In this document: positions 1 through 36,133 of the stretch, piece after piece
Layout: every line of letters starts with the position of its first letter
Numbering within the stretch: position 1 is the stretch's first letter
Origin: Spirochaetales bacterium
Lineage (GTDB): Bacteria; Spirochaetota; Spirochaetia; DSM-27196; SLST01
Assembly (NCBI GenBank): GCA_007127335.1
Contig: SKZO01000094.1
Coordinates: forward strand, 1-36,133
Direction: 5' to 3'
Length of the DNA: 36,133 nt
The notes under the pieces: generated by a model
What the model was told of the DNA's origin: nothing
What the model saw: the letters and a program-made list of their open reading frames with translations, nothing else
The model's database searches: none
Program-made: the position numbers and the translations under genes

Positions 1-2560
1 AGACGAACGGTGCGGGAGCAGTTCGAGCGTGCTCACGCCGCAGGACCACGGTCTCCTCCTCGTCGAGTATCCGCAGCGTGGAGCGGGTGATGCCTTCGGG
101 GATCTCGACCGCGGGCTCAATGCGTATCGTGTCCTGGATGCCGCTGTCGGTGGGGGAGAAGTAGCGCAGATCGGTCGTGAGGGTCACCGGGGTGGGGCGG
201 GTGTCAACCTTGACCTCCACCACGTTCGACCGCCCGAGGTTCCCCGCCTCGTCAACCGCCTCGATCACGTACGCGTAGACGCCGTCGGGGACCGGGCGGT
301 CTTCATCGTCGGTCGCGTCCCAGACGAACTGCGCCGGCGCTCGATCCGCGAACCGTTCGCTTCGTACCGGTCTTCCATCCTCGTCCTCTATGCGAATGGT
401 CCACTCCGGTTCCTGCGTCGTCTCGTTGAAGAAGGTGACCGTGTCGCGGCGACCGTCTCCCACGGGGGAGAAGAGGCGGTACTCCGCACGAACCGACGCC
501 TGCGGCGCGGTGACGTCCAGGATCACCGGCTCGGACTCGGCGTACGCGCTCTTGCCGTGGTCATAATGCACCGAGAGCTCGGCGCGGTACGGTCCCTCGG
601 GGAGGACGACGCCGTCGCGATCCCGGCCGCTGAACGACAGCGTCGGGGGCAGTGGAGCCGCTCCGTGCAATCGCTTGACGATCTGCTGACGGGCATCCCT
701 GACTCCGAAGTCCCAGGTCACGACGCTCTCAGGAGCCTCCGCGTCCAGCGAGAAGAGGACTTCGTCTGTTGGTGCGTCCGTGCCGGGAGAGAAGTACCGG
801 ATCTCCGGCACGAGAGCGACGTCGTAGTCTTCGGTGTTGAGCGTGAGTCCTGCCAGGCGTTCGACGGTCGTGTTCCCGGCCCTGTCTGTGGCCGATATCT
901 CGTAGTCGTACCTGCCGTCCGGCGCCGGCTCACCCTCGTCGTCGCGTCCGTCCCAGGCGAAGTCTTCGGGTTCGCTCGACTCCCAGACGAAGGTGCGTAC
1001 CGGTCTACCCTCCGCGTCGAAGAATGTTCCCGTCCACAGGTCCTCGACGCTTCCGCTCTGCTCGATGGGCAGGGTATTGCGGGCTCCTTCACCGTCGGGG
1101 GAGAACGCCGTATAGGCGACCGATACCTGGACGACCGGCGCTACGGTGTCCACCACGATCGTTCGCGGCACGGTGCGCGCGACGCGTCCGGTCTCGTCGG
1201 TAACCTCGAGGTAGTAGCGGTACGGACCGTCGGCAACGAGCTCACCCTCGTCGTCAAGGCCGTCCCAGACGAAGCGCTCCGGCACCTCGAGCCCGGTACG
1301 CCGACCAAGCAGTCGTTCAACCAGCGTCGGCTCGGTCACCTCGAATGGAGGAATGCCCGCTTCCGCGCGAACACCCATGGTCCGGACCGGGATACCGGCC
1401 TCGTCCTCGACGACGAAACGATACTCGATGATCCGGTAGCGCGAGGTGACGTTCAGTCGTACTTCGAACACGTCGCCGGGATTCCCGCCAGACGGCGAGA
1501 AGTACTCGACCTCCTCCGTGTCGAGCGTGATGTCCAGCGGTCGCCGCTCCCGCGCGTCGACCGGGATCGAGGCGGACGCGCCCACCGCAAAGAGATCGCG
1601 GTGAGCGGGGTTGACGAAGAGGTGCGCGTGGCCGCCTTCCCGCGGGAGCCCCGCATGGGCCCCGGGGTCTCCGGCTGCGGCTGCGTCCGGCTCGTCGTAC
1701 GGCGGGGTGAAGCGGTACCCCACCGAGAAATGGAGGGGCAACGAGCCGGTTCCGTCCTGAACGCGTCTGAGGTCGAACGAGTATCCAAGGCCCGCGGTGA
1801 TTCCCGGATCGATGAGCAGATCGAGATCGGCGAGCAGTCGCACGTTCCCGAATCGCGGGAAGCTCACATCGAGCGCCAGGTCGAGCTCGGCCTGATCGGT
1901 CTCCAGGAGCCTCGCGCCGAACCCGAGTCTGGGCGTCGGCATTTCGGGCGCATGTGTTCCGGCGTCGGTCCAGAAGAACCCCTTGCCCAGACCGTGAAGC
2001 CCTGCGTCCCACCAGATATCACTCAGAACGAACCAGTCACCGAGCCGCTGGTAGACGCCCAGGTCCGCGGATGCTCCCCAGTCGCGCTGCTCTCCACGAC
2101 CAGTTTCCGCATTCACGGCGGCGCCGGCGAAGAGGTCGGGGTAGAGCGCCTTCGAGAAGGCCAATCGGGTCCTTGAATGCCACCCGGCGCCCTCGTACGG
2201 CAGTGCGTCCGAAAGGAGGGTCAGGTCGACCGAGCCGGTGAGAACGCCCCGGTCGGTTGGGAGTGAAGAGCCGATCCCGGCGATCATCCCCGCACCCGAA
2301 GCGTCCCGGACGCCGAAGAGCCCGGTCGCGTAGAGCCCCAGGCTGACCCGCGAAAGAGCGGCGTCGAGCGCCGGATTTCGGGGCGAGACAAAGGGGGCTT
2401 CCCGGGTAGTGAACCCGGCGCCGTAGGCGCGCGAGCCGGGCCCGGAAAGACCGTACGGAGAGAGGGGCGCCGCGCCCGGAGCGCTCTGCGCGGCGAGAGA
2501 CCCCGCCACCGTGCAACCGACGACGAGAAGAGCAATGACGACACGCCTGTTTTCCCACAT
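1..2560 (-). CDS. Surface protein with FlgD-type Ig-like repeats (3' end outside window)
   Basis: An open frame of 853 codons runs from ATG at 2560 to the left edge without a stop. GGAGGG lies five bases upstream of the ATG. Residues 1-24 form a signal peptide with a hydrophobic core and an AxA-type end (SLAAQS). Residues about 25-330 are rich in Gly and alternating hydrophobics and resemble an outer-membrane beta-barrel of the UPF0164/PorV kind, which is an inference. From about residue 345 there are at least five repeats of roughly 105-135 residues. Each begins with a (Y/F)FSP..xGxxD motif and carries FVWDGxDDEGxxxxDGxYxY and a D-x-AGN turn, the signature of the FlgD Ig-like/gliding-motility type fold. 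The likely location is the outer membrane or cell surface. No binding partner can be named. Confidence 0.85.
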   Translation of the reverse strand, partial: MWENRRVVIALLVVGCTVAGSLAAQSAPGAAPLSPYGLSGPGSRAYGAGFTTREAPFVSPRNPALDAALSRVSLGLYATGLFGVRDASGAGMIAGIGSSLPTDRGVLTGSVDLTLLSDALPYEGAGWHSRTRLAFSKALYPDLFAGAAVNAETGRGEQRDWGASADLGVYQRLGDWFVLSDIWWDAGLHGLGKGFFWTDAGTHAPEMPTPRLGFGARLLETDQAELDLALDVSFPRFGNVRLLADLDLLIDPGITAGLGYSFDLRRVQDGTGSLPLHFSVGYRFTPPYDEPDAAAAGDPGAHAGLPREGGHAHLFVNPAHRDLFAVGASASIPVDARERRPLDITLDTEEVEYFSPSGGNPGDVFEVRLNVTSRYRIIEYRFVVEDEAGIPVRTMGVRAEAGIPPFEVTEPTLVERLLGRRTGLEVPERFVWDGLDDEGELVADGPYRYYLEVTDETGRVARTVPRTIVVDTVAPVVQVSVAYTAFSPDGEGARNTLPIEQSGSVEDLWTGTFFDAEGRPVRTFVWESSEPEDFAWDGRDDEGEPAPDGRYDYEISATDRAGNTTVERLAGLTLNTEDYDVALVPEIRYFSPGTDAPTDEVLFSLDAEAPESVVTWDFGVRDARQQIVKRLHGAAPLPPTLSFSGRDRDGVVLPEGPYRAELSVHYDHGKSAYAESEPVILDVTAPQASVRAEYRLFSPVGDGRRDTVTFFNETTQEPEWTIRIEDEDGRPVRSERFADRAPAQFVWDATDDEDRPVPDGVYAYVIEAVDEAGNLGRSNVVEVKVDTRPTPVTLTTDLRYFSPTDSGIQDTIRIEPAVEIPEGITRSTLRILDEEETVVLRREHARTAPAPFV

Positions 2561-2575
2561 ACAACCCTCCGCTCA

Positions 2576-2604
2576 ATAGTACGTGCAGGCCTTTGTCATG
2601 TGAG
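2576..2604 (-). promoter_or_regulatory. Candidate sigma-70 promoter of the Ig-repeat surface protein
   Basis: On the minus strand a CTCACA hexamer is followed by 17 bases and TACTAT. Transcription would start about 8 bases before the ATG at 2560, leaving a very short leader containing part of the GGAGGG site. The -35 matches the consensus at only 4 of 6 positions. Confidence 0.35.
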
Positions 2605-2663
2605 TAGGCTGTATGGGTGAGGGCGCTGCCTGTCTGCGGTCGCCTGTCCGTCCGCGGCCGCAG

Positions 2664-2691
2664 AAAAAGGGCATCACCGGCGGTGATTCCC
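2664..2691 (-). terminator. Hairpin with T-run between hicBA promoter and surface protein gene
   Basis: Read on the minus strand, GGG-A-ATCACC-GCC-GGTGAT-G-CCC folds into a stem with one mismatch and is followed by TTTTT. It would stop minus-strand readthrough, for example antisense transcripts crossing hicBA, before the surface protein gene. The core ATCACCG-G-CGGTGAT is also a perfect 15-base palindrome about 30 bases upstream of the hicBA -35, so it could instead be an operator. Confidence 0.5.
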
Positions 2692-2716
2692 GAAATCGCC
2701 CCCGATCAGTCGGAAG

Positions 2717-2745
2717 TTTACATTGCCGTCGAGCGCGCGTATGAT
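2717..2745 (+). promoter_or_regulatory. hicBA sigma-70 promoter
   Basis: TTTACA, 17 bases, TATGAT: five of six consensus bases at each hexamer with ideal spacing. The -10 ends six bases before the hicB ATG at 2752, so transcription should start at or next to the start codon. Confidence 0.7.
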
Positions 2746-2751
2746 TGAATA

Positions 2752-2940
2752 ATGACGGTACGGTACGTCTATTGGCGACAAAACGACCACTGGCTCGGGT
2801 ATCTCGAAGAGTTCCCTGACTATTGGACCCAAGGGGAGACGGTCGATGATCTGAAGGAACACTTGCGGGACCTCTTTGAGGATCTTTCTCACGACCGAAT
2901 CCCAGAGGTTCGGCGCGCCGCAGAGCTGGAAGTCGGTTGA
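2752..2940 (+). CDS. hicB: HicB-family antitoxin (short form)
   Basis: This is a 62-residue protein with the HicB-like/UPF0150 fold. A beta-strand pair (VRYVYW, WLGYLEEFP) is followed by the diagnostic GETVDDLKEHLRDLFED helix. HicB proteins neutralise the HicA ribonuclease. This one lacks the C-terminal helix-turn-helix or ribbon-helix-helix found in longer HicB proteins, so it may not bind DNA alone. No Shine-Dalgarno sequence precedes the ATG, and the strong promoter just upstream suggests leaderless translation. The antitoxin precedes the toxin and the two reading frames overlap by four bases (TTGA), which would couple HicA synthesis to HicB translation. Confidence 0.85.
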   Translation: MTVRYVYWRQNDHWLGYLEEFPDYWTQGETVDDLKEHLRDLFEDLSHDRIPEVRRAAELEVG

Positions 2941-3113
2941 AGCGAAGGGATCTCGTTAAGCAGCTCGAAATAGCCGGGTGCGTGATGATTCGGCACGGTA
3001 GCAGACACGACTGGTACCGCAATCCGTCGACCGGCATGTCGCAGCCGGTTCCACGTCACCGAGAGATCAACGAGATACTGGCCAAGCGCATTCTGAAGCG
3101 GCTGACGGAGTAG
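2937..3113 (+). CDS. hicA: HicA-family mRNA interferase toxin
   Basis: The 58-residue protein starts at TTG (2937), which overlaps the hicB stop codon as TTGA. It begins MKRRDLVKQLEIAGC and has the HicA double-stranded-RNA-binding fold. The catalytic histidine is in GSRHDWYRNP (His24), and the characteristic VPRHREINEILAKRILKRL tail follows. HicA toxins cleave mRNA or tmRNA and arrest growth until bound by HicB. Length and composition match short HicA proteins. The TTG start is the only one that keeps the conserved KRRDLVK start. The gene is intact. Confidence 0.85.
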   Translation: MKRRDLVKQLEIAGCVMIRHGSRHDWYRNPSTGMSQPVPRHREINEILAKRILKRLTE

Positions 3114-3213
3114 GCTTTCGGTGACAACGGTGGACCGCAGATCGCTACCGACACGTATCCGGAAACTCTTCCACATTCCAGTTGGCGTCAGTGACCTTGA
3201 TCGACCCGACCAC

Positions 3214-3239
3214 AAAAAAGGCACCGCTATCGCGATGCC
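3214..3239 (-). terminator. Intrinsic terminator of tRNA-Leu
   Basis: On the minus strand GGCATCGC-GATA-GCGGTGCC forms an 8-bp stem with one U-G wobble and a four-base loop, followed at once by TTTTTT. It lies about 30 bases after the tRNA 3' end and between the convergent hicA and tRNA genes. Confidence 0.8.
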
Positions 3240-3268
3240 CCAAATCCTTGCTCCAAAGAGCTCTACGC

Positions 3269-3352
3269 TGCCCGAGAGAGGACTTGAACCTCCACGTCCG
3301 TAAGGACACTAGACCCTGAACCTAGCGCGTCTACCAGTTCCGCCACTCGGGC
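3269..3352 (-). tRNA. tRNA-Leu (anticodon CAG)
   Basis: An 84-nt class II tRNA. The acceptor stem GCCCGAG/CTCGGGC with discriminator A closes the molecule. The anticodon stem CTAGG/TCTAG closes the loop TTCAGGG, giving anticodon CAG at 3316-3318. A long variable arm (TGTCCTTACGGACG) and the T arm with GGTTCAAGTCC follow. The 3' CCA is not encoded (next bases GCG). It is a single gene with its own promoter and terminator. Confidence 0.97.
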
Positions 3353-3366
3353 TCGTGCAGAGATGA

Positions 3367-3395
3367 AAAGTAGCACCGTCCATCGCCGTTGTCAA
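3367..3395 (-). promoter_or_regulatory. tRNA-Leu promoter
   Basis: On the minus strand a perfect TTGACA is followed by exactly 17 bases and TACTTT. The predicted start is about 8 bases before the tRNA 5' end, typical for a stable-RNA promoter. Confidence 0.75.
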
Positions 3396-3613
3396 TGGCC
3401 CGCCTGCCTTCGAGCGGTCCGCGCCGGATTCGAGCCCACGCCGCGACTCGATCTGTTCGCCAATGTCCGCGCGTTCGGCGGTGGCGCCATGGGCACGCGG
3501 CCTCCGGAGAACCGCACCTTCTGGTCACAGTCACGCGACGGGTTCACGGACAATTTCCTGAGCACGCTTTCGCCCACGCTCGGCGCACGGGTACGATAGT
3601 CCTCTGCGGGTGC
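3396..3613 (+). other. Intergenic stretch with no recognised feature
   Basis: This is the middle of the 322-base gap between the tRNA and the acetyltransferase gene. The flanks carry the tRNA promoter and the acetyltransferase promoter. In between I see no conserved protein, structured RNA or repeat. Short open frames here have no ribosome binding site or family resemblance. Confidence 0.5.
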
Positions 3614-3642
3614 TTGCCGAGCGCGCGATCCCGGCCTACACT
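3614..3642 (+). promoter_or_regulatory. Promoter of the acetyltransferase/enolase pair
   Basis: TTGCCG, 17 bases, TACACT. The predicted start near 3649 gives a leader of about 25 bases that contains GGCGAGGA before the ATG at 3675. Confidence 0.5.
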
Positions 3643-3674
3643 TGCGGACATCAACCACGCGAGGCGAGGAATCC

Positions 3675-4823
3675 ATGGCCGAACAGATCGTGCGCCTTGA
3701 CGCAGACGACTTCGAAGAGGCGGTTGACTTCATCAACTTCGTCTTCTCCGCGCATGAGCCGCACGACTTCGAGCGGCTTCTGCCCAAGCTCTACCGGGAG
3801 ACTGACGAGGCGATGGCCAGACACCTGGCCGTGAAGCGTGACGGAAGCATCCGGGCAGTCGTCGGCGTGTACCCGATCGAGCTTCGAACAGGCGAGGCGG
3901 TGTTCAGGACCGCCGGAGTTGGGGCGGTCTCGGTCCATCCGAGAGATCGGGGGCGTGGCTACATGAGGAAGCTCATGGACGCCTCGATCGAGCAGATGCG
4001 CGAGGAATCGTACGAGATCTCCTGGCTCGGCGGCCAGCGCCAGAGGTACGGCTATTTCGGGTACGAGATCTGCGGGTCGGTTTTTGAGTTCACCGTGAGC
4101 GGGGCGAACGTCCGCCATAGCTATGCGTCACCGTCCGAACTCACCTTCGAGAAGGTGGTCTCCGCCGACGATGAGCGGATTTCCGCCATTGCCGGGTGGC
4201 ACGAGCACCACCCGATTCGGTGTTCGCGCTCCGCGGATGGTTTTTTAGCCGTCGCGACGAGCTGGTACCACGACCTCTTCGTCGCGCTCGACGGCGACTC
4301 GCGCGCCGTGGGGTATCTGATCGCGGACCCGCGCTCCGGCATGGTGTTCGAGGCCGCGGGTGAGTCGGAGGCGACGACGCGGGCGCTCGTTCCCGCATGG
4401 GTCCGGCACCGGAACAACGACTCCGTCCGGTTCGAGATTCCACCGGTCCCTTCGCCGCTTGCTGACGAGCTCGGTCGCGTCGCGGAGGGGTACCGCGTTC
4501 GGCCGTCAGGAAACTGGCGGATTTTCGACTGGGAGCCGGTCCTTGGGGCGCTGCTTGCCTGGCGCCACCGGGCCACCGGGCTGAGTCCGGGCGAGATCAT
4601 CGTCGGCATTGAAGGCTACGGGCAGCTGCGGCTTGCCGTGTCGGCCGAGGGAACCGTCTGCGAGCGGACGGAGGCGGCAGCGGCGGTCGAGATGAGCGCG
4701 GCGGTTGCGATGCGTACGCTCTTCGGGCCCCTTCCGCCGTGGGCGTCCGGAGCGATCACCGGGTCCGTGCTCGACGGTTGGTGCCCGCTGCCGCTCTTCA
4801 TGCCCCGGCAGGACGGGGTATAG
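3675..4823 (+). CDS. Eis-like GNAT family N-acetyltransferase
   Basis: The protein is 382 residues. The N-terminal GNAT domain (about 1-150) carries the acetyl-CoA pyrophosphate-binding motif VSVHPRDRGRGYMRKLM, preceded by a strand-turn typical of the fold (AVVGVYPIEL). A second degenerate GNAT-like half and a C-terminal alpha/beta domain ending in a short tail match the three-part layout and about 400-residue length of the Eis/YitI group, which acetylates amines such as aminoglycosides or protein lysines. The substrate here is unknown. I chose ATG 3675 because GGCGAGGA lies just upstream. A TTG 33 bases earlier overlaps the predicted -10 box. The enolase-family gene follows after 13 bases, probably in one transcript. 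Confidence 0.8.
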   Translation: MAEQIVRLDADDFEEAVDFINFVFSAHEPHDFERLLPKLYRETDEAMARHLAVKRDGSIRAVVGVYPIELRTGEAVFRTAGVGAVSVHPRDRGRGYMRKLMDASIEQMREESYEISWLGGQRQRYGYFGYEICGSVFEFTVSGANVRHSYASPSELTFEKVVSADDERISAIAGWHEHHPIRCSRSADGFLAVATSWYHDLFVALDGDSRAVGYLIADPRSGMVFEAAGESEATTRALVPAWVRHRNNDSVRFEIPPVPSPLADELGRVAEGYRVRPSGNWRIFDWEPVLGALLAWRHRATGLSPGEIIVGIEGYGQLRLAVSAEGTVCERTEAAAAVEMSAAVAMRTLFGPLPPWASGAITGSVLDGWCPLPLFMPRQDGV

Positions 4824-4836
4824 GAAAGGAAAAGCC

Positions 4837-5940
4837 ATGCGAATCACATCCGTCACCACCTGGTCCACACGCGGGGTCACGCTCGTGGAAATCCGCACCG
4901 ATACCGGAGAGTTCGGCTGGGGTCAGACCGCGCCCTTCAATGCTGATATCACGGCCACGGTGCTGCACCGTATGGTCGCGCCGGTGGCGATGCGCCTCGA
5001 TGATCCCGATCCGGCGACCCTCGCCGACCGTGTCGTCGCCGCAAATCTCAAGTTCCCCGGGAGCTTCATGCTGCGAGCGCTCTGCGGCGTGGAGACCGCC
5101 CTCTGGGATCTTCTGGGCCGACGCGAGAACAAGCTCGTCTGCGAGCTGCTGGGAGCCACTCCGGGACCGTGGCCGGCGTACGCGTCGAGTATGCGGCGCG
5201 ACATCAGTCCCGCCGACGAGGCGAAGCGCATCCTCGCGCTGCGTGACGCCTCCGGCTTCCGCGCCTGCAAGGTGCGCGTGGGCGACGGCGAGGGAGAGGA
5301 CCGCGACCGATGGCCGGGTCGCAGCGAGGAGCTCATCGAGACGATGCGCTCTTCGTTCGGGCCCGATTTCGTCATCCACGCCGACGCGAACAGCGCGTAC
5401 CGTCCCGCGCGTGCGATCGAGATCGGCCGGCGTCTCCACGGTGGCGGGCCCGGGCATTTCGAGGAGCCGTGTCCGTACTGGCAGATGGAGTGGACCCGTG
5501 AGGTTACCCAGGCGCTCGACGGCGATGTCTCCGGCGGCGAGCAGGACAACTGGATGCCCGTCTGGGAACGCATGGTGCGCGACCACGTCGTCGATATCGC
5601 CCAGCCCGACGTCTGTTACATAGGCGGGATCAGCCGCGCGATGCAGGTGGCCGCGCTCGCGCGCGAGGCCGGCATGCCGTGCACGCCCCATTCGGCGAAC
5701 GTGAGCATGGTGACCGTCTTCACGCTGCACCTGATGCGCGCGATCGCGAACCCCGGTCCGTTCCTCGAGCTCTCGATCGAGGAGCCGGGTGAGCTCGGTG
5801 AGCTCTACGAGCCGCGGCTGGAGGTACGGGACGGGGAGCTACTCATGCCGAACAACGAGCCCGGTTGGGGGGTGCGTCCACGCGCAGAGTGGCTCGAGGC
5901 GGCGAACCGCGTCACGAGTGCCCGTACAGAAACCGTTTGA
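4837..5940 (+). CDS. Enolase-superfamily enzyme, mandelate racemase/muconate lactonizing type
   Basis: The protein is 367 residues, with an N-terminal capping domain (about 1-110) and a (beta/alpha)7-beta barrel. Visible active-site residues are Lys145 in CKVRVG, metal ligands Asp183 (HADAN), Glu209 (FEEP) and Glu235 (SGGEQ), and base His285 (TPHSAN). The superfamily abstracts a proton alpha to a carboxylate, and most members with this layout are sugar-acid dehydratases or racemases. The usual K-x-K on the second barrel strand is K-x-R here, so substrate assignment by similarity is unsafe. The start has GGAAAGGA upstream and lies 13 bases after the acetyltransferase gene. The 3' end overlaps the convergent acyl-CoA synthetase gene by 29 bases. 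Confidence 0.88.
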   Translation: MRITSVTTWSTRGVTLVEIRTDTGEFGWGQTAPFNADITATVLHRMVAPVAMRLDDPDPATLADRVVAANLKFPGSFMLRALCGVETALWDLLGRRENKLVCELLGATPGPWPAYASSMRRDISPADEAKRILALRDASGFRACKVRVGDGEGEDRDRWPGRSEELIETMRSSFGPDFVIHADANSAYRPARAIEIGRRLHGGGPGHFEEPCPYWQMEWTREVTQALDGDVSGGEQDNWMPVWERMVRDHVVDIAQPDVCYIGGISRAMQVAALAREAGMPCTPHSANVSMVTVFTLHLMRAIANPGPFLELSIEEPGELGELYEPRLEVRDGELLMPNNEPGWGVRPRAEWLEAANRVTSARTETV

Positions 5941-7543
5941 TCTTGCGCGTCGGGGTTCGCTCGAATGGTTCCCACTGGAGGATCATGCGGGCGAGCCGGG
6001 CGTGTCTGCTGACGCGCGTGTTCACGTCCTTTCGTATCTCCTCGAGTATCTCGTCGGCCCGCTCCTGAAGCGCTGATGCCTCTTCGCCTGCAGCGGCAAA
6101 CCGGTCCTTGAGCTGCTCGATGTCGATGTGGACTCGGGCGGTGAGCCCGGCGGCCTCTTCGTGGACCACGGATTCCACCACCAGCTCGTGCTCGTTGATG
6201 ACGTTCTCCAGGTCCTCCGGGTAGATGTTCTCGCCGCCCGGGCCAAGGATCATGTTCTTCAGGCGACCACGGATATACAGATAGCCGTCGCGGTCGATCG
6301 ATCCCAGGTCGCCCGTCCGCAGCCACCCGTCTTCGGTCAGGACCTCTCGCGTCGCTTCGTCGTTCCGGTAGTAGCCGCGCATCACGTTCGAGCCGCGCAC
6401 GAGGATCTCCCCCTCGTCGCCCGGTCGCGTGCCCCCGTCAATGCGAACCTCCACACCGTTGATCGCCGGTCCGGTGGACCGGTAGCGCGTGTGTTCGGCG
6501 TCGGTCCCTGCTACGAGCGGGGAGGTCTCCGTGAGTCCGTAGCCGATCGAGTAGGGGAACCGCGCCTCCCTCAGGAATCGTTCGGTCGTCGGTGTCAGCG
6601 GAGCGCCTCCTATTCCGAAGAACCGCAGCGATCCGCCGAATGCCTCGTAGACCTTTCTGCCGGCGGCGCGATGGATGAGCCTTCGCAGCGGCCCGATCTT
6701 CGCGAGCGCCCGGGTGAGCGCGTTCTTCGCGAAGACCGGTTTCACGCGCGCGTCGTGGAGCTTCTCCATGATGAGCGGCACCGACAGCATGATCGTCGGC
6801 CGCACCTCCCTGAGCGCGGGCAACAGCGTCGACAGGACCGGAGGCCGGCCGAGGTAGGTCACGCAGGCGCCGGCGGCGAACGGAACGAGAAATCCGATCG
6901 TGCACTCATAGCTGTGCGCGAGCGGCAGCACGGAGAGAAACCGGTCTTCGGGTCGGATGTCGATGACCGCCATCGAGCTCTTGATGTTCTGCACGAGGTT
7001 CCGGTGGGTGAGCATCACCCCTTTCGGGTCTCCGGTCGTGCCCGAGGTGTAGAGGATCGCCGCGAGATCGTCCTCGTCGATCGCGGGGCGAGGCGCGTCG
7101 TCCGGGTCGCCAAGGTCCGCAATCTCCTCCAGGCGCAGCACACATCGGGTTCCCAACCCTTCCGGCGCCTTTGAGCGATGGGACTCCGAGACGATCAGTC
7201 CCGAGGCGCCGGCGTGGTTCAGGATCGAGCGCGTCGCCTCAGCGGAGAAGTCGGGCAGGACAGGCACGACGACCGCCCCCATCCCGACGACGGCCAGATA
7301 GGCGATGCACCAGGCCGGGCCGTTTTCGCCGAGCAGGCCGACGCGATCTCCCCGCGCGATGTCCGCGGCCGCGAGCCGGTTCTGCAGACGCGCGATCGAC
7401 TCCCCGACCTCGCGATACGTGAACGACGCTCCATCGCGAAGGATCAGGGCGTCGCGCGCGGCGTGTCGGGCAACGCTCGCCGTGACCAGGTCGCCCAGGT
7501 TCGTGAGCTCCGCCGTCTCTCTGGAAACCTCTTGCCACCTCAT
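5912..7543 (-). CDS. AMP-dependent long-chain acyl-CoA synthetase/ligase
   Basis: This 543-residue member of the ANL adenylate-forming superfamily activates a fatty acid with ATP and transfers it to CoA or another acceptor. Motifs in order are the P-loop YTSGTTGDPKGVMLTHRN (about 165-182), GYGLTETSPL, LRTGDLG with the hinge region RGRLKNMI, GENIYPEDLE, and the C-terminal catalytic lysine in TPTRKIKRF (about Lys534). The length fits FadD/FACS-like enzymes. It lies 39 bases downstream of malQ. No Shine-Dalgarno sequence precedes the ATG, and a possible promoter ends 6 bases before it. The role is probably fatty-acid recycling or lipid synthesis. The exact substrate cannot be read from sequence. 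Confidence 0.92.
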   Translation of the reverse strand: MRWQEVSRETAELTNLGDLVTASVARHAARDALILRDGASFTYREVGESIARLQNRLAAADIARGDRVGLLGENGPAWCIAYLAVVGMGAVVVPVLPDFSAEATRSILNHAGASGLIVSESHRSKAPEGLGTRCVLRLEEIADLGDPDDAPRPAIDEDDLAAILYTSGTTGDPKGVMLTHRNLVQNIKSSMAVIDIRPEDRFLSVLPLAHSYECTIGFLVPFAAGACVTYLGRPPVLSTLLPALREVRPTIMLSVPLIMEKLHDARVKPVFAKNALTRALAKIGPLRRLIHRAAGRKVYEAFGGSLRFFGIGGAPLTPTTERFLREARFPYSIGYGLTETSPLVAGTDAEHTRYRSTGPAINGVEVRIDGGTRPGDEGEILVRGSNVMRGYYRNDEATREVLTEDGWLRTGDLGSIDRDGYLYIRGRLKNMILGPGGENIYPEDLENVINEHELVVESVVHEEAAGLTARVHIDIEQLKDRFAAAGEEASALQERADEILEEIRKDVNTRVSRHARLARMILQWEPFERTPTRKIKRFLYGHS

Positions 7544-7549
7544 ACATAG

Positions 7550-7578
7550 AAGGTACTCGGGACCGGGCGCGGTTTCCA
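7550..7578 (-). promoter_or_regulatory. Possible internal promoter of the acyl-CoA synthetase gene
   Basis: On the minus strand TGGAAA, 17 bases, TACCTT lies in the 39-base gap after malQ. The -10 ends six bases before the ATG, so the product would be leaderless. The -35 is weak (4 of 6). Confidence 0.35.
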
Positions 7579-7582
7579 GCTC

Positions 7583-9475
7583 TCACCTCGGGTCGCGCAG
7601 CCTGTGCAGCTCGTCCGCGATTCGCAGGCTCTCCGAACTCGGGCGCCCGAGCGGGCTGCGGAGCGCGAGCGCGCATGCGTACGGGATATCCAGGGCCCTC
7701 AGTCGGGCGCGATCCGCACCGTAGCGTTGCGCGTAGTCGGACGGCATCCGCAGGCTCCAGTTCTGCGGCCCTACGGTCCCGGGCGCATTGTAGGTCTCTT
7801 CCATGCCCAGGAGATCCGCGAAGAACACTGATACGTTCTGCGCCTCGCTCAGCAGCAGATCGGCGAACATCGCGTGGACGAGCTCGCCGGTATCCGAGAG
7901 CAGCCTGCGGCGCACCGCTTCCCGTTCGCTGCCGGCTGCGAGCCTGTCTGCCAGGTACGAGACGCGCTCCGCGAGCGTCCCCTGCTCGCGCCACTCGCGG
8001 GCCTTCGCCCGGATCGGCGGCGTATCGTGGTTGCTCATCATGACCCAGTCCGGCGGTGCCGCCCGGTCGGTCCGGTAGACATCGTGCGGGTTCGTGACGT
8101 CCATCTTCTGGGTGACCCGGAACCGGCCAAGGCCGTACTCCTCCATCACGCGCTTCAGCGGATACGGCTGTGTGCTGAGCGTCTCACAGGCGACCGACCG
8201 GGGATCGAGGCCGTGATCGCGCGCCGCGCCCATGATGATGTACATGATCGTCGCGTAGCGGTCCACCTGCTCGGGGTCGAGCTCGCGGACCCAGTCGTCG
8301 GCATGCCGCGGAACGCCGTCGGTCAGCTGGTCGCGGCGGGCGATCGCGTACCGTGCCAGGTCGGGACGGTCGGGCGACGAGAAGAGGCGTGCCCCGTTCT
8401 GCACGGCATGGAACGGATCCTCGTCGTCGGACCGGTAGACCCAGGGGCACACGATTCCCTGCGGGTGATCTATCCGCACCCCGTCGAACTCGTTGAACAG
8501 TTTCTGCGTGCGGGCGCGAAGATAGTCGAGCCCTCCGCCGTGGTACCGGTACGGGTCGAACACAGGATAGCCCCACGGCTGACCCTGTCGGTTCGTCCGG
8601 CTCGGCGGGGCGCCGAGCAGGTAGTCCGTCAGGAAGAGCGGTTGCAGCCGCCATCTGTCCCGCGGTGAGAGGCCTACCTGCAGGTCCGCGTAGAGCGAGA
8701 GCCCCGTGCGTCTCGCCTCCTCGAGCCAGGCGTGGTGCTGGCGGTGGACGAGATACTGGATAAGCGCATACCGGTCGATTGCGTCCCGGTGAGAGTTCCG
8801 GAGCCGGGCGCGCCTGCGGCGTGCGTCCGCCTCGAGCTCCGGCGGCGGGCAGTAGAGCACACGATCGATCTCATCGCGGGCCCCCGTCCAGCGGTGCCAA
8901 TCGCCGGTTCCATACTCGCCTGCAAGCACCTCGAACATCGCGTCCGCCTCGAGCCAGACCCGGTTCTCCTCGACGAATGCGGCCACCTTGTCCCGCATCG
9001 CTCCGTCGGCGCCGCGGTACCGTTCATAGGCGCGCTCGCAGAGCGCGAGCTGCGAGTCAAAGGCGGCTGCGTATCGGGTTCGTACCCCCGACGGCTCGTC
9101 CGATACCGCCGGCGAAGAGTCACGGGTCGTTCGTTCGGTCGCCGCCCGCAGAGCCTCTTCGTCAACGAGGTGCCCCCACTCGGGATCCGAGCGCAGCCGC
9201 GGAAAGGAGAGCGCGAGGAAGCTTCGCGAGAAGGCGGTACCGTCGTACGGCGACGGGTTGCCGCGTGACGTTGCGCCCTGGGGTCCAAGCTGCACGCCGT
9301 CGAATCCAAGGTCGTGGACGAACCGGATGAGCTCGTACCCGGCGGTCCCGTAGGGCGTACCTTGACCGATGTCCTCGGACGCCGTCGCCGGGAAGCTCGA
9401 GTCGTGTATCTGAAGGATGACGCGGGCCTTCCCCAGGTGGCGGAAGGCCTGCTCCACCAGGTCGCGAACAGGCAT
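7583..9475 (-). CDS. malQ: 4-alpha-glucanotransferase (GH77, amylomaltase)
   Basis: This 630-residue protein transfers alpha-1,4-glucan segments between maltooligosaccharides in cytoplasmic maltodextrin or glycogen metabolism. GH77 landmarks are LQIHDSSFP and GTPYGTAGYELIRFV near the N terminus, QPWGYPVFDP (about 299-308), the nucleophile in DGVRIDHPQGI (Asp336), the acid/base in VACETLST (Glu431) and the transition-state Asp484 in MMSNHDTPPI. The context of each catalytic residue is divergent (canonical forms are closer to RIDHFRG, AEDLG and GTHDN), so it is a distant subgroup. The ATG at 9475 lacks a good ribosome binding site and lies 18 bases beyond a strong hairpin, so the promoter is unclear. 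Confidence 0.85.
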   Translation of the reverse strand: MPVRDLVEQAFRHLGKARVILQIHDSSFPATASEDIGQGTPYGTAGYELIRFVHDLGFDGVQLGPQGATSRGNPSPYDGTAFSRSFLALSFPRLRSDPEWGHLVDEEALRAATERTTRDSSPAVSDEPSGVRTRYAAAFDSQLALCERAYERYRGADGAMRDKVAAFVEENRVWLEADAMFEVLAGEYGTGDWHRWTGARDEIDRVLYCPPPELEADARRRRARLRNSHRDAIDRYALIQYLVHRQHHAWLEEARRTGLSLYADLQVGLSPRDRWRLQPLFLTDYLLGAPPSRTNRQGQPWGYPVFDPYRYHGGGLDYLRARTQKLFNEFDGVRIDHPQGIVCPWVYRSDDEDPFHAVQNGARLFSSPDRPDLARYAIARRDQLTDGVPRHADDWVRELDPEQVDRYATIMYIIMGAARDHGLDPRSVACETLSTQPYPLKRVMEEYGLGRFRVTQKMDVTNPHDVYRTDRAAPPDWVMMSNHDTPPIRAKAREWREQGTLAERVSYLADRLAAGSEREAVRRRLLSDTGELVHAMFADLLLSEAQNVSVFFADLLGMEETYNAPGTVGPQNWSLRMPSDYAQRYGADRARLRALDIPYACALALRSPLGRPSSESLRIADELHRLRDPR

Positions 9476-9493
9476 ACTCGGTCTGACAATGGG

Positions 9494-9515
9494 CGGGGAC
9501 GGTGGACCGTCCCCG
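9494..9515 (-). terminator. Strong GC hairpin after the hsp20 operon
   Basis: CGGGGACGG-TGGA-CCGTCCCCG is a perfect 9-bp stem with a tetraloop, 14 bases after the stop of the small membrane protein and just before malQ. No clear T-run follows, so it may only attenuate transcription or stabilise the hsp20 mRNA 3' end. Confidence 0.5.
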
Positions 9516-9529
9516 CATCGGAGGCTCTT

Positions 9530-9646
9530 CTAGAAGTTGTCCTCACGGTCATCGCGGATCATCCGGATGACCTTTTGTACACCGCGGTCAATCTGCGGCT
9601 TGAAGAAGTACCCCAGTGCGATTCCCACGATAATCCAGAACAGCAT
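9530..9646 (-). CDS. 38-residue single-span membrane mini-protein
   Basis: This short frame begins with ATG at 9646, three bases after the hsp20 stop codon, with GGGAGGAATGAGCC giving a good ribosome binding site. The product starts MLFWIIVGIALGYFFKP, a hydrophobic helix, and continues with a highly charged amphipathic tail (QKVIRMIRDDREDNF). The tight coupling to hsp20 and the ribosome binding site support a real gene. I do not recognise the family. A role at the membrane during heat or envelope stress is an inference from context only. Confidence 0.7.
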   Translation of the reverse strand: MLFWIIVGIALGYFFKPQIDRGVQKVIRMIRDDREDNF

Positions 9647-9649
9647 GGC

Positions 9650-10171
9650 TCATTCCTCCCTTCCTGCACCCTCGTCTTCGCTGACGATGGTGATCCTGAC
9701 GCCCGGCTCGGTCGTTACCTCCTCACGCGGAGGAATCGTGACCGAAAGGATACCGTTGCGGTACACCGCCCTCACTGCCGAATGGTCGAACTTGTCGGCC
9801 GGCACGTAGTAGCGCTGCTCGCCAAAGCTCTTGCGCTTGAGGCGACGCTTGAAGTAGCGTGCGCCGTCCGGCTCCCTCATCTCTTCAGGAAGCGTTCCGG
9901 AGAAGACCATGTAGTCACCCTTGAACTCGAGGCTCACATCGCGCTCACTGAAGCCCGCGACCGCGAACTCGAAGATCAGCGTCTTGTCCTCGGTCATGTA
10001 GATGTTCGAGGGCGGGTAACTGTACCCGGCGTAGAACTCCCGGTTCCACTTCCAGGCCTTGTCACCCGGGATGAACTGCATTCGATCGGTGAACGCGTTG
10101 GTGAAGTCTTCGGCTGCGGCGAATATCTCGTCCATCACCTTGCCGAGATCGGGGAAATCGTGGCATTTCAT
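9650..10171 (-). CDS. Hsp20/alpha-crystallin small heat shock protein
   Basis: The 173-residue protein has an alpha-crystallin domain at about 60-160. It contains NIYMTEDKTLIFEFAVAGF, a central VSLEFKGDYMVFSG strand pair and the hallmark NGILSVTIP near the C terminus. Small heat shock proteins hold unfolding proteins in oligomers without ATP. I chose ATG 10171 because AAGGAGG sits five bases upstream. Upstream in-frame starts would encode a low-complexity Gly/Arg leader that is really the structured 5' untranslated region. It is followed at once by the small membrane protein, in the same transcript. Confidence 0.9.
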   Translation of the reverse strand: MKCHDFPDLGKVMDEIFAAAEDFTNAFTDRMQFIPGDKAWKWNREFYAGYSYPPSNIYMTEDKTLIFEFAVAGFSERDVSLEFKGDYMVFSGTLPEEMREPDGARYFKRRLKRKSFGEQRYYVPADKFDHSAVRAVYRNGILSVTIPPREEVTTEPGVRITIVSEDEGAGREE

Positions 10172-10281
10172 AATGCCTCCTTGTGGCCCCTCGGGCCGTG
10201 CTCCCGCTCTGCGGGTACCCTCCCGTACCGGGAAGGCGCCGCCCTTTCGCGACGGCATGGGCCCTCTTCGGCGCCCATAGC
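10172..10281 (-). promoter_or_regulatory. Structured leader of hsp20, candidate RNA thermometer
   Basis: About 105 bases between the probable start and the ATG contain several GC-rich stems: GGCCC-GAG-GGGCC directly before the ribosome binding site (10185-10197) and CCCGC-AGA-GCGGG (10203-10215). A CUUCC segment (10231-10235) can pair with the GGAGG of the ribosome binding site. No ROSE or fourU consensus is visible, so temperature control is a hypothesis. Confidence 0.35.
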
Positions 10282-10283
10282 TA

Positions 10284-10313
10284 TATAGAACCGAATTTCC
10301 CTTCCCGTGTCAC
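10284..10313 (-). promoter_or_regulatory. Candidate hsp20 promoter
   Basis: On the minus strand GTGACA is followed, after 18 bases, by TCTATA (or, after 20, by TATATA). This is an AT-rich island in a GC-rich region, back to back with the ymdB promoter. Spacing is imperfect and a heat-shock sigma factor might be used instead. Confidence 0.35.
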
Positions 10314-10347
10314 CCGGAGGAGCGGAGATCCGCACAGTTTTTCGGCC

Positions 10348-10376
10348 GTGACATTTCGGTGTCCCTCTGCTACCTT
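10348..10376 (+). promoter_or_regulatory. ymdB promoter with extended -10
   Basis: GTGACA, 17 bases, TACCTT, with TGC directly before the -10. The predicted start near 10383 is only about three bases before the TTG codon at 10386. Confidence 0.6.
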
Positions 10377-10385
10377 AGGGTCCAC

Positions 10386-11186
10386 TTGCGTGTACTGTTT
10401 ATTGGTGAAATAGTCGGCAAAGCCGGCGTCTACACGGTCAAATCGCTGCTGCGCGAACTGAAGACGGAGCTCTCGGTGGATTTCGTCGTCGCCAACGCGG
10501 ACGGCGCGACCGGCGGGTTCGGACTCGGGAAGAATCACGCGGTCTACCTGCGCAAGCTGGGGATCGACGTCATTACCGGAGGCGACCAGATCTACTTCAA
10601 GAAGGATATGGTCCCGCACATAGACTCGGCGTACTATCTGCTGCGTCCGGCCAACTATCCTCCGGCGACGCCGGGCCGCGGGTGGCGGTTCTACAGACTG
10701 GCCGACGACCGGAAGATCGTGGTGATCAGCATGCTCGGTCAGTCCGGGTTCGATCGGGTTCACGCGAGCAATCCGTTTACCTTTCTCCCCGAGCTCGCGA
10801 GCCGCGCCCGCAAGGAGACCCCGTATATCATCGTCGACTTCCATGCGACCACCACGGCGGAGAAGTACACGATGTTCCATCACGGCGACGGTCATGTGTC
10901 CGCGATCGCCGGGACCGGCACGCGCGTGCAGACCGCCGACGCTCGAGTCATGCCACGGGGAACTGCGGTCATAGGGGATCTCGGGCGCACAGGCAGCCGC
11001 GACAGCGTTGCCGGGCTCGACCCCGGTCCGGAAATCCGTAAGTTCATGACCGGCGTGCCCGAGCGTTCTTCGGATACCTGGGTCGGCCTCGAGCTGCAGG
11101 GCGCGGTGATCGACATAGGCGATGACGGCCGGGCTACCGGGATCAGCGCGGTCCGCCGCGAGTGCGCGGGGCCGGTCAATGAGTGA
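10386..11186 (+). CDS. YmdB/TIGR00282-like metallophosphoesterase homologue with altered active site
   Basis: The protein is 266 residues and collinear with B. subtilis YmdB (264), a 2',3'-cyclic-nucleotide phosphodiesterase that affects biofilm and RNA turnover. Family landmarks are MRVLFIGEIVGKAG at the start, LRPANYPPATPGRGW, TPYIIVDFHATTTAEK and VQTADARVMPRGTAVIGDLG. Judged against my memory of the family, Asp8 is Glu8, Glu39-Asn40 is Asp39-Gly40, Asn67-His68 is Asp67-Gln68, and the THTH pair is T-Gly178-T-Arg180. Only His153 survives. The TTG start is set by the conserved N terminus and the promoter position. It overlaps the RseC-like gene by 8 bases. It could be an altered enzyme or a regulatory or binding protein. 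Confidence 0.85.
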   Translation: MRVLFIGEIVGKAGVYTVKSLLRELKTELSVDFVVANADGATGGFGLGKNHAVYLRKLGIDVITGGDQIYFKKDMVPHIDSAYYLLRPANYPPATPGRGWRFYRLADDRKIVVISMLGQSGFDRVHASNPFTFLPELASRARKETPYIIVDFHATTTAEKYTMFHHGDGHVSAIAGTGTRVQTADARVMPRGTAVIGDLGRTGSRDSVAGLDPGPEIRKFMTGVPERSSDTWVGLELQGAVIDIGDDGRATGISAVRRECAGPVNE

Positions 11187-11631
11187 ACGAGCTGAGGTTG
11201 TCGCCGTGGACGGACGCCGCATTACCGTGCGCTGTGGACCGGCAGAGGCATGCGGGAGTTGCGCGAGTCCGCTCTGTGCGCCGCGTGTTCGTACCTACGA
11301 GGCGACCGTCGACCCGGAGCTCGCCGATGGTGTCGCTCCGGGAACGTGCGTGGAGATCGGTCCATCCGGGTCCGGGCTCGGCAAAGGGCTGCTGCTCTTT
11401 GTCATGCCGCTCGCTCTGTTTACCGTCGGGTATCTGGTTCCGGGCGACGGCCTAGCAGAGACGATGCGCGCCGTCACGGGCTTCGTAGGGCTTGCGGCGG
11501 GGCTGCTCCTTGCGGTAATCGTCGCACGAGTCTGGAAGGAAGCCGCACCGCGGGTGATCAGGGTCTGCGAGCCCGTCACGACTCCCGGTAGCCGTACACC
11601 GACCGGAACGACTCCACCACCTGGTGTTTGA
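11179..11631 (+). CDS. RseC/MucC-like membrane protein
   Basis: The protein is 150 residues. A short N-terminal beta domain carries the family cysteine cluster Cys19, Cys25, Cys28 and Cys33 (CGPAEACGSCASPLC). Two transmembrane helices follow at about 68-88 and 95-118, then a short Pro/Thr-rich cytoplasmic tail. RseC/MucC proteins act in redox reactions such as SoxR reduction, and in several bacteria they sit next to RNF-type electron transport genes. No rnf genes are in this window. The start ATG overlaps the ymdB stop (ATGAGTGA). The 3' end overlaps lipB on the other strand by 56 bases. Confidence 0.75.
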   Translation: MSERAEVVAVDGRRITVRCGPAEACGSCASPLCAPRVRTYEATVDPELADGVAPGTCVEIGPSGSGLGKGLLLFVMPLALFTVGYLVPGDGLAETMRAVTGFVGLAAGLLLAVIVARVWKEAAPRVIRVCEPVTTPGSRTPTGTTPPPGV

Positions 11632-12232
11632 CCGTCTCAAGATCGAGCGTCGTCCCGGTCAACTCGTGGAGCGAGGTCACCCCCCGGTCACGGATCCCGC
11701 AGGGGACGATCCAGGAGAAATGCGACAGGTCCGGTGACACGTTGAAGGCAAACCCGTGCATCGTGATGCCCCGCGTGATCGCGATGCCGATCGCGGTGAT
11801 CTTCTCGTTCCCCACCCAGACGCCCCGGTGCTCCTCGTCGCGATGGGCTTCGATCCCGTAGTGCCGGTCGAGGAGCCGGACGAACACTTCCTCCATCCGC
11901 TCGACGAAGAGCCTCACTTTCCGTTGGTGAGCGGACAGGTCGATGATGGCGTAGCCGACGATCTGTCCGGGTCCGTGATACGTTGCCTCACCTCCCCGGG
12001 TGATCCGGTGGATCTCCACGCCGGCCGCCGCGAGCTCGGCACGCGGAGCGACGATATCCGTCTCCGTGGCCTTGCGACCCATGGTGATCACCGGAGGATG
12101 CTCGACGAGAATGAGGGTGTCGGGAATCGAGCTCTCGCGGCGCGCGTCCACGAGCCTGTGCTGCAGATCGAGTGCCTCGCCGTACGGCATCCGTCCCGCG
12201 TCCATCACTTCGAGCTTCAGCCGTGTGCCCAT
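11576..12232 (-). CDS. lipB: Octanoyl-[acyl-carrier-protein]:protein N-octanoyltransferase
   Basis: The protein is 218 residues. It transfers octanoyl from acyl carrier protein to lipoyl-dependent enzyme subunits, the first step of lipoate synthesis. The signature RGGEATYHGPGQIVGY (79-94), catalytic Lys144 (GNEKITAIGI) and nucleophile Cys178 (VPCGIRDRGVTSL) are all present, as is the N-terminal EHPPVITMGR. The start lies only three bases after the cheB stop, so it is cotranscribed with chemotaxis genes. No lipA is visible nearby. The 3' end overlaps the convergent RseC-like gene. Confidence 0.95.
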   Translation of the reverse strand: MGTRLKLEVMDAGRMPYGEALDLQHRLVDARRESSIPDTLILVEHPPVITMGRKATETDIVAPRAELAAAGVEIHRITRGGEATYHGPGQIVGYAIIDLSAHQRKVRLFVERMEEVFVRLLDRHYGIEAHRDEEHRGVWVGNEKITAIGIAITRGITMHGFAFNVSPDLSHFSWIVPCGIRDRGVTSLHELTGTTLDLETVKHQVVESFRSVYGYRES

Positions 12233-12235
12233 GGG

Positions 12236-13336
12236 TCAGCGATGCTCCCGCGCGAGCCGCGTGATCGTCTGCGCCATCTCTGACAGCGGCACCTGCCGCT
12301 CGACATGCCCGAGTTCGCAGGCAACGCGCGGCATCCCGTAGACGATCGATGTGCGCTCATCCTGCCCCACCGTGATGCCCCCGGCGCGCAGAATCGCGCC
12401 CAATTCTTTCGCGCCGTCCCGACCCATTCCCGTCATGATGACCCCCATTGCGCGTTTTCCGTAGGCTCCGGCCACTGAGGAGAAGAGCACGTCCGCCGAC
12501 GGGCGATGGCCGTTCCGCGGAGGCTCGCGGCCAAGGCGCACTTCCCCTCCATGGGTGGACCAGGCGACGGTGACGTGGTGGTCGCCCGGAGCGACGTAGA
12601 CGTATCCGGGCGTGAGCCGGTCTCCGTCGCTCGCCTCACGGACCGTGAGCTGACACACGCGGTCGAGGCTCGCCGCGAACTCGGTAGTGAAGCCCGGCGG
12701 CATGTGCTGCACCACTACGAGCGGACACGGCAGGTCGCCGGGGATGAGCGCGAGCATCTTGCGCAGCGCGTTCGGGCCGCCGGTCGAAACACCGATCGCG
12801 ATGAGGTCGATAGGTCCCGGGTGCACTGCCGGACGGGTCGCCGCGACCGGCCTTCCCGGCACCCCGGTATCGCGCTGGCCGGCAGGTGGCTCCGCAGTGC
12901 AGGGTACGCGATCCCTGCGGCGGCGGTACTCGGCGCCGAGCGACGCGATGAGCTCGAGCAGCTGATCGGCGACGACGTGTATGTCGGTGCTGATCGACCC
13001 GGAGGGCTTCAGGATGAAGTCCGAGGCGCCGAGAGAGAGCGCGTCCATCGTGATCCTCGCGCCCTTCGTCGCGACCGACGAGAGCACGATGACCGGGATA
13101 TCAATCCTCCGCGATCTGCGTTCCTGCAGAAACTCGATGCCGTTCATCTCCGGCATCTCGAGGTCGAGCACGATCACATCCGGATCGAGGGTGGGTATCT
13201 TCTGGAGCGCGAATCTGCCGTTCATCGCCGTGCCGGCGAGCCTCAGACGGTCGTCCGATTCGACGATACGTCCCACGAGATTGCGCATCATCGCCGAGTC
13301 ATCGACGACCAGCACGGAGTAGGGGTCAGTTATCAT
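12236..13336 (-). CDS. cheB: Chemotaxis protein-glutamate methylesterase/deamidase
   Basis: The protein is 366 residues. The N-terminal receiver domain has Asp10-Asp11 region VLVVDDSAMMR, phospho-acceptor Asp58 (VIVLDLEMPEMNG) and Lys110. A Pro/Arg-rich linker leads to the methylesterase domain with catalytic triad Ser184 (GVSTGGP), His211 (QHMPPGF) and Asp307 (TGMGRDG). Phosphorylated CheB removes methyl groups from chemoreceptors. It overlaps the cheR 3' end by 11 bases. Confidence 0.96.
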   Translation of the reverse strand: MITDPYSVLVVDDSAMMRNLVGRIVESDDRLRLAGTAMNGRFALQKIPTLDPDVIVLDLEMPEMNGIEFLQERRSRRIDIPVIVLSSVATKGARITMDALSLGASDFILKPSGSISTDIHVVADQLLELIASLGAEYRRRRDRVPCTAEPPAGQRDTGVPGRPVAATRPAVHPGPIDLIAIGVSTGGPNALRKMLALIPGDLPCPLVVVQHMPPGFTTEFAASLDRVCQLTVREASDGDRLTPGYVYVAPGDHHVTVAWSTHGGEVRLGREPPRNGHRPSADVLFSSVAGAYGKRAMGVIMTGMGRDGAKELGAILRAGGITVGQDERTSIVYGMPRVACELGHVERQVPLSEMAQTITRLAREHR

Positions 13337-14159
13337 GATTCACCGGCCGTTTCTTCCGGTAGATGCATGCCCAGTCGGTTCTCAGAAACTCGAACCCGGT
13401 CTTCATGCCGAACAGCGATTCCGAGTGCCCGATGAACAGAAACGAGACGGGCGCGAGTGCCTGCCAGAAGCGGTCGACGACGGCCTTCTGCGCCGTCTCG
13501 TCGAAGTAGATCAGGACGTTGCGGCAGATCACCACGTCGAGGTCGCGCAGCCCGCTGTCGTTCTTGAGATTGTGGTAGTCGAACCGGATCATGCCGCGGA
13601 TCTCATCGCAGACCCGGTACCCGCCCTGCTTCCGCTCAAAGTACTTCGTCAGGTACCTTGGGGGGACTCCCTGCACGCGGCTGTCTGCGTAGAACCCCTC
13701 CTGGCCGATCATCAGCGACTTCAGGCTCAGGTCCGACGCGATGATCTGGGCGGAGAAGTCGGTGGGCATCACCTCGCGCAGGATCATCGCGAAGGTGTAC
13801 GGCTCCTCGCCCGTTGAGCAGCCCGCGCTCCAGATCCGCAACGACCGGGAACCAGCTGCGCGCTTGAGGCTTACGAGCTCGGGTACGACGTGATACTCGA
13901 ACGTCTGCACATGCGCCGTGTTCCGGAAGAATCTCGTCAGGTTGGTCGTCACCGAATCGAGCAGAGCGTCCAGCTCCGTGCCGTCGGCCTTGATCGACCG
14001 GTAGTACTCGGCAAGGTCGGTCGCGGACGACGTGCGCACCCGCTCCTTGAGGCGGCTCTCGAGAATGGATCGGTTCGATTCGGAGAAGTGGATACCGCTT
14101 GCGTCGTAGATCAGCGAGCGGAACCGCTCGAAGTATTCGTCGGTGAGAAATGCAGACAT
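13326..14159 (-). CDS. cheR: Chemotaxis protein-glutamate O-methyltransferase
   Basis: The protein is 277 residues. An N-terminal helical domain (about 1-75) with RLKERVR is followed by the SAM-binding domain with WSAGCSTGEEPYT, then IIASDLS and the motif VVICRNVLIYFD, all typical of CheR. It methylates chemoreceptor glutamates and is counteracted by CheB, encoded next. A clear sigma-70 promoter lies upstream, with a leader of about 20 bases containing GGGAT. CheR, CheB and LipB form the transcript. Confidence 0.96.
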   Translation of the reverse strand: MSAFLTDEYFERFRSLIYDASGIHFSESNRSILESRLKERVRTSSATDLAEYYRSIKADGTELDALLDSVTTNLTRFFRNTAHVQTFEYHVVPELVSLKRAAGSRSLRIWSAGCSTGEEPYTFAMILREVMPTDFSAQIIASDLSLKSLMIGQEGFYADSRVQGVPPRYLTKYFERKQGGYRVCDEIRGMIRFDYHNLKNDSGLRDLDVVICRNVLIYFDETAQKAVVDRFWQALAPVSFLFIGHSESLFGMKTGFEFLRTDWACIYRKKRPVNHDN

Positions 14160-14185
14160 GAATCGATCCCGGACACCTTCGAGCC

Positions 14186-14214
14186 AAACTACGCCTTCCC
14201 TGAGACGCTGTCAA
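14186..14214 (-). promoter_or_regulatory. cheR-cheB-lipB promoter
   Basis: On the minus strand a perfect TTGACA, 17 bases, then TAGTTT. The predicted start near 14179 leaves a leader of about 20 bases before the cheR ATG at 14159. Confidence 0.7.
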
Positions 14215-14285
14215 CCAGCCCCCGGCCGATCCGCTGCCGCCCGCCGGGCGCACCGAAATCGTCGTCGGGAATTCGTGGATGGATG

Positions 14286-14294
14286 TGCTACCAT
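14286..14294 (+). promoter_or_regulatory. Extended -10 element before the DUF151 gene
   Basis: TGCTACCAT fits an extended -10 (TGnTANNNT). No good -35 is visible. The element ends 8 bases before the ATG at 14303, so the transcript would be leaderless. Confidence 0.4.
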
Positions 14295-14302
14295 TCTTCC
14301 TG

Positions 14303-14761
14303 ATGGGCAACGGTTGGACGGAAGTGACCATTCGCGGGGTAGTGATCGATCCAATGACGGGAGACCCCAGCGTGCTGCTCGAGGATCTCAGCGAGAGCGC
14401 GATCATCGCCGTCGCCGCCGACCCGGCCGTGACCGGTGCGATCATTTCGGAGCTCGAGGGGGTTCTGCAGGAGCGGTCTCAGACGCTGCTCTACCGTTTC
14501 TTCGTCCGGCACAGCGTCTCAGTTGCCCGGATCGATCTGTCGAAAGCCCGCACCGGTGAGATCGCCGCCGAGCTCGAGTACGCCTACGAAGGTGAGCGCT
14601 ACCGAATGGAGGTTCGCCCGATCGACGGGTTGCTTCTCTCCGTGCAGACCGGTGCGCCCGTCTACGCGGACATGGAGCTTATCCAGGGCGGGACCACGGC
14701 CGCGGCCCCGCGAGTCCTGGAAGGCGGCGATCTGCTCATCCTCAGCAGACGACACCGCTGA
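14303..14761 (+). CDS. DUF151 (bifunctional nuclease-like) domain protein
   Basis: The protein is 152 residues and matches the DUF151/BFN fold over its whole length: EVTIRGVVIDPMTGDPSVLL, a helix equivalent to the HDLL segment, VSVARIDLSKARTGEIAAELEY, and the conserved MEVRPIDGLLLSVQTGAPVY (families usually show a D-ARPSDAIALALRTGAPI pattern). Plant and archaeal relatives have nuclease activity, but most bacterial members are uncharacterised. ATG 14303 puts the conserved start at the same distance as in family members. An in-frame ATG at 14279 would add eight residues. A 15-base tandem duplication spans its stop codon. Confidence 0.75.
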   Translation: MGNGWTEVTIRGVVIDPMTGDPSVLLEDLSESAIIAVAADPAVTGAIISELEGVLQERSQTLLYRFFVRHSVSVARIDLSKARTGEIAAELEYAYEGERYRMEVRPIDGLLLSVQTGAPVYADMELIQGGTTAAAPRVLEGGDLLILSRRHR

Positions 14762-14784
14762 CCGGAGCACCGCTGACCGGAGCA
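14753..14784 (+). repeat. 15-bp tandem duplication across the DUF151 stop codon
   Basis: CACCGCTGACCGGAG occurs twice in direct succession (14753-14767, 14768-14782) followed by two further bases of a third copy. The first copy contains the gene's TGA. The second abuts the pyrG -35 box. Confidence 0.9.
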
Positions 14785-14813
14785 TTGACAGAAGAGCGCG
14801 GCACCGGGATACT
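14785..14813 (+). promoter_or_regulatory. Promoter of pyrG and the 16-gene run
   Basis: A perfect TTGACA, 17 bases, GATACT. The -10 ends 8 bases before the pyrG ATG at 14822, so the transcript is predicted to start within one or two bases of the start codon. Confidence 0.65.
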
Positions 14814-14821
14814 GAAGCCCC

Positions 14822-16471
14822 ATGAAGAAGTACATCTTCGTGACCGGCGGGGTGTGCTCGAGTCTGGGTAAGGGGATCGCAGCGGCATCGCTCGGCAGCC
14901 TGCTCGAGTTGCGCGGTCTCCGGATTCGCATGGCGAAGATCGATCCGTACATCAACGTGGATGCGGGCACGATGAGCCCCTATCAGCACGGAGAGGTCTA
15001 CGTCACTGACGACGGAGCAGAAACCGACCTCGACCTCGGGAATTACGCCCGGTTCACTACCTCGCCGCTCGGGCGGGCAAACTCGATCACGACGGGGCAG
15101 GTCTACCAGGAAGTCATCCAGCGCGAGCGTGAAGGCAGGTATCTCGGGCGCACCGTGCAGGTGATTCCGCACATCACCGATCGGATCAAGCAGCGCATAC
15201 TCGCCGTTGGCGAGCACCCGGAGGTCGACGTCACGATCGTCGAGGTGGGCGGAACCGTCGGAGACATCGAGTCGGTACCCTTCCTCGAAGCAGCCCGCCA
15301 GATGATGCATGAGCTCGGCCATGAGAACGTTCTGAGCGTTCATCTCACCCTCATCCCCGAGGTGGCCGGTACCGAGCTGAAGACCAAGCCGACGCAACAC
15401 TCGGTGAAGGAGCTGCGGGCGATTGGCGTGCAGCCTGATATCCTGCTCTGCCGTGCGCCTCGCCCGCTCGAGGATGATGTGCGCCGCAAGATCGCGCTCT
15501 TCACGAACGTTCCCTTTGAAGCGGTCATCAGCGCCTGCGACGTCGAGTCTACGATCTACGAGATACCGCTCATCTTTGCGCGTCAGAATCTCGATGTGAT
15601 CGCACTCGATCGGCTTGGCCTCGAGTACGGCGAGTGCGATCTCGCGCCCTGGGAGCGTGTCGTGGATGTCCTCCGCCAGCGCGAGCGGACCGTCCGCATC
15701 GCCGTCGTGGGCAAGTACATCGAGCTCAATGACTCGTACAAGAGCGTGGATGAAGCGCTCTACCACGGCGGGATCGCGAACGACCACCGCGTCGAGCTCG
15801 TCAAGGTCGACAGCGAGCTCCTCGAGCGGATGGAGAGCGACGACGATATCGCCGACGCGCTCGGGCGTGTCGACGGTATTCTCGTGCCCGGCGGGTTCGG
15901 AAGCCGGGGGGTCGAGGGCATGGTTCGTGCCGCCTGCTATGCCCGCCGCAACGGAGTGCCCTATTTCGGGATCTGCCTCGGTCTTCAGGTGATGGTGATT
16001 GAGTTCGCGAGAAACGTGCTCGAGCTCGACCAGGCGGACAGCACCGAGTTCAGGCCCGACGGGCCGCACCCCGTGGTCTCGTTGCTCGAGGAGCAGGTCG
16101 ACGTGCGCAACTACGGCGGGACGATGCGCCTGGGCGCGAGCGACTCGCACCTGCTCGCGGGCAGTCTCATACGCGACGCCTACGGCGAACCGGTCGTTCG
16201 CGAGCGTCACCGGCATCGGTATGAGGTGTCGAATCGGTACCGGCAGATGATCGAAGAGGCCGGGTTGATGGTGACGGGCGTCACGCCCGACCATTCGCTC
16301 GTTGAATCGGTGCAGTGGGCAGATCATCCCTGGGGAATCGGCGTGCAGTTTCACCCGGAGTTCATCTCAAAGCCCACTGCCGCGCATCCGCTCTTCGCAG
16401 GGTTCGTCGAGCAGAGCATCGCCCACCAGGTGCGACGTGGAACCCGCGTCGAAGTCGAAGCCCCCGCATGA
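14822..16471 (+). CDS. pyrG: CTP synthase
   Basis: The 549-residue protein makes CTP from UTP, ATP and glutamine. The N-terminal synthetase domain opens MKKYIFVTGGVCSSLGKG (P-loop) and has KIDPYINVDAGTMSPYQHGEVYV and VEVGGTVGDIES. The C-terminal class I glutamine amidotransferase domain has the nucleophile Cys385 in YFGICLGLQ and the His-Glu pair in QFHPEF. It is full length. Most CTP synthases I know have GGVVSSLGKG, whereas here a cysteine replaces the second valine. No Shine-Dalgarno sequence is present. It is the first gene of the long plus-strand run and overlaps lptC by four bases (ATGA). Confidence 0.98.
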   Translation: MKKYIFVTGGVCSSLGKGIAAASLGSLLELRGLRIRMAKIDPYINVDAGTMSPYQHGEVYVTDDGAETDLDLGNYARFTTSPLGRANSITTGQVYQEVIQREREGRYLGRTVQVIPHITDRIKQRILAVGEHPEVDVTIVEVGGTVGDIESVPFLEAARQMMHELGHENVLSVHLTLIPEVAGTELKTKPTQHSVKELRAIGVQPDILLCRAPRPLEDDVRRKIALFTNVPFEAVISACDVESTIYEIPLIFARQNLDVIALDRLGLEYGECDLAPWERVVDVLRQRERTVRIAVVGKYIELNDSYKSVDEALYHGGIANDHRVELVKVDSELLERMESDDDIADALGRVDGILVPGGFGSRGVEGMVRAACYARRNGVPYFGICLGLQVMVIEFARNVLELDQADSTEFRPDGPHPVVSLLEEQVDVRNYGGTMRLGASDSHLLAGSLIRDAYGEPVVRERHRHRYEVSNRYRQMIEEAGLMVTGVTPDHSLVESVQWADHPWGIGVQFHPEFISKPTAAHPLFAGFVEQSIAHQVRRGTRVEVEAPA

Positions 16472-17022
16472 GAATCGGGTTCGCGACCGTCGTGCTGGCC
16501 GTACTGGCGGCCGGCTGCAGTCTCGACTACGGTCAGACCGACCTGGCCACCGAGATCTCCGAGGACACCGCCGATTCGATCCTCTTTCGCGTGACGCACA
16601 CCGTCGTCCGGGACGGTCGCCCGCGGTTCATCGTCCGGTCGCAGCGTATCGAGGCCTTCGGACAGCAGCGACGACAGTATCTCTACGGGGTTGAGTTCGA
16701 GGAGATTGACGCGCAGGGCGGCTCCGTGACCTTTGGTGTCGCGGACTTCGCAGAGTACCGAACGGACACTGAGGACTTCGATCTCAGCGGTAACCTCAGG
16801 TTCTACTCAGCAGCCGAGGACGCGTGGCTCACCGCGGAGTACCTGTTCTGGGAGAACGAGACCCGCACGCTCACGAGCCGTCCGGAGGAGACCGTCGTTC
16901 TCGAGCGGGGGGACGGCGCCGAAATCCGGGGACGGGGCTTTGTCGCGGAGATGGCACGCAGTATGTTACGGTTTGAAGACGGCGTGTCGGGTACCCTCGT
17001 TGAAGAAGATCGTCCGGAATAG
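16468..17022 (+). CDS. lptC: LptC-like lipoprotein of the LPS-export system
   Basis: The protein is 184 residues. The N terminus is a lipoprotein signal peptide with lipobox LAAGC (Cys about 17), so the mature protein is lipid-anchored in the periplasm. The body consists of short beta-strands (FRVTHTVVRDGRPRFIVRSQRIEAF, GGSVTFGVADFAEYRT, RFYSAAEDAWLTAEYLFWENETRTL) of the jelly-roll type shared by LptC and LptA. Identification rests on this plus the downstream lptA and lptB. E. coli LptC is a bitopic protein and not a lipoprotein, so this is a variant arrangement. Confidence 0.75.
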   Translation: MRIGFATVVLAVLAAGCSLDYGQTDLATEISEDTADSILFRVTHTVVRDGRPRFIVRSQRIEAFGQQRRQYLYGVEFEEIDAQGGSVTFGVADFAEYRTDTEDFDLSGNLRFYSAAEDAWLTAEYLFWENETRTLTSRPEETVVLERGDGAEIRGRGFVAEMARSMLRFEDGVSGTLVEEDRPE

Positions 17023-17683
17023 CGTACATCGTATCTCACGTATCGCGGCGCTCGCGCTCTGCGTTTCCCTGTTCGTCCTTCCCGGTGCCAGGCTCGCCGC
17101 GAGTACTACGCTGGTCTTCTCCGCAGATCGCACGGAGAGCGTCTTCGCTGAGGGTCGCGAACGGATCGTACTGCGGGGCAATGCGAGAGTCGAGAGCGAG
17201 GAGTTCGTCATCACGGGCGCTGAGATCGAGATATTCGGTGATGAGCAACGGTACGTCCGCAGCTCCGGCGCGGTCGTGGTACTCGATCTCAAGAACGACC
17301 TCTATCTGACGAGCGACCACTTCTTCCTCGACCGCGATTCCGATTATCTGCGTGCTACGGGCGATGCATACATGGAGGACCGGGCGAATGACATCGTCGT
17401 CAAGGGAGCGACCATCCAGAACTGGAACGATCTCGATCTCACGGAGATCTCGGTCAACGTGCGCATTCTTGGAGACGACTACACGACACGCAGCCAGTTC
17501 GCCCGGTACCGACGCAATACCGAAACACTCGAGCTCTCAGGCACGCCGGAAGTCTTCTGGAAGGGTGATGAGTACCGCGCGACGCGCATCCGGATAGATC
17601 TGGCACGCGACGAGATCGAGCTCGTTGGCGACGTCCGTGCCGTTGTTCGTCGGCGTGACGAGGAGCCGTCGAACGATGAGTGA
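17000..17683 (+). CDS. lptA: LptA/OstA-like periplasmic bridge protein
   Basis: The protein is 227 residues from TTG 17000, overlapping the lptC 3' end by 23 bases. It has a signal peptide (MKKIVRNSVHRIS, a hydrophobic stretch to about residue 33) and then OstA-type beta-strand repeats such as RIVLRGNARVESEEFVITG, LYLTSDHFFLDRDSDYLRATG and TLELSGTPEVFWKGDEYRA. LptA polymers carry LPS or a related lipid across the periplasm. TTG is the only start giving a conventional signal peptide without a long extension. The stop overlaps the lptB start by 8 bases. Confidence 0.8.
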   Translation: MKKIVRNSVHRISRIAALALCVSLFVLPGARLAASTTLVFSADRTESVFAEGRERIVLRGNARVESEEFVITGAEIEIFGDEQRYVRSSGAVVVLDLKNDLYLTSDHFFLDRDSDYLRATGDAYMEDRANDIVVKGATIQNWNDLDLTEISVNVRILGDDYTTRSQFARYRRNTETLELSGTPEVFWKGDEYRATRIRIDLARDEIELVGDVRAVVRRRDEEPSNDE

Positions 17684-18410
17684 TCTCGTGGAGCTTGCCG
17701 TCAGCAATATCACGAAGAGCTATGGCCGGAAACTGGTCGTGCGCGGCGTGAGTTTCCAGATGCACGAGGGGGAAGTCGTGGGCTTCCTTGGTCCGAACGG
17801 CGCCGGAAAAACGACGTGCTTCTACATGATCGTGGGGTTCATCCGACCGAACAGCGGAAGGATCCTTCTCAGCGGTCGCGACATCACGCGGAGGCCCATG
17901 TACAAGCGAGCGAGACTCGGGATCGCCTACCTGCCGCAGGAGGCCAGCGTGTTCCGGAAGCTGACGGTGGAACAGAACGTCTGGGCGGTTCTTGAGACGC
18001 GGAGCGATCTCACCCGGCGCCAGAAGCGTGAGACGCTCGACCGGCTCCTTGACGAACTGGGGATCACGCACAAGCGGAAACAGCGGGCGTATACCCTCTC
18101 CGGGGGTGAGCGTCGCCGCACGGAGATCGCCCGGTCGCTCGCGATTCAGCCGCGGTTCCTCCTGCTCGACGAACCGTTCGCCGGGATCGATCCCATTGCC
18201 GTGTACGAGATCAAGCAGATCGTCGCTGAGCTCAGTGCCAAGGGAATCGGCGTGTTGATCACGGACCACAACGTTCGTGACACGTTGGAAATTACCAACC
18301 GGTCCTATATCATCAAGGACGGCGAGATCGTCGTGGCCGGCTCGCGCGAGGAGATCATGCAGAACAAGATGGCGCGCGACGTCTATCTCGGGGAGACATT
18401 TTCCATTTGA
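17676..18410 (+). CDS. lptB: LPS-export ABC transporter ATP-binding protein
   Basis: The 244-residue ATPase has Walker A GPNGAGKTT, the Q-loop region YLPQEASVFRKLTVEQNVWAV, signature LSGGERRRTEIARSL, Walker B FLLLDEPFAGIDPIA and switch TDHNVRDTL. The combination FAGIDPIAV and the phrase ITDHNVRDTLEI are diagnostic of LptB. It powers lipid extraction from the inner membrane with LptF/LptG, which are not in this window. It starts at ATG 17676 overlapping the lptA stop (ATGAGTGA). Confidence 0.95.
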   Translation: MSDLVELAVSNITKSYGRKLVVRGVSFQMHEGEVVGFLGPNGAGKTTCFYMIVGFIRPNSGRILLSGRDITRRPMYKRARLGIAYLPQEASVFRKLTVEQNVWAVLETRSDLTRRQKRETLDRLLDELGITHKRKQRAYTLSGGERRRTEIARSLAIQPRFLLLDEPFAGIDPIAVYEIKQIVAELSAKGIGVLITDHNVRDTLEITNRSYIIKDGEIVVAGSREEIMQNKMARDVYLGETFSI

Positions 18411-19357
18411 ACCGCCTGTTTCGCGGCTTTGAGGAGCCGCTCATTCTCGTCACCAATGACGACGGCGTCGAGTCACCGGGGCTGATCGCCGCGATTCGTT
18501 CGGTCAGCCATCTTGGCCGCGTGATCGTGGTCGCCCCAACGACGCAGCAGACCTCGCGGGGGAGGAGCATGATCGGCGATTTCGCCGACGTTCTCCATCT
18601 CACCGCCCTGCCCGGGCTCAACGGGTGCGAGGTGTACCACATTGACGCGTCGCCGGCGCTCGCCGTGCAGCACGCGATGAACACGATCTTCGCCGAGCGA
18701 TGGCCTGACCTTGTTGTCTCCGGTATCAACTACGGCGAGAACCTCGGGATCGACATCACCATATCGGGCACCGTTGGCGCCGCCTTCCAGGCGGCCGCCT
18801 ACGCCGTACCCGCCATTGCCGCCTCGCAGCAGGTCGACGTCGCACACCACTATGTGTACGGAGAGGTCGACTGGCAAGGCTCCACGCGGGTCGTGCAGTC
18901 GTATGCCCAGCGGATGATCGACGCTCTTTCGGCGCTCCCGCCTCCCGCCGCACCCAGCGGTCGTCTGCGTCTCTCCGAGCCCCGCCCCTTTCCGTTCGAC
19001 GTGCTGAAAATCGACGCGCCTGCCGACTGCCCGCCCGGAACGCCCGAGCGTATCTCACGGCTTGCGCGTCGGCACTACTTTCTCTTCACGATCGACGCGC
19101 CGACCGCCGAGAGCCCGATCGGGGCGGGCCGCACTCGAGTCGACGAGGACATCGATCTCATCCGTCCGGGCGACGACGTGCATACGCTTGCCGTGGACGG
19201 CGCGGTCGCGGTGACCCCCCTGAGTCTCGATTTCACCGCTCCGCTCGAAGAGAGTGCGCGTGCCCTCGGCCTGGCGCCGGCCGATGGCTCACCGGTTGAC
19301 GGCTCATCGGCCAATCGGTCCGTGTACATTGACAAAGGCTCTCGCCCGGCCCAATAA
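18407..19357 (+). CDS. surE: 5'/3'-nucleotidase SurE
   Basis: The protein is 316 residues from a TTG that overlaps the lptB stop (TTGA). The metal site ILVTNDDGVESPGL (Asp17/Asp18), a serine-containing loop QQTSRGRSM and SGINYGENLG are the three SurE signatures. The enzyme dephosphorylates nucleoside monophosphates. It is longer than typical SurE (about 250-270), with a C-terminal low-complexity tail (ADGSPVDGSSANRS). No pcm gene is adjacent. Confidence 0.92.
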   Translation: MNRLFRGFEEPLILVTNDDGVESPGLIAAIRSVSHLGRVIVVAPTTQQTSRGRSMIGDFADVLHLTALPGLNGCEVYHIDASPALAVQHAMNTIFAERWPDLVVSGINYGENLGIDITISGTVGAAFQAAAYAVPAIAASQQVDVAHHYVYGEVDWQGSTRVVQSYAQRMIDALSALPPPAAPSGRLRLSEPRPFPFDVLKIDAPADCPPGTPERISRLARRHYFLFTIDAPTAESPIGAGRTRVDEDIDLIRPGDDVHTLAVDGAVAVTPLSLDFTAPLEESARALGLAPADGSPVDGSSANRSVYIDKGSRPAQ

Positions 19358-19375
19358 TTGAGGGTGGAGGTTCGC

Positions 19376-20746
19376 TTGCAGTATCAACGGCCTGCCCTGG
19401 TTCAGGGGCAGCAGCTCAGGATGAATCCGCAGCTGTTCCAGAGCATTCAGCTCATGGCGCTGCCGATTCAGGAGCTCAAGTTCCGGATTGACGAGGAACT
19501 GCAGGCGAATCCGGCTCTCGAGGTCGTTGAGGACAACTCCACTGTTTCGATCGAGGAGAACGAGTCCGGCGAGCGTTCCGAGGAGTACGATTACTTCGAG
19601 AACAGCTCCGATCCCGGGTACACGCAGAGCGGCTACGATGATGAGGCGAGCGAGAACAAGCACCGGTTCATGGAAGGTGCGCTCTCGACGCCTGAGTCGC
19701 TGCACGAACACCTTCTCTGGCAGCTGCGTCTGCAGCCCATCCCGGAGCATGAGTTTGCCGTCGGCGAAATCCTGATCCTGAACCTTGACGACAACGGATT
19801 CCATCGTGAGCCGATCGAAACACTCTTCGAGCCACAGGACGAACCGACGGTCGACAGGATGGTGCAGATCATCCGGAGCTTCGAGCCCGTTGGTACCTGC
19901 GTCGCCGACTACCGCGAATCACTTCTCGTCCAGGCGAGTTTTGACGAGACCCGGCCTCCGGCCACTGATGCGATCATCACCAGCTACCTCGAGCTGCTGG
20001 ACCGGGGAAAGTACGATGACATCGCGAAGAGGCTGAAGATTGACGTGGAGGACGTTGAGGACGCGCTCGAGTACATACGGGGCCTCACGCCCTTCCCGGG
20101 ACGTCTCTGCTCGTCGGAGAAGCCAACGTACGTCATTCCTGATCTGATGGTGGTCATCCGCGACGGGCAGTTCGTGATCATTATGAACGATGAGGAGATT
20201 CCGGTTCTCGGGGTAAGCGACTCGTTCAGCGGTATGGCCGGTACCGACGCGAAGAAGGACGTCCGACGGTTCGTCAAGGCGAAGGTGAAGGACGCGAAGT
20301 GGTTCATCCACTCGATTCGTCAGCGGAACGAGACGCTCCTGAAGACGGCTCGCGCTATCGTCGAGTTTCAGCGGGACTTCTTCGTGAGGGGGGCAAAGTA
20401 CCTCGTGCCGCTTACGCTGAAGGACATTGCCGGTGAAGTCGGCGTGCATGAGGCGACGATTTCGCGCATCACGAACGGCAAGTATATGCAGACAGAGTGG
20501 GGAATCTTCGAGCTGAAGTACTTCTTCACGAACTCGATCTCGGGCGCGGGATCGGGCGGCTCGCGATTCTCGAAGGAGGGCGTGAAGCAGATCATCAAGG
20601 AAATTCTGGACGAGGAGACAGGTGACGAGCACCTGTCGGATCAGCGCATTGCGGACAGGCTCGCGTCGAGGGGGATCAGGATCGCCCGGCGGACGGTAGC
20701 GAAGTACCGCAAGGAGCTCGATATATCGTCGTCGTACAAACGATAG
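19376..20746 (+). CDS. rpoN: RNA polymerase sigma-54 factor
   Basis: The protein is 456 residues. Region I is Gln-rich (LQYQRPALVQGQQLRMNPQLFQ), followed by an acidic region II (about 50-100), the core-binding region, a helix-turn-helix (TLKDIAGEVGVHEATISRI) and the RpoN box ARRTVAKYRKEL near the C terminus that reads the -24 element. I chose TTG 19376 because GGGTGGAGG lies five to six bases upstream. An earlier TTG at 19358 would place that site inside the gene. It needs an AAA+ activator, and one (NtrX-like) lies 5 kb downstream in the same run. Confidence 0.95.
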   Translation: MQYQRPALVQGQQLRMNPQLFQSIQLMALPIQELKFRIDEELQANPALEVVEDNSTVSIEENESGERSEEYDYFENSSDPGYTQSGYDDEASENKHRFMEGALSTPESLHEHLLWQLRLQPIPEHEFAVGEILILNLDDNGFHREPIETLFEPQDEPTVDRMVQIIRSFEPVGTCVADYRESLLVQASFDETRPPATDAIITSYLELLDRGKYDDIAKRLKIDVEDVEDALEYIRGLTPFPGRLCSSEKPTYVIPDLMVVIRDGQFVIIMNDEEIPVLGVSDSFSGMAGTDAKKDVRRFVKAKVKDAKWFIHSIRQRNETLLKTARAIVEFQRDFFVRGAKYLVPLTLKDIAGEVGVHEATISRITNGKYMQTEWGIFELKYFFTNSISGAGSGGSRFSKEGVKQIIKEILDEETGDEHLSDQRIADRLASRGIRIARRTVAKYRKELDISSSYKR

Positions 20747-20754
20747 GAGGAATC

Positions 20755-21054
20755 ATGAAGCTTGGTATCAAGGGTGTGCATTTCGACGTGAAGGACGAGA
20801 CGAAGGAGTTCATCGAGGCGAAGCTCGAGAAGCTGGATTTTGCCAGCGACTACATCGTCGACCTCGACTTCACCCTCACGAAGGAGAATCCCGAGTTCGA
20901 GGCAGAGGCGAAGCTTCACCTGAAGTGGGGGCATCAGTCCGTCATCAAAGTCCACAGCTTTGACCTGCACGAAGGCATCAACACCTTGATCGACAAGCTT
21001 GACCACAAGGTCCGCAAGGAACGGGACAAGATCACCGATCACAAGTCGGGATGA
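20755..21054 (+). CDS. hpf: Ribosome hibernation-promoting factor, short form
   Basis: The protein is 99 residues with the beta-alpha-beta-beta-beta-alpha fold of HPF/YfiA: MKLGIKGVHFDVKDETKEFIEAKLEKL, a central pair of strands (VDLDFTLTKE, FEAEAKLHLKWG) and a basic C-terminal helix (LIDKLDHKVRKERDKI). It binds the 30S decoding region and silences ribosomes in stationary phase. AGGAGG stands just before the ATG. It directly follows rpoN, as in proteobacteria. Confidence 0.92.
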   Translation: MKLGIKGVHFDVKDETKEFIEAKLEKLDFASDYIVDLDFTLTKENPEFEAEAKLHLKWGHQSVIKVHSFDLHEGINTLIDKLDHKVRKERDKITDHKSG

Positions 21055-21064
21055 TCGGTGAGAC

Positions 21065-22087
21065 ATGAAGAAGTTCACGGTCCTCGACCTGCTGAGCCTT
21101 GATCTGAAAGAACACAACGCGCTCGATCTCGTGTGCATTGGGGGGCGCCCCGGTCTCTCGCGCGAGATCCGGATACCGGACCTGAATCGCCCCGGGCTCG
21201 CGCTTGGAGGCTTCTACGACAAGTTCGGGTTCGACCGGATCCAGATCTTCGGGCGTGGCGAGACCGCGTTCATCAGGAAGCTCGCGAACGAGAAGAAGAC
21301 CGATACGATAGAGGAGATCTTCAAGAGGAGTATCCCATGCGTGATCTTCACCCATGGTCTTGGACCAACCGACGACTTCCGGATGATCGCCGAAGGAGCC
21401 GGCTGTCCAATACTCCAGACGGATCTCCCTTCATCCGAGTTCTCCTCCCGACTGATCCGGGCGCTGTCGAACATCTTTGCCCCGCACGAGACGATACACG
21501 GGGTGCTCGTTGAGGTCTTCGGGGTTGGCGTCATCATCCTTGGTGACAGCGGCGTGGGAAAGAGCGAGGCGGCGCTCGAGCTGATAGAGCGCGGGCATCG
21601 TCTCGTCGCCGATGATGCGGTGGATATCAGCTGCGTTGCGGGAAACATCCTGCTCGGTGCCGGCGCAAACCGCGCGCTCGGCCACCACATGGAGATCCGC
21701 GGGCTCGGAATCATCAACGTGACCCACCTTTTCGGTGTGGGGGCGATCCGCGACAGCAAACAGATCCAGATGATCGTGGAGCTCGAGCTCTGGGATTCCA
21801 ACAAGCAGTACGACCGCATCGGCGCCGAGGAGCGTACCCGGGACATCCTCGGTGTCAGTATTCCGTACCTGCAGGTTCCGGTCAAACCGGGACGCAATGT
21901 CCCGATCATCATCGAGACGGCTGCGATGAACGAGAGGTTGAAGAAGATGGGCTACTTTTCCGCGCGGGAGTTCAACCAAAGTGTGTTAAAATGGCTCGAG
22001 AGTGAACACGCGCGCAACGCGTATTTCCAGAACACCGATCTTCTGCACCGGGGCGTACACAACGAAATCGATCAGGATGACGCATGA
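21065..22087 (+). CDS. hprK: HPr kinase/phosphorylase
   Basis: The protein is 340 residues. After an N-terminal domain (about 1-130) comes the kinase domain with P-loop GDSGVGKS (about 160-167), ADDAVDIS and the family signature MEIRGLGIINV, then the C-terminal loop with RNVPIIIETAAMN. It phosphorylates and dephosphorylates Ser46 of HPr, encoded by the next gene with a four-base overlap. Confidence 0.96.
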   Translation: MKKFTVLDLLSLDLKEHNALDLVCIGGRPGLSREIRIPDLNRPGLALGGFYDKFGFDRIQIFGRGETAFIRKLANEKKTDTIEEIFKRSIPCVIFTHGLGPTDDFRMIAEGAGCPILQTDLPSSEFSSRLIRALSNIFAPHETIHGVLVEVFGVGVIILGDSGVGKSEAALELIERGHRLVADDAVDISCVAGNILLGAGANRALGHHMEIRGLGIINVTHLFGVGAIRDSKQIQMIVELELWDSNKQYDRIGAEERTRDILGVSIPYLQVPVKPGRNVPIIIETAAMNERLKKMGYFSAREFNQSVLKWLESEHARNAYFQNTDLLHRGVHNEIDQDDA

Positions 22088-22356
22088 TTGAGAAAGACAT
22101 CACCGTGACCAACAGGGCCGGGATTCACGCGCGCCCGGCAGCCATGATCGTTCAGACGGCGAGCCGGTTCGAGTCCAAGATCATGCTCGGCAAGGACAAC
22201 GAAGAGATCAACGCCAAGTCGATCATGGGCATCATCACGCTCGGTGCCGGCTACGATACCGTTCTGAAGATGCGGGTTGACGGGCCCGACGAGCAGGAGG
22301 CTGCCGATGCGCTCGCCGCGTTGTTCGAGAACCGTTTCCAGGAAGAGTCTGCGTAA
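22084..22356 (+). CDS. ptsH: Phosphocarrier protein HPr
   Basis: The protein is 90 residues. It has His15 in AGIHARPA (phosphorylated by enzyme I) and Ser46 in NAKSIMGIITLGA (phosphorylated by HprK), so both regulatory sites are intact. The start overlaps the hprK stop as ATGA. No PTS permease or enzyme I is in this window, so the role in this neighbourhood may be regulatory. Confidence 0.96.
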   Translation: MIEKDITVTNRAGIHARPAAMIVQTASRFESKIMLGKDNEEINAKSIMGIITLGAGYDTVLKMRVDGPDEQEAADALAALFENRFQEESA

Positions 22357-22918
22357 TTCTGTCCTGCTGATCCCGTTCATACTAGTCGTCCCGGTCGCCG
22401 TGCCCGCCCAGATCGAACACGAGACGCAGGTGATCGCGCTGCGGGACTACTTCGAGGTGAGCATCTCCGTCAACGGCGCCGATCCGGATCTTCTCTTCGG
22501 CAATCTCGCTGAAGGGCTGACCGCCCGGCTCGAGTACGCGGTACGTGTGTCGCATCCACGCAATCCACCGCTCAGTCTCTTCGGATCGCGGCTGCTCAGC
22601 GAGTATCGGGTCATCTACCATGCCCGGTGGGACCCGTTTCGGGACCGCTATACGATCAGCACGCAGGACGGTGGTCTGTTCACCTTTCGCGATGAAGCCG
22701 CGCTGTGGCGATTCTTCTTCACCCTGCCGCACTACCGAATCCCGTGGCAGGGGATTGGTGCGGGCGATCCCGCGACGCCCTCGCGGTACCAGGTTGACAC
22801 GCAGGTTGTCTACGAGCCGGTCGTCTTCGTGCCCGGCCTGAGTATCCTGTCGGTGTTCCTTCCGCACGCCCGTCAGTCGAGCCTGTGGGAGCGGAGCTAC
22901 CTGGAGGAGCCTCGATGA
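22307..22918 (+). CDS. DUF4390 family secreted/membrane-associated protein upstream of ntrY
   Basis: The protein is 203 residues. It has an N-terminal basic stretch and hydrophobic segment VLLIPFILVVPVAVPAQ that looks like a signal peptide, then a predicted beta-rich domain (IEHETQVIALRDYFEVSISVNG, RLEYAVRVSHPR, FTFRDEAALWRFFFTLPHYRIP). DUF4390 genes commonly stand just before an NtrY-type kinase, as here. ATG 22307 has GGAGG six bases upstream, inside ptsH, giving a 50-base overlap with that gene. A CTG at 22349 would give a cleaner signal peptide. A periplasmic role in sensing for NtrY is inference. Confidence 0.65.
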   Translation: MRSPRCSRTVSRKSLRNSVLLIPFILVVPVAVPAQIEHETQVIALRDYFEVSISVNGADPDLLFGNLAEGLTARLEYAVRVSHPRNPPLSLFGSRLLSEYRVIYHARWDPFRDRYTISTQDGGLFTFRDEAALWRFFFTLPHYRIPWQGIGAGDPATPSRYQVDTQVVYEPVVFVPGLSILSVFLPHARQSSLWERSYLEEPR

Positions 22919-24741
22919 CGCCGCGACGAATGCCCGGCACGTCCGTGACCGGGTTGCTCAGTCTGATCGTGCTCTACCTCGTCCTCATCGTGCTGGTCCT
23001 TGTCTTCGCTCAGCAGGTACTGACCGACCTCTCCTTCACCGGGAGCAGCGCGACCGTCGTGGTTCTCGTTCTCGCGACGATGTTTCCTCTCTTCCTTGGC
23101 GCGTTGATCGTCTACAATGTCGTGCGTCTCGTCCATGACCGGGCCGTCAGGCGTCCGGGTGCGAGGCTCAAGTCACGGTTGTTGACCTTCTTCCTGGTCA
23201 TTGTCCTTCTCGCGAGTGTCCCCCAGGGGATCCTCTCGGTGAGCTTCATCCGCACGGCGATTCGCGCGTGGTTCTCGGAGGACACCGGCGAGGCCATTCG
23301 CGGTGGCCAGCAGATCGCGCTCTCGTTCTTCACCCAGCTCGAACGTGATCTCACGGCCTTTGCCTCGAGTCCCTGGGCGATGAGCCTGATGGACGGCGTC
23401 GAACGTCAGCCGGGGCGTGTGTGGGAGCGCGTTCAGGGGGTGAATCCAACACTCGACTCCTTTCAGGTCTTTGGACCGGCCTTTCAGGAGCTGTATGCCG
23501 GGGGAGCTGCCGAGCTCCATCTCACCCCCCTGCAGGCAGCCGCCGCGAGAGAAGGTCAGGTTGCCCGCGAGAGCGCGGGGGGTGTGAGCTTCCTCCGGGT
23601 GCGCCTGAGCTATTTCCCCGATGTCCGCTCTCCCGGCACCACGATCGGGGAGACCAGCCTGCCGGGAGCCTACACGATCATCATGGCCTCCCGTCTGCCG
23701 TCAGGCTTCGACGAGGCGGCGGGCCGTCTGACCGAGTCGCTCGAATTCTTCATTCAGCTCGACCGTTTCCAGGACAACTTCGTGACTGCGATCAGCCTCT
23801 TCTACGGGTTCTTCTCGGTCCCGCTCGTCCTGCTGAGCCTGCTCGTCAGCTTCCTCCTCAGCGACGAGATCATGAGGCCGATCGTGAGCCTCGAGGATGC
23901 GACGAGGCGCGTGGCGGACGGAGATTTCTCCACCCGCATCCTCGCCCGTCGTGGCGACGAGTTGTCGCTGCTTGTCGATTCGTTCAACCGGATGGTCGGC
24001 GAGCTCGAGCGCACCCGCGAGAAGATCATCCAGGCAGAGAAGATCGCGGCCTGGCAGGAGATCGCGCAGCGGCTCGCTCACGAAGTCAAGAACCCGCTGA
24101 CCCCTATTCGTCTTGCGGCTGAGCGCACGCTGCGCAGGTACCAGGACGGAAGCGAGAGTTTCGGTGAAGTGCTCGAAACATCGGTTCGCGCGATCGTGGG
24201 CGAGGTCGACAACCTGAGTGCCCTGCTCTCCGAGTTCCGGGAGTTCTCGCGGCTCCCGGCTCCGAAGATGGAAGCCGTCGCGCTCCACTCGGTGATCGGT
24301 GAGGTCGTTGCGACCTATTCGACGTGCCCGTCGGTGAGAGTCGAGACCGACGGTGTGTCTGAGGATCTCACTGTGTTCGCCGATCCGGGGCAGATTCGCC
24401 AGTTGGTGACGAACCTCGTCAAGAATGCGCTCGAGGCCGTTGGTGAACAGGGGAATGTGTCGGTCCATGTCGATCCCGTGAAGAAGGGTTCGAGCACCTT
24501 CTGCAGAATTCGCGTGGAGGATGACGGGCCGGGCATCCCCCGGGAGCAGCAGAGCAGGATCTTCGATCCGTATGTGACGACCAAGCGAAAAGGAACCGGG
24601 CTCGGGCTGGCTATTGTACAGCGCATCGTATTCGATCACCATGGGCAGATCTGGTTCGAAACGCAGCCGGGAGTGGGTACCACCTTCTACGTGGACCTGC
24701 CGGCGGCCGAGGCTGCACGCGACCGGAAAGGACTTCTATGA
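22915..24741 (+). CDS. ntrY: NtrY-like membrane sensor histidine kinase
   Basis: The protein is 608 residues. Transmembrane helices lie at about 12-33, 46-70 and 88-108, followed by an extracytoplasmic sensor region (about 115-290) and another helix (about 293-315). A HAMP domain (RRVADGDFSTRI), the HisKA box with phospho-acceptor His389 (AHEVKNPLTPIRL) and an HATPase domain with NLVKNALEAVG, DDGPGIP and GTGLGLAIV complete the NtrY plan. It overlaps the DUF4390 gene and ntrX by four bases each. The signal sensed is not known. Nitrogen is only the historic association. Confidence 0.88.
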   Translation: MTPRRMPGTSVTGLLSLIVLYLVLIVLVLVFAQQVLTDLSFTGSSATVVVLVLATMFPLFLGALIVYNVVRLVHDRAVRRPGARLKSRLLTFFLVIVLLASVPQGILSVSFIRTAIRAWFSEDTGEAIRGGQQIALSFFTQLERDLTAFASSPWAMSLMDGVERQPGRVWERVQGVNPTLDSFQVFGPAFQELYAGGAAELHLTPLQAAAAREGQVARESAGGVSFLRVRLSYFPDVRSPGTTIGETSLPGAYTIIMASRLPSGFDEAAGRLTESLEFFIQLDRFQDNFVTAISLFYGFFSVPLVLLSLLVSFLLSDEIMRPIVSLEDATRRVADGDFSTRILARRGDELSLLVDSFNRMVGELERTREKIIQAEKIAAWQEIAQRLAHEVKNPLTPIRLAAERTLRRYQDGSESFGEVLETSVRAIVGEVDNLSALLSEFREFSRLPAPKMEAVALHSVIGEVVATYSTCPSVRVETDGVSEDLTVFADPGQIRQLVTNLVKNALEAVGEQGNVSVHVDPVKKGSSTFCRIRVEDDGPGIPREQQSRIFDPYVTTKRKGTGLGLAIVQRIVFDHHGQIWFETQPGVGTTFYVDLPAAEAARDRKGLL

Positions 24742-26099
24742 GCAGCGTTCTGGTAATCGACGACGAGGCGGGCATTCGCGATGTGCTGAAAGAGATCCTC
24801 AGCGACGAAGGGTACGTCGTCTTCACTGCCGAGGATGGGATCGAGGGGCTTGAGCTCGTTCGCCACGAGCGGATCGATCTCGTTCTGCTGGACGTCTGGC
24901 TTCCGAACATGGGCGGCATGGACGTACTCAAGCACCTGAAGAGTGAGAAGCCGGAGATCGAAGTTATCGTGATATCAGGCCACGGGAACATAGACCTCGC
25001 GGTGAAGGCGGTCAAGCTCGGCGCGTTCGATTTTCTCGAGAAGCCTCTGAGCCTCGATCGTGTGACCACGATCACACGCAATGCGCTCGAGATGGAGGAG
25101 CTCAAACGCGAGAACCGGACACTCAGGAACCGGCTCGTGAACCGCGACGAGATGATCGGCGAGAGCAAGCCGATGAAGGAGGTCCAGGCGCTCATTCGAC
25201 AGAGCGCGCCCAGCGATTCGCGTGTCATGATCTTTGGCGAGAACGGTACCGGCAAGGAGCTCGTCGCGCGCGAGATCCATCGGCGCAGCCTGCGCAGCGA
25301 AGGGCCCTTCGTGGAGGTGAACTGCGCGGCGATTCCCGACACACTGATCGAGAGTGAGTTATTCGGGCACGAGAAAGGGGCATTCACGAGCGCGATCGCC
25401 CGGAGAAAGGGGAAGTTCGAGACGGCTCACCGGGGCACGCTCTTCCTGGACGAGATTGCCGATATGTCGCTGAGCGCACAGGCGAAGGTGCTCCGTGTCA
25501 TCCAGGAGATGCGCTTCGAACGTGTGGGAGGCGAGGAGTCGATCGGTGTGGATGTGCGAGTCATTGCCGCGACGAACAAGGACATCAGGGAGGAGGTGGA
25601 GTCGCGTCGGTTCCGCGAGGATCTCTACTTCCGTCTCAACGTCGTCTGGATTCACGTCCCGGCACTCCGTGAACGGCGCGATGACATCCCGCTGCTCGCC
25701 GAGTACTACCTGCAGAAGTTCGTCGGTGAAGAGGAGCAGACGCGCCGATTCGACGCTTCGGCCGTGTCGCGAATGAAGGAATATGAGTGGCCGGGCAACG
25801 TCAGGGAATTGAAAAACTTCGTGGAACGGGTTACTATCATGTCGGACGAGGAGGTGCTCACCCGGGACCTCGTGGACTTCTTCCTGGGCGAGCGAAGCGT
25901 CGGGCCGACCGATCCAGTGCTCGAAGAGTTCGGCGACATGGGGCTCAACGAGGCACGCGACGCGTTTGAGCGTCGCTACATCGAGCACAGCCTGCGCGAG
26001 AACGACTACAACGTCACCCGAACGGCGACCGAGCTCGGTATCTACCCGAGCAACCTCCACGCGAAGATCAAGAAGCACGGGATCCAGGTGGAGCGATGA
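24738..26099 (+). CDS. ntrX: NtrX-like sigma-54-dependent response regulator
   Basis: The protein is 453 residues. The receiver domain has Asp8-Asp9 and phospho-acceptor Asp52 (LVLLDVWLP). The AAA+ domain has Walker A GENGTGKE (168-175), the sigma-54 contact loop reading GAFTSA (about 214-219) and Walker B GTLFLDEIADM. The Fis-type helix-turn-helix lies at the end (YNVTRTATELGIYPSNLHAKIKKHG). It should activate RpoN promoters when phosphorylated by NtrY. The contact loop differs from the consensus GAFTGA at the fifth position but keeps the critical threonine. ATGA overlaps occur at both ends. Confidence 0.93.
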   Translation: MSSVLVIDDEAGIRDVLKEILSDEGYVVFTAEDGIEGLELVRHERIDLVLLDVWLPNMGGMDVLKHLKSEKPEIEVIVISGHGNIDLAVKAVKLGAFDFLEKPLSLDRVTTITRNALEMEELKRENRTLRNRLVNRDEMIGESKPMKEVQALIRQSAPSDSRVMIFGENGTGKELVAREIHRRSLRSEGPFVEVNCAAIPDTLIESELFGHEKGAFTSAIARRKGKFETAHRGTLFLDEIADMSLSAQAKVLRVIQEMRFERVGGEESIGVDVRVIAATNKDIREEVESRRFREDLYFRLNVVWIHVPALRERRDDIPLLAEYYLQKFVGEEEQTRRFDASAVSRMKEYEWPGNVRELKNFVERVTIMSDEEVLTRDLVDFFLGERSVGPTDPVLEEFGDMGLNEARDAFERRYIEHSLRENDYNVTRTATELGIYPSNLHAKIKKHGIQVER

Positions 26100-26695
26100 A
26101 GGCGATTACCAGACGACAGTCGGAAGTTCTGGAACACATAAAGGCCTTCATCGACGAGCATCACTTCCCCCCCACGATGCGGGAGATTTCTGAGCACTTC
26201 GGTATCTCGGTCAAGGGTGCATACGATCACGTCAAGGCACTCGAGCGCAAGGGCTGCCTCAAGATCGACAACAACCGGTCACGCACGATCGAGGTCATCG
26301 GCCATGACGACCCGGAGCAGATCATCGAGGTTCCCGTACTCGGGAACGTCGCGGCCGGGCTTCCGCTGCTGGCAGAGGAGAACCGTGAAGGGACGGTCAG
26401 GTGCCCGGTCGACCAGCTTGGCCAGGGTGTGCATTTCGCGCTTCACGTGCACGGTGACAGCATGCGCGACGCCGGGATCATGGACGGAGACCTGGCGATT
26501 TTCCGCCAGCAGCCGGTCGCGTCGAATGGGGATATCGTCGTTGCGATGGTCGAGGACGCGGTTACGCTCAAGCGATTCTACAAGGAGAAGAACCGCGTTC
26601 GGCTTCAGGCGGAGAATCCCGACTATCCCCCCATTTTCACGCAGAACGTCCGCGTTCTCGGGAAGCTCTCGCAGCTGATCCGCCGGTATGAGTAG
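26096..26695 (+). CDS. lexA: LexA SOS repressor
   Basis: The protein is 199 residues. The N-terminal winged helix (ITRRQSEVLEHIKAFIDEH, TMREISEHFGISVKGAYDHVKAL) binds operators. The C-terminal S24 peptidase domain has cleavage site Ala87-Gly88 (NVAAGLP), Ser122 (HGDSM) and Lys159 (VTLKR), so RecA-stimulated self-cleavage should work. The start overlaps the ntrX stop (ATGA), leaving no room for a promoter or LexA operator directly upstream. Autoregulation would have to act on an internal or distant promoter. Confidence 0.96.
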   Translation: MKAITRRQSEVLEHIKAFIDEHHFPPTMREISEHFGISVKGAYDHVKALERKGCLKIDNNRSRTIEVIGHDDPEQIIEVPVLGNVAAGLPLLAEENREGTVRCPVDQLGQGVHFALHVHGDSMRDAGIMDGDLAIFRQQPVASNGDIVVAMVEDAVTLKRFYKEKNRVRLQAENPDYPPIFTQNVRVLGKLSQLIRRYE

Positions 26696-27707
26696 AATTC
26701 CCCCCGTTCTCGTCTTCCTTGGTCCCGAGGAGGGCCTGCGTTCCGAGGAGCTCGACGCGCTCCGCGCACGGGTGAAGAAGGAGAGCGGTTCGCCGGCGGA
26801 CGAGCACCGCATCTACCTGCCGGAGGGCTCGGTCGCCGACGCCGTGGACCTGCTCGAGAACGGGTCGCTCTTCGCCTCCCACCGTCTCGTGATCCTCGCC
26901 GGCGCCGATCAGATACGAAAGAAGACTGACGTGGAGATCATCGCCGACTACTGCGCATCCCCGCCGCACGATGCGACACTCGTGCTGGTCTCGGACGCGG
27001 TGCGGCTCGACTCCCGGCTCGAGAAAGCAGTCCCGGCTCAGGCACGCAAGGTCTTCTGGGAGCTCTTTGACAACCAGAAACGCGGATGGGTCGTCTCGCA
27101 CTTCCGCAAACGCAACGTCGCGATCACGCAGGAGGCGGTCGAGCTCTTCCTCGAGCTCGTGGAGAACAATACTCGTGAGCTGCGTACGGAGGCGGACAAG
27201 CTGTGCGTCTACGTCAGTGCGCGCAGTGCTGCCGGGCAGAAGCCCGAAGTCGGCATCGACGAGGTAGAGACCTTCATCTACCACAGCAGGGAGGAGAGCG
27301 TCTTCTCGCTGTACAAGAGCATCGTGGAAGACGATTTCCAGGCGGTGCTCGAGATCGTCGAGAAGCTCGACGCTTCCGGCGAGACGAATCCAATCCAGAT
27401 CGTGGGCGGCCTCGTCTTCCAGGTGAGGAAGCTGCTCGGCCTGCGCACCCTGCTCGACGGCGGATTCTCTCCGGACGAGGCGTTCAAGCGGCTCGCGGTG
27501 CGCGGCAAGCGGATTCAGGCGGACTACCGCGCCGCGACGAAGCGATTTGACCGCGGGGAGCTCGAGCGGCAGCTGCGGGTCCTGATCGACTACGACGTCG
27601 CCTTTCGTGAGCTCGGCGGTGGGCTGCAGCGGATCCTCCTCGACCTGCTCGTCTACCAGTTGATGTTCCGGGCCGACGATTTTTCCGTGGAGGAGAATGT
27701 CTCATGA
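26688..27707 (+). CDS. holA: DNA polymerase III delta subunit
   Basis: The protein is 339 residues. The N-terminal domain LVFLGPEEGLRSEELDALR is the degenerate nucleotide-binding start of clamp-loader delta. The middle (LRTEADKLCVY, SVFSLYKSIVEDDF) and C-terminal collar domain (ELERQLRVLIDYDVAFRELG) follow the HolA pattern. It opens the sliding clamp for loading. The start overlaps lexA by 8 bases and the stop overlaps the DUF1499 gene by 4. Confidence 0.9.
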   Translation: MSRIPPVLVFLGPEEGLRSEELDALRARVKKESGSPADEHRIYLPEGSVADAVDLLENGSLFASHRLVILAGADQIRKKTDVEIIADYCASPPHDATLVLVSDAVRLDSRLEKAVPAQARKVFWELFDNQKRGWVVSHFRKRNVAITQEAVELFLELVENNTRELRTEADKLCVYVSARSAAGQKPEVGIDEVETFIYHSREESVFSLYKSIVEDDFQAVLEIVEKLDASGETNPIQIVGGLVFQVRKLLGLRTLLDGGFSPDEAFKRLAVRGKRIQADYRAATKRFDRGELERQLRVLIDYDVAFRELGGGLQRILLDLLVYQLMFRADDFSVEENVS

Positions 27708-28087
27708 TCGAGCGCTTTGCACCGTGTCCCGACTCTCCGAACTGCGTCTCCAGCTATGCCGACGATGAGGTGCACCACGTGGATCCGCTGCCGCTGCCCG
27801 CCGATGCGGGTTCCGCCGGGAACGACGACCCGCTCGAGGCAGTCCGCCGTGCGCTCGCCTCCATGCCACGGACGAGGATCGTGACCACCGACGGCGACTA
27901 CGTGCACGCCACCTGCACGTCGCTCGTGTTCAGGTTCGTCGACGATCTCGAGTTGCGTCTCGACCGTCAGCAAAAGGTCATCCATGTGCGCAGCGCGTCG
28001 CGGGTCGGATACGGTGATCTGGGTGTGAACCGGCGACGCGTGGAGAGGCTTCGTTCGCTGCTCGAGTCTGAAGGGAAGGGATCATGA
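27704..28087 (+). CDS. DUF1499 family protein
   Basis: The protein is 127 residues with the family start PCPDSPNCVSSYADD, then a domain containing ATCTSLVFRFVDDLELRLD and IHVRSASRVGYGDLGVNRRRVERLR, which are conserved DUF1499 segments. The function is unknown. No signal peptide is seen, so it is probably cytoplasmic here. It overlaps holA and serA by four bases each. Confidence 0.85.
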   Translation: MIERFAPCPDSPNCVSSYADDEVHHVDPLPLPADAGSAGNDDPLEAVRRALASMPRTRIVTTDGDYVHATCTSLVFRFVDDLELRLDRQQKVIHVRSASRVGYGDLGVNRRRVERLRSLLESEGKGS

Positions 28088-29292
28088 TGCTCAGTGTTCT
28101 GGTTGCCGACAAGCTCTCTCCCGCGGCCGTCGACGCACTCTCCAGGCTTGGTGCGGTGGTGCGCACGGAGCCCGATCTCGACGGTGAAGCGCTGGTCGCC
28201 GCGATAGGCGAGGCAGAGGTGCTGGTGGTGAGGTCGACGAAGGTCCCACGGGCGGTGATCGAGGCCGGCACCGAGCTCTCGCTGATCGTCCGGGCCGGCG
28301 CCGGTGTCAACACGATCGACATCGCGGCGGCGAGCGAGTACGGCGTCTCCGTCGCGAACTGTCCCGGGCGGAATACCGCCGCCGTCGCGGAGCTCGCGAT
28401 TGGTCTGATGATCGCGGCCGACAGGCGGATTCCCGATGCCACTGCCCATCTGCGCGCCGGGGAGTGGAAGAAGAAGGAGTACGGCAAGGCGTACGGTCTT
28501 CTCGGGCGCACGTGCGGTATCGTCGGGTTCGGGTCGATCGGGCGGGCCGTCGCCGTCCGCGCGAAGGCGCTCGGCATGCGGGTCGTCGCCTGGTCGCGCA
28601 GCCTCACGGCGGAGTCGGCTGAAGCGGCGGGGGTGGAGCGGTGCGAGCGGCTGGTCGAGCTTGCCGGCGAGAGCGACGTGGTGAGCGTGCATCTCGCCGT
28701 TGCCGAACAGACGCGGACTCTGATCGGGGCGGAGTTCTTCGCGGCAATGCGCGAAGGTGCGATCTTCGTCAACACGTCGCGAGGTGAGATCGTCGACCAG
28801 CAGGCGCTCGCCGCCGCCGTACGCGACCGCGGCGTCAAGGCCGCGCTCGACGTCTATGGCGACGAGCCATCCCGGGGCGAGGCTCCCTTCGATGCGAGCG
28901 AGTTCGCCCGCGAGCTCGCCGCGGCTACCCCGCATATAGGTGCGTCTACCGAGCAGGCCGCCGAGGCGATCGCCGCCGAAGTCGTCCGGGTCGTGGAGAC
29001 CTACGTGAAGACCGGCAAACCGGTGAACGCCGTCAACATACGAGCCCGCACCGAGCAGGACGTGAGCCTCGTCGTCCGCCACTACAACCGCGTGGGAGTA
29101 CTCGCGGGTGTGCTCGACGAGCTGAAGGACGCAGGAGTCAACGTCGAGGAAATGGAGAACACGATCTTCCAGGGCGGCGCCACCGCGAGCTGCGCGCTCA
29201 AACTCGACCGTGCGCCCGATGTCGAGCGTCTGCGGCGCATCCGCAGCGGCCGCGACATCATTCAGGTGATGCTGAAGGAGCGCGCGCCCTGA
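28084..29292 (+). CDS. serA: D-3-phosphoglycerate dehydrogenase
   Basis: The 402-residue protein catalyses the first step of serine synthesis. The substrate domain starts VLVADKLSPAAVDAL. The NAD domain has GIVGFGSIGRAVAVRAKALG. The catalytic Arg is in VNTSRGEIVD, the Glu in DVYGDEPS and the His in TPHIGAST. A C-terminal ACT domain (about 325-400, VSLVVRHYNRVGVLAGVLDEL) suggests serine or amino-acid feedback. ATG 28084 overlaps the DUF1499 stop; ATG 28087 is the next codon. It is the last gene of the run and its end overlaps uvrC (minus) by 35 bases. Confidence 0.92.
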   Translation: MMLSVLVADKLSPAAVDALSRLGAVVRTEPDLDGEALVAAIGEAEVLVVRSTKVPRAVIEAGTELSLIVRAGAGVNTIDIAAASEYGVSVANCPGRNTAAVAELAIGLMIAADRRIPDATAHLRAGEWKKKEYGKAYGLLGRTCGIVGFGSIGRAVAVRAKALGMRVVAWSRSLTAESAEAAGVERCERLVELAGESDVVSVHLAVAEQTRTLIGAEFFAAMREGAIFVNTSRGEIVDQQALAAAVRDRGVKAALDVYGDEPSRGEAPFDASEFARELAAATPHIGASTEQAAEAIAAEVVRVVETYVKTGKPVNAVNIRARTEQDVSLVVRHYNRVGVLAGVLDELKDAGVNVEEMENTIFQGGATASCALKLDRAPDVERLRRIRSGRDIIQVMLKERAP

Positions 29293-31093
29293 CCGCCTCC
29301 TTGATCTCGAGCGCCTGCGCGTACGGGATCTTCGCCTCCGCGGCGATCGATTCGGTGTCCGCCGCCGCGAGTGCCTCGAGGCTGGCGAACCTGGCGAGCA
29401 GGCGTCGGCTCCGCTGCGGTCCGATCCCGGGTATCGACTGGAGCGTGGCGAGCGTGAGGTCGCCGCTCTGCAGCCCGGCGCGGAAGGTCGTCGCGAAGCG
29501 GTGCGCCTCGTCGCGCACCGCCTGCAGAATCCGCAGCGGATCCGAGCCTTCGGGCAGTCGGATGGGTTGCGACCCGCCCGGCAGGAAGAGCTCCTCCTTC
29601 GCCTTGGCGAGCCCCACGACCGGGATGTCGAGCTCGAGTGCTTCGAGGACCGAGACGACCGCGCTCACCTGGCCCTTGCCGCCGTCGATCAGGATGAGGT
29701 CGGGGAGCGGAGCCTCCTCGTTGGCCAGCCGGGTGTAGCGGCGAGCGGTCACCTCGCGCATCGCCGCGAAATCGTCGATCGAGCCGTCGAGCGTCTTCAT
29801 GTGAAACCGCCGGTAACCGGCCTTGTCCGGGCGACCGTTGCGGAAGCTCACGAGTGAGGCGACCGGGTGCTTCCCGTCGACGTGAGCGATGTCGAATCCC
29901 TCGATGCGCAGGGGCAATTGCGGCAACTCGAGCACCTTCTGCAGCTCCTCCAGTCCCGGGATATTGCCCTGCTCACGCACGCGCTTGTCCAGATCGCGCC
30001 GCGCGTTCTCCATCGCGAGGTTCGTCACCGAGACGTCGCGCGAGCTTTCCGGCGTCAGGACGTCGACCTCCGCGTCGAGCTCGTCCCGGAAGAACCGCGC
30101 CAGATCGCCGACAATGGTCTCGCCGATCGGAGCTCCGGTCCCGATGATGAGCCTCTCCGGTGCAACTCCCGCGGTCGTGTAGTACTGCGTCACGAACTGC
30201 GGGATCAGTTCGTCCGGCTCGCCGTACACCTCGACGTGGTAGATCTCGCTCCCGAGCATGCGGCCGCCTCTCATATGGAAGAGCGCCAGTGAAGCGAGAC
30301 CGTCGCGCTCGTGGACGGCGAGGTAGTCGCGTACGTCAGGGTCGAAGTCGACGACCTGCTGCTCCTCCTGGGTGCCACGGATCGCTGCGATCGTGTCGCG
30401 CAGGTCCGCGGCGCGTTCGAACTTCAGGTCGGCGACGGCGGCCTGCATCTCGCGCTCGAGATCGGCGAGTAGAGCGTCGGCCTCTCCGGAGAGGAGCTTG
30501 CGAATTCCCTCGATCCGCTTTCCGTACTCGTCATGGTCGGTCTTGCCCGCGCAGACCGCTGCACACCGCCCGATGTGGTAGTAGAGGCAGGGGTGTGCAC
30601 GTTTTTTGATCGGACCCCGGCACTTTCGCAGCGGAAAGAGTTTCTCGATGACCTCCAGGTACCGGTCGATGTGGTGGACGTTCGCATACGGTCCGAAGTA
30701 GGAACTCCCGTCCTCGACGATCCGACGCGTCCGGAAGACGCGCGGGTATTCCTCGTTCGTGATCCTGATGACCGGGTAGGTCTTCCCGTCCTTGAGGTTG
30801 ATATTGTACCGAGGAGCGTGTTCCTTGATGAGGTTGTTCTCGAGCAGCAGCGCCTCATACTCGCTGCGGCACACGATGGTGTCGATCGTGCGAACCTTCT
30901 TCATGAGGACGATTGTCTTGACGTCGTTGTCCTTCGCGAAGTAGGAACGCACCCGGCTGCGCAGGTGCTTTGCCTTGCCGACGTAGAGGATCGCGTCGTC
31001 GGCGTCCTTCATCAGGTAGACGCCCGGTCGGGTGGGCAGATGCGCCGCCGACTCCCGCGGGCTCAGGTGCGCGGATATTGATGGTTTCTCCAT
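29258..31093 (-). CDS. uvrC: UvrABC system protein C, excinuclease
   Basis: The protein is 611 residues. The N-terminal GIY-YIG nuclease domain has PGVYLMKDADDAILYVGKA. A Cys-rich stretch (CRGPIKKRAHPCLYYHIGRCAAVC), a UvrB-binding helix pair (FERAADLRDTI), the RNase H-like nuclease (FDIAHVDGK, LILIDGGKGQ) and tandem helix-hairpin-helix (SIPGIGPQRSRRLLARF) follow. UvrC makes both incisions in nucleotide excision repair. ATG 31093 is set by the conserved start. No Shine-Dalgarno sequence is present. The frame stays open beyond the start but encodes nothing recognisable there. Confidence 0.97.
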   Translation of the reverse strand: MEKPSISAHLSPRESAAHLPTRPGVYLMKDADDAILYVGKAKHLRSRVRSYFAKDNDVKTIVLMKKVRTIDTIVCRSEYEALLLENNLIKEHAPRYNINLKDGKTYPVIRITNEEYPRVFRTRRIVEDGSSYFGPYANVHHIDRYLEVIEKLFPLRKCRGPIKKRAHPCLYYHIGRCAAVCAGKTDHDEYGKRIEGIRKLLSGEADALLADLEREMQAAVADLKFERAADLRDTIAAIRGTQEEQQVVDFDPDVRDYLAVHERDGLASLALFHMRGGRMLGSEIYHVEVYGEPDELIPQFVTQYYTTAGVAPERLIIGTGAPIGETIVGDLARFFRDELDAEVDVLTPESSRDVSVTNLAMENARRDLDKRVREQGNIPGLEELQKVLELPQLPLRIEGFDIAHVDGKHPVASLVSFRNGRPDKAGYRRFHMKTLDGSIDDFAAMREVTARRYTRLANEEAPLPDLILIDGGKGQVSAVVSVLEALELDIPVVGLAKAKEELFLPGGSQPIRLPEGSDPLRILQAVRDEAHRFATTFRAGLQSGDLTLATLQSIPGIGPQRSRRLLARFASLEALAAADTESIAAEAKIPYAQALEIKEAVRARAPSASPE

Positions 31094-31100
31094 ACGTGCC

Positions 31101-31130
31101 GATATAAAGGATACCAAGGCTCGATGAGAA
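31101..31130 (-). promoter_or_regulatory. Candidate uvrC promoter
   Basis: On the minus strand TTCTCA, 18 bases, TATATC, ending seven bases before the uvrC ATG. It would overlap the start of the divergent LamG gene. The -35 is weak (4 of 6). I see no LexA-type palindrome here. Confidence 0.35.
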
Positions 31131-32665
31131 AGCGAACCGCCGTGACCCAGAGCTCGAGAATCCCGGCGCGCCTGCTCGCGCTCGGTCTGGCGCTCATGCT
31201 CCAGGCAGCCGCTCCCGGTGTGCCCGCAGCCTCCGAACGGACGATCACGCTCGGGACCGATGACGGGTGGCGAGCCCTGCGCGACGAGCCGGGAGCGCGC
31301 CTCGAGGCCGGACGCCGGGGGTATCTCGATCTGACGCTCGACCGTTTCCGCTACGAGGCCGGACCCACGACCGAGCTCCTCCTCCGTTTCGACGAGACGC
31401 CGCTTCGTGACGCCGCGGCACGGCACGACGTCGTTGGCGGAGCTCAGGAGCTCACGACCACCGCTCACCGAACCGGGTCCGGCGCCCTTCTCGTCGACGG
31501 TCCCGAGGATCGCATCGAGCTCGTGCCTCGCGCGGGATCGGCGTTCGTGCCCGGCCACCAGTGGGCCGACTTCACGTTCGAGTTCTGGTTCTACCCCGTC
31601 GCCCTCAATGAAAGTGGCGCGATTCTGCGGTGGCACGCGCGGGAGGGCGCCGAGCACGGGTTCCGTGTGCAGGAGGTCTCCATCGAGATCGCGCGCGGAA
31701 CGACGCGTGCGCGGTTCGAGAACTTCTTCGTGCGCCCGGACGGGCAGCCGATCTCCTTCGAGCTCGAGGGTCCCCGGCGTCTGATACCGCGGACCTGGGC
31801 CCACCACATGGTGCGCTTCAACGGCAGGACCGGGCTGATCGAGTACCTCGTCGACGGCGTCCCGTCGGATCTCACGCATGTCTCCGAGAGCCGTCGCCAT
31901 GACGGCACCGTCTTCTACCCGCGTATCGCGGCCCTGCGTGGAGATGGCCTCGTCGTCGCCGACGGGTTTGTGGGAGCGGTCGACGAGCTGCGCATCGAGT
32001 CCCGCTTCGTCGAGGATCCGGCAGATCACGAGTACCCTCCCCGCGGCGAGACGTTCTCCACCGACTACCTCGATCTGGGCTCTCCCGGTGCCAGGCTGAC
32101 CCGGATCGACGCGATCTACGATGCCCCGCTGCTCAGCGACGTCTTTCTCTCCTACCGACTCGTCGATCTGCGTGATGATCACTCGCCTCGCGAAGACCGC
32201 GAAGACTGGGTGCCGGTCATCCCCGGGGAGACCGTTTTCGGCGCCCGAGGCCGCTTCCTTCAGCTTCGTCTCGAGCTCTATCCTGACACCCGTGAAGGCC
32301 TGTCTCCAAGGCTTTCGCAGATCGTCATCGCGTACGAACCGGCCGACCCTCCCCTGCCGCCCACCGGTCTGCGGGCCATCCCGCATGACGGGGCGGTCAC
32401 GCTCGAGTGGGCCGAGACACGCGAGCCGGATATCGCCGGCTACCTGGTGTACTATGGGGACCAGTCGGGTCGATACTTCGGCACCGACGGCTCGTTGGGG
32501 CCGTCGCCTGTCGATGTTGGTCGCGCCACCTCCGTCACGATCGACGGTCTGGCGAACGGCACGCTCTACTTCTTCGCGGTGCAGGCGTACGGCTCGTTCG
32601 AGGATCACACGTCCGCTGAGTTCTCGCGCGAAGTTGCCGCTCGACCCGCGAAGGTCTACCGATGA
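31124..32665 (+). CDS. Secreted LamG/FnIII domain protein
   Basis: The protein is 513 residues. The signal peptide is residues 1 to about 38 (basic start, LLALGLALMLQAA core, PAAS end). A concanavalin/LamG-like domain (about 60-300) shows FTFEFWFYP, GAILRWHAREG, TWAHHMVRFNGRTGLIEYLVDG and VGAVDELRI, all typical of laminin-G-3 folds. A C-terminal fibronectin type III domain (about 408-505) shows PPTGLRAIPHDGAVTLEWA, DIAGYLVYYG and LANGTLYFFAVQAY. It is probably periplasmic or surface-located and may bind glycans or proteins. It overlaps the TPR gene by four bases and lies 30 bases from divergent uvrC. Confidence 0.82.
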   Translation: MRKRTAVTQSSRIPARLLALGLALMLQAAAPGVPAASERTITLGTDDGWRALRDEPGARLEAGRRGYLDLTLDRFRYEAGPTTELLLRFDETPLRDAAARHDVVGGAQELTTTAHRTGSGALLVDGPEDRIELVPRAGSAFVPGHQWADFTFEFWFYPVALNESGAILRWHAREGAEHGFRVQEVSIEIARGTTRARFENFFVRPDGQPISFELEGPRRLIPRTWAHHMVRFNGRTGLIEYLVDGVPSDLTHVSESRRHDGTVFYPRIAALRGDGLVVADGFVGAVDELRIESRFVEDPADHEYPPRGETFSTDYLDLGSPGARLTRIDAIYDAPLLSDVFLSYRLVDLRDDHSPREDREDWVPVIPGETVFGARGRFLQLRLELYPDTREGLSPRLSQIVIAYEPADPPLPPTGLRAIPHDGAVTLEWAETREPDIAGYLVYYGDQSGRYFGTDGSLGPSPVDVGRATSVTIDGLANGTLYFFAVQAYGSFEDHTSAEFSREVAARPAKVYR

Positions 32666-35382
32666 TCAGTGAACGAGTTCAGGAGCTGCTGATCCGCGCG
32701 CGGAACGCGTTTCGGCTGCGGGACTACGAGACGGCGGATCATCTCGTCGACGACATGCTCGACGAGTATCCCGAATCGATTGCCGGCCACATCCTCAAGG
32801 GTATCATCCTCGGTCGTACCGGGCGGAACCAGCAGGCGATACGGGTCTTTCGCCGCGCGCTCGAGCTCGATCCGGTGAACGCGGAAGCGTTCAACAACAT
32901 CGCCGTCAGCCTGCGCCAGGAAGGGAAGCTCCGGGAGGCGTTGCGGGCGGTACAGAAGGCCGAGGATCTCTTTGGCGGCCGGGCGGACATTCTCTACAAC
33001 AAGGGGAATATCCTCAAGGACCTCGGGCAGATCAACGAGGCGATGGCCACATATCTCAAGGCGATCGAAGCGGATGATCGGTACGTGCTCGCCTACAACA
33101 ACCTGGGCACGCTCTATCAGGGCCGCGGCGACCTCAACAGGGCGGTTGAGACCTTCAGCGTTGGTCTCGCGATCGACCCGAATCACCCTACGCTTCGGTA
33201 CAACCTGGGGCTCGCGTACGAGGAGCAGGGCCGACTCGAGGAGGCGCAGGGCGAGTACGAGCGGTCGCTCAAGTCGCGGCCCGGATGGGGGGAGGCGCTC
33301 AACAACCTTGGAATCGTCTTCCAGAAGCAGGAGCGTTATCAGGAGGCCGAACGCACCTTTCAGGAGATTCTGCACGTCAACCGGCACGATCCGCGGGCGA
33401 ACAACAACCTCGCGACCAACTATGCGCTTCAGGGCCGCACCCGGGACGCCATGCAGTTCTACCGGCAGGCGCTGCAGGCAGACCCGTCGTACTCGCGCGC
33501 CGCCGGCAACCTTGGCCAGCTCATCGACCACCAGCGGGACATGGGCGATGCCGTCGAGGAGCTGCAACAGCTTGCTGAGCTCGACAGCGACAACATAGAG
33601 CTCCAGTACCGGCTCGCACTCGCGCTCTCGCGGACCGACCGCCACGAAGCAGCCGAGCGCGTGCTGCTGCGCGTTCTCACACTGGATCCGCGCCACCTGG
33701 AGGCGACCCGGCTCCTCGCGGACATCTATCTCAGATCAGGCCAGGACGAGAAGGCGGCGAAGTGTTACAGCCGCCTGAAGACGATCAACGCCGACTTCTA
33801 CGACCATCACCTGGACCGCGCCCGGGTGTTCCAGCGTCGCGGTGATCCGGCAACCGCCCTGCAGGAGATCGAGACCTACCTCGACTCGAAGGCCGGGGAT
33901 CTCGACGGGCTGCTCTCCAAGGCCTCTATCCTGGTGGATCTGGGCCGACGCGACGAGGCGCTCGAGATGCTCGAGGAGCTGCGCAAGCTCTATCCCGGAG
34001 ATGGTCGCATCATCGCCGCTGTTGCGAGTGCTCACCAGCGCGCCGGAGACCGCGAAGAGGCGATTCGGGCGGTTGACGAGCTGATCAACCTCCAGGGAAG
34101 CCGTGCGACGCCGGAGGACATCGAGGCTCTCAACGAGAGTCTGGAGCTCTACGAGCAGGCGGTCGACGCCTTTGCAGAGGAGTATCAGCTGAGCTGGGAT
34201 CGTACACTGACCCGCCTTGGCGAGCTCACGACTGAAGAGGAGGAGGACGAGGACCAGGAGCTCGCCGTAGACGAACAGGTCAGCCTGGATGAGGACTCGA
34301 TTCCCATTCTCAGCTTCGGCGGCGAGGAGCTGATCGAGCCCGACGAGTGGGACGTCCAGGTCCGGGACGAGGATGACGAGGAAGACGATGAGTACCTCGG
34401 GGTCGAGCCCCCCGAAGAGCTCGCACCGTCGCTCGTCACGCTCCCGGACGAACAGCATCGGCGCGGAGGCGAGCAGTTCGCCGAAGCGCTTCGATCTCCG
34501 TACCGCGACGGCGGGCTTGCTGCCCCGCGTCCCGCGCCGCAGCCGCAGCCGCAGCCGCCGGCGGAGCTTCCGGCGGAGCTTCCGGCGGAGCTTCCGCCGG
34601 ACGAACCGGCGGCGACGTATGCCGAACCGCCACCGGCCTACCCGCTCCCCGGGTCTCCGCCGCACGCAGCCCCCTCGGACCAGCCGCCCTCGCCGGCGGA
34701 TGCCGCGGCCGGACCCATCCCGGCGCGACCGGCTCCGCCGGAGTCCCATCCACCGCCGGGCCCGGATCAGCAGGCCCCCGATGCGGAACCCGAGGTTCCG
34801 CTCGCGGAGGTCCCCGACGAGTTCGAGATCATCGAAGACGGCGACTTCTCCCCGGAGGAGGAACCGGAAATCGAGTTCGGCGAGCCCGATACCGATGACA
34901 TCGAGCAGGAGCCGGTTCCGACCATCGATGATCTCCTTGGGGAGACCGAAGGAGTCGATGAGCTCGAGGAGGAACCGACGCCTGAGCCGACCGTCGACCT
35001 TCCGGCCGACGCAGAGCCCTCTCCCCTCGATCCCGCGGGCCTGCTCGACTACCTCTCCGATATGACCGGCGCGCTGCCGCCTGAGAAGCGCCGAGAGTAC
35101 ATGGCAAGCGAGGAGCGGCTGAAGCTCGAGTACCTGCGCGCGCGGCTGGCCGGTCGGCCGGGTCTCCATCGGGGTGTGAGTCGTTACGCGCGCGACGCAG
35201 ACGGTGCCTCCGTTCCGCTGACACCCAAGCGACTGAGTGATACCCTGAGCTACATCGGTCACATCGCTACCTATCACCCGGATGCCGGCATTGGAACGGC
35301 GCTCCAGCACCGCGTCGGCTCTGTGCTTGCACAGTTGCGTCAGATGCGGAACAATCCAGTCTCCGGAGATTCTCCTTCATGA
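32662..35382 (+). CDS. TPR-repeat protein with acidic/proline-rich region
   Basis: The protein is 906 residues. Residues 1 to about 480 hold around a dozen consecutive TPR units, with helices such as AFNNIAVSLRQEGKLREAL, AYNNLGTLYQGRGDLNRAV and ALNNLGIVFQKQERYQEAE. Residues about 520-580 are very acidic, 610-700 are Pro/Ala-rich with PAEL repeats, and 700-790 are again acidic. A helical, charged C-terminal segment (about 795-906) is probably folded (LLDYLSDMTGALPPEKRREY). No signal peptide is seen, so it is probably a cytoplasmic scaffold. It is translationally coupled to the LamG gene upstream and the HDOD gene downstream. Confidence 0.88.
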   Translation: MISERVQELLIRARNAFRLRDYETADHLVDDMLDEYPESIAGHILKGIILGRTGRNQQAIRVFRRALELDPVNAEAFNNIAVSLRQEGKLREALRAVQKAEDLFGGRADILYNKGNILKDLGQINEAMATYLKAIEADDRYVLAYNNLGTLYQGRGDLNRAVETFSVGLAIDPNHPTLRYNLGLAYEEQGRLEEAQGEYERSLKSRPGWGEALNNLGIVFQKQERYQEAERTFQEILHVNRHDPRANNNLATNYALQGRTRDAMQFYRQALQADPSYSRAAGNLGQLIDHQRDMGDAVEELQQLAELDSDNIELQYRLALALSRTDRHEAAERVLLRVLTLDPRHLEATRLLADIYLRSGQDEKAAKCYSRLKTINADFYDHHLDRARVFQRRGDPATALQEIETYLDSKAGDLDGLLSKASILVDLGRRDEALEMLEELRKLYPGDGRIIAAVASAHQRAGDREEAIRAVDELINLQGSRATPEDIEALNESLELYEQAVDAFAEEYQLSWDRTLTRLGELTTEEEEDEDQELAVDEQVSLDEDSIPILSFGGEELIEPDEWDVQVRDEDDEEDDEYLGVEPPEELAPSLVTLPDEQHRRGGEQFAEALRSPYRDGGLAAPRPAPQPQPQPPAELPAELPAELPPDEPAATYAEPPPAYPLPGSPPHAAPSDQPPSPADAAAGPIPARPAPPESHPPPGPDQQAPDAEPEVPLAEVPDEFEIIEDGDFSPEEEPEIEFGEPDTDDIEQEPVPTIDDLLGETEGVDELEEEPTPEPTVDLPADAEPSPLDPAGLLDYLSDMTGALPPEKRREYMASEERLKLEYLRARLAGRPGLHRGVSRYARDADGASVPLTPKRLSDTLSYIGHIATYHPDAGIGTALQHRVGSVLAQLRQMRNNPVSGDSPS
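34540..34593 (+). repeat. Compound minisatellite in the TPR gene
   Basis: CAGCCG occurs three times (34540-34557), followed by three perfect copies of the 12-mer CCGGCGGAGCTT (34558-34593). They encode Gln-Pro and Pro-Ala-Glu-Leu repeats. Both units keep the reading frame. Confidence 0.9.
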
Positions 35383-36133
35383 GCAGCGACACGCATCTGC
35401 AGAAGATCGAGAAGTACATCAACACGATGCCCGCCCTTCCCGTGACGGTTACGAAGGTCGTCGAGATCGCGAACAACCCGGCTACCTCCCCGGTCGACCT
35501 GAACCAGGTGATCAGTCTCGATCCGGTTCTCATGGCCAAGGTACTCAAGCTGATCAACTCCGCGTACTACGGCGTGTCGACGAAGGTCAACTCGCTCGTG
35601 CGCGCGATCATCATGCTCGGCATCAATACCGTGAAGAATCTCGCGCTCAGCTCCGCCGTGATCGATACGCTCGGGCGCAAGAACCAGTTTCGCGCGCTCG
35701 ATCCGCAGGCGTTCTGGAGGCACTCGCTCGGGGTGGGAGTCACGTCGAAGCTCATCGCCCGAAAGCGCGGAATCGATTCGTCGAAGCTCGAGGAGTACTT
35801 CATCGCCGGGCTGCTGCACGGGATCGGGAAGATACCGCTCAACAACGTCCTCAGCGATCAGTACATCGAGGCGATGAGTACCGCCGACCGTCAGAAGATT
35901 CCGCTCTGTGCCGCCGAGCGCAAGGTGTTCGGGTTCGATCACACCTTCGTTGGGGTGCGCATTGGCGAAGCGTGGAATCTCGGCAATGCCATCCTCGACA
36001 CGATCAAGTACCAGGTGCGACCCGCCGAGTACCAGGGCCAGTACTCGGATATCGTGAACACGACCCATGCGGCGATCTACTTCGTCACCATCGCCGAGAT
36101 CGGCTTCTCGGGCGACCGATACCCCGAGCGGGC
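35379..36133 (+). CDS. HDOD domain protein (3' end outside window)
   Basis: 251 codons are visible from ATG 35379, which overlaps the TPR stop (ATGA). The HDOD start IEKYINTMPALPVTVTKVVEIANNP is followed by SLDPVLMAKVLKLINSAYYG, LVRAIIMLGINTVKNLALS and FWRHSLGVGVTSKLIA. The HD-type motif reads AGLLHGIGKI, so the catalytic aspartate of HD phosphohydrolases is a glycine. HDOD proteins are generally non-enzymatic signalling modules, for example in chemotaxis or motility control, and this fits. The C-terminal part is beyond the window. Confidence 0.88.
   Translation, partial: MSSDTHLQKIEKYINTMPALPVTVTKVVEIANNPATSPVDLNQVISLDPVLMAKVLKLINSAYYGVSTKVNSLVRAIIMLGINTVKNLALSSAVIDTLGRKNQFRALDPQAFWRHSLGVGVTSKLIARKRGIDSSKLEEYFIAGLLHGIGKIPLNNVLSDQYIEAMSTADRQKIPLCAAERKVFGFDHTFVGVRIGEAWNLGNAILDTIKYQVRPAEYQGQYSDIVNTTHAAIYFVTIAEIGFSGDRYPER

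Follow-up and report, generated by a model that had tools for sequence, protein, structure and literature searches.

The window analysed here, a 36,133-nucleotide stretch of DNA from a Spirochaetales bacterium, carries a gene for a paralogue of the YmdB family of phosphodiesterases with an altered active site. The gene encodes 266 aa, starts with TTG downstream of an AGGG-like ribosome site and stops with TGA. Its stop overlaps by 8 bases (ATGAGTGA, 11179-11186) the start of a second gene, whose product was recognised by a profile match as an RseC/MucC-family membrane protein. The two genes and the codons that are central to the argument are listed below, with the YmdB equivalents assigned by alignment to the Bacillus subtilis protein.

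10386..11186, forward strand: altered YmdB paralogue, TTG start at 10386, stop TGA at 11184-11186
10407..10409, forward strand: Glu8 (YmdB Asp8, metal ligand)
10500..10505, forward strand: Asp39-Gly40 (YmdB Glu39-Asn40, metal site)
10584..10589, forward strand: Asp67-Gln68 (YmdB Asn67, metal ligand, and His68, catalytic acid)
10596..10598, forward strand: Phe71 (YmdB Asp71, partner of His68)
10842..10844, forward strand: His153 (YmdB His150), the sole unchanged ligand
10917..10925, forward strand: Gly178-Thr179-Arg180 (YmdB His175-Thr-His177)
10986..10988, forward strand: Arg201 (YmdB Met198), a new conserved Arg of the altered clade
11179..11631, forward strand: RseC/MucC-family membrane protein with the Cys-rich motif CGPAEACGSCASPLC

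Membership of the YmdB family is clear at every level examined. The protein matches PF13277 with 277.7 bits (cut-off 27) over profile positions 1-252 of 253, and in phmmer it aligns end-to-end and without gaps around the sites to B. subtilis YmdB (4b2o, E 3e-50), so that the collinearity with YmdB claimed in an initial annotation, made from the sequence alone, holds. The scaffold motifs are kept. The predicted fold, which was obtained with AlphaFold2 from an alignment of the window and locus proteins that included canonical relatives, has a pLDDT of 97.3 and a pTM of 0.94 and is that of YmdB: Foldseek superposes it on 4b2o with a TM score of 0.94 and an rmsd of 1.2, and its top four hits are solved structures of the family (TM 0.90-0.94), far above 5'-nucleotidases, the epimerase MslH and Mre11. 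The known structures of the family are those of B. subtilis YmdB (4B2O), Deinococcus radiodurans DR1281 (1T70), Mycoplasma pneumoniae (1T71) and Thermus thermophilus TTHA0625 (2CV9). Despite sharing whole-length homology, scaffold motifs and predicted fold with the TIGR00282/PF13277 enzymes, the window protein scores only 211.6 bits against TIGR00282, below the curated cut-off of 254.15, and judging from the model the scaffold appears intact, with the difference confined to the chemistry of the pocket.

In YmdB the pocket contains Fe ligands and a His68-Asp71 acid/base pair (PMC10406935). Of the eight canonical active-site positions, the window protein differs at seven: the two-metal site D8 E39 N40 N67 H150 H175 H177 reads E D G D H G R, and the catalytic pair is replaced by Q68 and F71. 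Each substitution listed initially (E8, D39, G40, D67, Q68, G178 and R180) is borne out by the alignment, as is the survival of His153 alone. The accompanying statement that almost all catalytic residues had been lost is right as a count, but D8E, E39D and N67D leave potential carboxylate ligands in place and the statement therefore needs rewording; a fairer description of the sequence would be that all histidines but one and both asparagines have been lost, with acids kept or gained. A shift of the metal ligands to nearby positions was ruled out, since the sites align without gaps and the 65 canonical rows are in register. A pseudogene or sequencing error is likewise ruled out, as the frames are open and the protein is conserved in dozens of genera, and contamination or an oddity of one bin was ruled out by the presence of the altered copy in complete single-contig genomes.

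Relatives were drawn from 60 related genomes, from a contig scan of 84,980 species and from a sample of the phylum (together loci L003-L153). The contig scan reaches close relatives only, and its results therefore do not prove absence outside the Spirochaetota; the records it returned are titled Spirochaetota with a single exception, which is titled Cloacimonadota, shows 74% identity and is seemingly mislabelled. After removal of duplicates, the 65 canonical rows, three of which are the references from B. subtilis, Deinococcus and Mycoplasma, all read DENNHHHH at the eight positions, and no altered copy does so. In a maximum-likelihood tree built without the site columns, 58 thinned altered copies fall on one side of a single branch (SH-aLRT 94, quick search). 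The altered copy is spread across the Spirochaetia, including Borrelia-type genomes, and occurs in two further families elsewhere in the phylum (f28 and f40, from other classes), which are sister to the Spirochaetia in the altered and the canonical trees alike. This is the pattern expected if a single old duplication was followed by vertical descent of both copies together, and it is matched by a correlation between the pairwise identities of altered and intact proteins in 33 genomes (Spearman 0.80), again as expected from joint descent. Between these genomes the altered protein has a mean identity of 45% and the intact one of 47%, and close pairs of altered copies have a dN/dS of about 0.06 (0.030/0.488); the altered copy is under strong purifying selection. 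Together with the PF13277 score, these values uphold the view that the scaffold is conserved and the gene is not decaying. A clade sharing the substitutions, named at the outset as what would support a new function, thus exists; the earlier observation was real, and more general than a single sequence could show.

Two records in this set carry titles that look wrong: the altered YmdB of the one titled Cloacimonadota (L037) groups with the Spirochaetales family of the window, and that of a record titled Treponema denticola (L053) groups with other treponemes. In one genome (G056), besides an intact and an altered copy, a contig end carries a third YmdB-type sequence (L092, on G056:C74); this truncated fragment has the canonical residues DENNH and could come from a second strain in the bin.

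What replaces the metal site is strikingly regular (B. subtilis numbering is used for the clade). Among the 58 altered copies, position 8 is Glu in 56, position 67 is an acid in all (30 D, 28 E) and position 177, the window's Arg180, is Arg or Lys in all (41 R, 17 K). His68 is found in none of the 58, its place being taken by Q, C, K, L, N, W, F, G or others; His150 is kept in 52; and position 175 is His in 23 and Gly in 31. The residue at window position 201 is Arg in 53 of the 58, against M, A, S, F or L in canonical copies. Parsimony places some 15 changes between D and E at position 67 and some 10 between R and K at position 177, with no other residue at either; at these two positions the constraint is on whether the charge is negative or positive and not on the identity of the residue. 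The exchange of Asn for an acid and of His for a base at YmdB metal positions points to a basic side chain that now balances the charge of the acids at a former metal position. In raw counts R pairs with D/D and K with E/E (DDR 27, EEK 10), but this pairing across sites is not significant with phylogenetically independent pairs; covariation of 177 with 39, 67 and 175 was accordingly dropped as proof of contact and is not used as evidence here, and the salt bridges are put forward as a proposed arrangement.

Some members stand apart. L042 is the sole altered copy that keeps Asp8 (DDGECHHK) and is a possible intermediate; L069, from a 1.8 Mb genome (G051), is the most divergent (QDAEASGK) and alone lacks an acid at position 8; and altered copies of one subgroup (L048, L049, L051 and L074) have an extra stretch, absent in most others, in the hairpin near window residues 105-110.

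Could these proteins still be ordinary phosphodiesterases of the YmdB type that tolerate a divergent site? They belong to the same family, have the same predicted fold and offer carboxylates at positions 8, 39 and 67, yet His68, His175 and His177, invariant in canonical copies, are all changed in the window protein, His177 is Arg or Lys in every altered copy, and the source genome has an intact copy besides; we regard this as very improbable, and loss of YmdB-type activity in the altered copy as likely. Less remote, and still in our view unlikely, is a repurposed one-metal enzyme, in which the acids at 8, 39 and 67 together with His150, and with His175 where it is kept, would bind one hard metal (Ca, Mg or Mn, for instance) and serve a different reaction. 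The precedent is MslH, a lasso-peptide epimerase of the YmdB fold with one Ca(II), which lost one metal and changed its reaction (PMC10406935); it is among the structural neighbours of the window protein and shows that loss of a metal and a new function are compatible with this fold, though it is itself a much larger protein with an added domain. The acid that replaces the neutral Asn67 in every member and the retention of His175 in part of the clade would suit such an enzyme. Against it, the Ca(II) ligands of MslH, Glu44, Asn87, His259 and His261 (YmdB E39, N67, H150 and H175), correspond to D39, D67, H153 and G178 in the window protein, one identical and one similar, and its acid/base pairs His88-Asp91 and His295-Asp11 (window Q68/F71 and R180/E8) are not kept. 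Borrelia-type members read N/E/D/G at positions 39/67/150/175, and no replacement of the general acid is conserved at position 68. Arg or Lys at 177 is not a metal ligand, which favours a metal-free site; members with His150, His175 and acids at 39 and 67 might hold one metal. Among the nucleotide sensor, pseudoenzyme and altered metal site that were offered initially, it is the pseudoenzyme that is best supported, with a one-metal site possible in some members.

The intact copy of the source genome lies on another contig (L001). Its sites read DENNHHHH, from which it is judged to be active, its TIGR00282 score is 285.9 bits and its AlphaFold2 model has a pLDDT of 96.8. As named from their translations, the gene directly before it has the KH/HD features of RNase Y and the gene after it is of the rRNA-methyltransferase/haemolysin-A type; two canonical copies in other genomes (G115 and G105) directly adjoin a formally scored RNase Y. 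The altered gene has another location, usually flanked by a divergent HSP20 gene on one side and by convergent lipB/cheB/cheR genes on the other.

The overlap with the RseC gene, read initially as translational coupling, is real in the window but is not general: by a profile that can miss divergent RseC proteins, 33 of 75 altered loci have a gene of the RseC type after the YmdB gene, and no canonical locus does. Three loci from the genus of the window (L006, L007 and L009) have lipB directly downstream and no RseC, and in Borrelia-type genomes murA lies beside the altered copy, again with no RseC. With RseC absent from so many altered loci it cannot be an essential partner, and an obligatory partnership was ruled out on these counts; RseC may be a functional neighbour. 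These data bear on a further explanation, that of a metal-free ligand sensor acting on its own, in which Arg180 and Arg201 would bind a nucleotide or another anion and the signal would bypass the active YmdB, going to RseC and the redox apparatus of the membrane or to some other target. The basic residues newly conserved at two positions and an RseC gene that overlaps only altered copies speak for it; the many loci where RseC is not adjacent, the acid gained by the pocket, which disfavours an anion, and the near all-or-none occurrence with the active copy, which a lone sensor would leave unexplained, speak against it, and on balance we think it improbable. In the window, the RseC gene and lipB, on the reverse strand, converge and overlap by about 56 bases (11576-11631).

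Co-occurrence was assessed in 246 Spirochaetia genomes that are at least 95% complete. A match was found in 193, of which 184 have two or more and nine have one, and 53 have none; two matches mean one intact and one altered copy where the sequences were fetched, and for the remaining genomes this is inferred from scores. Judged likewise from scores, six of the nine single-match genomes have only the altered copy and three only the intact one, and nine is a number that assembly gaps could give. Such near all-or-none co-occurrence favours, without proving, a function shared with the active paralogue. The genomes without a match, among the 20 of 53 that were listed, all belong to family f24, so that co-loss is supported by few events, and most of the pattern could come from joint inheritance alone. 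Within this family, genus g33 holds both keepers of the two copies and a 1.1-Mb genome with neither, and joint loss therefore probably happened at least twice. Loss of RNase Y was ruled out as its cause, since RNase Y is retained in all 10 of the tested genomes that lack both copies.

The reading we tentatively prefer, with slightly less than even confidence, is that the altered protein is an ancient pseudo-phosphodiesterase whose metal centre has turned into a charged cluster and which most likely acts with or on the active YmdB paralogue. On this proposal ymdB would have been duplicated before the radiation of the Spirochaetia and the two sister families in the phylum; one duplicate, usually located beside RNase Y, would have kept its enzymatic role, and the other would have lost the two-metal centre through His177 to Arg/Lys, Asn67 to Asp/Glu, Asp8 to Glu and loss of the His68-Asp71 pair. 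A cationic side chain, held by the acids around it, would then stand in for metal A, which would let the pocket fold without metals and leave it unable to hydrolyse phosphodiesters. The protein may act through its surface or pocket with the active paralogue, in a heteromeric or regulatory manner like that of dead-paralogue activators. Of these, the trypanosomatid AdoMetDC prozyme (PMC5201418) and the deoxyhypusine synthase paralogue (PMC3663545) resemble the present case in that the dead copy has been retained together with an active one of the same enzyme; they differ in fold and kingdom, and a complex of altered and active YmdB is putative here. A more ambitious form of the idea, which we hold to be speculative and somewhat doubtful, is that an obligate pair of active and metal-free YmdB controls cyclic-nucleotide or RNA turnover in spirochaetes, with a basic side chain in place of the catalytic metal, the pair having been co-inherited since before the class arose and co-lost in some treponemes.

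YmdB is a poorly understood global regulator with effects on biofilm formation, motility and nanotubes, and its target is debated. A class of bacteria that keeps an active and a matched dead copy would provide a natural experiment on roles of YmdB beyond hydrolysis, and replacement of a catalytic metal by a cation would be a clear route to a pseudoenzyme. The altered YmdB is a variant of a known family and not a new kind of system. Automatic annotation based on Pfam would label altered copies as phosphodiesterases, which is probably wrong. A literature search found no paper on the altered clade in the collection covered; part of the literature on 'YmdB', such as the papers on RNase III, concerns an unrelated Escherichia coli macrodomain protein of the same name.

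The clade extends to pathogens. In Borrelia-type genomes the gene order is lspA, a small ORF, altered YmdB and murA, and from the matching order BB_0469-BB_0472 we take this copy to be BB_0471 of B. burgdorferi. BB_0471 has been given merely as a 'hypothetical protein' (PMC6711536), and the present analysis supplies a hypothesis of function for it and for other 'hypothetical' or mis-named metallophosphoesterases. Members of this type are further altered than the window protein (E8 N39 F40 E67 N68 D150 G175 R177) and have no RseC alongside. A putatively assigned Treponema denticola-like genus (g32) has the altered copy with RseC.

Elsewhere in the window, positions 19358-26695 encode a sigma-54 factor and an HPr kinase, as well as a histidine kinase with a sigma-54-dependent response regulator and LexA after it.

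Follow-up and report, generated by a model that had tools for sequence, protein, structure and literature searches.

The window, i.e., the whole stretch of DNA that was analyzed, is 36,133 nucleotides long and represents an entire contig. Three genes on the forward strand occupy its end: a gene for a protein with LamG and FnIII domains (hereafter LamG; 31124..32665, 513 aa), a gene for a TPR protein (32662..35382, 906 aa) and a HDOD gene (35379..36133) that runs off the contig end at position 36133 and is incomplete, with 251 aa visible. Four-base ATGA overlaps on the same strand link LamG with TPR (32662..32665) and TPR with HDOD (35379..35382), so the gene limits and overlaps described in an earlier sequence-only reading of this DNA are borne out. 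On account of the overlaps, the products may be made in a fixed proportion, as that reading proposed. The divergent neighbour on the other side is uvrC (29258..31093, reverse strand), a syntenic anchor outside the module, preceded by genes for HPr kinase, a histidine kinase, a sigma-54 response regulator, LexA and the delta subunit of DNA polymerase III. Of these, the histidine kinase and the response regulator (22885-26099) together make a possible flagellar regulator, and a 213-aa protein without a Pfam match is encoded between HPr kinase and histidine kinase (22277-22918). A promoter-like element (31078..31105, forward strand) precedes the LamG gene and consists of TTGATG (31078-31083) and TGCCGATAT (31097-31105), the first base of its CCGAT being placed 25 bp ahead of the start codon.

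The first product was previously claimed to be exported, in agreement with a putative signal peptide (MRKRTAVTQSSRIPARLLALGLALMLQAAAPGVPAA, residues ~1-36, judged by eye) that is followed by a jelly roll (80-304) and an FN3 domain (412-491). Pfam matches were obtained for Laminin_G_3 at residues 148-294 (31.8 bits, cut-off 27.6) and for fn3 at residues 412-491 (28.9 bits, cut-off 25). Past the signal helix, the AlphaFold model (mean pLDDT 88.9, 38 sequences) is almost all beta, and a structural search with the predicted structure assigned residues ~80-304 to the ConA-like jelly rolls, with Z scores of 17.9-20.5 and 2.3-3.3 Å over 180-202 residues among the best 50 matches; the whole-model Foldseek ranking was set aside, as it consisted mostly of matches with rmsd ~20 Å at TM ~0.3. 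LamG and/or FN3 were also recognized by Pfam, partly below cut-off, in Borrelia-type, T. pallidum-sized and Brachyspira-sized proteins as well as in one protein from another class, where the names Borrelia-type, Brachyspira-sized and Treponema are our own guesses at the genus. We take the Borrelia-type locus to be BB0457/0458/0459, while the LamG protein of the T. pallidum-sized genome is presumably TP0263. Exact-word searches of open papers retrieved no study on the LamG family, TP0263 was absent from the open papers among the matches listed, and BB0458 appears in a table of outer-membrane predictions in the accessible part of PMC4939628.

No signal peptide was seen in the TPR protein, which consists of a TPR array (residues ~1-480), an acidic and proline-rich linker (~520-790) and a conserved C-terminal part (~790-895), and matches many TPR families above the Pfam cut-off. 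Its identification as FlcA was rejected, since the protein scored 54.1 bits with NF047371, far below the cut-off of 300 bits, and the match was confined to the TPRs. The HDOD assignment is clear (residues 17-214, 182.9 bits against the Pfam cut-off of 22.9), and the protein does read HGIG in place of HDIG, as noticed earlier; in addition, where most relatives have HH further downstream it carries YQ, so that the window HDOD has no intact HD metal site. Among 24 aligned HDODs, HG replaces HD in four, namely the window protein and three relatives of its family, and all four have also lost the HH pair. The claim of a non-catalytic HDOD therefore holds for these four, but not for the other 20, which keep HD, and the loss of the metal site looks, from the alignment, like a trait of the window's family.

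The conservation of the arrangement was assessed in 71 Spirochaetia LamG loci, 68 of them with at least 300 nt downstream. A TPR gene directly follows LamG in 63 of the 68, the exceptions being two loci from distant lineages (L084, L085), two Treponema-type loci (L185, L187) and L196. In the last, stop-to-stop ORFs that were too long masked an adjoining TPR gene, and the absence is an artefact of ORF boundaries. As L185 reads LamG-deoC and L186 reads LamG-TPR-deoC, the TPR gene was probably lost in L185; the stretch between LamG and deoC in this T. pallidum-sized genome (L185, 7329-9627) is devoid of TPR. The genome of L187 (G279) has a TPR match elsewhere. Of 55 relatives, 34 have a four-base overlap (ATGA or GTGA) where TPR probably starts, a count in which 2 of the 55 were cut at a contig end and 8 of 42 flagged cases were dropped, with TPR starting elsewhere. 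An HDOD gene lies beyond TPR in 22 of the 42 loci with room for it, and the same 22 carry a gene for an MBL-fold protein, while both are missing from the remaining 20, the Borrelia-type and Treponema g40 loci among them. Within the window's family, the tail can be read in three relatives (L035, L036, L038); in all of them the MBL gene comes next after HDOD, and it probably follows the window HDOD beyond position 36133 as well. In other classes, TPR follows LamG in 3 of 20 loci, two of them from Brachyspira-sized genomes, and is not adjacent in the other 17. Taken together, LamG-TPR is an old pair and HDOD-MBL a variable tail. The three genes do stand side by side in relatives, and the notion of a conserved, coupled and envelope-related module survives to that extent, but the trio as a single unit was rejected.

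For the co-distribution with flagellar genes, a LamG profile built from 33 proteins was searched against 296 Spirochaetia genomes with at least 85% completeness. LamG was matched in 215 and FliG_C in 220 of them; comparing the two lists by eye gave 208 genomes with both, 12 with FliG only, 7 with LamG only and 69 with neither. The FliG-only genomes are G047 (FliG match below cut-off, no FlhA and no flagellin), G054 and G108 (both f17), seven genomes of g27 in which FliG is weak, G069 and G096, while the LamG-only set is made up of six weak matches at E > 1e-11 and of G129, an 87%-complete genome that carries flagellin and a partial FlhA. On a UvrC tree of 30 genomes, whose deep forks are weak, LamG-less genomes fall in three places (f10+f11+f16+f24; f17; f19/g27), plus G069. 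The large group f10+f11+f16+f24 forms a single clade (support 100/100) from which f17 and g27 are separate, and g61, a relative of g27 (fork 93/94), has LamG and flagellin.

Flagellin_N was searched in a panel of 44 chosen genomes, including four of the seven from g27, and was found in none of the 18 from the three LamG-less clades and in all 26 others. FlcA exceeded its cut-off in 17 of the 44 and in none of these 18; G069 and G096 passed it, as did, among genomes of other classes, G400 alone. FlhA (42 genomes searched) was present in 3/3 f17 and 7/7 g27 genomes and absent from all 16 searched in the large clade, so that LamG follows the filament and the collar, and not the export apparatus. 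Treating f17 and g27 as ordinary flagellated exceptions was rejected, since FlhA is present but Flagellin_N was found in 0/7 tested. An injectisome origin of their FlhA was also dropped, given its neighbours. In both G056 (L215) and G054 (L216), it lies near a FlhF-like GTPase of the SRP54 type and near a sigma factor, and in G056 also near proteins of the FlhB and FliR families. These two lineages, with flagellar export genes and neither Flagellin_N, FlcA nor LamG, might have flagella without flagellin or mere remnants.

Within Spirochaetia, LamG is thus present with flagellin and absent without it, with the exceptions of G069 and G096. It is kept in very small genomes of 0.9-1.1 Mb (G165, G114). 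In the whole phylum, LamG was matched in 143 of 150 genomes and FliG in 148. Outside the class, G338, G343, G344, G360 and G380 have FliG and flagellin and no LamG match; some of their relatives match only weakly, so that divergence and absence of LamG are not separable there. The link rests on three loss events, and the control genes followed were few (uvrC, lexA, holA, HPr and HPr kinase); as an association, it is well supported. The sequence-only reading had proposed a process of the cell envelope or surface, of which the envelope stands, while this co-distribution with FliG, flagellin and FlcA makes the periplasmic flagellum more likely than the surface in general.

The site beside uvrC shows what remains where LamG is missing. 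The order lexA-holA-uvrC persists in 9 of the 10 genomes of the large flagella-less clade in the UvrC panel (all but G116) as well as in G164 (f17), and LamG was not found across uvrC in any of these ten. Neither LamG, TPR, HDOD nor MBL occurs in the stretches read at those loci, which differ in length. HPr and its kinase are at the locus in 8 of the 9 (not in G094); the histidine kinase and sigma-54 regulator, which separate HPr from LexA in many flagellated relatives, are missing from this place in those 8, and also in G059, which has LamG. The neighbours of LamG that could be named are uvrC, holA, lexA, pheST, deoC and rpiB, with no flagellar gene among them, many further neighbours, mostly in other classes, not having been identified. 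Several candidates were discarded: an ORF of G047, considered as a diverged LamG beside uvrC in a flagella-less genome, matches spore photoproduct lyase; look-alikes in G048, G099 and G053 were dismissed by eye; and the 157-aa protein that is conserved next to LamG in other classes belongs to the RpiB family and is uninformative.

Of the two exceptions, G069 (Treponema-type, with flagellin and FlcA) is the only single-contig genome among the 12 with FliG only. Of TPR it retains the back half, interrupted by a stop within the matching part. Prophage genes for a minor head protein, portal, terminase and endolysin (L211, 8923-16247) occupy the place taken in the sister genome G088 by LamG and the front half of TPR, which makes this locus a natural knockout. 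In G096, the TPR match reaches within two bases of a contig end.

A conserved TGCCGATA box is located ~20-30 bp before the LamG start. TGCCGAT occurs upstream of 39 of the 66 LamG genes of Spirochaetia other than Borrelia (200 dinucleotide shuffles: mean 0.83, maximum 4) and CCGAT upstream of 53 (shuffle mean 14.7, maximum 24), while in 50 aligned upstream regions, chosen for CCGA, the motif is preceded by T in 43 and by G in 42, with a T 20 bases upstream in 42. Across the phylum, CCGAT is found in 55 of 89 LamG regions, against a plain-shuffle expectation of 9.4; as a composition control, 80 of 454 regions of 150 nt ahead of neighbouring genes, whose starts are rough, contain it. Outside Spirochaetia, it precedes 2 of 20 LamG genes. 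The box as a by-product of uvrC adjacency was rejected, as CCGAT lies at or near the same distance in L047, L050, L186 and L187, without adjacent uvrC. The sigma-28 consensus is TAAA-N15-GCCGATAA; the -10-like box of LamG matches its -10 part, and the -35 region reads TT[GT][AT], not TAAA. According to the available part of PMC9481697, the mapped sigma-28 promoter of T. denticola flaB2 has CCGATAA at -10 and TTAA at -35, and the LamG box resembles this -10 element. The geometry TTGATG-N17-GATANT also fits, so sigma-70 is possible too. CCGAT was present upstream of 7 of 30 Spirochaetia flagellins, i.e., on some flagellins only. It is absent upstream in three Borrelia-type LamG loci, and Borrelia is described as having no sigma-28 in the portion of PMC11607428 consulted.

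With moderate confidence, we favour LamG as a periplasmic flagellar accessory protein and the TPR protein as its cytoplasmic partner, with HDOD and MBL as an added tail, because LamG is present in nearly all the flagellated genomes of the class that were searched and missing from the flagellin-less ones tested. LamG would then be a late flagellar product made from a sigma-28-type promoter and exported by Sec into the periplasm, where its lectin-like jelly roll and FN3 domain could attach to the periplasmic flagellum or to the site where the flagellum meets peptidoglycan or the collar. The TPR protein would stay in the cytoplasm, most likely as an assembly or adaptor scaffold, while HDOD and the MBL-fold protein may form a signalling tail in some lineages. 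The promoter class, the binding target, the role of TPR, any direct contact and the mode of action are what we infer from these data. A bolder version, which we offer only tentatively, makes LamG a missing structural part of the flagellum (an unassigned collar density or a link between filament and peptidoglycan) that arose early in the phylum, with TPR working across the membrane; if true, this part has been kept in Borrelia-type and Treponema pallidum-sized genomes.

It is also possible, though rather unlikely, that LamG and TPR have a role in the helical shape of the cell or the integrity of its envelope, and that they disappeared along with the spiral form rather than with the flagella as such. 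The largest of the clades without LamG (f10+f11+f16+f24) has no flagella, the accessible part of a Pasteur preprint (PMC12236494) connects the loss of endoflagellar genes with non-spiral species, and LamG-like jelly rolls such as domain 4 of AbnA can bind glycans, while the sigma-28-like box favours a flagellar regulon. As shape and flagella are hard to separate in spirochetes, the two explanations are weakly distinguished.

LamG and FN3 domains are frequent in secreted glycan-binding proteins. LamG could accordingly be secreted to act at the surface or to bind nutrients, its absence from flagella-less lineages being a coincidence of genome change, and LamG-less lineages do lack further genes at the locus; we regard this as improbable, however, given the retention of LamG in very small genomes (0.9-1.1 Mb), its presence in 208 of the 220 FliG-positive genomes of the class and the coincidence of three separate absences with the absence of flagellin. 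Least probable of all is the original view of the trio as a signalling cassette, in which HDOD and TPR would sense a signal in the cytoplasm and LamG would be the output, for although HDOD and MBL come after TPR in 22 of 42 loci, the other 20 do without HDOD, and the metal-site residues are lost in the window's clade.

A periplasmic flagellar role for LamG thus remains the preferred reading. Periplasmic flagella define spirochetes, and LamG, which is phylum-wide, exported, follows flagellin in its class and has a common genomic address beside uvrC, is a named candidate for deletion and imaging, with G069 as a natural loss in one Treponema genome.

No named system matching LamG-TPR(-HDOD) was found here, as in the sequence-only reading. 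The ConA/LamG jelly-roll lectin domains have the same fold as residues ~80-304 (for instance, AbnA domain 4, 5hon: Z 19.1, 2.6 Å over 181 residues), but at 8-16% identity, and the fold also occurs in the binding domains of clostridial toxins and in their non-toxic partners, so that sharing it shows neither function nor toxin character. SadB of Pseudomonas is, like the third product, an HDOD protein. It acts upstream of flagellar control but belongs to another phylum and converges on the sigma factor AlgU, as far as the accessible part of PMC6543031 goes.

Close parallels come from spirochetes themselves. FlcA, FlcB, FlcC, FlcD/BB0236 and FlbB, some of which have a signal peptide or TPRs, take part in the assembly of the periplasmic flagellar collar of Borrelia burgdorferi (PMC8609358, PMC11750108, both available in part). 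FlcA has the same distribution as LamG in the Spirochaetia panel except in G069 and G096, which have FlcA only; over-cut-off FlcA is nevertheless located away from LamG-TPR in flagellated panel genomes, no collar protein is described as LamG/FnIII and the word LamG is absent from the accessible portions of both papers, one of which reports that large collar densities are still unassigned (PMC11750108). The same profiling logic, i.e., retention in spiral and absence in non-spiral spirochetes, was used in the preprint PMC12236494, cited here from its accessible part, for the DUF2225 family OG8135 (LEPBIa0550), whose mutation impairs motility in L. biflexa and whose domain differs from that of LamG. 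The words LamG and laminin do not appear in its text; for a second family, OG9070, which may be the LamG family, that part offers no more than an accession (WP_013945094.1) and a locus tag. About 60% of the families with this spiral/non-spiral profile are reported there as motility-related, a share in keeping with our confidence in the flagellar link of LamG.
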